Assembly: GCF_009741275.1 (NCBI RefSeq)
Contig: NZ_WOWS01000005.1
Location: 62,001-126,000, forward strand
Direction of reading: 5' to 3'
Source of the DNA: Winogradskyella endarachnes
GTDB lineage: Bacteria > Bacteroidota > Bacteroidia > Flavobacteriales > Flavobacteriaceae
DNA length: 64,000 nt
Below, one piece after another: positions 1 through 64,000 of this stretch. The notes below the pieces were generated by a model, which had not been told where the DNA came from, did not search any database, and saw only the letters and a list, made by a program, of their open reading frames with translations. Both the position numbers and the translations under genes were made by a program. How positions within the stretch are numbered: the first letter of the stretch is position 1; each line of letters starts with the position of its first letter.

Positions 1-270
1 ATTACATCTAGTAATTTTATGTCTACATATGAAGCTAATAATAGAGTTAAAGATTTCATCTCTGGTGAAGATTTTAACAACTACACCATTACTATTCACA
101 ATGATTACTCTGTAGAACTTGGCATTTTAAACTTTTCTAAAGATATAAATGCCGATTTAATAGGCATAAGTACACATGGCAGACAAGGTATTGCTCATTT
201 TTTTAATGGCAGTATTAGTGAAGACCTAGTAAACCATGCTAAACGACCAGTAATTACATTTAAAATTTAA
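1..270 (+). CDS. Universal stress protein, C-terminal part (gene starts before the window)
   Basis: The reading frame is open from base 1, so the gene begins upstream and only about 89 C-terminal residues are present. The segment reads like the end of a UspA domain: a beta strand, a stretch ending in ADLIGISTHG, then RQGIAHFFNGSISEDLVNHAKRP, which corresponds to the family's G-x2-G-x9-G(S/T) phosphate-binding loop followed by the final strand. Usp proteins are cytoplasmic nucleotide-binding proteins of the general stress response. The internal ATG at base 19 is unlikely to be the start, because it would remove the first half of the fold. A stem-loop with a T tract follows. Confident in the family; the specific role is unknown. 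Confidence 0.85.
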   Translation: MTSSNFMSTYEANNRVKDFISGEDFNNYTITIHNDYSVELGILNFSKDINADLIGISTHGRQGIAHFFNGSISEDLVNHAKRPVITFKI

Positions 271-337
271 GTCAACAACTATTAAGCAGCTAAAACAATA
301 CCGCGTTTTAGAGATCTGTAAAAATCATTTAAATGAT

Positions 338-370
338 AAATCCCAATCCATTTAATTGGGATTTTTATTT
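338..370 (+). terminator. Rho-independent terminator after the Usp gene
   Basis: A 10-bp perfect stem (AAATCCCAAT with ATTGGGATTT) closes a 7-base loop and runs into a T-rich tail. It lies about 70 bases after the Usp stop codon. Confidence 0.75.
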
Positions 371-443
371 AGTGTTAATGTTAAAAACAGCTTCTAAAGC
401 AGCATTAACAAAATTAAAATTCAATTCTTATATACACTAAAAA

Positions 444-477
444 TAAAAAATCCTAACCATGTAAATGATTAGGATTT
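444..477 (-). terminator. Terminator of the tRNA-Gln transcript
   Basis: A 9-bp inverted repeat (AAATCCTAA with TTAGGATTT) has A-rich flanks that read as a T tract on the minus strand. It sits just beyond the 3' end of the reverse-strand tRNA gene. Confidence 0.6.
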
Positions 478-486
478 CAATTTTAG

Positions 487-560
487 TTGGCCCACTAGGT
501 TTCGAACCTAGACTCTTCGGTACCAAAAACCGATGTGTTAGCCAGTTACACCATAGGCCA
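487..560 (-). tRNA. tRNA-Gln (anticodon UUG)
   Basis: Read on the minus strand, the gene folds into a full cloverleaf. The acceptor stem TGGCCTA pairs with TGGGCCA with one G-U pair and discriminator A. The anticodon stem TCGGT pairs with ACCGA around the loop TTTTGGT, which gives anticodon TTG (Gln, codon CAA). The T arm carries GGTTCGAAACC. CCA is not encoded. It stands alone, with its own terminator at 444-477. Confidence 0.95.
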
Positions 561-710
561 ATCTTTCAATTGAGGCTGCAAATTTAATACAAAGTTTGAT
601 TTAGACAAAAAAAATCAAAAAAAAAATTTAAAATACTTAACGTTAACTTAAAAACGTAGGCATTTATGTAATAATTAGTAAATTCGCCTGCATTAATAAG
701 TAAGGTTTTC

Positions 711-3700
711 ATGACAGATTTTAACTTTAAAAAGTGGAACAACATTTTAGGATGGTTTGTTTTTGCAGTAGCAGTAGTTGTTTACGGACTAACTATTGAA
801 CCAACAGTAAGTTTTTGGGATGCCGGAGAGTATATTTTAACTTCATCAAAACTGCAAGTTGGACATCCACCAGGAGCACCATTGTTTCAAATGTTTGGTG
901 CATTTTTCTCCATTTTTGCATTAGAACCTTCGCAAATTGGAATGATTTTAAACATGATGAGCGGTGTTGCAAGTGCATTTACTATTCTTTTTATGTTTTG
1001 GACCATCAGTCTGTTATTAGTGAAGTTGGTAAAATATAACAAAGAGGATAACCCAAGTAAAGCCTATGCTATTTTAGGTAGTGCTTTGGTTGGTAGTTTA
1101 GCTTTTACATTTACGGATTCATTTTGGTTTAACGCTGTTGAAACCGAGGTTTACGCTATGGCTACTTTAATAATGGCTGTGTTATTCTACTTAGGTTTAC
1201 GTTGGGAACAAGAAATGAATGAACCAAGAGGTAATAGATGGTTAATACTTATTGCTTTTGTAATTGGGCTATCTTTTGGCGTGCACTTTATGGGCTTACT
1301 TACAATACCTGCCATTGGCCTCCTTTATTACTTTAAAAACTATAAAACCATAACTATAAAGAATTTTATAATTGCCAATATTGTATCTGCTGCCATTTTA
1401 TTATTCATTTTTAAATTATTATTGCCTTCAACTCTTAAGCTATTTGGATACTTAGAAGTGTTTTTTGTAAACTCTATAGGCTTACCATTTAATTCTGGCA
1501 CCATTATTACAGGTGTAATGGTTATAGGTTTATTTTATTTTGGTTTAAATTACACACGTAAAAAAGACTACAAACACGTTAACACCTTAGTGTTATGCTT
1601 AATGTTTATATTTATTGGTTTCTCTTCTTGGATGATGTTACCTATTAGAGCAAACGCGCAAGTTGTGATTAATGAAAACAATCCTTCTGATGCTAGAGAA
1701 CTATTAGCGTACTATAATTTAGAGCAGTACCCAGAAACCCACTTATTCTATGGCCCACAATTTACAGAAGCTTATTCTGGAGCCGATGAAGACAATCCTT
1801 TTGTAGATGACAAAAAGAACTTTGAAAAAGACGAAGAAAAAGGAGAGTACGTTATTATTAACGATTGGGAAAAAAGTAAGCAAAATTACAACCATGCACA
1901 TGCTTCTATTTTACCAAGAATGTGGAGTGCAGAACATGCTGAAAATTACATGATGTTTACGGGTTTAATTGAATTTAAAGCAGATCCTTCTTTACAAACC
2001 AGAGCATATAATGAAGCTATGAATGCTGGTTTAACAGAAGAACAAGCTGGCCAATACGCATTACAGGAGAAACAGCAAATTGACATGCTTGTAAATGATT
2101 TTAAAATGCGTGTTGCTAATCACGAAGTAGATTATGAAGATTACAGTCAGTTTTTAAGTCGCTACGGTCAACAGTATTTAGAAATAGAGAAACCTTCGTT
2201 TTTAGACAATACCATGTACATGTTTCAATATCAATTTGGCTATATGTATTGGCGCTATTTTATGTGGAATTTTACAGGAAGACAAGATGATATACAAGGA
2301 AAATACACGCACGAACACGGTAATTGGATTTCTGGAATTAAACCTATTGATGAAATTCATTTGGGCATATCACAAGATAATTTACCAACAGATGTATTAG
2401 AAAACAAAGCCAGAAACACTTATTATTTCTTACCATTAATTCTAGGACTAGCAGGTTTGTTTTTCTTGATGTATTTAGATTTAAAACGTTTTTGGGTTTT
2501 ATTAGTATTCTTTTTATTAACTGGTTTAGCTATTCAATTTTATACTAACGTAAGACCTTTTGAACCTCGTGAACGTGATTATTCAGTAGTTGGTTCATTT
2601 TACGTATTTGCTATTTGGATTGGTTTTGGCGTTTATGCTATATATGATTTATTGCAATCTCATTTTAAATCTAAATTTCTTGCACCAATTATCACCATAA
2701 TATGTATTGCATTAGTGCCAGGAATTTTAGCCGCCAATAACTGGGATGATCATGACCGTTCTGGCAAGTACACTACAAACGCCATGGCGAGAAAATATTT
2801 AGAATCTTGTGCACCTAATGCTATTCTTTTTACCATTGGAGATAATGATACGTTTCCTTTATGGTATTTACAAGAAATTGAAGGTGTACGTAGAGATGTA
2901 CGTGTGGTTAATACCAGCTTGTTTCAAACAGATTGGTACATAGACCAAATGAAACGTAAAGCGTACGATAGTGATCCTATTCCGTCACAGCTTACACACA
3001 AACAATATAGAGGAGGCACAAGAGATGTTGTTGCGTACAAGGAAATAAATGAGAGTATTGCTAGAGATACCTTAGACATAAAACAATTTATGGACTTTAT
3101 ATCTAGTGAAAAACCAAATACTAAAGTAAAATTTGTTGTTGATAAACAAGGTGACGACCCAAATCGTTACCCAAAACATTTATTAAATTCTAATTATTAT
3201 CCTACACGCAATATTAGCATCCCTGTTAACAAGGAAATGGTATTGAAAAATGGAATTGTAAAACCTAAAGATGCTGATATAATAGAAGATTATTTATTTA
3301 CAAGAATCAGTGGTGGTTATCTATACAAAAATCGCCTTTTAATGTTAGATATTCTAGCAAATAATAATTGGGAACGACCAATTTACTTTACTGGTGGAGC
3401 CTTTGGAGCAGAAGATTATGTGTGGTTAAAAGATTATTTACAATTAGATGGTATGTGCTACAAGTTAGTACCAATAAAAACTGCTGTAGATAAGGCAAAC
3501 CCATACGATATGGGAAGAGTAGATCCAGACCTAATGTATGAAATGGTTAAAAACTGGAATTGGGGAGGAAGTGGTGAAGATATGTACTACGATATTGAAA
3601 CTAGGCGAAATGGTATTACCTATAGAGGAAATTTAGCACGATTAATTGAACAACTGATTAATGAAGACCAATTAGATAAAGCTGAAGAAATAGCAGATAT

Positions 3701-4127
3701 AGCTATGGAAAAAATGCCTGTAGATAAATTTGGTTTCTACTCGTTACTAGAACCTTATGTTAGTGCATACTACGAAGTAGGAAATAAAGAAAAAGGCCGT
3801 GCTTTATATAAAGATGTTGCTAAAAAATATCAAGAAAACTTAACGTACTACAGTAGTTTACCTCTAAAAGACCAAGACCAAGTGGTTGGTGAGGATATCT
3901 ATTTAGACATACAACGCTACCGATCTTTAGTAGATATTTTAGTAATCTATAATGATGAGGAGTTTGCCATGCAAGAAACTAAAACGTTTAATAGCTATAT
4001 CAGTCTTTTTGATGAGTTAATGAAACTTTATGGTAATGATGTAGATGACACACCTGAAATGCCTGAAGACATCGATATTCCAGAAACAGTAAAAGATACC
4101 ATTGATAAAATTGCGCCAGCAAATTAA
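711..4127 (+). CDS. DUF2723 family membrane glycosyltransferase (PMT/TMEM260-like)
   Basis: This 1138-residue protein matches the DUF2723 family, Bacteroidota membrane proteins of the GT-C fold related to protein O-mannosyltransferases and to human TMEM260. The first membrane segment (about 12-28) is followed by a loop with WDAGEY, in which D37 and E40 resemble the acidic pair of GT-C enzymes. At least ten further hydrophobic segments are spread over residues 70-330 and 560-680. A soluble region of about 200 residues (about 350-555) interrupts the membrane part. The C-terminal 450 residues are soluble and end in TPR-like helices (about 980-1050). It probably transfers a sugar from a lipid carrier to proteins or lipids at the outer face of the inner membrane; donor and acceptor are unknown. 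A polysaccharide deacetylase gene starts 6 bases later, so the two are probably co-transcribed. Confidence 0.85.
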   Translation: MTDFNFKKWNNILGWFVFAVAVVVYGLTIEPTVSFWDAGEYILTSSKLQVGHPPGAPLFQMFGAFFSIFALEPSQIGMILNMMSGVASAFTILFMFWTISLLLVKLVKYNKEDNPSKAYAILGSALVGSLAFTFTDSFWFNAVETEVYAMATLIMAVLFYLGLRWEQEMNEPRGNRWLILIAFVIGLSFGVHFMGLLTIPAIGLLYYFKNYKTITIKNFIIANIVSAAILLFIFKLLLPSTLKLFGYLEVFFVNSIGLPFNSGTIITGVMVIGLFYFGLNYTRKKDYKHVNTLVLCLMFIFIGFSSWMMLPIRANAQVVINENNPSDARELLAYYNLEQYPETHLFYGPQFTEAYSGADEDNPFVDDKKNFEKDEEKGEYVIINDWEKSKQNYNHAHASILPRMWSAEHAENYMMFTGLIEFKADPSLQTRAYNEAMNAGLTEEQAGQYALQEKQQIDMLVNDFKMRVANHEVDYEDYSQFLSRYGQQYLEIEKPSFLDNTMYMFQYQFGYMYWRYFMWNFTGRQDDIQGKYTHEHGNWISGIKPIDEIHLGISQDNLPTDVLENKARNTYYFLPLILGLAGLFFLMYLDLKRFWVLLVFFLLTGLAIQFYTNVRPFEPRERDYSVVGSFYVFAIWIGFGVYAIYDLLQSHFKSKFLAPIITIICIALVPGILAANNWDDHDRSGKYTTNAMARKYLESCAPNAILFTIGDNDTFPLWYLQEIEGVRRDVRVVNTSLFQTDWYIDQMKRKAYDSDPIPSQLTHKQYRGGTRDVVAYKEINESIARDTLDIKQFMDFISSEKPNTKVKFVVDKQGDDPNRYPKHLLNSNYYPTRNISIPVNKEMVLKNGIVKPKDADIIEDYLFTRISGGYLYKNRLLMLDILANNNWERPIYFTGGAFGAEDYVWLKDYLQLDGMCYKLVPIKTAVDKANPYDMGRVDPDLMYEMVKNWNWGGSGEDMYYDIETRRNGITYRGNLARLIEQLINEDQLDKAEEIADIAMEKMPVDKFGFYSLLEPYVSAYYEVGNKEKGRALYKDVAKKYQENLTYYSSLPLKDQDQVVGEDIYLDIQRYRSLVDILVIYNDEEFAMQETKTFNSYISLFDELMKLYGNDVDDTPEMPEDIDIPETVKDTIDKIAPAN

Positions 4128-4133
4128 TAGTTT

Positions 4134-4787
4134 ATGAATCTTATTCCAGCTAAAACCCCAGGCTTTGTGAAAACAATGTTCCCTAATTTTATCTGGAATA
4201 TAGATACTAACAACAAAGAGATTTTTTTAACATTTGATGATGGCCCAACACCAGAAATTACTAACTGGGTTTTAAATACATTAAAACAATACAATGCAAA
4301 AGCTACGTTTTTTTGTATTGGAAATAACATTGAAAAGCATCCGGAAATTTTCAATAACATCATTACAGACGGTCATTCTATTGGTAACCACACTTACAAT
4401 CATTTAAAAGGCTGGAAACATAAAAACAAAGCTTATTTAAAAGATATTATTAAAACTAAAACACTTATAGACGCTTTAACAAAAGACAAACAACAACATG
4501 GTTTACATATATTTCGTCCACCTTATGGAAAACTTAAACCTAAGCAAAGTAAACTAACACAAGCTTTAGGCTATAAAATAATAATGTGGGACGTTTTGTC
4601 TTTTGATTGGGATAGCTCTGTAACCGAAGAACTATGCTTAGAAAATGTTATTTCTTCAACAAAAGAAGGCAGCATTATTGTGTTTCATGATAGTATAAAA
4701 GCATCACGAAACCTAAAATATACACTACCAAAGGTTTTAGAATATTATACTGAAAAAGGATTTTGTTTTAAGAATATTACCAACTAG
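4134..4787 (+). CDS. Polysaccharide deacetylase family protein (NodB domain)
   Basis: At 217 residues this is essentially one NodB homology domain (carbohydrate esterase 4). The diagnostic motifs appear in order: TFDDGP at 33-38 (D35 base, D36 metal), GNHTYNH at 84-90 (metal ligands H86 and H90), RPPYGK at 128-133, the WDVLSFDWD segment near 152-160, and FHDS with H185. All expected catalytic residues are present, so it should be an active metal-dependent N- or O-deacetylase of a carbohydrate. No clear signal peptide is visible. It follows the DUF2723 gene by 6 bases, suggesting a joint role in envelope glycan modification (inference). The substrate (peptidoglycan, chitin-like or other) cannot be told. 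Confidence 0.9.
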   Translation: MNLIPAKTPGFVKTMFPNFIWNIDTNNKEIFLTFDDGPTPEITNWVLNTLKQYNAKATFFCIGNNIEKHPEIFNNIITDGHSIGNHTYNHLKGWKHKNKAYLKDIIKTKTLIDALTKDKQQHGLHIFRPPYGKLKPKQSKLTQALGYKIIMWDVLSFDWDSSVTEELCLENVISSTKEGSIIVFHDSIKASRNLKYTLPKVLEYYTEKGFCFKNITN

Positions 4788-4798
4788 GTGCAATTACA

Positions 4799-5095
4799 TT
4801 ATACGTATTCTTGCACTATTTCAATTAACGTATTAGCATCTTTTTCTCCGCTATGACGCCATTTCATTTCACCATTTTTGTAGATTATTAAGGTAGGCAA
4901 ACCTTTTATACGCAATGCTTCTGCGAGTTCTCTATTTTTATCAACATCAATTTTAATCACCTTAACTTTGTCTCCTAAACCAGCTGCAACATCTCTTAAG
5001 ATATCGTGCATCGCAATAGAAGCATCGTTTAGTTCCGTATAAAAATCTAAAAGCACCGGAATTTCAACATCTATTAATTCACCAAATTTTGACAT
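4799..5095 (-). CDS. Thioredoxin-fold protein without the CXXC active site
   Basis: This 98-residue protein has the length and order of a classical thioredoxin: the LLDFYT strand, the VIKIDVDKN strand and helix, the cis-proline segment GLPTLIIYKNG, and a final helix. The active-site WCGPC is replaced by L22-N23-D24-A25-S26, so both redox cysteines and the tryptophan are missing. It cannot do dithiol-disulfide exchange. Such CXXC-less thioredoxin-like proteins occur in Flavobacteriaceae and may act as binding or chaperone-like proteins (inference). It is convergent with the deacetylase gene and separated from its neighbour by 165 bases that hold no other gene. Confidence 0.85.
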   Translation of the reverse strand: MSKFGELIDVEIPVLLDFYTELNDASIAMHDILRDVAAGLGDKVKVIKIDVDKNRELAEALRIKGLPTLIIYKNGEMKWRHSGEKDANTLIEIVQEYV

Positions 5096-5260
5096 ATATT
5101 TTTTAGTTTTGGTCTCAAATTGAAGTACTCTAATTTTTAATTTTAGTACATTTAGTCGTTACTGCATAAAGAGCACTTATAATATAAAAATAAGCATTTC
5201 TTAGCAATTATACCAATTTGAAGCTGTATTGTTCTATTCTAAAATTAAACTAAAAGTACT

Positions 5261-6490
5261 TTAAACTGATTTAGACCCTTTTTTAAGCTCTATTACCGTA
5301 ACCTCTGGCCAAATACCAACACGACCAGGATAACCCAAGTAGCCAAACCCTCTGTTGACATTAATATACTGACCAAGTTCTGTATAAATACCTGCCCAAT
5401 GTTTATAGCGCCATTTAGACGGACTCCATTTTATCCAACCTGGTATTTCTATACCAAATTGCATACCATGTGTATGTCCACTTAAAGTTAAATGGTAATG
5501 ATATGGGTCATTTATCACTTTTTCTTCCCAATGACTTGGATCATGAGACATTAAAATTTTAAAATCATCTGCATTAATATTTTCGGAAGCTTTCGTTAAA
5601 TCTCCAACCTTTATAAATCCACCTTTTCCCCAATTTTCAACACCAATTAAAGCTATGCGTTGCTTATCTTTTTCAAGAAATCGACTTTCATTAAGTAGTA
5701 AATCGAAACCCATATCTTTCTGTATTTGCTTTAAATCTTCAAGATTTTGATGTTTTTCTTCAGGGGAATTCCAATCTACATAATCACCATAATCATGATT
5801 ACCTAAGACTGAAAATTTTCCGTCTTTTGCCTTCAACCTTCCAAAAGTGTCTTTCCATGGTAACATTTCTGAAGCTTTGTTATTTACCATATCTCCTGTA
5901 AATAAAAGTACATCAGATTGTTGTTTATTTATTAAATCTATAGCATATTCTATCTTTTCCTTATTATCAAAACTACCAGAATGGATATCACTAATTTGTG
6001 TAATTCTATACCCATCAAAAGCCTCTGGTAAGTCTTCAAAATGTAACGTATAATTGAGTACTCTAAAATTATATTTACCTCGATACATGCCATATAACAA
6101 AGAAGAAAAAGGGATTGCAGCAAGGCCTAAAGCTATTTGACTCACAAATTTTCTTCGAGATGGTATATAAAACCCATCACTTTTTGTGGTTACTTTTTCG
6201 TATAAGCCAATTAAACCTCTAATAATATCTTCACCAAACAAAAAAGGTATTAACACTAAGTTAAATGCCATAAATGACAGCAATAAACCAAAGGCGTAAC
6301 TTTTATGAACAGTTAACACACGTCCTTCATTCCCTAAAGCAAATTGTATAATAAAATTACCAACAACAATTAATGCAATTGCAATAAATAAATAGTAAAT
6401 CCATGTTTGTTTAGTTACGGTTCTTATAGCTTGAAAACCATAAAGAGTGAGTATTATAAAACTTATTACAAATAGTATCCAACGAATCAT
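5261..6490 (-). CDS. Membrane-anchored metallophosphoesterase (YaeI-like)
   Basis: The protein has 409 residues. The N-terminal part holds four hydrophobic segments (about 2-20, 30-50, 65-90 and 115-135). The C-terminal 270 residues are a calcineurin-like phosphoesterase domain with the full metal signature: DIHSGS, GDMVN, GNHDYG, a later MSHDP and SGHTHGMQFG. This layout is that of the YaeI/YkuE group, some members of which act on lipid-linked phosphates such as UDP-diacylglucosamine or phosphatidylinositol derivatives. The substrate here is unknown. The gene stands alone on the minus strand, with its 3' end 165 bases from the thioredoxin-like gene. Confidence 0.88.
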   Translation of the reverse strand: MIRWILFVISFIILTLYGFQAIRTVTKQTWIYYLFIAIALIVVGNFIIQFALGNEGRVLTVHKSYAFGLLLSFMAFNLVLIPFLFGEDIIRGLIGLYEKVTTKSDGFYIPSRRKFVSQIALGLAAIPFSSLLYGMYRGKYNFRVLNYTLHFEDLPEAFDGYRITQISDIHSGSFDNKEKIEYAIDLINKQQSDVLLFTGDMVNNKASEMLPWKDTFGRLKAKDGKFSVLGNHDYGDYVDWNSPEEKHQNLEDLKQIQKDMGFDLLLNESRFLEKDKQRIALIGVENWGKGGFIKVGDLTKASENINADDFKILMSHDPSHWEEKVINDPYHYHLTLSGHTHGMQFGIEIPGWIKWSPSKWRYKHWAGIYTELGQYINVNRGFGYLGYPGRVGIWPEVTVIELKKGSKSV

Positions 6491-6586
6491 CTAAATAATT
6501 TAAGATGACAAATTTAGTGATATGTAAAACTAGTTTTCTTATGAAATTGTTAAAGGTTACAACCAATAAATATTTCTACCAAACTT

Positions 6587-7999
6587 CTAAAACCACTTAA
6601 CAGTTAACCTAGCCAATTTCTCTTTAAAACTAGAATATGGCGGAAACAGCAATTCGGTAACACCAAACGTGTGCTGTTTCATTACAGCGCGAGCATTACT
6701 AAAAGCTTTAAAACCATCAAAACCATGGCTTTTACCTATTCCGCTATTATTTACACCACCAAAAGGCAAGTTGTGGTTAGCATAATGCAACACACTGTTA
6801 TTAATACAAGTACCTCCTGCTCTAGTATTATTTATAATTTTAGTAGTATTCCGTTTGCTTTTACTATAAATATAAAGCGCTAATGGTCTTGGTTTAGAAT
6901 TTACATAAGTAATAGCCATATCTAAACTATTATAGGTTACTATGGGCAAAATAGGCCCAAATATTTCTTCCTCTAATAATTGCGCTTCAGGTTTTAAATT
7001 TGAAATTAAAGTAGGTTCCATATATTTTGAAGCGCTATCCGTTTGTCCACCTACGTCAAATGTAGCATCTAAAGTTTTTGCGTTTGCTATATAAGACTCT
7101 AAACGTTCAAAATGTTTATCGGTTACAATTCTTCCATAAGAAGCTGATGTTTTAGCATTATCATTATAATACGTATGAAGCCATTTTTTGCAAGATTCAA
7201 TAAATTCAGCTTTTATACTTTTATCAATTAAAACATAATCAGGCGAGACACAAATTTGTCCACAATTTAAAAATTTTGCCCACATAATTTTTTTCGCAGC
7301 TTTATCAATGTTAGCTGTTTTATCTATTATTGTTGGCGACTTTCCGCCCAACTCTAAGGTAACGGACGCTAAATTTTTAGCAGCAGCAGTCATTACAATT
7401 TTACCAACTTGTGTCGAACCGGTAAAAAAGATATGATTAAATGGTAATTTTAATAATGCGGTAGAGGCCTCAACCTCACCTTCAACCAATGCTACCTCAT
7501 CCTCATCAAATACATCTGCTACTATTTTAGCCATTAAGGCTGAAGAATTTGGTGTCATCTCAGAAGGCTTTATAATAGCCGTGTTACCTGCCGCAATTGC
7601 AGAAACCAATGGCCCAAAGGTTAAATTAAAGGGAAAATTCCATGGCGAAATAATTAAACATACACCTTTAGGTTGAAACAAAACATGAGAACTAGACCCT
7701 AACATAGACAGTGGAGTAGGTACTCTTTGTGTTTTCATCCATTGCTTCAAATGTTTTTTAGCATGTTTAATATCTCCAATTATAGCATAGATTTCAGTAA
7801 GTTCTGCTTCTACTACTGGTTTACCTAAATCTTTACTTAACGCTTCTACAATGGCGTTTCTATAGGTAATTTCAATGGCGGTTTTTAACTTATTTAGTGT
7901 CTTAATTCGTTGTTTGCAATTCGTCTTTCCAATTTTAAACTGATTTTGGTATTGTTTACTAAACAACTCATAATATGGATTACCAATAAATTCATTCAT
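6587..7999 (-). CDS. Aldehyde dehydrogenase family protein
   Basis: This 470-residue protein is a complete NAD(P)-dependent aldehyde dehydrogenase of the shorter fatty-aldehyde/coniferyl-aldehyde branch (about 450-480 residues). The nucleotide-binding part contains PWNFPFNLTFGPL and AGNTAIIKPSE, then FTGSTQVGK. The general-base glutamate lies in TLELGGKSP and the catalytic cysteine is C250 in CGQICV. The C-terminal LPFGGVNNSGIGKSHG segment is typical. It should oxidise a medium- or long-chain or aromatic aldehyde to the acid in the cytoplasm or at the membrane. The C-terminus ends in a basic, hydrophobic stretch. It is transcribed away from the small secreted protein at 8275, and the 275-base divergent region holds a perfect 13-bp inverted repeat. 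Confidence 0.92.
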   Translation of the reverse strand: MNEFIGNPYYELFSKQYQNQFKIGKTNCKQRIKTLNKLKTAIEITYRNAIVEALSKDLGKPVVEAELTEIYAIIGDIKHAKKHLKQWMKTQRVPTPLSMLGSSSHVLFQPKGVCLIISPWNFPFNLTFGPLVSAIAAGNTAIIKPSEMTPNSSALMAKIVADVFDEDEVALVEGEVEASTALLKLPFNHIFFTGSTQVGKIVMTAAAKNLASVTLELGGKSPTIIDKTANIDKAAKKIMWAKFLNCGQICVSPDYVLIDKSIKAEFIESCKKWLHTYYNDNAKTSASYGRIVTDKHFERLESYIANAKTLDATFDVGGQTDSASKYMEPTLISNLKPEAQLLEEEIFGPILPIVTYNSLDMAITYVNSKPRPLALYIYSKSKRNTTKIINNTRAGGTCINNSVLHYANHNLPFGGVNNSGIGKSHGFDGFKAFSNARAVMKQHTFGVTELLFPPYSSFKEKLARLTVKWF

Positions 8000-8154
8000 A
8001 ATGTGTAGTATTTATAGGTGCTAACAGCCCGTTTTGTGCATTTCATCGATCACAAATTTTAAGTTATGCATTTCAACTGATAAAATAAATCGTTAAACCG
8101 CAAAACGCCCTATTTTAAAGGGCTAACAAGCCATTTAAAGTTGTATAACGATTA

Positions 8155-8187
8155 TATCTGTAGATAATTACCACTTATCTACAGATA
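8155..8187. promoter_or_regulatory. Perfect 13-bp inverted repeat in a divergent intergenic region
   Basis: TATCTGTAGATAA and TTATCTACAGATA are exact reverse complements separated by 7 bases. No T tract follows on either strand, so this is not an ordinary terminator. It lies between the divergent aldehyde dehydrogenase gene (-) and small secreted protein gene (+), where an operator or an mRNA leader hairpin could act. The rest of 8000-8274 shows no gene. Confidence 0.45.
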
Positions 8188-8274
8188 CCGTCATTTCATC
8201 TAAAATTTCTAACCTGTGCTAGTATCTTCTGTTTCTTTGACCCGAAGTTAAAACAAATATAGCTTCAACAAATT

Positions 8275-8535
8275 ATGAAAAAAGGTTTAATCATCATATT
8301 ATTTTTAACAATGTCTCTTGTAGGTTTTGCACAACAAGATAACATTGCTAATAATGAAACAGAACTTGTTGAAACTAAGAAAACAGAAACAGTAAAAACT
8401 AAAACAATTAGTATTTCTACTGAAGTAAAAGCTAAGGTTTTAAAATTAAATCGTAAAAAGAGTAACGAAATCATTAGCATTAAAGCTTACAGAAAAAGTC
8501 TTCAAATAAAAGTTAAGACAGTAAAGCTTTGTTAA
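8275..8535 (+). CDS. Small secreted protein of unknown function
   Basis: This 86-residue protein starts with a clear signal peptide (MKKGLIIILFLTMSLVGFAQQ, cleavage likely after the alanine near residue 19). The mature part is short, Thr-, Glu- and Lys-rich and then strongly basic, with no domain I recognise and a single C-terminal cysteine as the last residue. It is probably exported to the periplasm or beyond. A strong terminator follows 37 bases after the stop codon, which supports a real monocistronic gene. Function unknown. Confidence 0.65.
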   Translation: MKKGLIIILFLTMSLVGFAQQDNIANNETELVETKKTETVKTKTISISTEVKAKVLKLNRKKSNEIISIKAYRKSLQIKVKTVKLC

Positions 8536-8572
8536 AACATTGAATTAAAACGCTATTAACCATATATTGTTT

Positions 8573-8604
8573 AAAAAGTCGAAACGAAAGTTTCGGCTTT
8601 TTAT
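8573..8604 (+). terminator. Rho-independent terminator
   Basis: AAAAAGTCGAAAC pairs with GTTTCGGCTTTTT around a GAAA tetraloop, with one G-U pair, and ends in T residues. It terminates the small secreted protein gene upstream of polA. Confidence 0.85.
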
Positions 8605-8682
8605 TTGTTCATTAATTCATAAATCATTCTTTCATTTCAAGGCTTAAGTTTTGTAGTTTTATAAACTTCAAAATTTATATTC

Positions 8683-11532
8683 ATGTCAGACCAAAAACGT
8701 CTCTTTCTCGTTGATGCCTACGCACTTATTTTCCGTGGCTACTATGCTTTTATAAAAAATCCAAGAATAAACTCTAAAGGCGAAGACACCTCAGCCATTA
8801 TGGGTTTTATGAACTCGCTTTTAGATGTTATAAAACGTGAGCGACCAGACCATTTAGCCGTTTGTTTTGATAAAGGCGGTAGCGCAGACCGCGTAGAACT
8901 ATTTGAAGCCTACAAAGCCAATAGAGATGAAACGCCAGAAGGTATTAAAACTGCTGTACCTTACATTTATGAGATTCTTAAAGCCATGCACATCCCAATC
9001 ATGGTAAAAGAGGGTTTTGAAGCCGATGATGTAATAGGAACTTTGGCAAAAAAAGCCGAAAAAGAAGGTTACCAAACCTTTATGGTTACACCAGATAAGG
9101 ATTTTGCACAGCTGGTATCTGAAAACATTTTTATGTACAGACCTGTTTTTGGTGGTGGTTACGAGACTTGGGGAATACCAGAAGTTCAGAAAAAATTTGA
9201 AGTTACAGACCCTTTACAAGTCATAGACTATTTAGGCATGATGGGAGACGCTTCAGATAATATTCCTGGCTTACCAGGTGTTGGCGATAAAACAGCCAAG
9301 AAATTTTTAGCGGCTTATGGTAGTATGGAAAATCTTTTTGCCAATACGCATGAGCTAAAAGGTAAAATGAAAGAGAAAATAGAAGCCAACCAAGAACTCG
9401 GTTTACTCTCTAAAAAACTAGCCACTATTATGCTAGATGTTCCTGTAGAATTTAATGAAAAAGATTTTGAAATGTCTGAACCAGATATTCCTAAGGTTAC
9501 TGCCATTTTTCAAGAGTTAGAATTTAGACGCTTAATCGATAACTTTAATAAGACCTTTTCTGCTGAAGCTCGAGAAACAGCAACAGCAATGCAAACATCA
9601 AACAAAGCAGAAGCACCAAAAACCACACCTAAAGACATAAAATCCGCAGGCGAAGGTCAATTCTCATTGTTTGGTGGCTCAGAACCTTCTGCTACTGAAA
9701 CAGCCTCAGAACATACACGCCAAACAGCAGCAACCTATTCACACTTCTACCAAAGTGTAGCACCTGGTATGGCAACCAAATTATTTGTAAAAAACTTAAT
9801 GAATCAAACCTCTGTTTGTTTTGATACTGAAACTACAGGATTAAATCCGTTAACTGCAGAATTGGTTGGTATCGCTTTTTCTTGGGAAGTTGGCAAAGGG
9901 TTTTATATACCTTTTCCTGAAGATAAAGCCGAAGCACAAGCGCTTATTGAAGTCTTAAGACCATTCTTTGAAGATGAAAACATTCAAAAAATTGGTCAGA
10001 ATTTAAAATACGATATTAAAGTCTTAGCCAAATACAATATTAGCGTTAAAGGCAAATTATTCGATACCATGTTAGCGCATTATTTGATAAATCCAGATAT
10101 GCGACATAATATGGATATTCTAGCTGAAACGTATCTCAACTACACGCCAATTTCTATCACAGAACTCATTGGTAAAAAGGGCAAGAATCAATTGTCTATG
10201 CGAGAGATTCCCTTAGAAAAGCAAACCGAATATGCGGTTGAAGATGCAGACATCACTCTTCAGCTTAAGGAACATTTTGAAAAAGAATTAGGCGAAGCCA
10301 ACACTCAAAAATTATTTGATGAAATTGAAATTCCTCTAGTACGTGTACTTGCTGCAATGGAATTAGAAGGTATTAATCTCGATGTGCCTTTCTTAAACGC
10401 ATTGGCCGACGATTTAAATAAAGATATTGAAACCTTAGTCACTAAAATTTATGATGTGGCTGGCGAAGAATTTAATATTGCGTCGCCAAAACAATTAGGT
10501 ATCATTTTATTTGAAAAACTAAAACTGGTAGATAAGCCTAAAAAGACTAAAACCGGACAATATAAAACTGGCGAAGATATCTTATCGGCTTTAGCCAAAG
10601 AGCATGAGATTGTTAGAGACATTTTAGAATATCGTGGACTTGCCAAACTAAAAAGTACGTATGTAGATGCCTTACCATTACAAGTGGAAGAAGCTACTGG
10701 CAGAGTGCATACCGATTATATGCAAACGGTTGCAGCAACAGGTCGTTTAAGTAGTAATAATCCTAACTTACAGAATATTCCAATACGTACAGAACGTGGT
10801 CGCCAAGTGAGAAAAGCCTTTATACCAAGAAACGAAGATTATACCTTGCTCGCTGCCGATTACTCACAAATAGAATTACGAATTATTGCAGCACTTAGTG
10901 AAGAAGAAACCATGATTGAAGCTTTTAAGAATGGCGAAGATATTCACGCCTCAACCGCTTCAAAAGTATTTAATGTTCCAATTGAAGCCGTGACTAGAGA
11001 ACAGCGTAGCAATGCCAAAACCGTAAACTTTGGGATTATTTATGGTGTATCTGCCTTTGGCCTAAGCAACCAAACCGATTTATCTCGAGGCGAAGCTAAA
11101 GAACTCATTGACACGTATTACGAAACCTATCCAAAACTAAAAGCTTATATCAGTAAGCAAGTCGATTTTGCAAGAGATAATGGTTACGTCTCTACCATTT
11201 TGGGTCGTCGTCGTTATTTAAAAGATATTAATTCTCGTAATGCTTTAGTGCGAGGCGCAGCAGAACGCAATGCCGTAAATGCACCAATACAAGGAAGTGC
11301 AGCTGATATTATTAAAATTGCCATGATTAATATTTTTAATAAGCTAGACGCTGGCAATTATAAATCTAAAATGCTCTTACAAGTGCATGATGAATTGGTA
11401 TTTGACATTTATAAACCAGAACTAGAAGAATTAACCACATTGATTAAAACCGAAATGGAAAACGCCTTTAAAATGGAAGTTCCGTTAGATGTGGAGGTTG
11501 ATACTGGTTTGAATTGGTTGGAGGCGCATTAG
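8683..11532 (+). CDS. polA: DNA polymerase I
   Basis: At 949 residues this is a full-length three-domain Pol I. Residues 1 to about 295 are the 5'-3' exonuclease/flap domain (LFLVDAYALIFRGYYA, then DKDFAQLV and the GDASDNIPGLPGVGDKTA helix-hairpin-helix). A Ser/Ala/Thr-rich linker of about 60 residues follows. The 3'-5' proofreading exonuclease is intact, with D381 and E383 in FDTETTG and the YAVEDADITLQL motif. The polymerase domain has motif A at D726 (DYSQIELR), motif B in RSNAKTVNFGIIYG and motif C at D903 (VHDELVF). It fills gaps in DNA repair and removes Okazaki primers. The accessory DNA methyltransferase island begins 192 bases downstream. Confidence 0.98.
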   Translation: MSDQKRLFLVDAYALIFRGYYAFIKNPRINSKGEDTSAIMGFMNSLLDVIKRERPDHLAVCFDKGGSADRVELFEAYKANRDETPEGIKTAVPYIYEILKAMHIPIMVKEGFEADDVIGTLAKKAEKEGYQTFMVTPDKDFAQLVSENIFMYRPVFGGGYETWGIPEVQKKFEVTDPLQVIDYLGMMGDASDNIPGLPGVGDKTAKKFLAAYGSMENLFANTHELKGKMKEKIEANQELGLLSKKLATIMLDVPVEFNEKDFEMSEPDIPKVTAIFQELEFRRLIDNFNKTFSAEARETATAMQTSNKAEAPKTTPKDIKSAGEGQFSLFGGSEPSATETASEHTRQTAATYSHFYQSVAPGMATKLFVKNLMNQTSVCFDTETTGLNPLTAELVGIAFSWEVGKGFYIPFPEDKAEAQALIEVLRPFFEDENIQKIGQNLKYDIKVLAKYNISVKGKLFDTMLAHYLINPDMRHNMDILAETYLNYTPISITELIGKKGKNQLSMREIPLEKQTEYAVEDADITLQLKEHFEKELGEANTQKLFDEIEIPLVRVLAAMELEGINLDVPFLNALADDLNKDIETLVTKIYDVAGEEFNIASPKQLGIILFEKLKLVDKPKKTKTGQYKTGEDILSALAKEHEIVRDILEYRGLAKLKSTYVDALPLQVEEATGRVHTDYMQTVAATGRLSSNNPNLQNIPIRTERGRQVRKAFIPRNEDYTLLAADYSQIELRIIAALSEEETMIEAFKNGEDIHASTASKVFNVPIEAVTREQRSNAKTVNFGIIYGVSAFGLSNQTDLSRGEAKELIDTYYETYPKLKAYISKQVDFARDNGYVSTILGRRRYLKDINSRNALVRGAAERNAVNAPIQGSAADIIKIAMINIFNKLDAGNYKSKMLLQVHDELVFDIYKPELEELTTLIKTEMENAFKMEVPLDVEVDTGLNWLEAH

Positions 11533-11724
11533 ATTTATAACTTAAATCTTAAGCATTACATTTAAATCACTTAAATATAATTGATTATTATTGTGATATT
11601 TTTTAAATTGTATGTTTTATTCTTTTTGTTATAAATTTCACTCATTGAAACAATATTTATACTAAGATTTTAACTATATATTTTAGTAAATAAGGATAAA
11701 ATAATAAAGCTTGAATATTAATAT

Positions 11725-12780
11725 ATGGGAAGTCTAAAAGCTGTAGATTTTTTTTGCGGAGGTGGTGGTATGAGCTATGGAATGCAAAAATCTGGAATTA
11801 AAGTTTTAGCTGGCATTGATTATGAAGAAAACTGTAGAGAGACTTACAATGCAAACATTGGTAAGGACAAATTTATAAAAGCTGATGTTTTTGAATTAGA
11901 AGAAAAAGAACTAGAGAAAACTCTTAATTTACAACGTAATGATGATAATCTTTTACTTATAGGCTGTAGTCCCTGTCAATTTTGGAGTATTATAAATACT
12001 GACAAAAACAAATCTCAAAAATCTAAAAACTTATTAGTTGAATTTGAAAGGTTTGTAAAATATTTTAACCCTGGTTATGTTGTAGTTGAAAACGTTCCTG
12101 GTGTACTTCGTAAAAAAGGCGAAAGTGGTTTAGAAGCATTTATAAATTGGCTCGAATCAAATAAATATACTGTTCATTTTAAAGTTCATAATACTGCTGA
12201 ATACGGAGTTCCTCAAAGTAGAAAAAGATTTACATTGATTGCAAATAGAATTTCTGAAGTAGAGTTATCTCCTATTAAGTCAAAGAAAAAAATTGTAGTA
12301 AAGGATGTACTTGGTGTTAAAAATGGCTTTAAAGAAATAAAAGCTGGCCACAAAGATAAAAGTAAACTTATGCATTCTTCACCTGGAATAAGTGACTTAA
12401 CTTTACGTAGATTAAAAAAAGTAAAAAAAGATGGAGGTACAAGGGAAGGTTTTGCAAACGACCCTGAATTACAATTAGACTGTTTTAAAGGTAGAGACAA
12501 CTCTTTTAAAGATACTTTCGGACGTCTTTGGTGGGACAGACCAGCACCAACAATAACAACTAAATTTTTTAGTGTCTCAAATGGACGTTTTGTTCATCCA
12601 GAAGAAAACAGAGCTTTATCTATACGTGAAGGAGCAGTTCTTCAATCTTTTCCCAAATCTTACAAGTTTTTTGGAACAAGCCACGCTGCTATAGCTAGAT
12701 TAATTGGAAACGCTGTTCCACCAGAATATGCCAAAAGAATAGGAAAAGCAATAATTAAAAATCACAAAAATGCAGTTTAG
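11725..12780 (+). CDS. DNA (cytosine-5-)-methyltransferase
   Basis: This 351-residue protein is a complete Dcm-type C5-methyltransferase. Motif I is the SAM-binding FFCGGGGMSYGM near the N-terminus. Motif IV carries the catalytic cysteine C84 in GCSPCQFWS, slightly different from the usual GPPCQ-x-FS. Motif VI is VVENVPG (E122-N123) and motif VIII is VPQSRKRF. A target-recognition region of about 120 residues follows, then motif IX (RALSIREGAVLQSFP) and motif X (IGNAVPP). The recognition sequence cannot be predicted. It is the first gene of a three-gene unit; its end overlaps the next gene by 11 bases, suggesting translational coupling. No restriction endonuclease is recognised nearby. The 192 bases upstream are very AT-rich and probably hold the promoter. 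Confidence 0.95.
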   Translation: MGSLKAVDFFCGGGGMSYGMQKSGIKVLAGIDYEENCRETYNANIGKDKFIKADVFELEEKELEKTLNLQRNDDNLLLIGCSPCQFWSIINTDKNKSQKSKNLLVEFERFVKYFNPGYVVVENVPGVLRKKGESGLEAFINWLESNKYTVHFKVHNTAEYGVPQSRKRFTLIANRISEVELSPIKSKKKIVVKDVLGVKNGFKEIKAGHKDKSKLMHSSPGISDLTLRRLKKVKKDGGTREGFANDPELQLDCFKGRDNSFKDTFGRLWWDRPAPTITTKFFSVSNGRFVHPEENRALSIREGAVLQSFPKSYKFFGTSHAAIARLIGNAVPPEYAKRIGKAIIKNHKNAV

Positions 12781-15667
12781 AACCAAAGCAAGAGCAGTAG
12801 ATTTATTGGGGAAAGGACAAATTGCAGATTTACCAACAGCTATTACGGAATTATGGAAAAATGGTTATGATGCTTATGCCGATAATCTAACTGCTGAAAT
12901 ATATTTAGACACATACAAGGATGTTAATTCTCCGTTGTTTATTATGACAGATGATGGAAAAGGAATGTCTAGAAATGATATTTTGGAAAAATGGTTAGTA
13001 CTTGGTACTGATTCTAAAAGTAGAGCTACACTTGAAGAAAAAGAAAGTGAAGAAACACTCTGGAAAAAACCAAGAATCAAAGCTGGCGAAAAAGGTATAG
13101 GTAGATTGTCTGTAGCATTTCTTGGCAACCCAATGTTGATGCTTACCAAAAAGCAGGGTCATCCTTTACAAGCCTTATTTTTTGATTGGAGATTACTAGA
13201 AAACTATAATTTATTTTTAGATGATGTAAATATACCAGTTGAAGATATTGACAGTTTTGATGATTTTCATTTTAAACTTGAAAAACTAAAAAATGATTTT
13301 CTTTTAAATTTTGATAAAGAAAATGATATTGATGGCAATTATATTTGGGAAGAAAAACAATTAGGATTAAGAAGAGATATTGAAGATTCAGTTATTAAGT
13401 CAAAAATTCCAGATTTTTTATCAAAAAAACTTCTTAATGATTTATTGGATATTGAAAATGGTCATGGAACAAAATTTATCATTTTTGAACCTTTAGATCA
13501 AATAATAGAGATAACAAAAAATGATGATGATGGATTAGATGACAGACAGTTTGTTGCATCTAGTCTTGCAGGATTTACCAACGATTTTGTAGAAAACAAT
13601 AAAATTGTTAATACAGAAATACCTGTATTTAAAGATGTTAATATTGAATATGATTTTTTAAACGTATTCGGACAATTTTTTAACTCTGAAGATTTTAATT
13701 ATGCTGATGTTGTGATTGATGGAGTTTTTAATGGACAAGGTTCTTTCAACGGGACACTAAAACTATATGATGAAGTTATAAATTATTCTTATACAAATCC
13801 CAGGAAAAAAGATAAAAGAAGTTTTTATGGTAGTTTCCCCATCAAGGTAGGAGTTTCTCAAGGTAAAGAAAGTGAGTCTAAACTTGAATCTAATGCTTGG
13901 AAAAGAATTAGTGATAAAGTTAAAGCAAACGGGGGATTATATATTTACAGAGATAATTTCAGAGTTTTACCTTATGGTAGGACAGATTTTGATTTTTTAG
14001 GTTTTGAAAAAAGGAGAGCATTAAGAGCAAGTTCTTATTTTTCACATAGAAGAATGTTTGGATATATTGAACTTTCAAGAAAAAGAAATGATAAATTAAT
14101 TGATAAATCAAGTAGGGAAGGTTTAATAAATAATTCAGCTTATAGGACTTTTAAAAATGATTTAGAATCATTTTTCAAGGAATTGGCACAAGAATATTTA
14201 GGTACAGATGCTAGAGAATCTATTTTCTTAGATAAAAAAGAAAAGATAAAAGAAGAAAGTGAAGCTATAAAAAAAGACAATAAACGAGCTACTGAAGAGA
14301 AAAAAGCATTTACAAAATCTTTAAGAGAATATCCAGAGAAATTTGAAAAATATAAAACGGAATATCAATCTATTTTAGAACAATTAGAGGAAAAGACCAA
14401 TGCCTCGGATGTGTTGTATGCTGATATTGAAAATTTATTGGACAGATTACACACATTAGATATTGAGTTTAAAACCTTAATACCTAAAGTTCCTAAAAGA
14501 TACAAACCAACAGATACTCAGTTAGACCGATTAGATAAATACGAAGATAAGTTGTTAGGTTTTAACGAAACTATAAAAAAAGATAGTGAGCAATTAATGA
14601 TTAGAGTTCAAGAAAAGCTCGAAGTCAAAGAATTGAAAGTAGAGTTTACCAAGAATTATCAAAAATACAATGGTACGCTTGAAAAAATTATTACAGAAAA
14701 TAGAATTCAATTAAAAACCCAATATGACAGTTTGTTGAAGGATTTTTCTTTTCGCTCAAGAAGAATTATTGATGAATTAAATTTTGAAAAAGATAAGATA
14801 GTGAACTCAATAGATTCTAAAGAAAGTGTGCTAATTGAATCAGAAAAATTAGCGTCAAAATTTGAATTTTTAAGAGATCAGATAAATAAAGAATTATCAC
14901 CGTTAGTTGAGCACTTAAGTAAATTAAGTTTTGATATTGATGAAGAATTAGTTCAAGGAGCCTATAAAGCCGAATACGAAACTATCAAGTACAAGTGGGA
15001 ACAGACTAGAGAAACAGCTCAATTAGGTGTTGCTGTTGAAATTATAGACCACGAGTTCAACCAATTATATGCTAAAATAAATAGTTCTATTGACAAGTTA
15101 AGTGAGGTTAACCTTTTTACAGATGTAGAACAATTCAACTTTTTGAAGCAAAATTTCAAGCAATTAGAAGATAAATATGATTTACTATCACCATTATATA
15201 GAATATCTGGAGTTGTGCCTAAGAATGTTTCTGGCTTAGATATCTCTAAATATTTATTAAAATTCTTTGATAGAAGAATTGAAGACTATAATATAAACTT
15301 CCATTCTACCGAAGAATTCAACAACTACTCTTTAACTATAAAAGAGCCAATTATTCATACGGTATTTATCAATATAATCAACAACGCAATTTATTGGATG
15401 CGAAATAAAGAGCATCGTGAAGTTTTATTAGATTATAAAAGTGACACAAATGAAATAATTATTTGTAATTCTGGGTTAAAAATTGAAAATCATCGAATTG
15501 AAAAAATATTTGAAATGTTTTATTCTAACAGACCAAACGGCAGAGGAATAGGTTTATATCTTTCTAAACAAAGTCTAAATGAAAGTAATTTAGATATATA
15601 TGCTACTAACGATAAAGAATACAATGTGCTAAATGGTGCTTGTTTTGTTATAAAACCTTTAAATTAA
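12770..15667 (+). CDS. Dual GHKL protein: N-terminal MORC/Hsp90-like ATPase plus C-terminal histidine-kinase core
   Basis: The protein has 965 residues. The N-terminal GHKL ATPase shows E27 and N31 in ITELWKNGYDAY, the DDGKGM motif (D61-D62) and the lid GEKGIGRLS (106-114), as in prokaryotic MORC/paraMORC and Hsp90-type ATPases. Residues of about 490-750 are Lys/Glu-rich and predicted coiled coil. The C-terminal 230 residues read as a histidine kinase: an H-box-like EIIDHEFNQL with H761, an N box NIINNA (868-873), a degenerate G1 (CNSG) and a G2 box GRGIGLYLSK starting at G924. The start is set by the 11-base overlap with the methyltransferase gene and by the family-typical opening. The receiver-like gene starts 2 bases after its stop codon. 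It probably senses something through the ATPase part and signals by phosphotransfer (inference). No nuclease motif was seen. Confidence 0.88.
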   Translation: MQFRTKARAVDLLGKGQIADLPTAITELWKNGYDAYADNLTAEIYLDTYKDVNSPLFIMTDDGKGMSRNDILEKWLVLGTDSKSRATLEEKESEETLWKKPRIKAGEKGIGRLSVAFLGNPMLMLTKKQGHPLQALFFDWRLLENYNLFLDDVNIPVEDIDSFDDFHFKLEKLKNDFLLNFDKENDIDGNYIWEEKQLGLRRDIEDSVIKSKIPDFLSKKLLNDLLDIENGHGTKFIIFEPLDQIIEITKNDDDGLDDRQFVASSLAGFTNDFVENNKIVNTEIPVFKDVNIEYDFLNVFGQFFNSEDFNYADVVIDGVFNGQGSFNGTLKLYDEVINYSYTNPRKKDKRSFYGSFPIKVGVSQGKESESKLESNAWKRISDKVKANGGLYIYRDNFRVLPYGRTDFDFLGFEKRRALRASSYFSHRRMFGYIELSRKRNDKLIDKSSREGLINNSAYRTFKNDLESFFKELAQEYLGTDARESIFLDKKEKIKEESEAIKKDNKRATEEKKAFTKSLREYPEKFEKYKTEYQSILEQLEEKTNASDVLYADIENLLDRLHTLDIEFKTLIPKVPKRYKPTDTQLDRLDKYEDKLLGFNETIKKDSEQLMIRVQEKLEVKELKVEFTKNYQKYNGTLEKIITENRIQLKTQYDSLLKDFSFRSRRIIDELNFEKDKIVNSIDSKESVLIESEKLASKFEFLRDQINKELSPLVEHLSKLSFDIDEELVQGAYKAEYETIKYKWEQTRETAQLGVAVEIIDHEFNQLYAKINSSIDKLSEVNLFTDVEQFNFLKQNFKQLEDKYDLLSPLYRISGVVPKNVSGLDISKYLLKFFDRRIEDYNINFHSTEEFNNYSLTIKEPIIHTVFINIINNAIYWMRNKEHREVLLDYKSDTNEIIICNSGLKIENHRIEKIFEMFYSNRPNGRGIGLYLSKQSLNESNLDIYATNDKEYNVLNGACFVIKPLN

Positions 15668-15669
15668 TT

Positions 15670-17268
15670 ATGAGTTATCAACGACAAGCCATAGGCATAA
15701 TTAAAGAATCGATAAAATCAGCAGTATTTATTGATGAAAATGCTAGAGGTTTTTTTCAAAATCAAGATGAATTAAAAGGAGAACGGGAAGAAGAAATTTC
15801 TATAGAATTATTTAATAACTTCAAAGAAAATGGGATTTCGTTAGCTATTCATCAATACAAAATTGACGACGAGAAAAATGAGAATTTAAAAAACTATTTA
15901 TTTGAAGATAGAGATTTAGTATTATTAGATTGGAATTTAGATGGAAATGATTCTGGTCAAGATATTTCGTTACAATTATTGTCCGATATTATTAAGAGAC
16001 CACATATTCATTTTTGTACTATTTATACTTCTGAATCAGGTAGTAAGATTGATAATGTTTTTATGAATATTCTGTCATATTTTTCTGGTGAAAATAAGCA
16101 GTTCTATGATGAGTTATATGAAGACTTAGAAGATGAAGAAGAAATTATTGCGCTTAAAGATGCATTAAATTATATAAATGTTAATCGAGATAGTGTTGAT
16201 TGTGGTAAAAAAATAGGAGCTTTATTTCAATCAAATAGAACTGAAATTAAAAAAATTCAGGAAATAACTAAATTGTCAAATAAAAAATGTGCCATAATAA
16301 AAGCTTCTAATGCTTTAAATCGGACTCTAGCACCAATCGAATCTCATAGTTGTCCTTCTGTAGTGAATTTTGTAAATAAAACACTGGTGATTGATAATAC
16401 AATTATTTCAATTTTAAACAAAGATGAAAATTCTCCAGCAGATTTAATTAATAATATATCAAATCAGATTATACAAGGAAAAACTAGTTTTACTCAATTA
16501 CTAGGTTTAGAAATGCAATCGATATTTTCTAAGAGCGGAGCTTTTATTGATGAAAATATACTTGATTTTGGTAAAGATGCTATAATTTTTCATAGAGAAA
16601 AATATAGAATGGATGGTCATTTACATTATTTTCCTGAATTTATTAAGGAAATAATGCTTGAAAAAGCAAAACTAAATATAAGGAATAAATCTATATCTCT
16701 TTTAGACAACATCTTTCTTGATAATCAAAATGAAGGAAAAACACCTAGTGATAAGGAACTGATAGCTATGAATGTTTTTTATAACTCCACTAAATTAAAA
16801 AATGATAACAAATTAAACTTTGGAGATGTTTTCAGAAAAAAAGACTCGAAAGACTATTTTATTTGTGTAACAGCTTTATGTGATTGTTTAAGACCAGAAA
16901 AAATAGAAAATAAATTCTTTTTTGCAAAAGGAGAGCCTATCAAAAAAGAAAATGCGCTCCAACTAGGAGATACAGCTTTTGTAAGCTATTTATCAGATAA
17001 GCAAATAGTAAAATGGACAGATGTAATTCCATCAGCCGATAACTTACATAAGTATAGTCCTGTGTACATTAAACCTTTACAATACACGATTCTTAACACG
17101 GAGTTTGAAGATAATTATATTACATTCAAAAGCATAAATTCAGTTGGAGAGATAGACACCTTTAGAGGAGAATACGTTACAACTATAAAATCTAATTACA
17201 CACAGCGAATTGCTAATCATGCTTTTAACCATCCTATTCGAGTTGGTGTCGATTTCGTCAAAAAATAG
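15670..17268 (+). CDS. Receiver-like protein with a large unknown C-terminal region
   Basis: The start chosen is the ATG at 15670 (532 residues), 2 bases after the previous stop codon. An in-frame ATG 30 bases upstream lies inside the neighbouring gene. Residues 1 to about 135 look like a divergent response-regulator receiver: an acidic D22-E23 after a first strand (SAVFIDEN), the candidate phospho-acceptor D87 in LVLLDWNLDG, and a hydrophobic strand ending in TIYTSES that fits the conserved Thr/Ser position. The expected lysine of strand 5 was not placed with confidence. The remaining 400 residues match no family I recognise; there is no HTH motif, so it is not an ordinary transcriptional regulator. 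Its position directly after a histidine-kinase-like gene supports a phosphorelay partner. The effector function is unknown. Confidence 0.75.
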   Translation: MSYQRQAIGIIKESIKSAVFIDENARGFFQNQDELKGEREEEISIELFNNFKENGISLAIHQYKIDDEKNENLKNYLFEDRDLVLLDWNLDGNDSGQDISLQLLSDIIKRPHIHFCTIYTSESGSKIDNVFMNILSYFSGENKQFYDELYEDLEDEEEIIALKDALNYINVNRDSVDCGKKIGALFQSNRTEIKKIQEITKLSNKKCAIIKASNALNRTLAPIESHSCPSVVNFVNKTLVIDNTIISILNKDENSPADLINNISNQIIQGKTSFTQLLGLEMQSIFSKSGAFIDENILDFGKDAIIFHREKYRMDGHLHYFPEFIKEIMLEKAKLNIRNKSISLLDNIFLDNQNEGKTPSDKELIAMNVFYNSTKLKNDNKLNFGDVFRKKDSKDYFICVTALCDCLRPEKIENKFFFAKGEPIKKENALQLGDTAFVSYLSDKQIVKWTDVIPSADNLHKYSPVYIKPLQYTILNTEFEDNYITFKSINSVGEIDTFRGEYVTTIKSNYTQRIANHAFNHPIRVGVDFVKK

Positions 17269-17429
17269 TTCTATTACCACTCAATTCTATATAAACATTA
17301 ATTTAAGATTAAAACAACTCAAATCAAGCCAAGTTTATTAACAGAATTACGCTATGTTATATTAGAATTCGATGGTAAAAATAAACTAATTCGGACTTTT
17401 AATAGCATCAAATGACACTATCAGACAAT

Positions 17430-19061
17430 CTACAAATCCAACCCCTTCAAACTCTCTACTCTATTTCTAGCTAAGAAATCATCGATAGTTTCAAAATGTT
17501 CGATAACGCGTTTTTCTTTAAACTCAAATACTTTTTTAGAAAGACCTTGTAGAAAATCTCTATCGTGAGAGACTAATATTAATGTGCCATCAAAATTTTG
17601 TAACGCTTCTTTCAATACATCTTTAGATTTTAAATCTAAGTGATTGGTTGGCTCATCGAGAATAAGCAGATTCACAGGTTCTAGTAAAAGTTTTACCATG
17701 GCCAATCTGGTTTTTTCTCCTCCAGAAAGCACACTTACTTTTTTATCGATATCATCGCCTCTAAACATAAAACCACCCAAGATGTTCTTAATCTGAGTAC
17801 GTACATCGCCTTTTGCCACCTCATCTACGGTTTGAAAAACCGTTAAACTTTCGTCTAACAAAGCGGCTTGATTTTGTGCAAAATAACCAACCTGTACATT
17901 ATGACCCAAAGTACAAGTCCCTTCTACATCAATTTCACCTAAAATGGCTTTTATCATTGTAGATTTTCCTTCGCCATTTCTACCCACAAAACAGACCTTC
18001 TCGCCTCTTGCAATAGACATACTTGCGTCTTTAAAAACCACGTAGTCATCATAAGATTTAGAAACGTCTTTAACCGTTACAGGATAATCGCCAGAACGCT
18101 GTGTTGCTGGAAAACGCAATCGTAATGCAGACGTATCTACCTCATCTATTTCTATACGTTCTAGTTTTTCTAACATACGCTCACGAGATGACACTTGGTT
18201 GGTTTTAGAATACGTGCCTTTAAAACGCTCTATAAAAGCCATATTATCTGCAATAAATTTTTGCTGCTCGTGGTACGCTTTTATTTGGTGTGTGCGTCTA
18301 TCTTCTCGCAATTGTAAGTAATGCGAGTAATTGGCTTTATAATCGTAAATACGTCCCATAGTAACCTCAATAGTTCTGTTGGTTATATTATCTATAAAAG
18401 CTCTATCGTGAGAAATAACTAAAACCGCATTGGCTTTGTTCACTAAAAAGTCTTCTAACCAAATGACAGATTCAATATCAATATGGTTAGTTGGCTCATC
18501 TAATAGAATTAAATCTGGCTTTTGAAGTAAAATTTTAGCCAATTCTATTCGCATGCGCCATCCACCAGAAAATTCACTTGTAGGTCTTGCAAAATCGGCT
18601 TGCTTAAATCCTAGACCTTTCAATGCTTTTTCTACTTCAGCATCATAGTTAACGTCTTCTAAAGCATAATATTTTTCGCCTAAATCCGATACACGTTCTA
18701 TGATTTTCATGTATTCATCAGATTCATAATCCGTTCTGGTTTCTAGCTGTTTGTTGAGCGCTTCCATTTCATCACGCATTTCAAATACATGTGCAAACGC
18801 TTTAGATGCTTCTTCAAAAACTGTTGTATGATCTTCGGTTAATAAGTGCTGAGGTAAATAAGCAATAACGGTATCTTTTGGAGAGCGCACATGACCACGT
18901 GTAGCATTTTGTACACCAGCAATAATTTTCATCATGGTAGATTTTCCGGCACCATTTTTACCCATTAAAGCAATTTTATCATTTTCATTAATAGTGAAAG
19001 ACACATCACTAAAAAGTGTTTGTCCACTAAATTCTACGGCTAAATTATCCACTGAAATCAT
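17430..19061 (-). CDS. ABC-F family ATPase (ribosome-associated)
   Basis: This 543-residue protein has two ABC ATPase domains and no membrane segments, the ABC-F layout. Domain 1 has Walker A GKNGAGKST, signature SGGWRMRIELA and Walker B LILLDEPTNHID. Domain 2 has GRNGEGKST, LSGGEKTRLAM and LILDEPTNHLD. The roughly 80-residue linker between them is Arg/Lys- and aromatic-rich (HQIKAYHEQQKF and following), the ribosome-contacting P-site tRNA interaction motif. ABC-F proteins of this YbiT/YkpA-like branch act on stalled or initiating ribosomes; a few give antibiotic resistance, but nothing here points to that. It is convergent with the methyltransferase island, and the 161 bases between them show nothing. 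Confidence 0.93.
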   Translation of the reverse strand: MISVDNLAVEFSGQTLFSDVSFTINENDKIALMGKNGAGKSTMMKIIAGVQNATRGHVRSPKDTVIAYLPQHLLTEDHTTVFEEASKAFAHVFEMRDEMEALNKQLETRTDYESDEYMKIIERVSDLGEKYYALEDVNYDAEVEKALKGLGFKQADFARPTSEFSGGWRMRIELAKILLQKPDLILLDEPTNHIDIESVIWLEDFLVNKANAVLVISHDRAFIDNITNRTIEVTMGRIYDYKANYSHYLQLREDRRTHQIKAYHEQQKFIADNMAFIERFKGTYSKTNQVSSRERMLEKLERIEIDEVDTSALRLRFPATQRSGDYPVTVKDVSKSYDDYVVFKDASMSIARGEKVCFVGRNGEGKSTMIKAILGEIDVEGTCTLGHNVQVGYFAQNQAALLDESLTVFQTVDEVAKGDVRTQIKNILGGFMFRGDDIDKKVSVLSGGEKTRLAMVKLLLEPVNLLILDEPTNHLDLKSKDVLKEALQNFDGTLILVSHDRDFLQGLSKKVFEFKEKRVIEHFETIDDFLARNRVESLKGLDL

Positions 19062-19235
19062 GTTATCAATTTTAAAGATGCAAAACTACTAAAAAGGAAA
19101 GGTTTTATTTTTTTGAATGTATAGAAAATATCACCTCTAATTATTTCAGTTTAATCTATTAGTAATAACGTTAAACCAAACCAATGCTATTCTATACTTT
19201 TAAGTAAATAAGATTTAACCATTAAATAAAACATT

Positions 19236-19385
19236 ATGATTATTACAAAAGTATTAGGTTTAACAAGTGCATTCACAAAGAGTAAAAAGGCAAAAATTGC
19301 TATTTTAGGTTTAGAAATGGCAGTACTCGGTTACGCGCTTTATCAAAAGAAACGACAAAACAAAAATAAACGCATTAAATCTTAG
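19236..19385 (+). CDS. Small single-span membrane protein (49 aa)
   Basis: A 49-codon frame runs from ATG at 19236 to TAG at 19383. The product has a short amphipathic N-terminus, a hydrophobic segment of about 16 residues (AIAILGLEMAVLGYAL-like, residues about 20-36) and a very basic tail (KKRQNKNKRIKS), which would place the C-terminus inside. Codon use resembles the neighbours and an AT-rich leader precedes it. No homologue is recognised. It fills the space between the divergent ABC-F gene and sua5. Confidence 0.5.
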   Translation: MIITKVLGLTSAFTKSKKAKIAILGLEMAVLGYALYQKKRQNKNKRIKS

Positions 19386-19403
19386 TAATATTAGATTTTG
19401 AAG

Positions 19404-19411
19404 TAATTTTG
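19404..19411 (+). promoter_or_regulatory. Candidate -7 element of sua5
   Basis: TAATTTTG fits the Bacteroidota -7 consensus TAnnTTTG and lies 18 bases before the sua5 start codon. No good -33 TTTG is present at the usual distance. Confidence 0.4.
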
Positions 19412-19429
19412 CAAGGTTTTATTTAGACT

Positions 19430-20410
19430 ATGAGCATCATTTCAAAAGACATATCAAAAGCTATACAACTCTTAACAGAAGAACATGTTGTGGCAATCCC
19501 AACTGAAACGGTTTATGGATTAGCAGGAAATATTTATAGCGAAAAAGCCATAAAAGCTATTTTTGAAACTAAAAAACGTCCGTTTTTTAATCCACTTATT
19601 GTTCATATTCCGTCTATTGATACGCTCTCAACTATTGTAGAATACATTCCTGAAAAAGCAAAATTGTTGGCCAAAGCCTTTTGGCCAGGACCAATAACTT
19701 TGGTGTTAAAAAAGAAAGCTATAATCCCAGATTTAATTACTGGAGGAAAAGACACCGTTGCTGTACGCGTGCCAAATCATTCTACTACGTTAGAATTGTT
19801 ACGTAAATTAGATTTTCCGTTAGCAGCACCAAGTGCCAATCCGTTTAGTAGTATTAGTCCAACCACAGCCCAACACGTAGAATCTTATTTTAAAGACACA
19901 ATTAAAATGGTTTTAGATGGTGGTGCTTGTACTAGTGGAATAGAATCTACAATTATAGGTTTTGAAAACGATGAGCCCATAATTTACAGATTAGGCTCAA
20001 CTGCCATAGAAGCTATTGAAGCAGTTGTTGGTAAAATTGAAATTAAAAATTCTATCACCGAATCTCAAAAGGTAGAAACACAAGAAACACCTGATGCTCC
20101 TGGTATGTTAGCACGCCATTATGCACCCAAAACTAAAACGGTTTTAACCGAAAACATTACAGAAACTATAAACTTATATACTAATCAACGTATTGGTATT
20201 TTAGTTTTTAATTCTGATTTTGAAAACCCTCTGATTGAAACTCAAATTATTCTATCTAAAAACGGAAATTTAGAAGAAGCCGCTTCAAAATTATACGATG
20301 CGCTACATCAATTAGACACCTTTGATTTAGATATTATTATTGCCGAAAAATTTCCGGATTATGGACTTGGAAAATCTATAAATGATAGACTATTAAGAGC
20401 GACTAAATAA
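19430..20410 (+). CDS. L-threonylcarbamoyladenylate synthase (Sua5/YrdC family)
   Basis: This 326-residue protein makes threonylcarbamoyl-AMP from threonine, bicarbonate and ATP, the first step of the t6A37 modification of ANN-decoding tRNAs. The N-terminal 200 residues are a YrdC domain: the AIPTETVYGLAGN substrate motif, the KKRPFFNPLIVHI segment, FWPGPITLVL, and PSANPFSSISPT. The C-terminal 110 residues, after a linker carrying PGMLARHYAPKT, form the Sua5 domain, so this is the long Sua5 type and not the short TsaC type. It is a stand-alone housekeeping gene. Confidence 0.95.
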   Translation: MSIISKDISKAIQLLTEEHVVAIPTETVYGLAGNIYSEKAIKAIFETKKRPFFNPLIVHIPSIDTLSTIVEYIPEKAKLLAKAFWPGPITLVLKKKAIIPDLITGGKDTVAVRVPNHSTTLELLRKLDFPLAAPSANPFSSISPTTAQHVESYFKDTIKMVLDGGACTSGIESTIIGFENDEPIIYRLGSTAIEAIEAVVGKIEIKNSITESQKVETQETPDAPGMLARHYAPKTKTVLTENITETINLYTNQRIGILVFNSDFENPLIETQIILSKNGNLEEAASKLYDALHQLDTFDLDIIIAEKFPDYGLGKSINDRLLRATK

Positions 20411-20560
20411 AAATATTCAGCTGTATGCAATTATTAAATCATGTATTCAGTTTTTTTCAATCTTAACGAAAAGAAGAACTCGTATTTCAACTTCTAAAAC
20501 ATATTTTTTTCCGCTATTCTAAATTTAAGCCTTATTTTTATAAAAAAAGCTGCTTAAAAG

Positions 20561-21466
20561 ATGAATGCCTTAAAAGTAATAATCTACTTTTCTATCTTTA
20601 AATACCCTTTAACTAAAGAGGAGATTTATAGGTTTTCGTCTGCAGATAATCTTCAAGAAATAGAAAATGAGCTATTAGAATTAATTCAAAAAAAAATCAT
20701 CTTTAAAATAGGTGAATTTTACGCAGATACTAATAATTTAGCTATAGTACAGAGACGAATTAAAGGAAATAAAATGGCAGAAGAAATTATGCCAAAAGCT
20801 TTAAAACGCGCAAAACTAATTATGTCATTTCCTTACGTAGAATCGGTTTCAATCTCTGGAAGTTTAGCCAAAAACTACTACGATGACAATGGTGATATTG
20901 ATTTTTTTATTATCACTAAACCTCAAAAATTATGGTTAGCAAGAACATTTTTAATTCTATTTAAAAAAATATTTTTACTTAACTCTAGAAAATATTTTTG
21001 CGTGAATTATTTTATAAGTTCTAGTTATCTTAAAATTGATGAACAGAACAGATTCACAGCTACAGAATTGATAACATTAAAGCCTGTTTATGGTAAAACC
21101 GTTTTTAACAATTTTCTCGCCGAGAACCAATGGGCTTTTAATTTATACCCTAATAAATCCATAGACAAAACTTCTCTTGCAGAGAATTTTAAAAAACCTA
21201 TTTGGAGTAGCGTTTTAGAAGTTATATTTAATAATAAAATTGGAGAAAAATTAGATGTAATTTTCAAAAGAATCACACTTAATAAGTGGAAATCTAAGTT
21301 TAAAAACCTTAGAAAAAAAGAATTTGAAGTGGCTATGAAATCTACAAATGATGTGTCTAAGCATCATCCTAAAAATTATCAAACACATGTTATAGTATCA
21401 TTAAACGAACGTTATAAAGATAAAAATAAGGCGTTTAACCTTAACCTAACTATGGAACATGCTTAA
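20561..21466 (+). CDS. Nucleotidyltransferase-fold protein with an N-terminal winged-helix-like part
   Basis: The protein has 301 residues. Residues 1 to about 60 (KYPLTKEEIYRFS, then a short basic hairpin) resemble a winged helix. Residues 95-115 hold the signature of the pol-beta nucleotidyltransferase superfamily: SISGSLAKNYYDDNGDIDF with G100-S101 and the metal-binding D112 and D114. It may transfer a nucleotide to an unknown acceptor, or be a minimal inactive member; a third acidic residue was not placed. Its last 8 bases overlap the following radical SAM gene, so the two are translationally coupled. Function unknown; see the cluster finding at 20561-23706. Confidence 0.7.
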   Translation: MNALKVIIYFSIFKYPLTKEEIYRFSSADNLQEIENELLELIQKKIIFKIGEFYADTNNLAIVQRRIKGNKMAEEIMPKALKRAKLIMSFPYVESVSISGSLAKNYYDDNGDIDFFIITKPQKLWLARTFLILFKKIFLLNSRKYFCVNYFISSSYLKIDEQNRFTATELITLKPVYGKTVFNNFLAENQWAFNLYPNKSIDKTSLAENFKKPIWSSVLEVIFNNKIGEKLDVIFKRITLNKWKSKFKNLRKKEFEVAMKSTNDVSKHHPKNYQTHVIVSLNERYKDKNKAFNLNLTMEHA

Positions 21467-22916
21467 TGTTGTTTTTTCACATTCATATTACTATAAGTTT
21501 GACGTTAAACAATGGAACAATAAAACGCCGTATCCACCTTTAGGCACTTTATACGCAGCTTCTTATTTAAGAGAAAACGGTTATGAGGTTGGGCTTTTTG
21601 ATGCCAACCTATTAGACGACCCAAAAACGATAGAGCCATATTTAAAAAAACAATCGCCAAACTATTTTGTGTTGTACGATGATGGTTTTAACTATCTTAC
21701 CAAAATGTGCTTAACCACCATGCGTGAAGCTGCTTTTGAAATGATTAAAATTGCTAAAAAGCAAGATTGTACGGTTGTTGTCTGTAGTTCTGATTCTACG
21801 GATCATTATGAAAAATATCTCAATGCTGGAGCAGATTTTGTAATACAAGGTGAAGGTGAAATCACTTTAAAAGAACTCTTAGATGCTTTAGAAAATGACA
21901 ATGACGCATCTCAAATTAAAGGGCTAATTTTTAGAACTAAAGATGATATAATTAAAAACCCTAAACGACCTGTTCTACGTGATTTAGACATATTGCCATT
22001 ACCTGCTTGGGATTTAATAGACATAAATGCTTACAAAGATATCTGGAAAAGTGGTGGCAATGAATTCACTTTAAACATTGCTACAACGCGAGGTTGCCCA
22101 TTTAAATGTAATTGGTGCGCCAAACCTATTTATGGAAATCGATACAATTCGCATTCACCAGAATACATTACTAAACACATTAAGTTTCTATCCAATACTT
22201 TTGGTGTGCATCGGTTTTGGATGTGTGATGATATTTTTGGTCTTAAGCCAAATTGGGTTCAAAATTTTAATAAAGAACTTAAAAAAGAAGAGCTCTCCAT
22301 CTCGTATTACATTCAAAGTCGCGTAGATTTATTATTAAAAGAAGACACCATTGATGCTTTAGCAGAAAGCGGATTAGAAGAAGTTTGGGTTGGTGCAGAA
22401 AGTGGTTCTCAGGCTATTTTAGATGCTATGGATAAGGATACAACCATTGCTCAAATCTATGAGGCTACCCAATTATTAAAAGCCAAAAACATACGTGTGG
22501 CATTTTTTATTCAGTTTGGTTATTTGGGTGAAACTAAAGAAGATATTGCCAAAACTATTAGCATGATTAAAGAATTGGTACCAGACAATATTGGTGTTTC
22601 TGTCTCTTATCCTTTACCAGGAACCAAATTTTATGATAAAGTAAAAGACGATCTGCAACTAAAAGCCAACTGGACAGACTCTGACGATTTAGCCATGATG
22701 TTTAACGGTACATTTAATACTGAGTATTATAGAAAATTGCAACGTTATGTCCATAAAGAATTTAGAAAAAGTCAGGCATTTCAAAATATAAGAAAAGGAA
22801 TTAAAAACCCGCTTAAATTATCTAAACATCAACTGCGATCTATTGTATTACTAGGTTATTATTTGCCTTCTGCTTTTATAGACAGCATAATGCTAAGAAC
22901 TATGAATCATGAATAA
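21459..22916 (+). CDS. B12-binding-domain radical SAM protein
   Basis: The protein has 485 residues. The N-terminal 160 residues are a cobalamin-binding Rossmann domain (PPLGTLYAASYLRENGYEV, later GADFVIQGEGEITLKELL). The radical SAM core starts near residue 205 and binds the 4Fe-4S cluster through C213, C217 and C220 in RGCPFKCNWC. Later parts of the barrel include the WVGAESGSQAILDAMDK segment and FFIQFGYLGETKEDI. This class includes methylases and ring-forming enzymes (BchE, HpnJ, tryptophan methylase); the substrate cannot be read from sequence. It overlaps both neighbours by 8 bases, giving a strictly coupled nucleotidyltransferase-radical SAM-methyltransferase unit. Confidence 0.92.
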   Translation: MLNVVFSHSYYYKFDVKQWNNKTPYPPLGTLYAASYLRENGYEVGLFDANLLDDPKTIEPYLKKQSPNYFVLYDDGFNYLTKMCLTTMREAAFEMIKIAKKQDCTVVVCSSDSTDHYEKYLNAGADFVIQGEGEITLKELLDALENDNDASQIKGLIFRTKDDIIKNPKRPVLRDLDILPLPAWDLIDINAYKDIWKSGGNEFTLNIATTRGCPFKCNWCAKPIYGNRYNSHSPEYITKHIKFLSNTFGVHRFWMCDDIFGLKPNWVQNFNKELKKEELSISYYIQSRVDLLLKEDTIDALAESGLEEVWVGAESGSQAILDAMDKDTTIAQIYEATQLLKAKNIRVAFFIQFGYLGETKEDIAKTISMIKELVPDNIGVSVSYPLPGTKFYDKVKDDLQLKANWTDSDDLAMMFNGTFNTEYYRKLQRYVHKEFRKSQAFQNIRKGIKNPLKLSKHQLRSIVLLGYYLPSAFIDSIMLRTMNHE

Positions 22917-23706
22917 AGAAATGCAATACCAATCCATAAGTAAAGGGTTTTCTAAAATTTACGAGCATTATGAAGTTTTAAGTCAAAATAGCCTGATTGA
23001 TAAAGCCATGCGTCAGCAAGTATATAATCATATTAATCGTTTTATAAAACCTAATAGCAGAATATTAGAACTAAATTCTGGTAGCGGTATTGATGCTGTT
23101 TATTTTGCTTCGAGAAATCATAAAATTACCGCAACTGATATTTCTGAAGGCTCTAAAACTTATATAAATAAAAAAATAAAAGACTTAGGGCTGAATAATC
23201 TAAATTTTAAACACTATTCCTTTCTAGAATTAGAAAAATTAAAACCTCAAAAATATAATTACGCTTTTTCTAACTTTGGTGGCTTAAATTGCACAAACGA
23301 AATTGAAGTAATGGCGAAATCATTAAATGCAGTTTTAGAGGATAATGCTGTAGTTACAATGGTTGTAATGGGAAAATATTATCCGTGGGATTGGATTTAT
23401 GCATTAAAGGGAAAGTTTAAACGCGCCTTTATTAGATTTAATAAAAACGGAACCACTGCAAATATAGAGGGCGAAGCCGTTACTACTTATTACCACACAC
23501 CAAAACAATTTAAAAATAAAATGAGCTCCTATTTTAATTACATAAGTTCGGAAAACTTAGGTGTATGTTACCCTTCCGTTAACCATACTTCAATCACTAA
23601 ATTTAAAAAATTTATTAAGTTTTTAATCGTAGTAGACTCCAAATTAAGGCAACTAATTCCGGTTGGTATAGGTGATTATTATATTATGTCATTTAGGAAA
23701 AAATAA
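22909..23706 (+). CDS. Class I SAM-dependent methyltransferase
   Basis: This 265-residue protein has a Rossmann methyltransferase core. SAM-binding motif I is ILELNSGSGIDAVYFA near residues 50-65, followed by the acidic strand end ATDIS and the YNYAFSNFGGLNC strand, comparable to the YDxVxSxxxL segment. It resembles the type 11 (UbiE/BioC-like) group. It is the last gene of the three-gene operon and overlaps the radical SAM gene by 8 bases, so it probably works on the same small-molecule or lipid product (inference). It is convergent with the flippase gene, 20 bases away. Confidence 0.85.
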   Translation: MNKEMQYQSISKGFSKIYEHYEVLSQNSLIDKAMRQQVYNHINRFIKPNSRILELNSGSGIDAVYFASRNHKITATDISEGSKTYINKKIKDLGLNNLNFKHYSFLELEKLKPQKYNYAFSNFGGLNCTNEIEVMAKSLNAVLEDNAVVTMVVMGKYYPWDWIYALKGKFKRAFIRFNKNGTTANIEGEAVTTYYHTPKQFKNKMSSYFNYISSENLGVCYPSVNHTSITKFKKFIKFLIVVDSKLRQLIPVGIGDYYIMSFRKK

Positions 23707-23726
23707 AGGGATTATTTCTTAAGTAT

Positions 23727-24902
23727 TTATCCCATTTTTCTGTAGAGATAGAAGCAAATACTTTCGTGTAATAGTATAGAGAGAATTATTCCATATACGT
23801 CCAAAAAACTTCCAAAGCATAAAAGGGAAACAACCAATACTACTAATTGAGTCTTTGATATTGAGAAAATAGATGCATATTTTTTTAGCCTAAAACTCAT
23901 AATTTGATAGGGTGTACTCATTATTATTGGTATAATAGAAAATGATGCGAGCGCTAAATAATAAGAAATATTTTGATTGATAAATTTCTCAGATAACAAC
24001 TCTCTAAATAAAAATAGACAGACTATTGTACTTGCAAATATAATAATAGTAAGTATTTTAAACTTTGAAACTGTAACACCAATAACTGATCTTATTTGCT
24101 TTGTTTCAAATGTTTCTGGTAAGACACTAAAAAACAGATTTCCTGTAGCATTTCTAATAACCATTATCATCTTATCAATAATAGATATAACTCCTGCAAT
24201 GTGCGCTCCAAAAAACAAATGTGTAAGCGGAATTGTTATCATAACTATTACAGCATTTGTAAATTGAATTAAAAATAAATTGACGTCCTGTTTAAAAAAT
24301 TTTATTAGCAATGAGAACTTTGAAAGTTTAAAATTTAGATCCCAACCTAAATACCGTAATACTAAAATTGATACCACTAACTCTGAAGTACCTATAATAA
24401 AGTTAGTCCAAAAATAATTAGACGTGCTTATCATAAAAAACACAACCACCACAGCTATCAATCGAGACAAAAAATTGTTAAACAGTAATAACTTATTTTT
24501 AGATAATAAAGGCAAAAAAAGCGACGGACTTATTAATTTACCAACCAAAACCATAAAAGAAAAAAGGGCAATTTTTGGTAAAACAAAAGCTAACAACAAA
24601 GTCAACATGCCAATGCATATAAAAAAGACAAAACGCACTTGTACAAGTTTATTCCAGTAAGCCTCTACCACATATTTTTTGTGTAATTTTTCTACATATG
24701 GAATTAATCTAATTGGAAAACTGTAATTACTCAAACTTGCCAATATAGCAAATACCATTTGCCAAGACATAATCTCTCCAATTTTTGAAATTTCAATTCT
24801 TTGCAAAAGCAAAAAATAAAGAACAATTGGAAAAGATAAATTTAGTAGCTGCACTAAACTCAATGTTACAAATCGCCAACCTACTTTTTTTAACATGCTC
24901 AT
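23727..24902 (-). CDS. Polysaccharide/oligosaccharide flippase-like membrane protein (Wzx/MATE-type)
   Basis: This 391-residue protein is almost entirely hydrophobic, with about 11-12 membrane segments and the loops and basic turns seen in MOP-superfamily flippases. No single motif proves the family; the length is slightly below the usual 420-480 residues. It would move a lipid-linked glycan across the inner membrane. It is the last gene of a reverse-strand operon (phosphorylase, glycosyltransferase, flippase) and starts 1 base after the glycosyltransferase stop codon. The glycosyltransferase neighbour supports a glycan role. Confidence 0.75.
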   Translation of the reverse strand: MSMLKKVGWRFVTLSLVQLLNLSFPIVLYFLLLQRIEISKIGEIMSWQMVFAILASLSNYSFPIRLIPYVEKLHKKYVVEAYWNKLVQVRFVFFICIGMLTLLLAFVLPKIALFSFMVLVGKLISPSLFLPLLSKNKLLLFNNFLSRLIAVVVVFFMISTSNYFWTNFIIGTSELVVSILVLRYLGWDLNFKLSKFSLLIKFFKQDVNLFLIQFTNAVIVMITIPLTHLFFGAHIAGVISIIDKMIMVIRNATGNLFFSVLPETFETKQIRSVIGVTVSKFKILTIIIFASTIVCLFLFRELLSEKFINQNISYYLALASFSIIPIIMSTPYQIMSFRLKKYASIFSISKTQLVVLVVSLLCFGSFLDVYGIILSILLHESICFYLYRKMG

Positions 24903-24903
24903 A

Positions 24904-25950
24904 CTATAAATTTTTTATAGTACGAATACTATTTAATCTTTTCCTTTTTAATATTTTAAAAAAAGAATTAGATAAGTTCCACCCAATATAATTTGGCATA
25001 CTTAAAGCAGAAATTAAGAGTTTGTCTTTCAATTTCATTTTTTGATTCTCTTGTTTAATTTTCTTTTTATAAGAATCTAAAAGCGATTGATATCGATTAC
25101 ATATTTCACTATAATTTTTAATCTCGTCTTTATCTATAATCTGAATTAAATAATTATCTATAAGATAACCCAATGCTGTTTTAAAAGCACCATAATTAAA
25201 TAATTGACTTTTTTTGTACTTTTTTAAAATGCTTAATTCTTCAAGAAAAATCAAATGACAATCTGTAATTCGTTTTTCACCCAGAACTCTTCTTGTGATG
25301 GATGATTTTCTGCAATAAATTTTCAATAATTTTTTAGGTATAAAAGTAATGGTTTTAGCTTTTAATATAAATTCCACAAAGTAAGGTCTATCTTCAAACC
25401 AAAGTCCTTTTTTAAAAACAATTGATTTTGCAATATCAGCCTTAAATAGTTTTCCCCAAACAGTTTCAATAGTCCGTTTTTGGTAAAATACCTTAATAAA
25501 CTCTTCGGTAGTTTCAATTTGCGAATATTCAGTATACCACTTTGTTGGCAATTCAGTTTTACCATCACCAGACAGTAAACTATAATCACAAATAATTAAA
25601 TCAGGCTTATGCTGTTTTGCTTCATCTGTAAAGGAGTTTAAAGCGTTTAATTGAAAAGCATCATCAGCATCTAAAAATGTAATATACTCGCCTGTAGCGT
25701 GTTGTAATCCTATATTTCGGGCTTCTGCTAAGCCAACATTTTTAATAGATAATACTTTAAAGTTATTAAAGCCTTCAATCTGTTTATTTACAATATCTAA
25801 AGAATTATCTGTAGAACCATCATTGATTAAAACAACTTCAAAATCAGAACAGCACTGCCTGCATATAGAATCTACACACCTCGGCAATAATTCTTCTTCA
25901 TTAAAAAAACTTACTATAACAGATATAAAGGGCTTTTTTTGCATTATCAC
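24904..25950 (-). CDS. Family 2 glycosyltransferase
   Basis: This 348-residue GT-A enzyme starts with the GT2 signature PFISVIVSFFNEEELLPRCVDSI and continues with EVVLINDGSTDNS. The metal-binding DxD motif is LDADDAF near residue 95, and ENVWGKLF-type and FEDRPYF segments follow in the acceptor half. The C-terminus is basic and may associate with the membrane. It adds a sugar from a nucleotide donor to an unknown acceptor on the cytoplasmic side. The start codon overlaps the end of the upstream phosphorylase gene by 4 bases. Confidence 0.9.
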   Translation of the reverse strand: MIMQKKPFISVIVSFFNEEELLPRCVDSICRQCCSDFEVVLINDGSTDNSLDIVNKQIEGFNNFKVLSIKNVGLAEARNIGLQHATGEYITFLDADDAFQLNALNSFTDEAKQHKPDLIICDYSLLSGDGKTELPTKWYTEYSQIETTEEFIKVFYQKRTIETVWGKLFKADIAKSIVFKKGLWFEDRPYFVEFILKAKTITFIPKKLLKIYCRKSSITRRVLGEKRITDCHLIFLEELSILKKYKKSQLFNYGAFKTALGYLIDNYLIQIIDKDEIKNYSEICNRYQSLLDSYKKKIKQENQKMKLKDKLLISALSMPNYIGWNLSNSFFKILKRKRLNSIRTIKNL

Positions 25951-26690
25951 GAAAGTAATTTTAAGAGTAATTTAAAATTAGATTTAAACGTCTTATTTAT
26001 TAATTTTAAATTGTTAGGTGGTGTCCATTGAGCATTTAATAACCTATCTGCTCCTACAGTTAAGCAAATAGCATTAAGATTATAAAAGCTTGAAAAAGCG
26101 TATATAGCAGCACATTCCATATCTATAACTTTAGCTCCTTTGTTTACAAATTCTTCTAAAAAACTAGCTGTTTCTCTAAAAGGTGCGTCTGTACTTACAC
26201 CTGCAACTTCCTTAAAATTTAATTTAGACAAAAATTCATTTACAAATTTATTATTCTGTAATTCTAAACAATCTTGGCCGTTATAAAATTTAGAACACCC
26301 TGTCATAGAAAACGACTTATTAACCACAAACAAATCTCCTGCTTTTAAATTGGTTGTTAAAATTCCGGCAAAACCTAAGTAAATGAAGGTTTTTACACCT
26401 AAAGCCCTTAATTCTTCCATAAGATTTATAACTGCAGGTGCACCATTTCCAAAATCAAAACAAATAACTAATGCATTATTGAGTACATAGTTTTTTCCAT
26501 TAATCCCCTTTAATTTCTTAGAGCGTAATTTAATTTTCTTTGAAACAACACCTCTATTAATAGTGAGTATAGCAATACTAGGTAAGGCCTTAAAATTATA
26601 TTGTTTATGTTCTTTTTTCCATAAAACTAATCTGTTGACGTCTAAAACAGGTTTTTCTTTATAGAATTCTTCTTTAATTATTTGGTACAA
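25947..26690 (-). CDS. Nucleoside phosphorylase family protein
   Basis: This 247-residue protein fits the purine/uridine phosphorylase superfamily. It has a central FGNGAPAVINLMEEL segment (phosphate-site glycine-rich turn and helix), KTFIYLGFAGIL, and the ribose-binding VIDMECAAIYAFS near residue 180, followed by a conserved GAD. It would cleave a nucleoside with phosphate to base and pentose 1-phosphate, although hydrolase members (MTA/SAH nucleosidase, futalosine hydrolase) share the fold and cannot be excluded. It is the first gene of an operon whose other members are a glycosyltransferase and a flippase, an unusual setting for a salvage enzyme. Confidence 0.75.
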   Translation of the reverse strand: MYQIIKEEFYKEKPVLDVNRLVLWKKEHKQYNFKALPSIAILTINRGVVSKKIKLRSKKLKGINGKNYVLNNALVICFDFGNGAPAVINLMEELRALGVKTFIYLGFAGILTTNLKAGDLFVVNKSFSMTGCSKFYNGQDCLELQNNKFVNEFLSKLNFKEVAGVSTDAPFRETASFLEEFVNKGAKVIDMECAAIYAFSSFYNLNAICLTVGADRLLNAQWTPPNNLKLINKTFKSNFKLLLKLLS

Positions 26691-26824
26691 AACATCTTCA
26701 TTTTAGTATTAATAGATGCTTAAAGATAACTGTATTTACTTAGAACATTAGCGCATCAAAATAAATTCAATAATAGAATATTGAATACCATTGATTCTCA
26801 GCACAAAAAAAACACTTCACTAGG

Positions 26825-26855
26825 TTTGGTAATCTCATAGTTTATCGTACATTTG
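26825..26855 (+). promoter_or_regulatory. Promoter of rplM-rpsI (TTTG-N19-TAnnTTTG)
   Basis: TTTG at 26825-26828 is separated by 19 bases from TACATTTG at 26848-26855, an exact match to the Bacteroidota primary sigma factor consensus. Transcription would start near 26862, leaving an untranslated leader of about 64 bases, longer than the other short leaders in this window. Confidence 0.75.
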
Positions 26856-26889
26856 CAAACTCTTTTTTAAGAAGAAGAATGTTTAATCT

Positions 26890-26909
26890 ATTGTGCTTTA
26901 CGGCACAAT
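26890..26909 (+). promoter_or_regulatory. Candidate L13 leader hairpin
   Basis: ATTGTGC (26890-26896) and GCACAAT (26903-26909) form a perfect 7-bp stem with a 6-base loop, ending 16 bases before the rplM start codon. It lies within the predicted leader and would sit next to the ribosome entry region. Autoregulation of rplM-rpsI through the leader is known in E. coli, and an L13 leader has been proposed in Bacteroidia; identity with that family is not shown here. Confidence 0.45.
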
Positions 26910-26925
26910 TACAAATCAAATTAGT

Positions 26926-27381
26926 GTGGATACATTAAGCTACAAAACAGTTTCAGCAAACAAAGCTACCGTTAACAAGGAGTGGGTTTTAGTTGATGCT
27001 GAAGGACAAACTTTAGGTCGCTTAGCTTCAAGAGTAGCAATACTTTTAAGAGGTAAGCACAAACCTAATTTTACGCCACACGTTGATTGCGGTGATAACG
27101 TAATTGTTATTAATGCTGAAAAAATCAACTTAACTGGTAACAAATGGACGGAAAAAAGTTACATCCGTCACACAGGTTATCCAGGTGGACAAAGAAGTTT
27201 GACGGCTACTGAATTATTTGGGAAAGACCCAAGTAGATTAGTAGAGAAGTCAGTAAAAGGAATGTTACCTAAAAACAAATTAGGTGCAACTCTTTTTAGA
27301 AATTTAACAGTTGTTACTGGTACAGAGCACGCTCATGCAGCTCAAAAACCAAAAACAATGACATTAAACGAAATTAACTAA
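26926..27381 (+). CDS. rplM: 50S ribosomal protein L13
   Basis: The product is bL/uL13 of the large subunit, 151 residues, with the typical core [19 protein letters not shown] and later [10 protein letters not shown]-like and MLPKNKLG segments. I chose the GTG at 26926, because the family in Flavobacteriia starts with (M)[14 protein letters not shown] and has this length. An earlier in-frame GTG at 26893 would add 11 residues encoded by the leader hairpin. The stop codon overlaps the rpsI start (TAATG), so the two are translationally coupled. Confidence 0.95.
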
Positions 27382-27767
27382 TGGAAGTAATTCACAAAAT
27401 TGGCCGTAGAAAGACGGCTGTTGCTCGTGTGTACGTTGCTCAAGGAAGTGGCAAAATCACAGTGAACAAAAAAGACATGGCGGATTATTTTAGTACTGCA
27501 ACATTGCAATACAAAGTAAACCAACCTTTAGCCTTGACTAACAATGATGGCAACTTTGATATTACTGTTAACGTATATGGAGGTGGTATCACCGGCCAGG
27601 CAGAAGCAATACGTTTAGGATTAAGTCGTGCTATGTGCGAACTAGATCCTGAAAACAGACTAGTATTAAAGCCAGAAGGTCTATTAACGAGAGACCCAAG
27701 AATGGTAGAGCGTAAGAAATTCGGTCAGAAGAAAGCGCGTAAGAAATTCCAATTCTCAAAGCGTTAA
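27381..27767 (+). CDS. rpsI: 30S ribosomal protein S9
   Basis: This 128-residue uS9 has IGRRKTAVARVY at the start, the central VYGGGITGQAEAIRLGLSRAM, and the basic C-terminal tail ending in KKFQFSKR, whose final arginine reaches the P-site tRNA. It follows rplM with a TAATG overlap, as in most bacteria, and is followed by a strong terminator. Confidence 0.98.
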   Translation: MEVIHKIGRRKTAVARVYVAQGSGKITVNKKDMADYFSTATLQYKVNQPLALTNNDGNFDITVNVYGGGITGQAEAIRLGLSRAMCELDPENRLVLKPEGLLTRDPRMVERKKFGQKKARKKFQFSKR

Positions 27768-27785
27768 TATCCAAACAACACTTAA

Positions 27786-27826
27786 TTCAGAATCTGTATA
27801 TACAGGTTCTGAATTATTTTATTTTA
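27786..27826 (+). terminator. Rho-independent terminator of rplM-rpsI
   Basis: A 13-bp stem (TTCAGAATCTGTA with TACAGGTTCTGAA, one G-U pair) has a 2-base centre and is followed by a T-rich run. It lies 18 bases after the rpsI stop codon. Confidence 0.88.
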
Positions 27827-27947
27827 TTGAAATCGCCGAGTATTTCGGCAAAAAATTAAACCAGTTTTTGTTATCCATGATGGAAACATCAGGATTTAGT
27901 TTAGCATCTAAATGAGCTAACAGCGGCTAGCGTAAGCTAAAAGCTAT

Positions 27948-27964
27948 AATAGCACATTGCTATT
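27948..27964 (+). promoter_or_regulatory. Hairpin in the rpsB leader
   Basis: AATAGC and GCTATT form a 6-bp stem around a 5-base loop, ending 24 bases before the rpsB start codon. A regulatory role like that of known S2 leaders is possible but unproven. No clear TAnnTTTG promoter was found between the rpsI terminator and rpsB. Confidence 0.3.
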
Positions 27965-27988
27965 CAACAGAACGTAAACTATTACAAA

Positions 27989-28771
27989 ATGGCAAAAGTA
28001 GAAGTAAAAGAATTACTTGAAGCAGGTGTACACTTTGGTCACCTAACACGTAAGTGGAACCCAAACATGGCGCCTTACATCTATATGGAGCGTAACGGTA
28101 TCCATATTATCAACCTTTACAAAACAGCAGCAAAAATTGAAGAAACTTCTGAAGCATTAGCTAAAATAGCAGCATCAGGAAAGAAAATTTTATTTGTTGC
28201 AACTAAAAAACAAGCTAAAGACATCGTTGCTGAAAAAGCAGGTGCTGTAAACCAACCATACATTACTGAGCGTTGGCCAGGTGGAATGTTAACTAACTTT
28301 GTTACTATTAGAAAAGCCGTAAAGAAAATGGCAGCTATTGATAGAATGAAGAAAGACGGAACATTTAACTCTTTATCTAAAAAAGAACGTCTACAAGTAG
28401 ACCGTTTACGCGCAAAATTAGAAAAGAATTTAGGTTCTATTTCTGACATGACACGTTTACCAGGTGCTATATTCGTTGTTGATATTTTACGTGAGCATAT
28501 TGCAATAAAAGAAGCTCAGAAATTAAATATCCCAATTTTTGCGATGGTAGATACTAACTCTGATCCTCGTGAAGTAGATTATTTAATTCCTGCAAATGAT
28601 GATGCTTCTAAATCTGTAGATAAAATTTTATCTATCGTAACATCTGCAATCGCTGATGGCTTAAACGAAAGAAAAGCTGAACGTGCAGAAAAAGAGGCAA
28701 AATCTCAAAAAAGTGAAGCTAAAGCAGCTCCTGCTAAAAAAGCTCCAGAAGCTACGCAAGAAGAAGAATAA
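27989..28771 (+). CDS. rpsB: 30S ribosomal protein S2
   Basis: This 260-residue uS2 has the typical N-terminus LLEAGVHFGHLTRKWNPNM, the coiled-coil region near KKERLQVDRLRAKLEKN, and the core IFVVDILREHIAIKEA and DTNSDPREVDYLIPANDDA. The last 40 residues are an Ala/Glu/Lys-rich tail, common in Bacteroidota. It is followed by tsf after 83 bases, which contain an imperfect termination signal. Confidence 0.98.
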   Translation: MAKVEVKELLEAGVHFGHLTRKWNPNMAPYIYMERNGIHIINLYKTAAKIEETSEALAKIAASGKKILFVATKKQAKDIVAEKAGAVNQPYITERWPGGMLTNFVTIRKAVKKMAAIDRMKKDGTFNSLSKKERLQVDRLRAKLEKNLGSISDMTRLPGAIFVVDILREHIAIKEAQKLNIPIFAMVDTNSDPREVDYLIPANDDASKSVDKILSIVTSAIADGLNERKAERAEKEAKSQKSEAKAAPAKKAPEATQEEE

Positions 28772-28791
28772 ATAACATTTAGAAAATATTC

Positions 28792-28842
28792 AAAAGTCGT
28801 TTAATTCTTTTCTTTGTTGAAAATTAATTATTCGACTTTTTT
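28792..28842 (+). terminator. Possible attenuator between rpsB and tsf
   Basis: AAAAGTCG (28792-28799) and CGACTTTT (28833-28840) are exact reverse complements, and T residues follow, but the 33-base loop is large. It could reduce read-through from rpsB into tsf. Confidence 0.35.
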
Positions 28843-28854
28843 AAATTAAAAAAT

Positions 28855-29829
28855 ATGGAAAATACAGTAAAAGTTACAGCCGCAGAAGTAAACAAGCTTA
28901 GAAAAGCAACTGGTGCTGGTATGATGGATTGTAAAAAAGCTTTAGTTGAAGCAGGTGGTGATTTTGATAAAGCCATTGAAGTATTACGTAAAAAAGGACA
29001 AAAAGTTGCAGAAAAAAGAGCTGACAGAGATTCTTCTGAAGGTGCTGCAATCGCTAAAATAAATGCAGATAACACATCTGGTGTTGCCATCGTATTAGGT
29101 TGTGAAACAGACTTTGTTGGTAAAAATGAATCATTCGTAGCATTAGCTAACGACTTAGCAGATATTGCTTTAAATTATAATTCTAAAGAAGAATTTTTAG
29201 CTGCTGATTTTGGCGGAATGACTGTTGCAGAAAAATTAGTTGAACAAACTGGAGTAATTGGTGAAAAATTAGATATTACTGCTTTTGAAAAATTAGAAGC
29301 ACCTTTTGTAGGGCAATATGTTCACATTAACAAAATTGCTGCTTTAGTAGGTTTGTCTGAAAAAGTAGATAATGCAGAAACATTAGTTAAAGATGTAGCA
29401 ATGCAAGTAGCATCAATGGGAGCAACTACTTTATCTTATAAAGATTTTGATCCAGCATATATAGCATCTGAAACTGAAGCACGTATTGCTGTAATTGAAA
29501 AAGATAATATTGAATTAGCACGTTTAGGTAAAACACTAAAAAACGTACCAAGCTATATTTCAATGGCTCAATTAACACCAGAAGTACTTGCAGCTGCTGA
29601 AGAAAATGCAAAAGCAGAATTAAAAGCTGAAGGAAAGCCAGAACAAATTTGGGATAGAATTTTACCAGGTAAAATGGAGCGTTATATCTCTGATAACACA
29701 ACATTAGATCAAGAAAAATGTCTATTAGACCAAAAGTTTATTAAAGACGAAAAGCAAACCGTTGCTGAATACGTAAAAACTTATGGTGATGTTGTCGTTA
29801 CAGGCTTTAAAAGAGCTACAGTAGGATAA
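28855..29829 (+). CDS. tsf: Elongation factor Ts
   Basis: This 324-residue guanine-nucleotide exchange factor recycles EF-Tu. The N-terminal UBA-like domain contains LRKATGAGMMDCKKALVEAGGD, and the EF-Tu-contacting core has CETDFVGKNESF. The protein is longer than the 283 residues of E. coli, as is usual in Flavobacteriia. The C-terminal module has the expected KCLLDQKFIKDEKQTVAEYVK. It is part of rpsB-tsf-pyrH-frr, but a terminator lies between tsf and pyrH. Confidence 0.98.
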   Translation: MENTVKVTAAEVNKLRKATGAGMMDCKKALVEAGGDFDKAIEVLRKKGQKVAEKRADRDSSEGAAIAKINADNTSGVAIVLGCETDFVGKNESFVALANDLADIALNYNSKEEFLAADFGGMTVAEKLVEQTGVIGEKLDITAFEKLEAPFVGQYVHINKIAALVGLSEKVDNAETLVKDVAMQVASMGATTLSYKDFDPAYIASETEARIAVIEKDNIELARLGKTLKNVPSYISMAQLTPEVLAAAEENAKAELKAEGKPEQIWDRILPGKMERYISDNTTLDQEKCLLDQKFIKDEKQTVAEYVKTYGDVVVTGFKRATVG

Positions 29830-29847
29830 TTATTATCTAAATATTAT

Positions 29848-29884
29848 AAAAAAAGCTTCTCAAAATTGAGAGGCTTTTTTTTTT
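29848..29884 (+). terminator. Rho-independent terminator after tsf
   Basis: AAAAAGCTTCTCAA pairs with TTGAGAGGCTTTTT (one G-U pair) around AA and runs into a long T tract. Confidence 0.9.
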
Positions 29885-29920
29885 GCATTTTTTTCATTTT
29901 TACAGATGCTAATAATTACG

Positions 29921-29928
29921 TAGCTTTG
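29921..29928 (+). promoter_or_regulatory. Candidate -7 element of pyrH
   Basis: TAGCTTTG matches TAnnTTTG and ends 20 bases before the pyrH start codon, just after the tsf terminator. No -33 TTTG is seen at the usual spacing. Confidence 0.45.
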
Positions 29929-29948
29929 CCCTACCTTTAAATCATATA

Positions 29949-30656
29949 ATGAAATATAAAAGAATACTACTCAAATTATCTGGCGAAGCTTTAATGGGCA
30001 ACCGCCAATATGGTATTGATCCAGAGCGTTTATCAGAATATGCTAAAGATATTAAAGAAATTACAGACTTAGGTATAGAAGTTGCCATAGTAATTGGAGG
30101 CGGAAATATATTTAGAGGTGTTGCCGGAGCAATGAATGGTATGGATCGTGTACAAGGCGATCATATGGGCATGTTAGCAACTGTAATTAATGGTTTAGCT
30201 TTACAAAATGCGTTAGAAGATGCCGATGTAAAAACACGCTTACAAACTGCCATTAAAATTAATGAAGTTGCAGAACCATTTATTAGAAGAAAAGCAATGA
30301 GCCATCTAAGAAAAGGGAGAGTTGTGATTTTTGGAGGTGGTACAGGAAACCCATATTTCACTACAGATTCTGCAGCTGTTTTGCGCGCAATTGAAATTGA
30401 AGCTGACGTCATTTTAAAAGGTACACGTGTAGATGGGATTTATACAGCAGACCCAGAAAAAGATACTTCAGCCGTTAAATTTGACCATATTTCATTTGAA
30501 GAAGTATTAAAAAAAGGGCTTAAAGTAATGGATACTACAGCCTTTACATTAAGCCAAGAAAATAACCTCCCAATCATTGTTTTTGACATGAATAAAAAAG
30601 GGAACTTATTAAAAGTAGTTTCTGGAGAAAATATTGGCACAACAGTTAACGCTTAA
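29949..30656 (+). CDS. pyrH: Uridylate kinase (UMP kinase)
   Basis: This 235-residue hexameric UMP kinase of the amino acid kinase fold phosphorylates UMP to UDP. It has [11 protein letters not shown] at the N-terminus, [10 protein letters not shown], the UMP-contacting [16 protein letters not shown], and [18 protein letters not shown]. The C-terminal part carries [16 protein letters not shown] and ends as expected for the bacterial enzyme. It lies 42 bases upstream of frr in the common bacterial order. Confidence 0.98.
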
Positions 30657-30698
30657 TTTTTGGCTTAAATTTTGATAACTTAGTTAAAATTTTAAACT

Positions 30699-31253
30699 AT
30701 GAACGAAGACATAAAATTTATAATAGACTCGGCAAAAGAAGCAATGGATAATGCGGTAACGCATTTAGAAAAACAACTTACAAACATTAGAGCCGGTAAA
30801 GCTAGCCCAGCAATGTTAGGTAGCGTAACAGTAGATTATTACGGATCTCAAACACCTTTAAGCCAAGTTGCAAATGTTAATACACCAGATGGTAGAACCA
30901 TAACTGTTCAACCATGGGAAAAATCAATGCTTCAAGAAATTGAAAAAGGTATTATGATTGCAAATTTAGGATTCAACCCAATGAATAATGGTGATACTAT
31001 TATAATTAATGTTCCTCCATTAACAGAAGAACGACGTAGAGATTTGGCAAAACAAGCAAAATCTGAGGCCGAAGATGCTAAAATTGGAATAAGAAATGCA
31101 CGTAAAGAAGCAAACCAAGAAGTTAAAGCCTCTGATGTCTCAGAAGACCTTCAAAAAAATGCAGAAATAGACATTCAAAACTTAACAGATTCTTTTGTTA
31201 AAAAAATTGATGAAACCTTTAGTAAAAAAGAAAAAGAAATAATGACTGTTTAA
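30699..31253 (+). CDS. frr: Ribosome recycling factor
   Basis: This 184-residue factor splits post-termination ribosomes together with EF-G. The domain I helix contains HLEKQLTNIRAGKASPAML, domain II has VDYYGSQTPLSQVANV, and the C-terminal helix has the conserved PPLTEERRRDLAKQAK segment. The length matches the family. A strong terminator closes the translation gene block. Confidence 0.98.
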   Translation: MNEDIKFIIDSAKEAMDNAVTHLEKQLTNIRAGKASPAMLGSVTVDYYGSQTPLSQVANVNTPDGRTITVQPWEKSMLQEIEKGIMIANLGFNPMNNGDTIIINVPPLTEERRRDLAKQAKSEAEDAKIGIRNARKEANQEVKASDVSEDLQKNAEIDIQNLTDSFVKKIDETFSKKEKEIMTV

Positions 31254-31279
31254 TACTCCAGTCTTTATAAAATATCAAA

Positions 31280-31309
31280 AATATCCCAATTATATTGGGA
31301 TATTTTTTT
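31280..31309 (+). terminator. Rho-independent terminator after frr
   Basis: AATATCCCAAT and ATTGGGATATT form an 11-bp perfect stem with a 3-base loop, followed by a T run. Confidence 0.9.
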
Positions 31310-31325
31310 AAATTATACTAAAAAA

Positions 31326-32606
31326 ATGCCTAAACAATTATACGTTGTTTTTATAATATTTCTTTCAACGTATGGATATGCGCAACAACCACCTACCCAA
31401 TCTCAAGATTCAATACAACGCGTTAGAGATTCTATAAAAAAAACTCAATTTGTAAAGAATATAGGTAATGGCTTTTTTCCTTTTCGCCATTTCAATTTAG
31501 ACCTAAGATATCTTATTAAATTTAATCAATACGAAGGCTTTAGAACAGGTTTAGGTGGTATAACAAATGATAACTTCTCTGAAACTTATCGTTTAAATGG
31601 CTATATCGTATACGGATTTAGAGACGACGCTTTTAAATACAAAATTGGTGGTGGTTTTAGAGTTAATAAAGAATCTAACACATGGATTAACCTAGAATAT
31701 ATAGATGATTTACAAGAAACAGGTAGTTCTAAATTCTTAACAGATAAACGCTTTTTCTCTTTTTTTGAACCACGTTTATTAAACATCAATTTGTTTCATA
31801 GACATATTACTAAATCTATCTCATTACAACATAAAGTTTCTAATCATTTACTTTCAGAAACTAAATTAGCAGTTTCTAAAATTACACCAACTTATAATTA
31901 TCATTACGTTACAGGTGGAACAACATATCATAATTTTGATGTAAGCTCCTTAAAATTAAGCCTTCAATGGAGTCCTTTTAGTCATTACGAAATTATAAAT
32001 GATAAGGTTAAAGAAACTAAAGACGGCTATCCAAAATTTACCTTTCAACTAACGCAAGCTTATAAATCCGTTTTTGGTAGCGATTTTAACTTTTCAAAAT
32101 TAGATTTTAGAACCATTCATCAATTTACACACAACAACGAAGATATTACAAAACTAACTTTAGTTGCAGGTATTGCCGGTGGAGATGCTCCACTTACCCA
32201 TTTGTATCATGCCTATCCAAATAATATTAATAAAGAAACTATACTCAACCGTTTTTCTGTTGCAGGCCTAAACAGTTTTGAGACTATGTACTTTAATGAA
32301 TTTTTTAGTGATAAATTTTCTACACTACAGATAAAGCACAGCTTTAAACCGTTTAACATAACAGAGCGTTTTCAACCTCAATTAGTATTAATTTCTCGCC
32401 ACGCCTTAGGTGAAATGAGAAGTATAAATAACCATAGAGAGATGGAATTTAACACTTTAGAACAACTCTATTCTGAAGCTGGTTTAGAAATCAATAAACT
32501 AATTTTTGGATTCGGATTAAGCTTTGCCTATCGTTATGGTGCATATCACTTACAAAAGTTTGAAGATAATGTTGCTTTTAAATTTACATTTAATATTTCA
32601 TTATAA
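31326..32606 (+). CDS. DUF5686-like outer-membrane beta-barrel protein
   Basis: This 426-residue protein has a signal peptide ending near YGYAQQ and otherwise alternates like a beta barrel, ending in the outer-membrane type FKFTFNISL. The segments NQYEGFRTGLGG, METMYFNEFFSDKF-like and LQIKHSF resemble the C-terminal barrel of DUF5686 proteins, which in longer relatives follows a carboxypeptidase-like regulatory domain that is absent here. It probably sits in the outer membrane, with function unknown. It starts 72 bases after frr, past a terminator. Confidence 0.7.
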   Translation: MPKQLYVVFIIFLSTYGYAQQPPTQSQDSIQRVRDSIKKTQFVKNIGNGFFPFRHFNLDLRYLIKFNQYEGFRTGLGGITNDNFSETYRLNGYIVYGFRDDAFKYKIGGGFRVNKESNTWINLEYIDDLQETGSSKFLTDKRFFSFFEPRLLNINLFHRHITKSISLQHKVSNHLLSETKLAVSKITPTYNYHYVTGGTTYHNFDVSSLKLSLQWSPFSHYEIINDKVKETKDGYPKFTFQLTQAYKSVFGSDFNFSKLDFRTIHQFTHNNEDITKLTLVAGIAGGDAPLTHLYHAYPNNINKETILNRFSVAGLNSFETMYFNEFFSDKFSTLQIKHSFKPFNITERFQPQLVLISRHALGEMRSINNHREMEFNTLEQLYSEAGLEINKLIFGFGLSFAYRYGAYHLQKFEDNVAFKFTFNISL

Positions 32607-32642
32607 ACTAAATAATTATCAAACAAATCCTTAGGTTTTTTC

Positions 32643-32650
32643 TACCTTTG
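32643..32650 (+). promoter_or_regulatory. Candidate -7 element of the MMPL gene
   Basis: TACCTTTG matches TAnnTTTG and ends 20 bases before the start codon at 32671. No -33 element is evident. Confidence 0.45.
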
Positions 32651-32670
32651 CCGCTTATTTTAATTGGCAT

Positions 32671-35079
32671 ATGTTTAAATTATTAACCACCGGATTTTGG
32701 GAAGCCATTGCAAGGCTCATTCTTCGTAATAAGATTTTTATACTTATTGCTATTATACTCACTACAGTATTTTTTAGTTTGCAATGGAAACATATGCGCT
32801 TTACCTTCACAGAGGCTAATCTTTTACCAGACGACCACGAGGTAAACCTTATATACAATGACTTTTTAGAAGTTTTTGGTGAAGAAGGCAACTTAATTGT
32901 TTTAGGTGTCAAAGATTCTAGCTTATTTTCTGTTAAAGAATTAAATGCTTGGAATAAACTTGGCGATTCATTTAAAAATTATGAAGAAGTAGAGTCGGTT
33001 CTATCCATAAAAGACCTTCAAAAACTTGTAAAAAACAACGAAAAGAAGCAATTTGATTTAGAACCTTTCATCAAAGATTCTATACACAGTGCTACAGAAA
33101 TTGATGTTCTAGAAGACGAACTATTTAAAAAATATCCATTTTACGATAACTTTTTGTTTAATGCAGAATCAAAAACCATCAGAACAGCAATTTATTTAAA
33201 AAAGGATATTGTAAATACATCAGCCAGAAAAGATTTTATCTTAGATGATTTTCTACCAATAATTGAAGCTTTTGAAGAAGAAACAGGCCTCGATGTTAGA
33301 GTTTCTGGTATGCCATACATTAGAACTCTAAATGCACAAAACATTGTAGATGAAATTCCTATTTTTATAGGCGCTGCTCTTTTTGTAACCTCCTTTATAT
33401 TCTTTTTATTTTTTAGGTCTTTTAGAGCCACATTTATCTCTCTTATTGTAGTTTGTTTTGGTGTAATGTGGACCTTTGGAATCTTGGGATTATTAGGCTA
33501 TGAAATAACCGTACTTACGGCTTTAATTCCGCCATTAATAATTGTAATTGGTATACCTAACTGTATTTTCTTAATTAATAAATACCAGCACGAAGTAAAA
33601 CTACATGGTAACAAAATAAAATCTCTGCAACGTGTTATTACTAAAGTTGGTAACGCAACCTTAATGACTAATGTTACTACAGCATCTGGTTTTGCTACAT
33701 TTATTTTTACTCAAAGTAAATTACTAAAGGAATTTGGAATTGTAGCCTCCTTAAGTATCGTTGCTATCTTTATACTATGTTTACTTATCATTCCTATTCT
33801 ATATACATTTTTACCTTATCCTAAAGCACGCCATTTAGAACACCTTAATAAACGTTGGATCAGTGCCTTTGTAAACTGGATGGTAAGAATGGTGAAAGAC
33901 CGAAAAATCACCATTTATGCTACAGGATTAATTTTAATTATTGGAAGTATAATAGGTATTTACCAAATTAAAATATCAGGAAGTCTTATTGAAGACATGC
34001 CACAAGACACTGAATTTTTTAGAGATATTCGTTTTTTTGAATCTGAATTTGATGGTATTATGCCTTTAGAAATAATGATTGATACCAAGCGAAAAAAAGG
34101 GGTTATGAAATTATCTACCTTAAAGCGCATGGAACAATTAGAGGAAGTTATAGATGAAATACCAGAATTATCACGTCCTATTTCTGTAGTAAGTTTAGTA
34201 AAATACAGTAAGCAAGCCTATTATAACGGTAATCCAAAATATTATCAATTGCCAACGAGTCAAGAGAATAGTTTCATCTTATCTTATGCTAAAAACTCAA
34301 CTTCAGATGTAGATTTACTAACCAGTTTTGTAGATAGTACAGGTCAGTATGCACGTATTACCACGTTTATGAAAGACATTGGTACTGCAAAAATGGAACG
34401 TATACAAGAAGACCTTCAAACTAAAATAGACAAGGTATTCCCAAGTGAACGTTACGAGGTTATAATGACTGGTAAAGCTTTGGTTTTTCAGAAAGGAACA
34501 AAATATCTGGTTAAAAACTTAATCATTTCTTTAACCTTAGCCATTGTATTAATTGCGTTATTTATGGCTTACCTGTTCCGTTCGTTTAGAATGATAATTG
34601 TTTCACTAATCCCTAATCTATTACCACTTTTAGTTACAGCAGGATTAATGGGTTACGTTGGTGTACCAATAAAACCTTCAACCATATTAGTATTTAGTAT
34701 TGCATTTGGTATTTCTGTAGATGATACCATTCATTTTTTGGCAAAATACAGACAAGAATTACAAGCCAATAACTGGAAAATTAGAAAGTCCGTTTACGCA
34801 GCACTAAGAGAAACTGGTGTAAGTATGATTTATACCTCTATTGTATTATTCTTTGGGTTTTCAGTATTTACCATTTCAAGCTTTGGTGGTACAGTTGCAT
34901 TAGGTGCTTTAGTATCTATAACCTTACTTTTTGCCATGCTTTCTAACTTACTATTACTACCTTCGCTGTTGTTATCTTTAGAACGTAATATTGCAAATAA
35001 AGAAGTCTTAAGAGAACCTTCAATAAATATTATACCATCAGAAGATGAAACAGAAGACAACGCTGAACAAAACAATTAA
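32671..35079 (+). CDS. MMPL/HAE3-type RND transporter
   Basis: The protein has 802 residues with the two-repeat RND layout: one membrane helix (about 20-38), a periplasmic domain, five helices (about 230-400), then the same again (helix near 415, second loop, five helices from about 615). The proton-relay type acidic pair is D684-D685 in FGISVDDTIHFLAKYR. The first repeat has FGVMWTFG and IGIPNCIFLINKY instead, so only the second half carries the acidic pair. Single-gene HAE3/MMPL proteins export lipids, hopanoids or small hydrophobic molecules. The cargo is unknown and no partner gene is adjacent. Confidence 0.88.
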   Translation: MFKLLTTGFWEAIARLILRNKIFILIAIILTTVFFSLQWKHMRFTFTEANLLPDDHEVNLIYNDFLEVFGEEGNLIVLGVKDSSLFSVKELNAWNKLGDSFKNYEEVESVLSIKDLQKLVKNNEKKQFDLEPFIKDSIHSATEIDVLEDELFKKYPFYDNFLFNAESKTIRTAIYLKKDIVNTSARKDFILDDFLPIIEAFEEETGLDVRVSGMPYIRTLNAQNIVDEIPIFIGAALFVTSFIFFLFFRSFRATFISLIVVCFGVMWTFGILGLLGYEITVLTALIPPLIIVIGIPNCIFLINKYQHEVKLHGNKIKSLQRVITKVGNATLMTNVTTASGFATFIFTQSKLLKEFGIVASLSIVAIFILCLLIIPILYTFLPYPKARHLEHLNKRWISAFVNWMVRMVKDRKITIYATGLILIIGSIIGIYQIKISGSLIEDMPQDTEFFRDIRFFESEFDGIMPLEIMIDTKRKKGVMKLSTLKRMEQLEEVIDEIPELSRPISVVSLVKYSKQAYYNGNPKYYQLPTSQENSFILSYAKNSTSDVDLLTSFVDSTGQYARITTFMKDIGTAKMERIQEDLQTKIDKVFPSERYEVIMTGKALVFQKGTKYLVKNLIISLTLAIVLIALFMAYLFRSFRMIIVSLIPNLLPLLVTAGLMGYVGVPIKPSTILVFSIAFGISVDDTIHFLAKYRQELQANNWKIRKSVYAALRETGVSMIYTSIVLFFGFSVFTISSFGGTVALGALVSITLLFAMLSNLLLLPSLLLSLERNIANKEVLREPSINIIPSEDETEDNAEQNN

Positions 35080-35144
35080 CACTACTAAATAGATTTTAAA
35101 ATTTATTTGGTATCATATATATTAGCATTCAAAATAATTAAAAA

Positions 35145-36590
35145 ATGACTTCAAAAACTGTAGCAGAATTATTGTCACAAGATGTAACCTTACAAGACGT
35201 TTCTATAAAAGGTTGGGTAAGAACTTTTAGAGCAAAGCGATTTATTGCTTTAAATGATGGTTCAACGATAAATAATATTCAATGTGTTGTTGATTTTGAA
35301 AATTTTGACGAAGCAATTTTAAAACGAATCACAACAGGAGCTGCTATTCATGTTAAAGGAGAATTGGTAGAAAGCCAAGGTAAAGGACAATCAGTAGAAA
35401 TTGTTGTAAAAACATTAGACATTTTAGGAGATTCTGACCCTGAAACCTACCCAATTCAACCTAAAAAACACTCCTTTGAGTTCTTAAGAGAAAACGCCCA
35501 TTTAAGAACTAGAACAAATACATTTAGTGCAGTAATGCGTTTACGTTCTTCATTATCTTTTGCAATACACAAGTATTTTAATGAAAATGGCTTTAACTAT
35601 ATGCACACACCTATTGTTACTGGTAGTGATGCTGAAGGTGCTGGCGAAATGTTTAAAGTCACCACTTTAGAGGCTAAAAACCCTCCACTAAATGAAGATG
35701 GAACCGTAAATTATAAAGAAGATTTTTTCGGAAAAGAAACAAATTTAACCGTTTCTGGCCAGCTTGAAGCTGAAACTTATGCAATGTCTTTAGGTAAAGT
35801 TTACACCTTTGGACCAACATTTAGAGCAGAAAATTCTAATACAACGCGCCATCTAGCAGAATTCTGGATGATTGAACCAGAAGTTGCTTTTATGGATTTG
35901 GCAGGTAACATGGATTTGGCTGAAGATTTTATGAAATCTGTTTTAAGTTATATTCTAGAAAATAACAAGGAAGATTTAGAGTTTTTAGATAATCGTTTGC
36001 AGAAAGAAGAAGAAAAATTACCTCAAGCACAACGCAGTGACATGAGTTTAATTGAAAAGATTAAGTTTGTAGTAGACAACAATTTTAAGCGCGTTAGTTA
36101 TACAGAAGCTATTGATATTCTTAGAAACTGTAAGCCAAACAAAAAGAAGAAATTCAACTATTTAATAAATGAATGGGGAGCAGATTTACAATCTGAGCAC
36201 GAGCGTTTTTTAGTAGAAAAACACTTTAAATGTCCTGTAATATTATTTGATTATCCAGCAAACATTAAAGCATTTTATATGCGCTTAAACGAGCCAGATG
36301 CAGAAGGAAGAGAAACCGTAAGAGCTATGGATATATTGTTTCCAGGAATTGGTGAAATGGTTGGAGGTTCTCAACGTGAAGAACGTTTGGAGGTTCTTAA
36401 AGAGAAAATGAAAGCCTTAAATATAGATGAAGAAGAATTATGGTGGTATTTAGATTTACGTAAATACGGAACAGCAGTACACTCTGGTTTTGGTTTAGGT
36501 TTTGAACGATTAGTGATGTTCGCAACTGGTATGAGTAATATTAGAGATGTTATTCCTTACCCAAGAACACCTCAAAATGCAGAATTTTAA
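35145..36590 (+). CDS. asnS: Asparagine--tRNA ligase
   Basis: This 481-residue class IIb aminoacyl-tRNA synthetase charges tRNA-Asn directly. The N-terminal OB fold (about 1-110) starts with VAELLSQDVTLQDVSIKGWVRTFR. The catalytic core has motif 2 near TFRAENSNTTRHLAEFWMIEPE and motif 3 FGLGFERLVMFATGM. The insertion around 280-330 is characteristic of bacterial AsnRS. It is preceded by 65 AT-rich bases and followed by a terminator. Confidence 0.97.
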   Translation: MTSKTVAELLSQDVTLQDVSIKGWVRTFRAKRFIALNDGSTINNIQCVVDFENFDEAILKRITTGAAIHVKGELVESQGKGQSVEIVVKTLDILGDSDPETYPIQPKKHSFEFLRENAHLRTRTNTFSAVMRLRSSLSFAIHKYFNENGFNYMHTPIVTGSDAEGAGEMFKVTTLEAKNPPLNEDGTVNYKEDFFGKETNLTVSGQLEAETYAMSLGKVYTFGPTFRAENSNTTRHLAEFWMIEPEVAFMDLAGNMDLAEDFMKSVLSYILENNKEDLEFLDNRLQKEEEKLPQAQRSDMSLIEKIKFVVDNNFKRVSYTEAIDILRNCKPNKKKKFNYLINEWGADLQSEHERFLVEKHFKCPVILFDYPANIKAFYMRLNEPDAEGRETVRAMDILFPGIGEMVGGSQREERLEVLKEKMKALNIDEEELWWYLDLRKYGTAVHSGFGLGFERLVMFATGMSNIRDVIPYPRTPQNAEF

Positions 36591-36602
36591 TTGTAAAAAT
36601 TT

Positions 36603-36639
36603 ACCTGATGAGTTATAGAAACCCATCAGGTTTTTTTTA
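36603..36639 (+). terminator. Rho-independent terminator after asnS
   Basis: ACCTGATG pairs exactly with CATCAGGT across a 13-base loop, followed by eight T residues. Confidence 0.8.
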
Positions 36640-36665
36640 TTACATTTATAATCAACAGAAATTTT

Positions 36666-38132
36666 ATGTCTCTAAAGCAGTTTTTATCATTTAAGCTTTC
36701 TCAGAAGCTCTCACCACAACAGATTCAACTTATGAAGTTGATTCAGTTACCTACACAAGCTTTTGAGCAACGTTTAAAGCAAGAATTAGAGGAAAATCCA
36801 GCATTAGATACTGGCAAAGAATCAGAAGCGTCACAAGATAATTTAGAGGAATTTGATAATTCTAATGAAACCTATGATGACAATGAAACTATTGAAGCCG
36901 AAGATATCAATATTGATGAATATCTAAGCGATGATGAAATACCAGAGTACAGAACTCAAGCCAATAATTACAGTGCAGATGATGATGAGAAATCAGTGCC
37001 ATATGCTGCCGGAACCTCTTTTACACAACATTTAATAAATCAATTAAACACCTTTCGCCTCTCTGAACAAGAAGAGGAAATTGCCTATTTTTTGGTTGGT
37101 AGTGTTGATGAGAGCGGCTATATACGTCGTTCTTTATCTGATATTACTGATGATTTGGCATTTACACAAAATGTATATACTACTGAAGAAGAGGTTGAAA
37201 ACGTTTTGAATATTGTACATCAATTGGATCCTGCAGGTGTTGGTGCGCGGAATCTTCAAGAATGTTTGAGTATACAATTACATAGAAAAGAACAGCATCC
37301 AGACGTTGAATTAGCAACTACAATTATAGATAAGGCTTTTGAACAGTTTACTAAAAAGCATTATAAAAAATTACTACAAAAATTCAATATTAACGAAGAG
37401 CAACTAAAAGATGCTATAGAACAAATAGAACATCTTAACCCAAAACCTGGCGGATCTTATGCTGGTAATAACAAAATTGTACAACACATAGTACCAGATT
37501 TTGCCATTAAGATTGTTAATGGTGAATTAGAGTTAACACTTAATGGTAGAAACGCTCCAGAATTACATGTCTCTAGGGAATATAACAATATGCTTAAGGG
37601 CTACAAAGCAACCAAGGAGAAGTCTAAAGCGCAAAAAGATGCTGTTTTATTTATTAAACAGAAATTAGATGCTGCAAAATGGTTTATAGAAGCAGTTAGA
37701 CAACGGCAACAGACTTTGTTTGTTACAATGAGCGCAATTATGCATTATCAAAAAGAATACTTTTTAACAGGAGATGAGCGTAATTTGCGGCCTATGATTT
37801 TAAAGGATATTGCAGACGAAATTGAAATGGATGTTTCAACCATATCTCGTGTGGCCAATAGTAAATATGTAGATACACCTTATGGTACTAAATTAATTAA
37901 AGAATTTTTCTCAGAGTCCATGACAAACGATCAAGGTGAAGAGGTATCAACAAGAGAAATTAAAAAAATTCTTGAAACAGTCATTGAAGAGGAGAGTAAA
38001 AAGAAACCTTTAACAGACGAAGCACTTTCTAAAATATTAAAAGAAAAAGGGTATCCAATAGCAAGACGTACAGTAGCAAAATACAGAGAACAATTAGATA
38101 TACCTGTAGCACGTTTGAGAAAGGAACTTTAA
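36666..38132 (+). CDS. rpoN: RNA polymerase sigma-54 factor
   Basis: This 488-residue sigma factor starts with the glutamine-rich activator-interacting region I (SLKQFLSFKLSQKLSPQQIQLMKLIQ pattern, residues about 1-50). A very acidic region II follows (about 50-110), then the core-binding domain. The DNA-binding C-terminus ends with the RpoN box ARRTVAKYREQLDIP, which reads the -24 element. All parts are intact. Sigma-54 needs an AAA+ enhancer-binding activator; none is encoded in this window. A membrane protein gene follows after 8 bases and may be co-transcribed. Confidence 0.97.
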   Translation: MSLKQFLSFKLSQKLSPQQIQLMKLIQLPTQAFEQRLKQELEENPALDTGKESEASQDNLEEFDNSNETYDDNETIEAEDINIDEYLSDDEIPEYRTQANNYSADDDEKSVPYAAGTSFTQHLINQLNTFRLSEQEEEIAYFLVGSVDESGYIRRSLSDITDDLAFTQNVYTTEEEVENVLNIVHQLDPAGVGARNLQECLSIQLHRKEQHPDVELATTIIDKAFEQFTKKHYKKLLQKFNINEEQLKDAIEQIEHLNPKPGGSYAGNNKIVQHIVPDFAIKIVNGELELTLNGRNAPELHVSREYNNMLKGYKATKEKSKAQKDAVLFIKQKLDAAKWFIEAVRQRQQTLFVTMSAIMHYQKEYFLTGDERNLRPMILKDIADEIEMDVSTISRVANSKYVDTPYGTKLIKEFFSESMTNDQGEEVSTREIKKILETVIEEESKKKPLTDEALSKILKEKGYPIARRTVAKYREQLDIPVARLRKEL

Positions 38133-38140
38133 ATTTAGTA

Positions 38141-38749
38141 ATGAAAAATTTTATTTTAAAGAGTATCTCATTTGTATTTCACCCTTTAATAATGCCTTTA
38201 TTAGGGGTTATATTTTATTTTTCAAAAACCCCAAGATATATACCAGAGCCTGTTATGAAGGCTAAAATATTTTCTATTGTTATCCTTACAATTATATTAC
38301 CTATACTACTTTTCTTTTTATTGAAAACGGTAAATAAGGTAAATACTATCTACCTAAAAAGCACCAAAGAACGATTAATTCCATTATTTATTAATTGCAT
38401 TATAATCCTTTTAATTCTATTTAGGGTATTACCACCAGGCGAAATATTAGGTTTATTTTATTTCTTTTTGGGCATTTTAATTTCAACATTTATATGCTTT
38501 ATACTCGCAGTATTTAAAATAAAGGCGAGCATACATATGATTGCGGCTGCTGGTTTCTTTATGTTTGCGATAAATACAGCAGTTAATTACCATATTAATA
38601 TAAATGGTACTATAGCACTTATGACAGTAATTTTGGGAGCAATAGCCACCTCTAGATTGCATTTAAAGGCTCATACCAACCAAGAATTAATTTTAGGTCT
38701 ATTCACAGGGTTGACACCCCAATTAGTACTATTAAATTATTGGTTATAA
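38141..38749 (+). CDS. PAP2-like integral membrane protein
   Basis: This 202-residue protein has about six membrane helices. Near the end, SRLHLKAHTNQELILGLFTG resembles the last PAP2 phosphatase motif (SR-x5-H-x3-D/E), and KASIHMIAAAGFF may correspond to the middle one. The first PAP2 motif (Lys/Arg-rich) is not obvious (KSTKERLIP is a weak match). It could be a lipid phosphatase or an inactive relative. It starts 8 bases after rpoN and converges with the PorT-like gene, the two stop codons overlapping by a few bases. Confidence 0.6.
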   Translation: MKNFILKSISFVFHPLIMPLLGVIFYFSKTPRYIPEPVMKAKIFSIVILTIILPILLFFLLKTVNKVNTIYLKSTKERLIPLFINCIIILLILFRVLPPGEILGLFYFFLGILISTFICFILAVFKIKASIHMIAAAGFFMFAINTAVNYHININGTIALMTVILGAIATSRLHLKAHTNQELILGLFTGLTPQLVLLNYWL

Positions 38750-39442
38750 AATGTAAAACATTAGGCCAATATTAATAGGTTTCATTTCAATACCACTTTC
38801 TTCTAATTTTAAACTAGAATCAAAAATAGGATTAAGTCCATAGTACAAATAAAAGTTCCATGTACTATAACCAGCACTGAGAGTTAAACCGTATTGCAAT
38901 TTTTCAAAACTACCACTATTATAAAGATTAGAATTTAGTGTTTCACTTTCAAATTTTACAGAATTATAAAGTAAATAACCAACTTTAAAACCTGTATAGA
39001 TCCTCCAAAAATTATAATCCTCAGCATTAGAAGTACGCCATCTAAACTCAAAAGGAACCTCTATTAAATACGTCGTAAATTTATTTTTAGAAACATCATA
39101 ATCATCTTCATCAATAATAGTAAAAGTTACTCCATTGGCTACTTCTTCTATTAATAAATTTTTTTGATTGTATGAATTAGAAGACAAACCTAAACCAATA
39201 CCGAATGCAATATTTCTATTTTTATTAATAGGCATATCTCTAATAAACCCAATGTTAAAACCAGATGAAAAACCACTTTGGCTAACTCCTGAAGGTTTAT
39301 GATTAATTATATTGTAAGTAACCGAAGCGTAAAATTGATCTTCTCTGTACTGATAATCTGTATCAAAATTATCAAGTTTATCACTTTGCGAATTTCCAAT
39401 ATAACTTATTAGAATTAATATAAGAAAAACTACATTTTTCAT
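38744..39442 (-). CDS. PorT-like outer-membrane beta-barrel protein
   Basis: This 232-residue protein has a signal peptide (MKNVVFLILILISYIGNSQ) and an 8-strand-type barrel pattern with alternating hydrophobic and polar residues, ending in a C-terminal aromatic/Leu strand (NIGLMFYIL). The segments FTTYLIEVPFEFRWRTS and WRIYTGFKVGYLL are typical of the PorT/OMP_b-brl_2 family. PorT itself is needed for type IX secretion and gliding in Bacteroidota; whether this is the orthologue or a paralogue cannot be told here. It lies after the exbB-exbD operon, beyond a terminator. Confidence 0.7.
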   Translation of the reverse strand: MKNVVFLILILISYIGNSQSDKLDNFDTDYQYREDQFYASVTYNIINHKPSGVSQSGFSSGFNIGFIRDMPINKNRNIAFGIGLGLSSNSYNQKNLLIEEVANGVTFTIIDEDDYDVSKNKFTTYLIEVPFEFRWRTSNAEDYNFWRIYTGFKVGYLLYNSVKFESETLNSNLYNSGSFEKLQYGLTLSAGYSTWNFYLYYGLNPIFDSSLKLEESGIEMKPINIGLMFYIL

Positions 39443-39480
39443 GTCGATAAAGCTACAAAATCTTTAATAGGTATTAAACA

Positions 39481-39513
39481 AAAAAACGTCCTGATTAATC
39501 AGGACGTTTTTAT
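39481..39513. terminator. Bidirectional terminator between exbD and the PorT-like gene
   Basis: AAAACGTCCTGATT is followed immediately by its exact reverse complement AATCAGGACGTTTT, with A and T tracts on both sides. It ends the reverse-strand exbB-exbD operon. Confidence 0.85.
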
Positions 39514-39535
39514 ATTAAAAATTGATACTTAATTT

Positions 39536-40000
39536 TTAATTCTGTGCTTTTGTATTTGCAATATACATTACTTTTAATGCATTAGCTTTACGTAATTCTT
39601 GCTTAATGTCTGATACTAAACCAGCATTGGTATTTTTATCTACCTTTAGACCTACAACCACTTTACTTTGTAAATCCTCATTAAGTTCTGATATAGCTTG
39701 TAATACTGAAGATTGCACATCTTCAACACCAATAAAAGCATCATTAAATTGAATTCTAGGTTCTGTACCAAACTGCTTAAATTGAGCACTTGGTTTACCA
39801 CCATATATAAAAACGGTTCTATCCTTTTTTAATTTTTCAACTTGATCTGCACTTGGCAAACTATTTTCAATCATCAAGGAACTATCACGCATTACTGTTG
39901 CTACCATAAAAAAGAAAAGTAACATAAATACAATATCTGGAAGTGATGCTGTTGAAATAGCAGGCAAATCACCTTTATCCTTTTTTCTAAATTTAGACAT
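39536..40000 (-). CDS. exbD: Biopolymer transport protein ExbD (second copy)
   Basis: This 154-residue protein has one N-terminal membrane helix (about 22-42, SLPDIVFMLLFFFMVATVM) with the conserved ion-path aspartate just before it (D27 region), and a periplasmic domain with peptidoglycan/TonB-contacting fold. It works with ExbB to power TonB-dependent uptake across the outer membrane. It follows the first ExbD after 11 bases. No tonB gene is in the operon. Two ExbD copies next to one ExbB are common in flavobacteria. Confidence 0.92.
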   Translation of the reverse strand: MSKFRKKDKGDLPAISTASLPDIVFMLLFFFMVATVMRDSSLMIENSLPSADQVEKLKKDRTVFIYGGKPSAQFKQFGTEPRIQFNDAFIGVEDVQSSVLQAISELNEDLQSKVVVGLKVDKNTNAGLVSDIKQELRKANALKVMYIANTKAQN

Positions 40001-40011
40001 ATTTATTTCTT

Positions 40012-40647
40012 TTAATTTTTATCAGGTTCTGCTTCAGACAACTTCATAGGGAATAATTTCTTAACCGTTTCTATACGTTCGTTAAGAACCTCATCCTTAC
40101 TATATTGGTTCTTCTCCTTCTCTTCTAACATTGCAGTAAATACTTTATCTGCATTTGGATAATACTTTCTATATAATCTAGCTGCCTCGCGCTCTCTTAA
40201 GAAGTTATAAGCTGCTACTAATTCATTTTGTACATCCATGTACTGCTCATAAGAAGTTTCTCTGTCATGCTTCATAGAGATAATTGCTTTATCAGGATGA
40301 TCTGATGAATCAGCTAATCCTTTACCTTGACAATATGTACAAGATTCTCCTGCTGCATTTGTACTTCCACCATTATCTAAGAAATCAATTGCTGCTTGTC
40401 TTAAATCTGAAATATCCATTTGTTCTTCTTCTACTAACAACTGGTTATTTCTATTTATTAAAACAGTAAATAAATTCTTTTGTTTAATAATAGGTGGCTC
40501 AACTTGCGAGTCATCAATAGGTGGCAAACTTCTTAATAAACCTTTATCCTTTTCAATCGTTGTTGTTACCAAGAAAAAGATAAGTAATAAGAAGGCAATG
40601 TCAGCCATTGATCCTGCATTTACTTCGGGTGCTGCTCTTTTTGCCAT
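40012..40647 (-). CDS. exbD: Biopolymer transport protein ExbD (first copy, with CxxC insertion)
   Basis: This 211-residue ExbD is longer than the usual 130-150 residues. The single membrane helix (about 13-33) is preceded by SMADIAFLLLIFF with the conserved aspartate. The periplasmic part contains an insertion with CTYCQGKG near residue 107, a CxxCxGxG motif like one half of a DnaJ zinc-binding unit, followed by SSDHPDKAI. The C-terminal 50 residues are charged and helical. The insertion appears to be a lineage feature of flavobacterial ExbD pairs (inference from memory of the family). It is placed between the 148-aa membrane protein and the second ExbD. Confidence 0.9.
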   Translation of the reverse strand: MAKRAAPEVNAGSMADIAFLLLIFFLVTTTIEKDKGLLRSLPPIDDSQVEPPIIKQKNLFTVLINRNNQLLVEEEQMDISDLRQAAIDFLDNGGSTNAAGESCTYCQGKGLADSSDHPDKAIISMKHDRETSYEQYMDVQNELVAAYNFLREREAARLYRKYYPNADKVFTAMLEEKEKNQYSKDEVLNERIETVKKLFPMKLSEAEPDKN

Positions 40648-40654
40648 ACTACTT

Positions 40655-41101
40655 TTATTTACTAATTAATTTCTTTGCTGCTGCAAAAATCATTGCGATT
40701 GCAGCTACGCCTAACAATAGGTAAAAAGCAGTTAAACCTGCTCCTACTAATTGTGAAGTACTATCTGTTGCGAAACCACCTTCTTGAAGTGCATATTTCA
40801 TAACGTCTCCACCAGAAACAACATAAGATATAAGTAATACAGCGGCAAATGCTCCAACACCAATTAAAGTGTTTTTAAGCCCAGCAGTATTTGTAAATAA
40901 GTTTTTTATCACAAAAAACACTACAAATGCTAATACTAAAGCCAAAATGACATATGCTATATAAGCCATTGGATCTACTAGCCCATCTTCTCCTCCAGTT
41001 TTTATAGCTTCATCTCCAGCTGCAACAATTCGCACTAAGAAAATGATACCTAAAAACCCAAGTATGGCTACTAGTATTTTTGATATAGTTTTAAAATTCA
41101 T
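40655..41101 (-). CDS. Four-helix membrane protein of the ExbB-ExbD operon
   Basis: This 148-residue protein has four predicted membrane helices (about 8-26, 45-68, 78-96 and 118-142) and short loops. I recognise no domain. It lies between exbB (11 bases upstream) and the first exbD (7 bases downstream), so it very probably belongs to the same energising complex or assists its assembly (inference). The second helix pair contains glycine-rich stretches and no conserved charged residue inside the membrane. Confidence 0.75.
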   Translation of the reverse strand: MNFKTISKILVAILGFLGIIFLVRIVAAGDEAIKTGGEDGLVDPMAYIAYVILALVLAFVVFFVIKNLFTNTAGLKNTLIGVGAFAAVLLISYVVSGGDVMKYALQEGGFATDSTSQLVGAGLTAFYLLLGVAAIAMIFAAAKKLISK

Positions 41102-41112
41102 AATTTAAAATC

Positions 41113-41880
41113 TTATTTTTTGTGTTTTACTAATAAATCCATCAAAGTAATTGATGCATCTTCCATATCATTTACGATGCTATCGATTTTAGCAATGATA
41201 TAATTATAAAAAATTTGTAGAATAATAGCTACTATAAGACCAAATACTGTTGTTAAAAGTGCTACTTTAATACCACCTGCAACTAAAGAAGGGTTCATAT
41301 CACCTGCAGCCTCAATTTTATCAAAGGCAGAAATCATACCAATTACCGTACCCATGAAACCAAGCATTGGTGCCAAAGCGATAAATAATGAAATCCAAGA
41401 AACATTCTTCTCTAATTGTCCCATTTGTACACCACCATAAGCTACAACAGCTTTTTCAGCAGCATCAATATCTTCCTCAGCTCTATCTAAACCTTGATAG
41501 AAAATAGATGCTACAGGTCCTTTTGTATTTCTACAAACTTCTTTTGCAGCTTCAATACCACCAGAGTTTAATGCATCTTCTACATTTTGAGTTAATTTTT
41601 TAGTGTTTGTTGTAGAAAGGTTTAAAAAGATAATTCTCTCAATAGCAATTGCTAATCCAAGAATTAAACATAGTAGTACAATACCCATAAAGCCTGGACC
41701 ACCTTCTATAAAACGTTTTTTTAATTCTTGGTGAAACGTCAAATCTTCAGCCGGAGCCTCTTCTTGAGTTACACTTGTTACAGTTGCTGTTGCACTTGCA
41801 AACGTCGTTGTTGCATTGGCATTAACAGTTCCGATGGCCATTAAAAATGTTATGGCAAGGATAGAAAATAATCTTTTCAT
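41113..41880 (-). CDS. exbB: MotA/TolQ/ExbB proton channel family protein
   Basis: This 255-residue protein has an N-terminal signal-like segment (MKRLFSILAITFLMAIGTVNANA) followed by a periplasmic stretch, then three ExbB helices. The first (about 58-80) is GFMGIVLLCLILGLAIAIER. The second and third form the proton channel and hold the conserved APMLGFMGTVIGMI and GGIKVALLTTVFGLIVAI. It is the proton channel that energises TonB with the two downstream ExbD proteins. An N-terminal extension with a signal peptide is common in Bacteroidota ExbB. It heads a four-gene operon transcribed away from tRNA-Ser. Confidence 0.95.
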   Translation of the reverse strand: MKRLFSILAITFLMAIGTVNANATTTFASATATVTSVTQEEAPAEDLTFHQELKKRFIEGGPGFMGIVLLCLILGLAIAIERIIFLNLSTTNTKKLTQNVEDALNSGGIEAAKEVCRNTKGPVASIFYQGLDRAEEDIDAAEKAVVAYGGVQMGQLEKNVSWISLFIALAPMLGFMGTVIGMISAFDKIEAAGDMNPSLVAGGIKVALLTTVFGLIVAIILQIFYNYIIAKIDSIVNDMEDASITLMDLLVKHKK

Positions 41881-41956
41881 TGTTCTGAATCTTAATTTTA
41901 TTAGTTAAAGCGTTAAAGATAAAAAAAATATTGCAATTATTGCATAAAAATATCAG

Positions 41957-42044
41957 CAGAGAGGAAGGGATTCGAACCCTCGATACCCTTTTGGAGTATA
42001 CACACTTTCCAGGCGTGCGCCTTCGACCACTCGGCCACCTCTCT
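41957..42044 (-). tRNA. tRNA-Ser (anticodon GGA)
   Basis: Read on the minus strand, AGAGAGG pairs with CCTCTCT and the discriminator is G. The anticodon stem CACGC/GTGTG encloses CTGGAAA, giving anticodon GGA (Ser, codons UCC/UCU). A long variable arm (about 16 bases) and GGTTCGAATCC complete a class II tRNA of 88 bases. CCA is not encoded. Confidence 0.96.
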
Positions 42045-42118
42045 ATAAGTTTATTACAAAATTACAGACCGCCAAATAACGAAAAAATCTTCAAACCCTG
42101 AAATTTATAACATTAATT

Positions 42119-43147
42119 TTAAGACATTTCTCCGCGTAATGGAGTTTCAAAATAATATTGAAATTTTTTAGGCTCTAAATTCTCACCTAATAGATACATC
42201 AATTTAGCTATAGCCGCTTCTGTAGTCATATCTTTTCCAGATATTATACCTATAGATTTTAATTGAGAACTTGTTTCATATTGTCCCATATTTACACTGC
42301 CTCTTACGCATTGTGTAACATTTACAATGTGCAAACCACTATTAACTGCATTTTTTAATAGGTCTATAAACCAAGTTTCGGTAGTAGCATTACCAGACCC
42401 ATAGGTTTCTATAATTAATCCTTTTATTAATTTACTGGTTAAAACGGCTTCACAGATTGCTCTAGAAATACCAGGAAATAGTTTTAAAACGCCAATATCA
42501 GAATTCATAGTTGTGCGCACAATAAGCTCTGAATTACATTTTGGTTTTAATAAAAATTCTGAATTCACTTTTAAATGCACTCCTGATTCGGCAAGGTTAG
42601 GATAGTTTAACGATTCAAAAGCTTCAAAATGTTCTGCACTTAGCTTCGTAGTTCTATTTCCTCTATATAATTTATACTCAAAATAAAGACCAACTTCTCT
42701 AATTACAGGCAATCCATTTTCTTGTAACGAAGCCATTTCTATTGAGGTTATTAAGTTCTCTTTTGCATCAGTTCTTAAATCGCCAATTGGTAATTGAGAA
42801 CCCGTTAAAATAACAGGTTTTGCCAAATTCTCTAGCATAAAACTTAAAGCCGATGCGGTATAGCTCATAGTATCACTGCCATGTAACACAACAAAGCCGT
42901 CAAATTTTGAATAATTTTCTTGTATAATATTTACAATTTCTACCCAATATTTAGGGTTCATATTTGAAGAGTCAATTGGGTCATCAAAAGAAATTGTTTC
43001 AATGGTACAATCTAACAAACGTAACTCAGGAATTTTAACTAATAAACTAGTAAAATCGAAGGCTTTTAAAGCACCTGTGTCAGCATTTTTTATCATACCA
43101 ATGGTACCACCAGTATATATTAAAAGTATATGTGGTTGTTCTTTCAT
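42119..43147 (-). CDS. ansA: L-asparaginase, type I (AnsA-like)
   Basis: This 342-residue enzyme hydrolyses asparagine to aspartate and ammonia. The first active-site threonine is in ILLIYTGGTIGM and the second in VVLHGSDTMSYTASAL; the later PVILTGSQLPIGDLRTDA loop is also typical. No signal peptide is present, so it is the cytoplasmic type I form. It starts directly after the TatD stop codon without any spacer, so the two genes are co-transcribed. Confidence 0.93.
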   Translation of the reverse strand: MKEQPHILLIYTGGTIGMIKNADTGALKAFDFTSLLVKIPELRLLDCTIETISFDDPIDSSNMNPKYWVEIVNIIQENYSKFDGFVVLHGSDTMSYTASALSFMLENLAKPVILTGSQLPIGDLRTDAKENLITSIEMASLQENGLPVIREVGLYFEYKLYRGNRTTKLSAEHFEAFESLNYPNLAESGVHLKVNSEFLLKPKCNSELIVRTTMNSDIGVLKLFPGISRAICEAVLTSKLIKGLIIETYGSGNATTETWFIDLLKNAVNSGLHIVNVTQCVRGSVNMGQYETSSQLKSIGIISGKDMTTEAAIAKLMYLLGENLEPKKFQYYFETPLRGEMS

Positions 43148-43915
43148 TTAAATACCGAATATTGCTTTAGAATTCTTAGTAGTAATGCGGGCAATTTCTT
43201 CTTCGTTTATGCCATAAAGTTCAGATAATTTTTCTAAAACTTTAATGATATAGCCACTCTCATTGCGCTTTCCTCTATATGGTTTAGGTGCTAAATAAGG
43301 GGAATCTGTTTCTAAAACAATATGTTTTACATCTATTTGATTAATAAACTGATCTATTTTACCGTTTTTAAAAGTAACTACACCTCCTATTCCTAATTTC
43401 ATATTATAAGAAATAGCCTTTTTGGCTTGTTCTAAATTGCCAGTAAAACAATGAAAAATACCATATAAATCATCGGCTTTCTCTTGCTCTAAAACTTCAA
43501 AAATTTCATCAAAAGCTTCTCTGCAATGAATAACTATTGGTAGTTTATATTTTTTTGCGAGATTAATTTGATGTTTAAAAGCTTCTTTTTGAATTTCTAA
43601 TGTGGTTTTATCCCAATATAAATCGATTCCAATTTCTCCAATAGCACAAAATGTTCTGCGTCTTAAATGCTCTTCAACATGAGCCAGTTCTTCTTTATAA
43701 TTAGCTTTAACAGAAGTTGGATGCAAACCCATCATTAAGAATACATGTTCTGGAAAATCCTTTTCGAGCTGAAACATAGATGCTGTATAACTAGAATCTA
43801 TTGCCGGAATAAAAAAGCGCTCTACACCAACTTCTATTGCTCGCGCTATCATGGCTGCTCTATCTTCATCAAATGCATCGCTGTACAAATGGGTATGTGT
43901 ATCGGTTATTATCAT
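43148..43915 (-). CDS. TatD family metal-dependent deoxyribonuclease
   Basis: This 255-residue TIM-barrel hydrolase has DTHTHLYSDAF (metal-binding His pair), the EIGIDLYWD strand with the metal-bridging glutamate, IVIHCREAFDE, GIFHCFTG, and the closing ETDSPYLAPKPYRGKRNES. TatD proteins are cytoplasmic 3'-5' exonucleases acting on DNA or RNA, and some act on D-aminoacyl-tRNA. It is the first gene of a two-gene unit with ansA. Confidence 0.95.
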   Translation of the reverse strand: MIITDTHTHLYSDAFDEDRAAMIARAIEVGVERFFIPAIDSSYTASMFQLEKDFPEHVFLMMGLHPTSVKANYKEELAHVEEHLRRRTFCAIGEIGIDLYWDKTTLEIQKEAFKHQINLAKKYKLPIVIHCREAFDEIFEVLEQEKADDLYGIFHCFTGNLEQAKKAISYNMKLGIGGVVTFKNGKIDQFINQIDVKHIVLETDSPYLAPKPYRGKRNESGYIIKVLEKLSELYGINEEEIARITTKNSKAIFGI

Positions 43916-43951
43916 TTTGTAAAAGTAAGTTATATTTACAAAAATTGAAAA

Positions 43952-44392
43952 ATGGAAACACTTAAAGACTTCCTTAAGGATAAAGGTTATTCTAAAATAA
44001 AATTAAAATTTACCAAAACAAATCATTTTGAAATAAAGGCATCAATAAATGGTGTAAAAGGGCGTTTTATTTTAGATACAGGAGCCTCAAATAGTTGTGT
44101 AGGTTTTGAAGCCATTGAGCGATTTAATTTAAAAGTAAAAGATTCTGAAATTAAAGCCGTTGGTGCAGGTGCATCAGATATGTTAACACAAATTTCGAAA
44201 TCTAATGATATTAAATTAGGAAAATGGAAGAGACATAAAGTTGCCTTAATTCTATTTAATCTCTCTCATGTAAACACTGGCTTAATAAACCATAATGCAG
44301 AACCTGTAGACGGAATTATAGGAGCAGATATATTAAAAAAAGGAAAAGCGATTATTGACTATGAAAAAAAATACCTGTATTTAAAGCTTTAA
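43952..44392 (+). CDS. Retropepsin-like aspartic protease domain protein
   Basis: This 146-residue protein is a single clan AA aspartic protease domain. FILDTGASNSCVGF (about 40-53) contains the catalytic D-T-G, and the hydrophobic-hydrophobic-Gly motif appears as IIGADIL near residue 120. There is no signal peptide or membrane segment, so it should be cytoplasmic and active as a dimer like retroviral proteases. The substrate is unknown. It is transcribed divergently from tatD. Confidence 0.88.
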   Translation: METLKDFLKDKGYSKIKLKFTKTNHFEIKASINGVKGRFILDTGASNSCVGFEAIERFNLKVKDSEIKAVGAGASDMLTQISKSNDIKLGKWKRHKVALILFNLSHVNTGLINHNAEPVDGIIGADILKKGKAIIDYEKKYLYLKL

Positions 44393-44459
44393 TAAATTCA
44401 GAAAAATGATTCTTTCTTAGTACTTTTAAAAATAATAGCACATTGAATTAATAGCAAAG

Positions 44460-45083
44460 ATGAAACCTAATATAATTATTGCAGATGACCACCCTCTGAT
44501 CTTAAAAGGGTTATATGATTATTTAATTGAAAAAAATTATAATGTTATTGCTAGTGCAAAAAATGGTAAAGAAGCTTTAGCATTAATAAAAGCACACCAG
44601 CCAGATATTGCTATTTTAGACATTAAAATGCCTTTTTTTTCAGGTCTTGAAATTGCAGAAAAATGTAAAACAGAAAATCTGTCAACAAAAATTGTTCTCA
44701 TCACTTTTGAAAAAGATGAGAAAACCTATAACGAAGCTAAAGCATTAGATATTTATGGCTATGTTTTAAAAGAGTTTGCTTTAGAAGAAATTGAAAATTG
44801 TATTAAATCTGTAATAAATGATAAACCCTATTTTAGCCCAGAATTGATTTCTTATATAGAAATAAATCAAGGTCCAATAAAATTAAAATCCTTAACTGAT
44901 GCAGAATTAAAAGTTCTTAAACTTGTTGGAGACAATAAAACGGCATCAGAAATAGCAAAAGAGCTATTTATTTCATCTAGAACAGTAGAAAAACATAAAA
45001 GCCACATAAGAAAAAAACTTGCACTTAACTCTAAATCAACAAGTTTGTATCTGTTCGCTAAAGAAAATTCTAAATTTTTATAA
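44460..45083 (+). CDS. NarL/FixJ-type response regulator
   Basis: This 207-residue regulator has a receiver domain (1-120) with the acidic pair D9-D10, phospho-acceptor D54 in ILDIKMP, the conserved Thr in LITFEKDEK and a Lys in YVLKEFALEE. The C-terminal LuxR-type HTH is LTDAELKVLKLVGDNKTASEIAKELFISSRTVEKHKSHIRKKL. No histidine kinase is adjacent, so it is an orphan here. Three bases after its stop codon begins the first of two identical 18-bp dyads with the 7-2-7 layout typical of NarL operators, so these may be its own binding sites. Confidence 0.93.
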   Translation: MKPNIIIADDHPLILKGLYDYLIEKNYNVIASAKNGKEALALIKAHQPDIAILDIKMPFFSGLEIAEKCKTENLSTKIVLITFEKDEKTYNEAKALDIYGYVLKEFALEEIENCIKSVINDKPYFSPELISYIEINQGPIKLKSLTDAELKVLKLVGDNKTASEIAKELFISSRTVEKHKSHIRKKLALNSKSTSLYLFAKENSKFL

Positions 45084-45085
45084 AT

Positions 45086-45103
45086 ATACGTAGATCTACG
45101 TAT
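45086..45103. promoter_or_regulatory. 18-bp dyad, copy 1 (candidate NarL-type operator)
   Basis: ATACGTAGATCTACGTAT is a perfect palindrome whose core is TACGTAG-AT-CTACGTA, i.e. two heptamers in tail-to-tail 7-2-7 spacing. It is followed after one base by GTATTG and then, 14 bases past the dyad, by TTATTTAT. Confidence 0.6.
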
Positions 45104-45125
45104 AGTATTGTATCTAATTATTTAT

Positions 45126-45250
45126 GACCTTTACACTGATGATTGAATTTTATCGGTTTAATCGTTGTTATTAATTAAGGGTTAATAACGAACTAATAGT
45201 TAGTTCTTAGGGGATTATTAAAGCCTTGAACATCCGTTCGAGGCTTTTTT
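45126..45250 (+). ncRNA. Candidate small RNA between the two dyads
   Basis: This stretch has no plausible gene but holds a hairpin GAACTAA-TAG-TTAGTTC (45190-45206) and ends in a good terminator (45220-45250). A promoter-like element with the dyad operator lies just upstream. It could alternatively be only the 3' end of the response-regulator mRNA. Confidence 0.3.
45220..45250 (+). terminator. Rho-independent terminator
   Basis: AAAGCCTTGAAC pairs with GTTCGAGGCTTT (one G-U pair) around ATCC and continues into T residues. It ends transcripts from the regulator gene or from a small RNA. Confidence 0.85.
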
Positions 45251-45269
45251 CATTAAAAAAGTTTAAAAA

Positions 45270-45287
45270 ATACGTAGATCTACGTAT
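45270..45287. promoter_or_regulatory. 18-bp dyad, copy 2 (candidate NarL-type operator)
   Basis: The sequence is identical to copy 1 (ATACGTAGATCTACGTAT), 184 bases further on, again followed after one base by GTATTG. A -7-like TTTATTTG (45302-45309) lies 14 bases past the dyad, so a bound activator would sit over the -33 position. Confidence 0.6.
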
Positions 45288-45403
45288 GGTATTGCTTCAT
45301 ATTTATTTGCAATTTTACATCAGCTATTATTAAATACTTTAAGGTAAAATATTAACAATCTGAGTTTTACAAACAAATCAGAGCTTTAAAAACAACTAAA
45401 ATT

Positions 45404-45517
45404 ATGGAATCTGTTAAAAATAAATCATCAAAACGAGACCGACTATTTATAGCACTGTTAATTATAAGTTCGGTTATTGTAATATCTGCCAATATTGCTG
45501 TTAATTTTCTTAGTTAA
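45404..45517 (+). CDS. Small membrane peptide (37 aa)
   Basis: A 37-codon frame encodes a basic N-terminus (MESVKNKSSKRDR) followed by one hydrophobic segment of about 22 residues (LFIALLIISSVIVISANIAVNFL). This is the profile of a single-span small membrane protein with its N-terminus inside. It lies about 95 bases downstream of the second dyad-promoter unit and is closed by a strong terminator, which supports expression. No homologue is recognised. Confidence 0.5.
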   Translation: MESVKNKSSKRDRLFIALLIISSVIVISANIAVNFLS

Positions 45518-45560
45518 AACAGTTAATTGTTCTATTATTAGTTAGTAAATTAAGAACAAA

Positions 45561-45593
45561 AAAAGCGCAATTCTTACAGAATTGCGCTTTTAA
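45561..45593. terminator. Bidirectional terminator between the small peptide gene and sucB
   Basis: AAAAGCGCAATTCT and AGAATTGCGCTTTT form a 14-bp perfect stem with loop TAC and A/T tracts on both sides, serving the convergent genes. Confidence 0.9.
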
Positions 45594-45614
45594 TATATTT
45601 ATAAACTATAAAGC

Positions 45615-46829
45615 TTACATTTCTAAAGCTTTCATTACATTATTATCCATTAATAATTCCTCTGGGTTTTCTAATGCTTCTTTTACCGCCACTAAGAATC
45701 CTACAGACTCTTTTCCATCAATAATTCTATGATCATAAGATAAAGCAACATACATCATAGGATGAATTTCTACTTTACCATCTACAGCAATTGGACGCTC
45801 AATAATATTATGCATTCCTAATATTCCACTTTGTGGAGGATTAATAATTGGTGTAGACAACATACTTCCAAATACACCACCATTTGTAATGGTAAACGTT
45901 CCACCTGTCATTTCATCTACAGTAATTTGTCCGTCTCTTGCTCTTAAAGCTAATCGTTTTACTTCGGACTCAACTCCTCTAAACGTTAAGTTTTCAGCAT
46001 TTCTAATCACTGGCACCATTAATCCTTTAGGACCAGATACTGCAATGCTAATATCAACAAAGTCATAAGTTAACATTTCTTTACCGTCTATCATAGAGTT
46101 AACAGCTGGATACATCTTTAATGCTCTTACTACTGCTAAAGAAAAGAAACTCATAAACCCAAGACTCACGCCATGTTTAGCCTTAAAGTCTTCTTTATAT
46201 TGCTTACGTAACTCAAAAATAGGTGTCATATTAACCTCATTAAATGTGGTTAACATTGCTGTTGTGTTTTTAGCCTCAACTAAACGTTCTGCTACTTTAC
46301 GGCGCAACATTGACATTTTACTGCGTGTTGTTCCTCTGTTTCCTCCAGTAGGCGTTCCCATTGATGGTACAGCTTTAACAGCATCGTCTTTAGTTATTCT
46401 TCCATCTTTTCCAGTACCCGAAATTGAACTTGCATCAATTCCTTTTTCAGCTAAAACCTTTTTAGCCGCAGGACTAGCCGTACCTGTTGCATAGGTTTTA
46501 GATTCAGTAGAAACTGGCTTAGGCGCTTCTTTTTTAGGAGCCTCTTCCGTTTTAGTTTCTTTGGCTGGTGCTTCACCACCTTCTGGTTTGGCTGCACTAG
46601 TATCTATTAAACATACTACTGCACCAACCGCCACAGCATCACCTTCTTCTGCTTTTAATGTTATTGTACCACTAACTTCAGCTGGCAACTCTAATGTTGC
46701 TTTATCACTATCTACCTCAGCTATGGCTTGGTCTTTTTCTACATAATCTCCATCTTCTACTAACCATTCTGCTATTTCTACCTCAGTAATTGATTCGCCT
46801 GGCGAAGGCACTTTCATTTCTAAAATCAT
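45615..46829 (-). CDS. sucB: Dihydrolipoyllysine succinyltransferase (E2 of 2-oxoglutarate dehydrogenase)
   Basis: The protein has 404 residues. The N-terminal lipoyl domain carries the lipoylated lysine K43 in [10 protein letters not shown]. An Ala/Pro/Glu/Lys-rich linker leads to the E1/E3-binding domain ([27 protein letters not shown] pattern near 118-150). The C-terminal acyltransferase core ends with the catalytic [13 protein letters not shown]. It transfers succinyl groups to CoA in the citric acid cycle. It follows sucA after 43 bases on the same strand; the E3 subunit is not in this window. Confidence 0.96.
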
Positions 46830-46872
46830 GGGCTTTATTTTTGTTTAAGCTCTAATTTGAGTTGTTTTATTT

Positions 46873-49632
46873 TTATCTCTGGTTGTTTTTGGTTTTATCA
46901 AAAACGTAATCTATAACTTCTTTATGTCTAATTTTAGATCGTGTAGAACTACCTGCTGCTGGAACACCATATGGTCTTCTACTTGCCGCTCTAAAATGTT
47001 TTGCTTCATCTAAATGCATTAAAATATGACTGTAAGCTCCCATATTTCTTGGTTCTTCTTGTGCCCAAACTACATCATCTGCATTTTTATATTTTTCTAA
47101 AATTGTTTTTATTTGTTTTACAGGTAAAGGGAATAATTGCTCTATTCTTACCAACGCGATATCTGTTCTTCCTAACTTTTCTTGCTCTTCTAACAAATCG
47201 TAATAGAATTTACCTGTAACAAAAACTAATGTCTTTACTTTATCTACTTTTGCAGAGGTATCATCTATTAACATTTGAAAACTTCCTGTTGCAAATTCAT
47301 CTACAGTTGACACAACTTTTGGATGACGCAATAAACTCTTAGGCGTAAATACTACTAAAGGTTTTCTAAAATTGGCTTTCATTTGCTTACGCAATAGATG
47401 AAACATATTAGCAGGTGTAGTACAATCTGCAACAAACATATTGTCTTTGGCACATAATTGCAGATAACGTTCCATGCGGCCAGAAGAGTGTTCTGCTCCT
47501 TGACCTTCATAACCATGCGGCAATAACATTACCAATCCATTTTGAGTTTTCCACTTATCTTCTCCTGATGATATATATTGATCTAACATAATTTGAGCTC
47601 CATTACTAAAATCCCCAAATTGTGCCTCCCAAATAGTTAATGTATTTGGGCTTGCCATTGCGTAACCATAGTCAAAACCTACAACACCATACTCTGATAA
47701 TAATGAATTAAATATGTTGAATTGCCCTTGGTTTTCAGAAACATTTTTAAGTAAAATAATTTCTTCTTCACTATCTTCTACCTTTACTACAGCATGACGA
47801 TGTGAAAATGTACCACGCTCAACATCCTGACCAGAAATTCTAACATCAAAACCTTCAGACAATAATGAGCCATATGCTAAGTGTTCTGCCATTGCCCAAT
47901 CTAAACGATTTTCATTAAACATAGTTTGACGCGATTCTATTAATCTCTGAATCTTTCTTATAAACTTCTTATCTGATGGTAAAGTAGAAATAACTTTTGT
48001 TATATCTTTTAGAATTTTTTTAGACACCGTTGTATCTACTTGCTCCATCATTCTATTTTCTGTAACTCTAGTAAAACCTTTCCACTCTTCTTGCATAAAA
48101 GCCGTAATCTCGGTTTTATCTTCTTTACGAGAATCTACTAATTTTTCTTCTAAAGACTCTTTATATCTTTTTTCTATATGCTTAACGTAACCTTCTGTAA
48201 TTACACCTTCTTCTAACAAACGCTGAGCATAAATATCTCTTGGGTTCTTATGTTTTGCAATAGCCTTATATAGTAATGGTTGCGTAAACTTTGGTTCATC
48301 ACCTTCGTTATGACCATATTTTCTATAACCTAATAAGTCAATAAAAACATCGCGTTTAAACTTCATTCTAAAATGCAGTGCAAATAGTGCTGCATGTACA
48401 ACAGCTTCTGCATCATCAGAATTAACATGTAAAACTGGTGATAATGTAACTTTACCAACATCTGTACAATAGGTACTAGAACGTGCATCTAAATAATTAG
48501 TGGTAAAACCAATTTGATTATTCACCACAATATGAATAGTACCATTTGTTTTATAGCCATCTAATTTAGCCATTTGTACTACTTCATAAACAAGACCTTG
48601 ACCTGCAATAGCTGCATCACCATGCACTACAATTGGTAATACTTCAGAGGCATCTGTAATACTATCTTTATCTTGTTTTGCCCTTGCAATACCTTGCACC
48701 ACTGCACCAACCGTTTCTAAATGCGAAGGATTAGGTGCAATATTAAGATTAATCTTCTTATTGTTGTACGTTTCACGATTACTCGTCCAACCTAAATGAT
48801 ATTTTACATCACCATCAAATACTTTTTCTTCGTAATCTTTTCCATCAAATTCACTAAAGATATCTTTAGCAGATTTACCAAAAATATTTGTTAATGTACT
48901 TAAACGACCTCTGTGAGCCATTCCCATAACAAATTCTTTTACACCATGATCCGCAGCTTTCTCTATAATAGCATCTACAGCTGGTATTAAAGATTCGTTT
49001 CCTTCTAATGAAAAACGTTTTTGACCTACGTATTTTGTATGTAAAAATGATTCAAAGGAAACTGCTTCATTTAATTTATTTAAAATATACTTCTTTTCAT
49101 CAGCTGTAAATTTTGAATGATTATCATTTACATTCAACTTATTCTGAATCCATTCAATTTCTTCAGGCTGTCTTATGTACATATATTCTATACCTATAGA
49201 ATCACAGTAAATATTTTCTAAATGATCTATAATAGTTTGTAATGTAGCATTAGAACCTAAACCTAAAACTTCCCCTGCCGAAAAAACAGATTGTAAATCG
49301 CTTTGAGCAAGGCCAAAGTTTTCAATCTCTAGAGTTGGCGCATATTTACGTCTTGCTCTAACCGGATTTGTTTTAGTAAACAAATGACCTCTACTTCTGT
49401 AGCCATCAATAAGTTTTAAAATTTGAAATTCTTTTTGAATTTGTTCTGGTATCTGTGCAGTAACACCTTCTACAATCTCACCATCCATTCCATAATTTTC
49501 TGAGCCAAAATCGTAACCTTGAAAAAAGGCACGCCAACTCGGTTCTACAGAATCTGGGTTTTTTAAATATTGATCGTATAAATCAGCAAAGTATGCTGTA
49601 TGTGCTGCGTTGAGAAAGGAATATTTATCCAT
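46873..49632 (-). CDS. sucA: 2-oxoglutarate dehydrogenase E1 component
   Basis: This 919-residue thiamine-diphosphate enzyme decarboxylates 2-oxoglutarate. The N-terminal segment YFADLYDQYLKNPDSVEPSW is the E2-interaction region typical of OdhA/SucA. The cofactor-binding core has GMAHRGRLSTLTNIFGK, HPSHLE-type NPSHLETVGAVVQG, HGDAAIAGQG and NNQIGFTT. The C-terminal transketolase-like part includes the LPHGYEGQGAEHSS loop. It heads the sucA-sucB operon. Confidence 0.97.
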   Translation of the reverse strand: MDKYSFLNAAHTAYFADLYDQYLKNPDSVEPSWRAFFQGYDFGSENYGMDGEIVEGVTAQIPEQIQKEFQILKLIDGYRSRGHLFTKTNPVRARRKYAPTLEIENFGLAQSDLQSVFSAGEVLGLGSNATLQTIIDHLENIYCDSIGIEYMYIRQPEEIEWIQNKLNVNDNHSKFTADEKKYILNKLNEAVSFESFLHTKYVGQKRFSLEGNESLIPAVDAIIEKAADHGVKEFVMGMAHRGRLSTLTNIFGKSAKDIFSEFDGKDYEEKVFDGDVKYHLGWTSNRETYNNKKINLNIAPNPSHLETVGAVVQGIARAKQDKDSITDASEVLPIVVHGDAAIAGQGLVYEVVQMAKLDGYKTNGTIHIVVNNQIGFTTNYLDARSSTYCTDVGKVTLSPVLHVNSDDAEAVVHAALFALHFRMKFKRDVFIDLLGYRKYGHNEGDEPKFTQPLLYKAIAKHKNPRDIYAQRLLEEGVITEGYVKHIEKRYKESLEEKLVDSRKEDKTEITAFMQEEWKGFTRVTENRMMEQVDTTVSKKILKDITKVISTLPSDKKFIRKIQRLIESRQTMFNENRLDWAMAEHLAYGSLLSEGFDVRISGQDVERGTFSHRHAVVKVEDSEEEIILLKNVSENQGQFNIFNSLLSEYGVVGFDYGYAMASPNTLTIWEAQFGDFSNGAQIMLDQYISSGEDKWKTQNGLVMLLPHGYEGQGAEHSSGRMERYLQLCAKDNMFVADCTTPANMFHLLRKQMKANFRKPLVVFTPKSLLRHPKVVSTVDEFATGSFQMLIDDTSAKVDKVKTLVFVTGKFYYDLLEEQEKLGRTDIALVRIEQLFPLPVKQIKTILEKYKNADDVVWAQEEPRNMGAYSHILMHLDEAKHFRAASRRPYGVPAAGSSTRSKIRHKEVIDYVFDKTKNNQR

Positions 49633-49671
49633 TATACTTTTTGAGACGTTGTCGTTTCAACATAATTTAGC

Positions 49672-49679
49672 CAAAAATA
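49672..49679 (-). promoter_or_regulatory. Candidate -7 element of sucA-sucB
   Basis: On the minus strand TATTTTTG matches TAnnTTTG and lies 39 bases before the sucA start codon. A -33 element is not clear. Confidence 0.4.
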
Positions 49680-49739
49680 CAACTTTTAGCAAAAATAGAT
49701 AAGGTTTTATTATATTTATAACAAAATGAAAAAACAATT

Positions 49740-50288
49740 ATGACTATCACATCTTTAAAGCAATTTTGTAATAAAAAAAATAAATTAAGTATCATTTTAA
49801 TATGCTTTTTTACTTTATTTTCATTTGGTCAAGGCTCTGATACAAAAAGTAAATTTTGGAATAACGTAGAATTTGGAGGCGGTTTAGGTTTAAATTTTGG
49901 CGATGGCTTTTTTAGTACTGCTGTTTCACCAAATGCTTTGTATAGGTTTAGTCCTTATATTGCTACTGGAGTTGGACTCAATTTTTCTTACAGTTCACAA
50001 AAAGATGTATTTAAATCTACGGTTTTAGGAGGAAGTGTTATTGGTTTATTTAATCCTTATGAATTATTGCAAGTTTCTACAGAGTTTGAGCAATTACATG
50101 TGAGTAGAGATTTTAATCAAAATTTTGTTTCAAATCTCGATGATGACTATTGGTATCCCGCTTTATTTTTAGGGCTAGGTTATGTTTCTAATAATGTAAC
50201 TATTGGCATAAGGTACGACGTTCTTTATGATGAAGATAAAAGTATCTACTCTGAAGCTTGGATGCCGTTTGTACGTTTTTATTTTTAA
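49740..50288 (+). CDS. Small outer-membrane beta-barrel protein
   Basis: This 182-residue protein has a signal sequence (basic start, then LSIILICFFTLFSFGQ) and an 8-stranded barrel pattern ending with an aromatic terminal strand (WMPFVRFYF). Strands such as VEFGGGLGLNFGDGFF and YIATGVGLNFSYS support this. It is divergent from sucA. It has no feature of a 2-oxoglutarate enzyme, so any name taken from the neighbouring operon would be wrong. Its stop codon overlaps the convergent unknown gene by 4 bases. Function unknown. Confidence 0.75.
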   Translation: MTITSLKQFCNKKNKLSIILICFFTLFSFGQGSDTKSKFWNNVEFGGGLGLNFGDGFFSTAVSPNALYRFSPYIATGVGLNFSYSSQKDVFKSTVLGGSVIGLFNPYELLQVSTEFEQLHVSRDFNQNFVSNLDDDYWYPALFLGLGYVSNNVTIGIRYDVLYDEDKSIYSEAWMPFVRFYF

Positions 50289-50635
50289 GAATACTTAGCT
50301 TTAAACCAAACTTTTTGCCATTCGCGCTGAAGTATTAAAAACGTTACCTCTTCTGAGAGTTTTAAAGGATCACTTCCATCTAATCCTTTAATTTTTAATT
50401 CGGAGACATCTACAATATAAAGTAAATTAAGGTAGTCTGAAAATTTATAATTTACGAGGTTAAAAACGGTTTCTTGTAACACCAATTTTAGGCTCGTTGG
50501 CAACGTTTCTTCATTAAATTCTAAATCTATATTTGCGTAAAGTAAATCTTTATTAAGCTGAAGAATTAATTTTTGATACAACTTTAACCCTTTTGCTTCA
50601 ATAATTAAATCTTCAAAATTAGATGGCAAAGTCAT
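50285..50635 (-). CDS. Conserved-looking protein of unknown function (116 aa)
   Basis: This 116-residue protein is acidic and without signal or membrane segments. It has amphipathic helices in the first half and a longer helix near the end (LSEEVTFLILQREWQKVWFKAK). No domain is recognised. Its ATG overlaps the polyprenyl synthase stop codon (TAATG), so it is translated together with that enzyme. Function unknown. Confidence 0.7.
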   Translation of the reverse strand: MTLPSNFEDLIIEAKGLKLYQKLILQLNKDLLYANIDLEFNEETLPTSLKLVLQETVFNLVNYKFSDYLNLLYIVDVSELKIKGLDGSDPLKLSEEVTFLILQREWQKVWFKAKYS

Positions 50636-51609
50636 TAAACACGTCTCGTCATTAATTGTTCGCCAAAAAGTCTTAATACTTGTTTTTTATCTTCAGAAAT
50701 ATTCAAAGTTTCTAATACTTTAAAAGCTTTATTGGTGTAATCTTTTACAGCATCTTGCGTTGCTTTGGCTGCACCAGTATCTTCAAAAAATTGCTTAGCA
50801 GATTTAACTTTGTCTTCATTAGATAACACATTGTTCTGCATCAAAAACAAAAATTCTTTTTCATCTTCATTGGTTCCTAATTCCATCGTTTTAAGATATA
50901 AATAGGTCTTTTTGTTTTCAATAATATCACCTCCTACTTGTTTACCAAAAGTTTCAGGATTACCAAAAGCATCTAAATAATCGTCTTGTAACTGAAACGC
51001 TATACCAAGTAGCCGACCAAATTGGTATATAGAATTTTGGTCTTCAAGAGAAGCCTTAGCAACAATAGCTCCCATTTTCATGGCTGCACCAACCAAAACA
51101 GCTGTTTTGTACTCAATCATTTTTAGATACTGAGTAATGGTTACATCGTCTCTTGTTTCAAAATCAATATCATACTGTTGACCTTCACAAACTTCTAAAG
51201 CAGTTTTACTAAATAGTTGAGCTAATGCCTGAAACGTTTCTGGCTCATAATTCTCAAACAACTGATAAGCCAAAATTAACATAGCATCACCAGAGAGGAT
51301 ACCTGTATTAAGATTCCATTTTTCATGAACGGTTTCTTTACCTCTTCGTAAAGGTGCATCGTCCATAATATCATCATGTACTAAAGAAAAATTATGAAAA
51401 ACCTCTATAGAAAGTGCTGCATCTAAAGCATTATCTAACGTTTCACCAAAAACCTCTGCCGTCATTAAAGTTAATACTGGTCTTAATCGTTTACCTCCTA
51501 ATTGTAAAATATAATTAATAGGTTGGTATAAATTATTTGGTTCTTTGTGTACTGTAAATCCTTCTAAATGTTTTAGAAACGACTTTTGATAGTTTTCAAT
51601 TTGTTGCAT
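50635..51609 (-). CDS. Polyprenyl (isoprenyl diphosphate) synthase
   Basis: This 324-residue trans-prenyltransferase condenses isopentenyl diphosphate with allylic diphosphates. The first aspartate-rich motif is LVHDDIMDDAPLRRGKETVH, and the second is FQLQDDYLDAFG. The LGGKRLRP segment binds diphosphate. The residues before the first motif suggest a medium or long chain product for quinone or lipid-carrier synthesis, but chain length cannot be fixed from sequence. A TATTTTTG element ends only 4 bases before the start codon, so the mRNA may be nearly leaderless. Confidence 0.92.
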   Translation of the reverse strand: MQQIENYQKSFLKHLEGFTVHKEPNNLYQPINYILQLGGKRLRPVLTLMTAEVFGETLDNALDAALSIEVFHNFSLVHDDIMDDAPLRRGKETVHEKWNLNTGILSGDAMLILAYQLFENYEPETFQALAQLFSKTALEVCEGQQYDIDFETRDDVTITQYLKMIEYKTAVLVGAAMKMGAIVAKASLEDQNSIYQFGRLLGIAFQLQDDYLDAFGNPETFGKQVGGDIIENKKTYLYLKTMELGTNEDEKEFLFLMQNNVLSNEDKVKSAKQFFEDTGAAKATQDAVKDYTNKAFKVLETLNISEDKKQVLRLFGEQLMTRRV

Positions 51610-51688
51610 TCTACAAAAATAATGTTTTAAACATATTTTAAACTAATGTTAACTATGTTAAAAAAAGATTAAAACTTAGGAAACTTTT

Positions 51689-51719
51689 TTTGTTTTTTAA
51701 GTTTCCTATTGTAAGTTTG
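51689..51719 (+). promoter_or_regulatory. Promoter of the TetR-efflux operon (TTTG-N19-TAAGTTTG)
   Basis: TTTG at 51689-51692 and TAAGTTTG at 51712-51719 are separated by 19 bases, an exact Bacteroidota promoter. A short inverted repeat TTCCG-N6-CGGAA (51737-51752) lies just downstream in the leader, a possible TetR operator. Confidence 0.7.
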
Positions 51720-51759
51720 CCCCATAATTACAGAAATTCCGTTTTAGCGGAACATAAAT

Positions 51760-52362
51760 ATGAAGGAAAAAATAATAATAAAATCTACTGAATTGTTCTT
51801 AAACTTAGGGTTTAAGAGTGTTACCATGGATGATATTGCTAATGAAATGGGCATTTCTAAAAAAACCATTTATCAGCATTTTCAGAATAAAACAAAATTA
51901 GTTGAAACAACAGCTATGCATGTTTTCGAAAATATTTCTTGTGGTATCGATGATATTTGTGCGTTAGATAAAAACCCAGTTGAAGAGATTTATGAGATTA
52001 AGCGTTTTGTAATGCTTCATTTAAAGGATGAAAAATCTTCACCTCAATATCAACTTCAAAAATACTATCCTAAAATTTACGCATCTCTAAAAACAAAACA
52101 ATTCCAAAAAATGTTGGGTTGCGTCACCAGAAATTTAGAACGTGGTGTTGCACAAAACCTTTACAGAGACTCTATTGAAATTGATTTTATAGCACGACTT
52201 TATTTTAATAGTATGACCTCTTTAAAAGATCAAGATATTTTTCCACGTGAAAATTTTTCAATGGCAATGCTAATGAATAATTTTTTAGAATACCACTTAA
52301 GAGGAATCTGTTCAAATAAAGGCTTAGAAAAAATAGCAAATTTAAACACCAATCAAATATAA
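51760..52362 (+). CDS. TetR/AcrR family transcriptional regulator
   Basis: This 200-residue protein has an N-terminal TetR HTH: IIIKSTELFLNLGFKSVTMDDIANEMGISKKTIYQHFQNK. The C-terminal ligand-binding part is all-helical and unassigned. It is the first gene of an operon with tolC-, hlyD- and RND-type genes, starting 3 bases before the tolC-like gene, so it probably represses the pump and its own expression until an inducer binds (inference). Confidence 0.93.
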   Translation: MKEKIIIKSTELFLNLGFKSVTMDDIANEMGISKKTIYQHFQNKTKLVETTAMHVFENISCGIDDICALDKNPVEEIYEIKRFVMLHLKDEKSSPQYQLQKYYPKIYASLKTKQFQKMLGCVTRNLERGVAQNLYRDSIEIDFIARLYFNSMTSLKDQDIFPRENFSMAMLMNNFLEYHLRGICSNKGLEKIANLNTNQI

Positions 52363-52365
52363 CCA

Positions 52366-53703
52366 ATGAAAAAGACACTAATTATAGTAGTAGGTTTTAT
52401 AATTTTTAAATCAGGATTTGGGCAAGAACAACCTAAAAGTTTTTCGCTTCAAGAAGCTATTAACTACGCTTTAGAAAATAACCGAACCGCTATTAATGCC
52501 GCCCGAGATATCGACGCAGCAGAAAAACAAAAATGGGAAACTACAGCAACCGGATTGCCACAAGTAAGCGCAAGTGTAGAATATAATAATTGGCTTAAGC
52601 AACAGGTAACTCTTTTAGACCTTGACTTAGATGGCTCTAATGAAGAGTATATTTTTAGCCAAAAACAGTCTATGACAGCTACAGCAACTCTTAGTCAAAA
52701 AATATTCGATGGATCTTATATTGTAGGTTTACAATCTGCAAAAGTATTCTTAGAAATATCTAAAAATGCTAAAATAAAAACAGACTTAGATATCAGAAAA
52801 GCTGTAATAGAGGCTTATGGCAATGTTCTTTTATCTGAAGAAAGCATTGTTATTTTAAACCGTAATATAGAAGTTTTAGAAAAAAATCTTCTTGAAACTC
52901 AAAAAATATATGACAATGGTTTGGGTGAAGAAGAAAGCGTAGAACAATTACAAATTACATTATCTAGTGTAAAAAGCAATCTCAATAATGTAGAAAGATT
53001 AAAAACGTTAGCCTACCAAATGCTTAATATTAATTTAGGATTAGATGTATATGACACTATAATTTTAACAGATAATCTCGAGGTTTTAACTGCACAAAAC
53101 ATATCATTATCAATTTTAGACATAGATAACAATCCCGAAAGCACTATAGATTATTTAATTGCTCAAAATGATACAAAATCTAAAGAGTTACAACTAAAAT
53201 TAGAAAAGAGCAAAGCGCTACCAACACTTAATGCTTTTATTAATGGTGGCTATGTTGGTTATGGCGCAAAAGAATTTAATTTCGCTAACAACAACCAAGA
53301 TTGGTTTGGGTCCTCTTTATTAGGTGTTACATTAGACATCCCTATCTTTAGTTCTGGTATGAGAAGTGCTTCTACACAAAGAGCTAAAATAAATTTAGAA
53401 AAATCTAAAACAGAATTAACCGAGACAGAACAACGTATTAAACTTGAAATAGCATCTGCTAAAAGCGATTATCAATTTGCTATTGAAGATTACGAAAACA
53501 AAAAGCAAAATTTAAATTTAGCAGAACGTATTGAAACAAAAAACCAAACTAAATTTTTTGAAGGTATTGGATCTAGTTTTGAGCTTCGCCAAGCACAAAC
53601 ACAATTATATACGGCACAGCAAGAGTTGCTGCAAGCGATGCTAGATGTTATTAACACAAAAGCCACTTTAGAAACCGCATTAAACACTACAATTTTAAAT
53701 TAA
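52366..53703 (+). CDS. TolC family outer-membrane efflux protein
   Basis: This 445-residue protein has a signal peptide ending near KSGFGQ, then the repeated long-helix pattern of outer-membrane efflux channels, with SLQEAINYALENNRTAINAARDIDAAEKQKWETTATGLPQ at the start of repeat 1 and LGVTLDIPIFSSGMRSASTQRAKINLEKSKTELTETEQRIKLE at repeat 2. It would form the outer-membrane exit duct of the tripartite pump encoded downstream. It is 3 bases after the TetR gene. Confidence 0.92.
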   Translation: MKKTLIIVVGFIIFKSGFGQEQPKSFSLQEAINYALENNRTAINAARDIDAAEKQKWETTATGLPQVSASVEYNNWLKQQVTLLDLDLDGSNEEYIFSQKQSMTATATLSQKIFDGSYIVGLQSAKVFLEISKNAKIKTDLDIRKAVIEAYGNVLLSEESIVILNRNIEVLEKNLLETQKIYDNGLGEEESVEQLQITLSSVKSNLNNVERLKTLAYQMLNINLGLDVYDTIILTDNLEVLTAQNISLSILDIDNNPESTIDYLIAQNDTKSKELQLKLEKSKALPTLNAFINGGYVGYGAKEFNFANNNQDWFGSSLLGVTLDIPIFSSGMRSASTQRAKINLEKSKTELTETEQRIKLEIASAKSDYQFAIEDYENKKQNLNLAERIETKNQTKFFEGIGSSFELRQAQTQLYTAQQELLQAMLDVINTKATLETALNTTILN

Positions 53704-53709
53704 CCAACC

Positions 53710-54900
53710 ATGAAAAATATATATTCAATCGTAATTATCACTTTACTTTTAGTCTCATGTGGAGGAGAGAAAAAGAACTCTACAGAAAAGGTTTTAGAAA
53801 GTAACAGTCTAGAAACTATACGTAAAAAAAGAGGTGAATTAGTGAATGAGCAGCAAGCTATTCAAAACCAAATTAAACTATTAGACGAAAAAATAAAGAC
53901 TTTAGATACTACTCAAAACGTACCATTAATTACATCATTTACGGCAAAAGCCGAAAAGTTTGAGCACGTATTAGAATTACAAGGTAATGTAACAACAAAA
54001 AACCTTTTAACAATTACACCAGAGTACAATGGCATTCTAACTAATGTGTATGTAAAAGAAGGGCAAAAAGTAAGAAAAGGACAATTATTAGCAAAGATTG
54101 ACGATGGAGGATTAAGCCAACAAGTAGCACAATTAAAAATTCAATCGGAATTAGCAAAAACTACCTACGAACGTCAAAAGCGTCTTTGGGACCAAAATAT
54201 TGGTAGTGAAATTCAATATTTACAAGCCAAATCTAGCTATGAATCTCAACAAGAAGCTGTTAACCAATTACAACAACAAATAGCAAAAACAGTAGTAAGA
54301 GCACCTTTTTCTGGCACTATTGATGATGTCATTACAGAACAAGGAAGTGTTGTCGCTGCAGGTGTATCTGAGCTAATGCGTATTGTAAATCTTAACGATA
54401 TGTATATTGAAGTTGAAGTACCAGAAAGCTATGTATCTAACGTAGTTGCTGGTAAAAAAGTTGAAGTAAACATCCCAGTGTTAGGAAAAACAATTGAAAC
54501 TAAAATCCGTCAAGCAAGTGATTTTATAAACCCTGCTAACAGAACTTTTAAAGCAGAAATTGAAGTACCTAACAAAGATAAGGACATAAAACCTAATCTT
54601 ACAGCGCGTTTAAAAATTAACGACTACACAAGTGAAAACGCTATTTTAATTCCACAAAGTGTAATTTCAGAAAATGCCATGGGAGAACAATATGTTTATG
54701 TTGTAGCAAATAAAAATGAAAAAGGAATTGGTACTGCAAAACGAATTATTATTGAAACAGGTAAAACACAAGGTGATGTTATAGAGGTTTTAAATAACCT
54801 AAAAGAAGGAGCAGAAATTATAAAAGAAGGAGCTCGTAGTGTAAAAGACGGTCAATCAGTTGAAGTAATCAGCTATAAAGAAATGGGAAATGAACAATAA
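53710..54900 (+). CDS. RND efflux periplasmic adaptor (HlyD/AcrA family) lipoprotein
   Basis: This 396-residue protein begins with a lipoprotein signal (LLLVSCGG), so it is anchored by lipid to the periplasmic face. A coiled coil (about 35-70) precedes the lipoyl-like half motifs (GNVTTKNLLTITPEYNG and VRAPFSGTIDDVITEQGSVV), which flank the alpha-hairpin. The beta-barrel and membrane-proximal domains follow. It links the TolC-like channel to the RND pump. It overlaps the permease gene by 11 bases. Confidence 0.93.
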   Translation: MKNIYSIVIITLLLVSCGGEKKNSTEKVLESNSLETIRKKRGELVNEQQAIQNQIKLLDEKIKTLDTTQNVPLITSFTAKAEKFEHVLELQGNVTTKNLLTITPEYNGILTNVYVKEGQKVRKGQLLAKIDDGGLSQQVAQLKIQSELAKTTYERQKRLWDQNIGSEIQYLQAKSSYESQQEAVNQLQQQIAKTVVRAPFSGTIDDVITEQGSVVAAGVSELMRIVNLNDMYIEVEVPESYVSNVVAGKKVEVNIPVLGKTIETKIRQASDFINPANRTFKAEIEVPNKDKDIKPNLTARLKINDYTSENAILIPQSVISENAMGEQYVYVVANKNEKGIGTAKRIIIETGKTQGDVIEVLNNLKEGAEIIKEGARSVKDGQSVEVISYKEMGNEQ

Positions 54901-57900
54901 AAAGAAAAAAAATACTGAGAAGGAATTCGGAATGTCATCGTGGGCAATAAACAATAAAACCACAATGTATGTTCTTATTGCACTCTTTTTCTATTTAGGT
55001 ATCTCTGCTTTTTTTAGCATGCCTAGAGAAAATTTTCCTGAGGTTAACGAAACAAAAATCTATGTCAGCACCGTATATCCTGGTAATACAGCTGAGGATA
55101 TTGAGAAATTGATTATAGACCCTCTAGAAGACAAATTAAAAACGGTTAGTAATGTTGTAGAGACCACCTCAACATCTCAAGAAGACTACGGAATGCTAAT
55201 TGTAGAATTCGATGAAGGCATTACTGTACAAGCCGCTTTGCAAAAAGTAAAAGACGAAATTGATACAGAAACATCAAGTGAAGATTGGCCAACTTTTAAT
55301 GGCGCCAAAGTAGAACCAGATGTTTTTGAATTAAGCCTTTCTGAAGAAATGCCTATACTTAACATTAATATTTCTGGAGATTATCCTATTGAAAAGCTTA
55401 AGGATTTTGCTGAATATCTTCAAGATGAAATTGAAAATCTTCAAGAAATTAAAAAAGCAGATATAAGAGGTGCTCAAGAAAAAGAAGTAGAAGTTGCCGT
55501 AGACATTTATAAAATGATGGCTGCTAAAGTTACCTTTAACGATATTCTTGGAGCAATTAATAATGGTAACGTAACCCAATCTGCTGGGAACCTAAAATCT
55601 AGTGGTCAGCGTAGAACAATTAGAATTATTGGTGAAATTGAAAAACCATCTGAGTTAGAAAATTTTGTTGTAAAATCTGAAAACGGTAACGCCATATATT
55701 TAAAAGATGTTGCCACTGTTTCTTTTAAAGAAGAAGATAAAACCACTTTTGCTAGAAAATCTGGAGACCCTGTAGTTATGCTCGATGTTAAAAAACGAGC
55801 AGGTAAAAACATGGTGGCTGCTGCAGAACAAATACAAGTTATTGTAGAAGATGCAAAAGCAAATGTTTTTCCTCAAGACTTAGTAGTTTCTATTACTAAC
55901 GATCAGTCTGAGAAAACCATTGGGCAAGTAGATGATTTGGTAAACAACATCATCTTTGGAGTTATCTTAGTTGTAACTGTTTTAATGTTCTTCTTAGGAT
56001 TTAAAAATGCACTTTTTGTTGGGTTTGCAATCCCAATGTCTATGTTTATGTCACTTATGTTTTTAAACCTTATTGGTTATAGTTTAAATACCATGGTACT
56101 TTTTGGTTTAATTATGGGACTAGGTATGCTGGTAGACAACGGAATTGTAGTTGTTGAAAATGTTTACAGGCTAATGGAAGAAGAAGGCATGAGCAGAATT
56201 GAAGCAGCTAAAAAAGGTATTGGCGAAATTGCTTTTCCTATCATTATATCTACTGCAACCACAGTGGCAGCCTTTGTTCCATTAGGGCTTTGGCCAGGAA
56301 TTATGGGAGAGTTCATGAAAATTTTACCAATAACATTATCCATTGTTTTAGGCTCATCTTTGTTTGTTGCTATATTTTTTAACTCAGTATTAGTATCTAG
56401 ATACATGACTATTGAGGATAAGGATATGCCGTTAAAACAGATTATTAGAACCACAGCAATCGTTGGTAGTATAGGTTTATTAATTCTAATTTTTGGTGGC
56501 TCTTTTAGAGGCCTAGGAACCATAATGGTGTTTACAGCAATAATGCTTTGGGCATATCGCTTCTTCATTAGAAAATGGGCTAACAGTTTTCAAAATAAGT
56601 CTTTAGTAAAATTAGAAAATTGGTACGAAGGTCAATTGCGCTGGGCTTTAACAGGTTGGAAACCTCAAATTTTAACAGGTACTACAGTTCTCTTATTAAT
56701 TGCTTCTTTTATTGCCTTTGGAATATCAGTATCAACACAACGTACTAAAATTGAGTTTTTTCCAGACAATAAACCAAATCAAATTATTGTCTATATAGAA
56801 TATCCTGAAGGAACAGCTATTGAAAAAACAAATGCCATTACTAAGCAAATTGAGAATCGTGTGTACGAGGTTATCAATGATGATTTTTACATGGATGGCG
56901 ATAAAAATTTCTTAGTAGAAAGTACCGTTTCACAAGTTGGTGAAGGTGCCGGAAACCCAAATACAGATTCTGGTTCTTCTGCAGAAATGCCACATAAAGC
57001 TAAGATTACGGCTTCTATGAGAGAATACAAATACCGACGTGGAGAAGACAGTGAAATTTTACGTCAAAAGGTACAAGAGGCTTTGGTAGGCATTTATCCA
57101 GGTGTTATAATTTCAGTAGAAAAAGACGTTAACGGACCACCTGCAGGATCACCAATAAATATTGAAATTGAAGGTGATGATTACGTTGAACTTATTGCTA
57201 CGGCAGAAAAAATGCGCGAGTTTATTAACTCTAAAAACGTACCTGGTATAGATGAGCTTAAGATTGATGTTAACAAAGACAAGCCAACCATGCTAGTTGA
57301 AATTGACAGAGAAAAAGCTGGTGAATTAGGTGTTACGGCAAACCAAATAGGCACGCAATTACGAAATTCTATTTTTGGATCTAAAGCAGGTATATTTAAA
57401 GAAGATGGTGAAGACTATGATATTTATGTACGTTTTAATAAAGAAAACAGATACAATACAAGTGCCTTATTTAATCAAAATATAACCTTTAGAGATAATA
57501 CTGGTCAATTAAAAGAAGTACCACTTTCTGCTGTTGCTAAACAAAAAAACAACTCAGGGTTTAATGCCATAAAGCATAAAGATGCGCAGCGAGTTGTTAC
57601 CGTATATTCTGCTTTAGCACCAGGTTTTACAGATGCAGGAGCTATTGTTACTCAGATTCAAAACGAAATGAAGAGTTTTGAAGGTTTGTCTGAAGATATT
57701 CACATTGATTACACAGGTCAAATTGAAGAACAGAACAAACAAATGGCATTCTTAATGGGCGCATTTTTTACTGGTCTTGGTTTAATTTTCTTCATATTAA
57801 TATTTCAATTTAATTCAATCTCTAGACCAACCATTATTATGATTGCAATATTCTTGAGTTTTATTGGTGTGTTTGGAGGTATCGTGTTATCAGGAAGTGC

Positions 57901-58432
57901 ATTCGTTATTATGATGACCATGGTTGGTATCATCTCGCTTGCAGGTATTGTGGTTAATAATGGTGTGGTTCTTTTAGATTATGCACAATTATTAATAGAC
58001 CGAAAGAAAAACGAACTAGATCTTGAAGAAACAGATTACCTAAAAACAGAAGATTTATATGAAAGTATTGTTAAAGCAGGTAAAGCCCGTTTAAGACCCG
58101 TTTTATTAACAGCAATTACAACTATTTTGGGTTTAATTCCGTTAGCAATTGGACTAAACATTAACTTCTTTACGTTATTTGCAGACTTTAATCCTAATAT
58201 TTATATGGGAGGAGATAACGTTGTATTTTGGGGACCATTAGCATGGACTGTTATTTATGGTTTATTAGTAGCTACATTCTTAACCTTAATTGTTGTACCA
58301 ATTTTATTCTACTTAAGTGTAAGACTAAAAATGTGGTTGCGTATTAAATTCACATCACAACCCTTAAGAGCATCTGAAGCTGAAACCATTACAAAAATTG
58401 AAGACAGTTCTTCAATTGCTATTGAGAATTAA
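54890..58432 (+). CDS. Efflux RND transporter permease subunit
   Basis: This 1180-residue AcrB-like inner-membrane pump is longer than E. coli AcrB (1049). It has twelve membrane helices in two repeats and two periplasmic porter regions. The helix 4 motif is GMLVDNGIVVVENVYRL, with D416 where AcrB has D407 and N417 instead of the second aspartate. The helix 10-11 region contains LAGIVVNNGVVLLDYA, with N in place of the usual lysine environment. It exports drugs, metals or other compounds by proton antiport; substrates are unknown. It closes the tetR-tolC-hlyD-rnd operon, and a terminator follows. Confidence 0.93.
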   Translation: MNNKKKKNTEKEFGMSSWAINNKTTMYVLIALFFYLGISAFFSMPRENFPEVNETKIYVSTVYPGNTAEDIEKLIIDPLEDKLKTVSNVVETTSTSQEDYGMLIVEFDEGITVQAALQKVKDEIDTETSSEDWPTFNGAKVEPDVFELSLSEEMPILNINISGDYPIEKLKDFAEYLQDEIENLQEIKKADIRGAQEKEVEVAVDIYKMMAAKVTFNDILGAINNGNVTQSAGNLKSSGQRRTIRIIGEIEKPSELENFVVKSENGNAIYLKDVATVSFKEEDKTTFARKSGDPVVMLDVKKRAGKNMVAAAEQIQVIVEDAKANVFPQDLVVSITNDQSEKTIGQVDDLVNNIIFGVILVVTVLMFFLGFKNALFVGFAIPMSMFMSLMFLNLIGYSLNTMVLFGLIMGLGMLVDNGIVVVENVYRLMEEEGMSRIEAAKKGIGEIAFPIIISTATTVAAFVPLGLWPGIMGEFMKILPITLSIVLGSSLFVAIFFNSVLVSRYMTIEDKDMPLKQIIRTTAIVGSIGLLILIFGGSFRGLGTIMVFTAIMLWAYRFFIRKWANSFQNKSLVKLENWYEGQLRWALTGWKPQILTGTTVLLLIASFIAFGISVSTQRTKIEFFPDNKPNQIIVYIEYPEGTAIEKTNAITKQIENRVYEVINDDFYMDGDKNFLVESTVSQVGEGAGNPNTDSGSSAEMPHKAKITASMREYKYRRGEDSEILRQKVQEALVGIYPGVIISVEKDVNGPPAGSPINIEIEGDDYVELIATAEKMREFINSKNVPGIDELKIDVNKDKPTMLVEIDREKAGELGVTANQIGTQLRNSIFGSKAGIFKEDGEDYDIYVRFNKENRYNTSALFNQNITFRDNTGQLKEVPLSAVAKQKNNSGFNAIKHKDAQRVVTVYSALAPGFTDAGAIVTQIQNEMKSFEGLSEDIHIDYTGQIEEQNKQMAFLMGAFFTGLGLIFFILIFQFNSISRPTIIMIAIFLSFIGVFGGIVLSGSAFVIMMTMVGIISLAGIVVNNGVVLLDYAQLLIDRKKNELDLEETDYLKTEDLYESIVKAGKARLRPVLLTAITTILGLIPLAIGLNINFFTLFADFNPNIYMGGDNVVFWGPLAWTVIYGLLVATFLTLIVVPILFYLSVRLKMWLRIKFTSQPLRASEAETITKIEDSSSIAIEN

Positions 58433-58454
58433 TTATAATTCATATTTTAAATAG

Positions 58455-58484
58455 AAAAATCCGAAGTCTTTACTTCGGATTTTT
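58455..58484 (+). terminator. Rho-independent terminator of the efflux operon
   Basis: AAAAATCCGAAGT pairs exactly with ACTTCGGATTTTT around CTTT. Its T tract abuts the aspS -7 element. Confidence 0.9.
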
Positions 58485-58492
58485 TACTTTTG
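58485..58492 (+). promoter_or_regulatory. Candidate -7 element of aspS
   Basis: TACTTTTG matches TAnnTTTG and ends 18 bases before the aspS start codon. It begins immediately after the terminator stem of the upstream operon. Confidence 0.5.
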
Positions 58493-58510
58493 CATTTCTA
58501 ATAAAAATCT

Positions 58511-60265
58511 ATGTATAGAAGTCACAATTGTGGTGAATTAAGAGCATCACACAGCAATATAGAAGTTACACTATCTGGTTGGGTACAAAGTGTCCGCGAT
58601 AAAGGTTTTATGATTTATTTAGACCTTAGAGATCGTTATGGCATAACACAATTATATTTTGATGAAGAGCGCACACCAAAGGCCATTATGGAAAAGGCTT
58701 CAAAATTGGGACGCGAATTTGTAATTCAAGTTAAAGGAAACGTTATAGAACGTGCTTCAAAAAATCCTAATATTCCAACTGGAGATATTGAAGTTTTAGT
58801 ATCTGAACTTAATATATTAAACACCTCTATAGTACCACCTTTTACCATTGAAGATAAAACTGATGGTGGTGATGATTTACGCATGAAATATCGTTATCTA
58901 GATATTCGTCGTAATCCTGTAAAAAACAGCTTAATTTTTAGACATAAAGTTGCACAAGCGGTAAGAAACTATTTATCTAACGAAGATTTTATTGAAGTTG
59001 AAACACCGTATTTAATAAAATCTACACCAGAAGGTGCAAGAGATTTTGTGGTACCTTCTCGTATGAACGAAGGGCAATTTTACGCCTTACCACAATCACC
59101 ACAAACATTCAAACAGTTATTGATGGTTGGTGGCATGGATAAATACTTTCAGATTGTAAAGTGTTTTAGAGATGAAGATTTAAGAGCAGACAGACAGCCA
59201 GAATTTACACAAATAGACTGTGAAATGGCTTTTGTAGAGCAAGAAGATATACTAAATACATTTGAAGGTTTAACACGTCATTTACTTAAAGAAATAAATG
59301 GTGTTGAAGTAGAAAAATTCCCAAGAATCTTATACGATGATGCTATGCGTTTGTACGGAAACGACAAACCAGACATTAGATTTGGAATGGAATTTGGCGA
59401 ATTAAATGAGGTTACACAGCATAAAGATTTTGGCGTTTTTAATTCTGCTGAATTGGTGATTGGTATTGCTGTACCAGGTGGAAATAAATTTACAAGAAAA
59501 GAAATAGATAACTTAATAAAATGGGTTAAGCGTCCGCAAGTTGGTGCTTTAGGCATGATTTATTCGCGTTGTAACGATGATGGTACATTTAAATCTTCAG
59601 TAGATAAATTTTACGATCAAGAGGATTTAGCAAAATGGGCAGAAGTTACAGGTGCAAAAGCAGGTGATTTAGTTTGTGTACTTTCTGGAGAAACAAACAA
59701 AGTAAGAGCGCAATTAAGTGCCTTACGTATGGAATTAGCAGAGCAATTAGGTTTAAGAAAACCAAATGAATTTGCGCCACTTTGGGTAATGGATTTTCCG
59801 CTGTTAGAATGGGATGAAGAGACTGAGCGTTACCACGCTATGCATCATCCATTTACATCACCAAAGCCTGGCCAGTTAGAATTATTAGACACCAATCCTG
59901 GCGAGGTAAAAGCTAATGCTTACGATTTAGTTTTAAATGGAAACGAGATTGGAGGTGGTTCAATTAGAATTCATGATAAAGCAACCCAAGCCATTATGTT
60001 GAAACATTTAGGTTTTACTGAAGAAGAAGCTAGAGCACAATTTGGTTTCTTAATGGATGCTTTTGAATATGGCGCACCACCACATGGTGGCATTGCTTTT
60101 GGTTTAGATAGATTGGTTGCCATTTTAGGTGGCCAAGAAACCATAAGAGATTACATCGCATTCCCTAAAAATAATTCTGGTAGAGATGTAATGATAGATG
60201 CTCCTGCTCCAATTGACGATGAGCAACTAACAGAATTAAGTTTAAAACTTAATCTAAAATCTTAA
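58511..60265 (+). CDS. aspS: Aspartate--tRNA ligase
   Basis: This 584-residue class IIb synthetase is of the bacterial (long) type. The OB-fold anticodon-binding domain (1 to about 105) contains [26 protein letters not shown]. The catalytic domain has motif 2 [21 protein letters not shown], the bacteria-specific GAD insertion (about 285-420), and motif 3 [16 protein letters not shown]. It charges tRNA-Asp; since asnS is also present in this window, a non-discriminating function is not needed. Confidence 0.98.
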
Positions 60266-60271
60266 AATTTT

Positions 60272-60297
60272 AAATCCTGCTTCTTGCAGGATTTTTT
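60272..60297 (+). terminator. Rho-independent terminator after aspS
   Basis: AAATCCTGC pairs with GCAGGATTT around TTCTT and ends in T residues. Confidence 0.88.
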
Positions 60298-60311
60298 ATT
60301 AATTTTATAAT

Positions 60312-62096
60312 ATGGCGCTGACATCAAAAAAGCTATTTCGAAAATTTTTAATTTGGAGATATAAGCATATTTCCGAGCGTCAGTTTGTTTTTATACTAAG
60401 TATATTAGTTGGCTTTTTAGCCGGAATTGGTACGGTACTTCTCAAAAACTTCACACACTATATACGACTATTATTAGAACTCGAATTTTTCAAAAATTAT
60501 CAAAACTCATTATATTTTATATTTCCTATTATTGGGTTAATACTTGTTTACATAATTAAGCAAACGTGGCTAAAAAAACATATTGGTCATGGTATTTCTT
60601 CTACGCTTTATGCCATTTCAAAACTTGGTGGTATAATACCTAAATACAATATTTACGCAGGTTTAATTACAGCGCCTTTAACAGCTGGTTTTGGTGGTTC
60701 TGTAGGATTACAAGGTCCTGCTGTAAGTATTGGTTCTGCTCTAGGTTCTAATGCTGCTCAGTTTTTTAGAATGTCGCAAAAAACACGTATGTTGTTAATT
60801 GGTTGTGCGGCTGCAGGCGCAATGGCATCCATGTTTAAAGCGCCTATTGCGGCAATTATTTTTGCAGTAGAAATATTCAGTTTAGACATTGCATTTACTT
60901 CATTAATACCATTATTACTGGCATCTGTTTCTGCGGTAGTAACTTCTTACTTTTTTTTAGGAACCGATAATTTATTACGGTTTGAGTTAACTGACAAATT
61001 TCAAATTAATGATATTGGGTTTTACGTAATTTTAGCTATAATTACAGGTTTCGCTTCTGTTTATTTCTCTAAGGTCTTTTTTGCCATCACCAATTTCTTT
61101 AAACAATTTGAAAGTAGAGCAAAACGTTTGTTTATTGGTGGTTTGGCCATAGGTACGTTACTGTATATTATTCCTGCACTTTATGGTGAAGGTTATGGTA
61201 TAATGAATAATTTACTAAAAGGCGACCATGTTGCTGCTATAGGTAGAACCCCATTTAATTTCGACCTATCTAATATTTGGATGGTTATTGGTTTACTTTT
61301 AGGCATTGCCGTATTTAAAGCTATAGCAATGACTACTACTTTTGGCGCAGGAGGTGTTGGAGGTGTTTTTATTCCTACTCTTATTATGGGAAGTGCATTA
61401 GGAAATGCTTTTGCAAAAATTATTAATAATATAGGCCTAGAATTTACAGTTTCAGAATCTAATTTTACATTAATAGGAATGACAGGTTTAATGGCCGGAG
61501 TTCTACATGCACCATTAACGGCAATTTTCTTAATTGCAGAAATCACTGGTGGATACGAGCTTTTTGTACCATTAATGATTGTTTCTGCGCTTTCATTTTC
61601 AATTACTAAATATTATATCTCTAATTCCATTTACACCTTAAAATTGGCACAACGTGGTGAATTAATGACGCATGATAAGGATAAAAACATACTTATGGTA
61701 TTGGACATAGATAAAATTATAGAAACCAATTTTATCATTTTAAAACCACATATGACCTTAGGCGAAATATTGAATGATGCTGTTGCTAAATCCTCAAGAA
61801 ATCACTTTCCTGTAGTTAATAAAAATAAAGAATTTATAGGTGTTATTCGTTTGGATGATATTAGGCATATGATGTTTAATACTGACTTATATGATAAAGT
61901 AGATGCCTCTAGTTTAATGCATGGAAGTAAGGATGTTATTATTTACGAGCAAAATTCAATGAATGAGATTATGGAGAAATTTAAAGTCAGTGGTGTGTGG
62001 AATTTACCTGTTATAAAGAATGGGAAATATCATGGTTATATTTCAAAATCTAAACTTTTAACGGCTTATAGACAACAATTGATTAATTTTACTTAA
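60312..62096 (+). CDS. ClC-type chloride channel with C-terminal CBS pair
   Basis: The protein has 594 residues: a ClC membrane domain (about 20-430) followed by two CBS domains (about 460-590). Ion-path motifs are HIGHGIS (variant of GSGIP), GSVGLQGP (variant of GREGP), and VGGVFIPTLIMG (GxFxP). The gating glutamate of exchanger-type ClC (E148 in E. coli ClC-ec1) is Q134 here, and the internal proton glutamate (E203) is I188 by the alignment of APIAAIIFAVEIF with the E. coli segment. It is therefore predicted to act as a channel or uncoupled transporter for chloride or another anion (inference). CBS domains usually sense nucleotides. It is a stand-alone gene. Confidence 0.9.
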   Translation: MALTSKKLFRKFLIWRYKHISERQFVFILSILVGFLAGIGTVLLKNFTHYIRLLLELEFFKNYQNSLYFIFPIIGLILVYIIKQTWLKKHIGHGISSTLYAISKLGGIIPKYNIYAGLITAPLTAGFGGSVGLQGPAVSIGSALGSNAAQFFRMSQKTRMLLIGCAAAGAMASMFKAPIAAIIFAVEIFSLDIAFTSLIPLLLASVSAVVTSYFFLGTDNLLRFELTDKFQINDIGFYVILAIITGFASVYFSKVFFAITNFFKQFESRAKRLFIGGLAIGTLLYIIPALYGEGYGIMNNLLKGDHVAAIGRTPFNFDLSNIWMVIGLLLGIAVFKAIAMTTTFGAGGVGGVFIPTLIMGSALGNAFAKIINNIGLEFTVSESNFTLIGMTGLMAGVLHAPLTAIFLIAEITGGYELFVPLMIVSALSFSITKYYISNSIYTLKLAQRGELMTHDKDKNILMVLDIDKIIETNFIILKPHMTLGEILNDAVAKSSRNHFPVVNKNKEFIGVIRLDDIRHMMFNTDLYDKVDASSLMHGSKDVIIYEQNSMNEIMEKFKVSGVWNLPVIKNGKYHGYISKSKLLTAYRQQLINFT

Positions 62097-62156
62097 TCAA
62101 AGACTCAATATTTATTTTCACCTATTAGAAAAACCTTATCACTAATTAAAATTTTT

Positions 62157-62402
62157 ATGAAACCCATAAAAACCATTACATTAATCGCCCTTTTAGCTTC
62201 ATTTACAAGTATAGCTTGTGGATTAATTTTAAATGTTGACTACAAAGAGAAGCTAATTGGTTTTGGTGTTGTAGGTTTATTTTTTATTGTTTTTCCGCTA
62301 TTCTCTTACTACAGATGGAAAGATAAAGATGTTAAAGACTATATGCTTTCAAAAGAAAATCTTGATAAAATGCGCAAAAGTCAAGAAGAATCTAAGTATT
62401 AA
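62157..62402 (+). CDS. Small two-helix membrane protein of unknown function
   Basis: This 81-residue protein has two hydrophobic segments (about 8-26 and 34-50) and a strongly charged C-terminal tail of about 30 residues (YYRWKDKDVKDYMLSKENL and following). The tail is probably cytoplasmic. No domain is recognised. It lies 60 bases after the ClC gene on the same strand. Confidence 0.65.
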   Translation: MKPIKTITLIALLASFTSIACGLILNVDYKEKLIGFGVVGLFFIVFPLFSYYRWKDKDVKDYMLSKENLDKMRKSQEESKY

Positions 62403-62557
62403 AAATAAAAAAAAATCTCACCAAAATTAGCAAAAACCCTAAGCCAATTGGGAGAAAACAAAGGAAATTTCAACTCTAAGTTAACTTATTGATTATCAAT
62501 TATAAAGTTAAAATTTAAAATAAAACGTTTTATTAACATTAGCGTTCTTTTTTATCT

Positions 62558-62565
62558 TATCTTTG
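62558..62565 (+). promoter_or_regulatory. Candidate -7 element of the cold-shock gene
   Basis: TATCTTTG matches TAnnTTTG and ends 26 bases before the start codon. This gives a short leader, unlike the long structured leader of E. coli cspA. No -33 element is clear. Confidence 0.5.
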
Positions 62566-62591
62566 TCTTTTAATTTTTATATTATATTATA

Positions 62592-62783
62592 ATGACTGGA
62601 ACAGTTAAATTTTTTAATGATTCAAAAGGATTTGGATTTATTACCAACGAAGAAACAGGAAAAGACATCTTTGTACACGTATCAAACCTTAATGGCGTAG
62701 AGTTACGCGAAGGAGATAACGTAGAATACACTGAAGAAGAAGGAAGAAAAGGAATGGTAGCCGCTAATGTAGAGGTACTATAA
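62592..62783 (+). CDS. Cold-shock domain protein
   Basis: This 63-residue protein is a single CSD nucleic-acid-binding barrel with RNP1 KGFGFIT and RNP2 DIFVHVS. It is slightly shorter than CspA (70). It acts as an RNA chaperone. The start follows a good -7 element and a terminator closes the gene. Confidence 0.96.
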
Positions 62784-62803
62784 GTATATATCTTACAAGT
62801 TTC

Positions 62804-62834
62804 AACGCTCAACCTATGGTTGGGCGTTTTTTTT
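62804..62834 (+). terminator. Rho-independent terminator of the cold-shock gene
   Basis: AACGCTCAACC pairs with GGTTGGGCGTT (one G-U pair) around TAT and is followed by a run of T residues. Confidence 0.9.
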
Positions 62835-62920
62835 GTGCTTATCTAAAAAATTAGAATATGACATTACAGAATAAAGAACGCACATGCTGTTTATTATAAA
62901 CATAATGCGCATTTTATATT

Positions 62921-63391
62921 TTATTGAAACATAATAGGTAAATTAGACTTAACTAATTTGGCAATATAATAAGGTTGCGTCATTACACTAGTTGCATTCC
63001 CTTTTGGTCCCTTATGTTTTACAGTCACTATTTTTTGCTCTGATGTTGTGGAAACGTCCAAGTCAATTGAATGTCCTCCGCTTCCTTTAACATTCAAAAA
63101 TACCGCTATAACAGTATATTTTGAAAAATCTATTTTAGTTTCAGTAAAACTTTGAGATACTTTATTGATTGTATCCATTTGATTTATTAATGCATTCCAA
63201 TCCTTTTCATTGGTAATTACTAAATTTTGTTTTTCTATACCTTCTGCACCAGAGCCATAAAGATTACCTTTAGCTATTAATACAGTTTCAACAGATTTAC
63301 TTGCCATATCAGTACTAGTCTTATTGCATTTACATCCAAAAACAAATATTAAAGACAATAGGATTAAGGTTTTAATTTTCATGTGTTTCAA
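62921..63391 (-). CDS. PrcB-like lipoprotein
   Basis: The protein has 156 residues. It has a lipoprotein signal with the lipobox LIFVFGC (C20); the true start may be the second methionine (M4). The C-terminal half, with VIAVFLNVKGSGGHSIDLDVS and VMTQPYYIAKLVKSNLPI, resembles the PrcB C-terminal domain found in secreted or periplasmic proteins of Bacteroidota and spirochaetes. The function is probably structural or in protein complexes. It is followed upstream on the same strand by tadA, 1 base away. Confidence 0.75.
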   Translation of the reverse strand: MKHMKIKTLILLSLIFVFGCKCNKTSTDMASKSVETVLIAKGNLYGSGAEGIEKQNLVITNEKDWNALINQMDTINKVSQSFTETKIDFSKYTVIAVFLNVKGSGGHSIDLDVSTTSEQKIVTVKHKGPKGNATSVMTQPYYIAKLVKSNLPIMFQ

Positions 63392-63392
63392 T

Positions 63393-63842
63393 TTAGTTTA
63401 AATTACGTTTTTCAATAAAAAACCGTTTCATAAGCGCCGAAGCTTCTTCCGCTAAAACACCACTAACAACTTCGGTTTTAGGATGCAACGTTGTTCCCAT
63501 TGTTTTAAACCCTCTCTGTGTATCTGAAGCACCAAAAACAATTTTAGAAATCTGGCTCCAATACAAAGCACCAGCACACATTTGGCATGGTTCTAAGGTG
63601 ACGTAAAGTGTACATTTATTTAAATATTTTCCACCTAAAAAATTAGCAGCAGAAGTTATTGCTTGCATTTCTGCATGTGCCGTAACATCATTTAACAATT
63701 CAGTTAAATTATGTGTTCTTGCAATTATTCTATCTTCTATTACAATAACTGCACCAACCGGAATCTCCCCTTTCTCAAAAGCCATTTCCGCTTCTTGAAG
63801 GGCTTTTTTCATAAAATAAGTATCGTCAAAAGGATTTATCAT
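63393..63842 (-). CDS. tadA: tRNA adenosine(34) deaminase
   Basis: This 149-residue enzyme of the cytidine/deoxycytidylate deaminase family binds zinc through H56 (with catalytic E58 in HAEMQA) and C86/C89 in EPCQMCAGAL. It converts A34 to inosine in the anticodon of tRNA-Arg(ACG). Guanine deaminases share the motif, but the N-terminus (MKKALQEAEMAFEKGEIPVGAV) is typical of TadA. It lies directly upstream of the PrcB-like gene and may be co-transcribed. Confidence 0.93.
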   Translation of the reverse strand: MINPFDDTYFMKKALQEAEMAFEKGEIPVGAVIVIEDRIIARTHNLTELLNDVTAHAEMQAITSAANFLGGKYLNKCTLYVTLEPCQMCAGALYWSQISKIVFGASDTQRGFKTMGTTLHPKTEVVSGVLAEEASALMKRFFIEKRNLN

Positions 63843-63922
63843 AATTGTAAAAATACAATTTCAAAAATTATAATAATTAATCACGGCAAGAAATTTGATG
63901 CTATCAAACAAAGCCAACAATT

Positions 63923-64000
63923 ATGAAATCTAGCTATTCTATTTCAATTCCAAAACCATGCCACAAAAATTGGGCTAAAATGACACCAAATGAAAAAGGT
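63923..64000 (+). CDS. N-terminus of an uncharacterised Bacteroidota protein (runs past the window)
   Basis: Only the first 26 residues are present (start MKSSYSISIPKPCHKNW, ending in MTPNEKG). This N-terminal signature, IPKPCHxxW followed by MTPxEKG, is recognised from Bacteroidota proteins that continue with a cysteine-containing segment and then a carboxypeptidase-regulatory or TonB-like part. The rest lies outside the window. It is transcribed divergently from tadA, 80 bases away. Confidence 0.6.
   Translation, partial: MKSSYSISIPKPCHKNWAKMTPNEKG

What the first reader, a model, noticed from the sequence alone, without database searches (positions are those of the whole stretch)
11725..17268. 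Methyltransferase, dual-ATPase/kinase and receiver form a compact island with no visible nuclease
Three genes in one direction are packed with an 11-base overlap and a 2-base gap between polA and an ABC-F gene, both ordinary chromosomal genes. The first is a complete cytosine-5 DNA methyltransferase. The second has an N-terminal MORC/Hsp90-type ATPase and a C-terminal histidine-kinase core. The third has a receiver-like N-terminus with a candidate Asp. This gives a methylation mark plus a phosphorelay in one operon, without a recognisable restriction enzyme, helicase or HTH output. GHKL proteins of the MORC/paraMORC type are known in restriction-modification neighbourhoods (Iyer, Abhiman and Aravind 2008), and Mza-type systems contain a GHKL ATPase, but the Z1 and AIPR components are absent here. 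My inference is a defence or self/non-self sensing module in which the methylation state controls the ATPase/kinase.
Basis: partly seen in the sequence, partly recalled or inferred. Interest (0 to 1): 0.85.

Follow-up and report, generated by a model that had tools for sequence, protein, structure and literature searches.

The report
Methyltransferase, MORC-like kinase and receiver cassette
Three neighbouring bacterial genes form a mobile cassette that joins a DNA-marking enzyme to a phosphate relay; the gene family was published in 2021 but its job is untested, and a defence against foreign DNA is the likeliest one.

Summary
In detail: a C5-cytosine methyltransferase (M), a 965-aa protein with an N-terminal MORC-type ATPase and a C-terminal histidine-kinase core (HK), and a receiver protein (RR) lie head-to-tail between polA and an ABC-F gene. 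[quoted passage not shown]

Added here: (1) in 34 intact trios both ATPase sites, the kinase His and the receiver Asp are invariant. (2) The HK model matches SMCHD1 and MORC2/3/4 ATPases plus histidine-kinase cores. (3) The trio occurs on predicted viral contigs, plasmids, an integrative element beside an E. coli tRNA-Leu gene, and at a variable polA-ABC-F site. (4) A nuclease is optional: HNH directly follows RR in 7 of 34. (5) RR shows no known DNA-binding or nuclease domain, but an invariant C-C-D...R output region. (6) M target-recognition classes do not track HK/RR similarity, so HK/RR probably does not read the site itself.

Best reading: methylation-linked phosphorelay defence module (0.45). 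Not proven; one E. coli copy has M interrupted with HK and RR apparently intact.

The parts
11725..12780 (+). M: C5-cytosine DNA methyltransferase, 351 aa
   Evidence: Pfam PF00145 E 1.1e-55; 44 positions invariant or near-invariant in 34 trios, among them P83-C84-Q85, E122-N123-V124 and Q164-R166-R168; motif roles recalled
12310..12510 (+). M target-recognition region as defined here (residues 196-262)
   Evidence: two discrete classes among ten close trios; the limits are my choice
12770..15667 (+). HK: dual-ATPase MORC-type histidine kinase, 965 aa
   Evidence: Pfam HATPase_c_3 + HEF_HK + HATPase_c; model pLDDT 73.2, pTM 0.50; Foldseek SMCHD1, MORC2/3/4, Hsp90 and histidine-kinase cores
12770..13489 (+). 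HK N-terminal GHKL ATPase domain (residues 1-240)
   Evidence: E27, N31, D34, D61, G63, G65, G106, K108, G111 invariant in 34 of 34 trios
14210..14941 (+). HK coiled-coil region (residues 481-724)
   Evidence: long helices in the model; median identity 0.46 in eight close trios
14942..15205 (+). HK HEF_HK helices (residues 725-812) with His761 at 15050-15052
   Evidence: PF19191 at 751-813; H761 invariant in 34 of 34
15221..15658 (+). HK C-terminal kinase ATP-binding domain (residues 818-963)
   Evidence: PF02518 at 859-961; N868, N872, G902, G924, G926, G928 invariant in 34 of 34
15670..17268 (+). RR: receiver protein with C-terminal region of unassigned fold, 532 aa
   Evidence: PF19192 E 2.7e-26; all 25 RRs scanned match PF19192 and no other family is shared by more than 2 of them
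15670..16089 (+). RR receiver domain (residues 1-140), Asp87 at 15928-15930
   Evidence: D22, D82, D87 invariant in 34 of 34; T120 is Thr in 28 and Ser in 6
16795..17265 (+). RR C-terminal output region (residues 376-532) with G385, C399, C404, D405, R524
   Evidence: these five are invariant in 34 of 34; no Pfam or solved-structure match

Best explanation
A mobile, methylation-linked phosphorelay module, most likely a defence against phage or plasmid DNA. Shown from sequence: M is a complete C5 methyltransferase; HK joins a MORC-type ATPase/transducer and a coiled coil to an intact histidine-kinase core; RR is an intact receiver with a conserved but unassigned C-terminal region. Inferred: the MORC-type part engages DNA, perhaps through M bound at unmethylated sites; this triggers autophosphorylation at His761, transfer to Asp87 of RR, and output through the C-C-D...R region. 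The output acts alone in the minimal form seen here, or with an HNH nuclease in some relatives. Site specificity would lie in M, not in HK/RR.
For: Linked trio in all 18 other genomes with an above-cut-off RR (35, 100) and in all 12 predicted viral loci with a full-length HK, even where M has moved. Invariant catalytic residues in both ATPase sites, kinase His and receiver Asp in 34 of 34. HK and RR diverge together (r 0.935; M-HK 0.805, M-RR 0.756; best of 2000 permutations at most 0.27; 29 trios). Model hits to MORC ATPases and kinase cores. Mobile setting: phage genes near L123, L125, L132, L134, plasmids, an element with mobH, integrase and tRNA-Leu in E. coli SE15. The polA-ABC-F interval is rich in methyltransferases: 9 of 88 proteins inside match PADLOC methyltransferase models, 0 of 85 in the flanks. 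Precedents: a GHKL-Shedu nuclease protects V. cholerae (PMC12137116 passages); the kinase CapK is activated by single-stranded DNA in immunity (PMC13373217 abstract). A DefensePredictor legend names HATPase and REC domains among predicted, unvalidated systems (PMC13092281 passages); whether that is this trio I could not see.
Against: No function is tested. The RR output has no fold (model pLDDT 58.2, no Foldseek hit at E <= 0.001). Lesions in E. coli give no clear sign that M is an antidote: L170 has M interrupted with HK and RR annotated intact. The two genomes without a matching M (L148, L172) also have HK broken, but by single deletions that run through both genes. The target-recognition result fits equally an HK/RR that ignores methylation. 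PADLOC, a defence library, has no model for HK or RR.
Confidence: 0.45

Rival explanations
1. A cytoplasmic two-component regulator that controls expression of M, of an R-M system or of other genes, as the 2021 paper speculated.
For: HK and RR architecture; adjacency of HK and RR in 34 of 34 trios; authors' proposal (PMC8011034).
Against: No DNA-binding output domain in any of 25 RRs scanned; most trios have no restriction gene next to them to regulate.
Confidence: 0.2
2. A restriction-modification system whose nuclease is separate: HNH (or another nuclease) is the true effector, lost or encoded elsewhere in the window's genome.
For: HNH on the same strand within 250 bp of RR in 7 of 34 trios, and convergent in L046 and L165; E. 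coli version has an HNH gene annotated as a restriction endonuclease; HNH_2 is the commonest endonuclease neighbour in PMC8011034.
Against: 27 of 34 trios lack a same-strand HNH there; the window's genome has no HNH_2 match (other nuclease families were not searched genome-wide); HK/RR similarity does not follow M target-recognition class; in E. coli the HNH gene also occurs without the trio (rows H76-H86).
Confidence: 0.2
3. A non-defence epigenetic or DNA-maintenance module in which the MORC-type ATPase acts on methylated DNA and the relay reports it.
For: MORC proteins act on chromatin in eukaryotes (PMC2292703 passages); Vsr genes near some trios.
Against: Patchy, mobile distribution: above cut-off in 9 of 395 phylum genomes, 205 of 5426 E. 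coli genomes, and on predicted viral contigs.
Confidence: 0.15

Closest known systems
HEF_HK / Response_reg_2 two-component-like elements (Bellieny-Rabelo et al. 2021, PMC8011034)
   Same: Same two Pfam domains, same HATPase_c_3 + HEF_HK + HATPase_c layout (their group 1), RR next door, C5 methylase upstream
   Different: Nothing essential; the window is a member without Vsr or HNH. New here: structure match, mobility, optional nuclease, target-recognition test
MORC / paraMORC GHKL ATPases in R-M neighbourhoods (Iyer et al. 2008, PMC2292703)
   Same: N-terminal GHKL ATPase with S5-like part near C5 methylases
   Different: Here a histidine-kinase core follows and RR replaces the helicase/nuclease partners described there
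Type II restriction-modification
   Same: C5 methyltransferase at a variable chromosomal site
   Different: No restriction enzyme; HK/RR do not track M's target-recognition class
VcSduA, GHKL-Shedu (PMC12137116)
   Same: GHKL ATPase module in a defence protein
   Different: Single protein with a fused nuclease, no methyltransferase or relay
Detocs (recalled, no paper read)
   Same: Histidine-kinase relay used in phage defence
   Different: No methyltransferase or MORC-type ATPase, as recalled; no sequence compared
Mza systems
   Same: GHKL ATPase in a methyltransferase-bearing system

Membership tests
HEF_HK / Response_reg_2 TCS-like elements | PF19191 in HK between HATPase_c_3 and HATPase_c | tested here: met
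   all three above their cut-offs
HEF_HK / Response_reg_2 TCS-like elements | Adjacent RR with PF19192 and invariant phospho-acceptor Asp | tested here: met
   2-base gap
HEF_HK / Response_reg_2 TCS-like elements | C5 methylase gene nearby, often upstream | tested here: met
Two-component phosphorelay | Conserved kinase His, kinase ATP site, receiver Asp | tested here: met
   34 of 34
Two-component phosphorelay | Actual phosphotransfer from HK to RR | not testable with these tools
   needs biochemistry
MORC-type GHKL ATPase | GHKL ATPase plus S5-like transducer fold | tested here: met
   Foldseek E 8.6e-11 SMCHD1, 1.8e-10 MORC2; whole-chain TM scores modest
Type II restriction-modification | Restriction endonuclease gene with M | tested here: not met
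   none in the island; own genome has no HNH_2; other nuclease families not searched genome-wide
Named anti-phage systems (PADLOC-DB 2.0.0) | HK and RR match system models | tested here: not met
   HK only ZorA3 at E 0.01, RR none
[not shown]
   not among Pfam matches of the three proteins; the rest of the genome was not searched for them
Detocs | Three-protein kinase relay with effector on the receiver (recalled) | not tested
   no Detocs sequence was compared
Defence system by function | Protection against phage or plasmid | not testable with these tools
   needs challenge experiments

The most novel reading that the evidence does not exclude
A phosphorelay-driven, restriction-like immune system without a site-reading nuclease of its own: M supplies the specificity, a MORC clamp/kinase turns an encounter with foreign DNA into a phosphate signal, and the RR C-terminal C-C-D...R region is a new effector. 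A second, shorter class of dual-ATPase kinases paired with other receiver genes suggests a broader class with exchangeable outputs.
Probability: 0.25. Interest if true: 0.85.

Novelty: new member of a known kind. Interest (0 to 1): 0.55.

Why it matters
If the reading is right, bacteria couple a DNA methylation mark to a histidine-kinase relay through a MORC-type ATPase, the family that acts in eukaryotic chromatin silencing. [quoted passage not shown] A close version is present in 205 of 5426 complete E. coli genomes (many are related strains), so a fairly common system is unexplained and easy to test.

Tried and rejected
RR or HK without M: not seen among full-length loci examined in species genomes and viral contigs. 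Window RR against PLSDB plasmids and INPHARED phages: no match; HK of L123 against phages: none; plasmid trios came only from the L123 HK search. RR profile in viral contigs: none confirmed; RRs there were found through HK. Hidden nuclease or HTH in RR: no Pfam or solved-structure support (weak EspR hits at E about 1 ignored). RR C-terminal region in other proteins: in 199 family genomes the profile matched only three trio RRs. It matched a short-class partner (L052) at 19.0 bits against a best of 12.1 for 1800 shuffled sequences; L139 at 13.6 is marginal; L051 and L053 were not above shuffles although a similar CD...SRxG pattern is visible by eye. A caspase-like gene in L050 and L138 was suspected by eye; the two do not match each other convincingly (E 0.03). 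Lesion bias as a test of M as antidote: no clear support and one counterexample. polA-end duplication as the window's integration mark: only a 22-base match far downstream, taken as chance. Response_reg_2 hits below cut-off were not counted as members; only two of those loci were looked at (L038, L054).

Full report
WHAT IS THERE. M is a full C5 methyltransferase; HK carries HATPase_c_3, HEF_HK and HATPase_c; RR carries Response_reg_2. The island has 28.7% GC, the window 31.6%, polA 37.2%.

A PUBLISHED FAMILY. PF19191 and PF19192 come from Bellieny-Rabelo et al. 2021 (PMC8011034; section 0, parts 1-5 of 7 read). They report 91.6% linkage of the two genes in 644 regions, C5 methylase genes upstream, Vsr and HNH_2 neighbours and a proposed tie to paraMORCs; no functional test appears in what I read. 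Searches for the Pfam names or the paper and for kinase, MORC and defence terms showed no functional study of the trio in their listings. The library lacks most subscription papers and holds no bioRxiv library; one search listed 15 of 1,207.

DISTRIBUTION. Response_reg_2 above cut-off: 4 of 299 family genomes, 9 of 395 phylum genomes, 10 of 398 genomes of the genus of G444, with some genomes in two calls. These are 18 distinct genomes besides the window's. All 18 have M and HK beside RR; in one (G974) all three genes are in pieces. In viral contigs 17 loci matched HK: 12 have a full-length HK, and all 12 have M and RR (RR split in L124); in L135, L136 and L137 the HK stops at the contig end; L138 and L139 are shorter kinases. 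Five more trios came from E. coli and plasmids. The comparison set is 34 intact trios: the window, L007, 16 from G genomes, 11 viral, 5 from E. coli and plasmids. Gene order is M-HK-RR in 30 and HK-RR-M in 4 of 34, once with M on the opposite strand.

CONSERVATION. Invariant in 34 of 34: HK E27, N31, D34, D61, G63, G65, G106, K108, G111 (N-terminal ATPase); H761; N868, N872, G902, G924, G926, G928 (kinase ATP site); RR D22, D82, D87, G385, C399, C404, D405, R524. Assignment of these to named kinase and receiver motifs is recalled. RR is the most divergent protein: in eight close trios median identity is 0.44 for the receiver, 0.28 for the middle and 0.45 for the C-terminus, against 0.71 for M residues 1-195 and 0.63 for the HK GHKL domain; the HK coiled coil (0.46) and the M target-recognition region (0.49) are similarly variable.

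STRUCTURE. The HK model (13 sequences, pLDDT 73.2, pTM 0.50) hits SMCHD1, MORC2, MORC3, MORC4 and Hsp90, and histidine-kinase cores. The RR model is weak (58.2, 0.46): no Foldseek hit at E <= 0.001, mostly Rossmann-like folds at the top, a KdpE receiver at E 0.33.

SETTING. The polA-ABC-F interval is variable: 2,054-15,359 bp in the 24 relatives where both ends were found on the fetched stretch (61 loci examined). Of 88 proteins inside (95 found; the 7 of G703, which has its own trio, left out) 9 match PADLOC methyltransferase models, and 92 PADLOC families match at 1e-10 (25 shown). Of 85 flank proteins (every second of 169) none match methyltransferase models and 3 families match, one a type II nicking endonuclease. 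G703 holds another trio at this site in the opposite orientation, with M and HK in pieces and an HNH gene. In E. coli SE15 the trio and an HNH gene annotated 'phosphorothioated DNA-binding restriction endonuclease' lie with mobH, an integrase and tRNA-Leu.

NUCLEASE OPTIONAL. HNH follows RR on the same strand within 250 bp in 7 of 34 trios: L036, L041, L044, L140, L161, L163, L166; it is convergent in L046 and L165 (Pfam-checked in L036, L041, L044). Vsr or an AAA/OLD-like gene lies near some others. The window has none, and its genome has no HNH_2 match.

SPECIFICITY TEST. In the ten trios whose HK is over 50% identical to the window's, M residues 196-262 fall into two classes of five: identity 0.58-0.85 within, 0.36-0.49 between. 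Same-class pairs are more alike in the rest of M (p 0.03 and 0.008), but not in any of five HK or three RR regions (p 0.48-0.97). L041 and L042 share 82% of RR and 79% of HK but 40% of this region. A nuclease that reads M's site would be expected to differ. So M supplies the specificity, or HK/RR ignores the site. Ten trios are few and the limits were my choice.

LESIONS IN E. COLI. The SE15 trio+HNH query matches 254 of 5426 genomes, 205 over at least 80%. M matches 205 genomes, HK 207, 206 of them over at least 80%. The two genomes with HK but no matching M are L148 and L172; in both a deletion beside an IS1 element also took the start of HK. In other listed rows HK is split in L145 and L171 (same protein accessions), L146 and L149 (IS1), and RR in L147, each with M intact; in L170 M is interrupted while HK and RR are annotated intact. 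L170 speaks against M being indispensable, unless it is an assembly error. Internal lesions were seen only in listed rows: 60 of 254, 20 of 205, 20 of 207 and 4 of 206.

A SECOND CLASS. Eight shorter proteins (707-796 aa; L048-L053, L138, L139) also have HATPase_c_3 and a C-terminal HATPase_c (8 of 8) and one aligned invariant His before it. The next gene begins like a receiver; Pfam Response_reg is above its cut-off only in L050. A profile of seven such partners aligns with the RR receiver at P 7.9e-5, probability 61%. In L053 the operon lies directly after polA; L052's contig starts with a 22-base match to the polA end.

JUDGEMENT. As a gene family this is known; its function is open. Defence is the best reading at 0.45, and the mechanism beyond conserved residues is inference.

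Noticed in passing
L080 (G157:C1:3834000-3852000); also L082 (G705) and G725:C55: Partial copies of the polA 3' end lie downstream of polA in relatives (in L080 190 bases at 81%, 139 at 86% and 19 at 100%), which suggests repeated insertion at the polA end. The window shows no such copy.
   Followed up: partly
L048-L053, L138, L139: Shorter dual-ATPase kinases with an invariant His and a receiver-like next gene: a possible second class of MORC-type kinase relay; a methyltransferase homologue lies directly upstream in L050-L053.
   Followed up: partly
L052:3762-4802 and 4827-5591: A receiver protein whose C-terminus matches the trio RR output profile (19.0 bits), followed by a gene with an HNH-like motif seen by eye.
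   Followed up: partly
L050:6678-7286 (-) and L138:8897-9550 (+): Small genes after stand-alone receivers look caspase-like by eye (His then Cys); not supported by Pfam or by each other.
   Followed up: partly
L047 / L081 (G703:C98): A second, different trio with HNH at the same polA-ABC-F site in the opposite orientation, with M and HK in pieces.
   Followed up: yes
L048:10970-13771 and L049: Short-class kinase operon with a weak HNH match and an Eco57I-type methyltransferase (L048); L049 also has a TPR/nSTAND-like gene.
   Followed up: no
L146 and L172 (E. coli): The same C-terminal HK fragment (one protein accession) appears in two genomes with broken HK.
   Followed up: no
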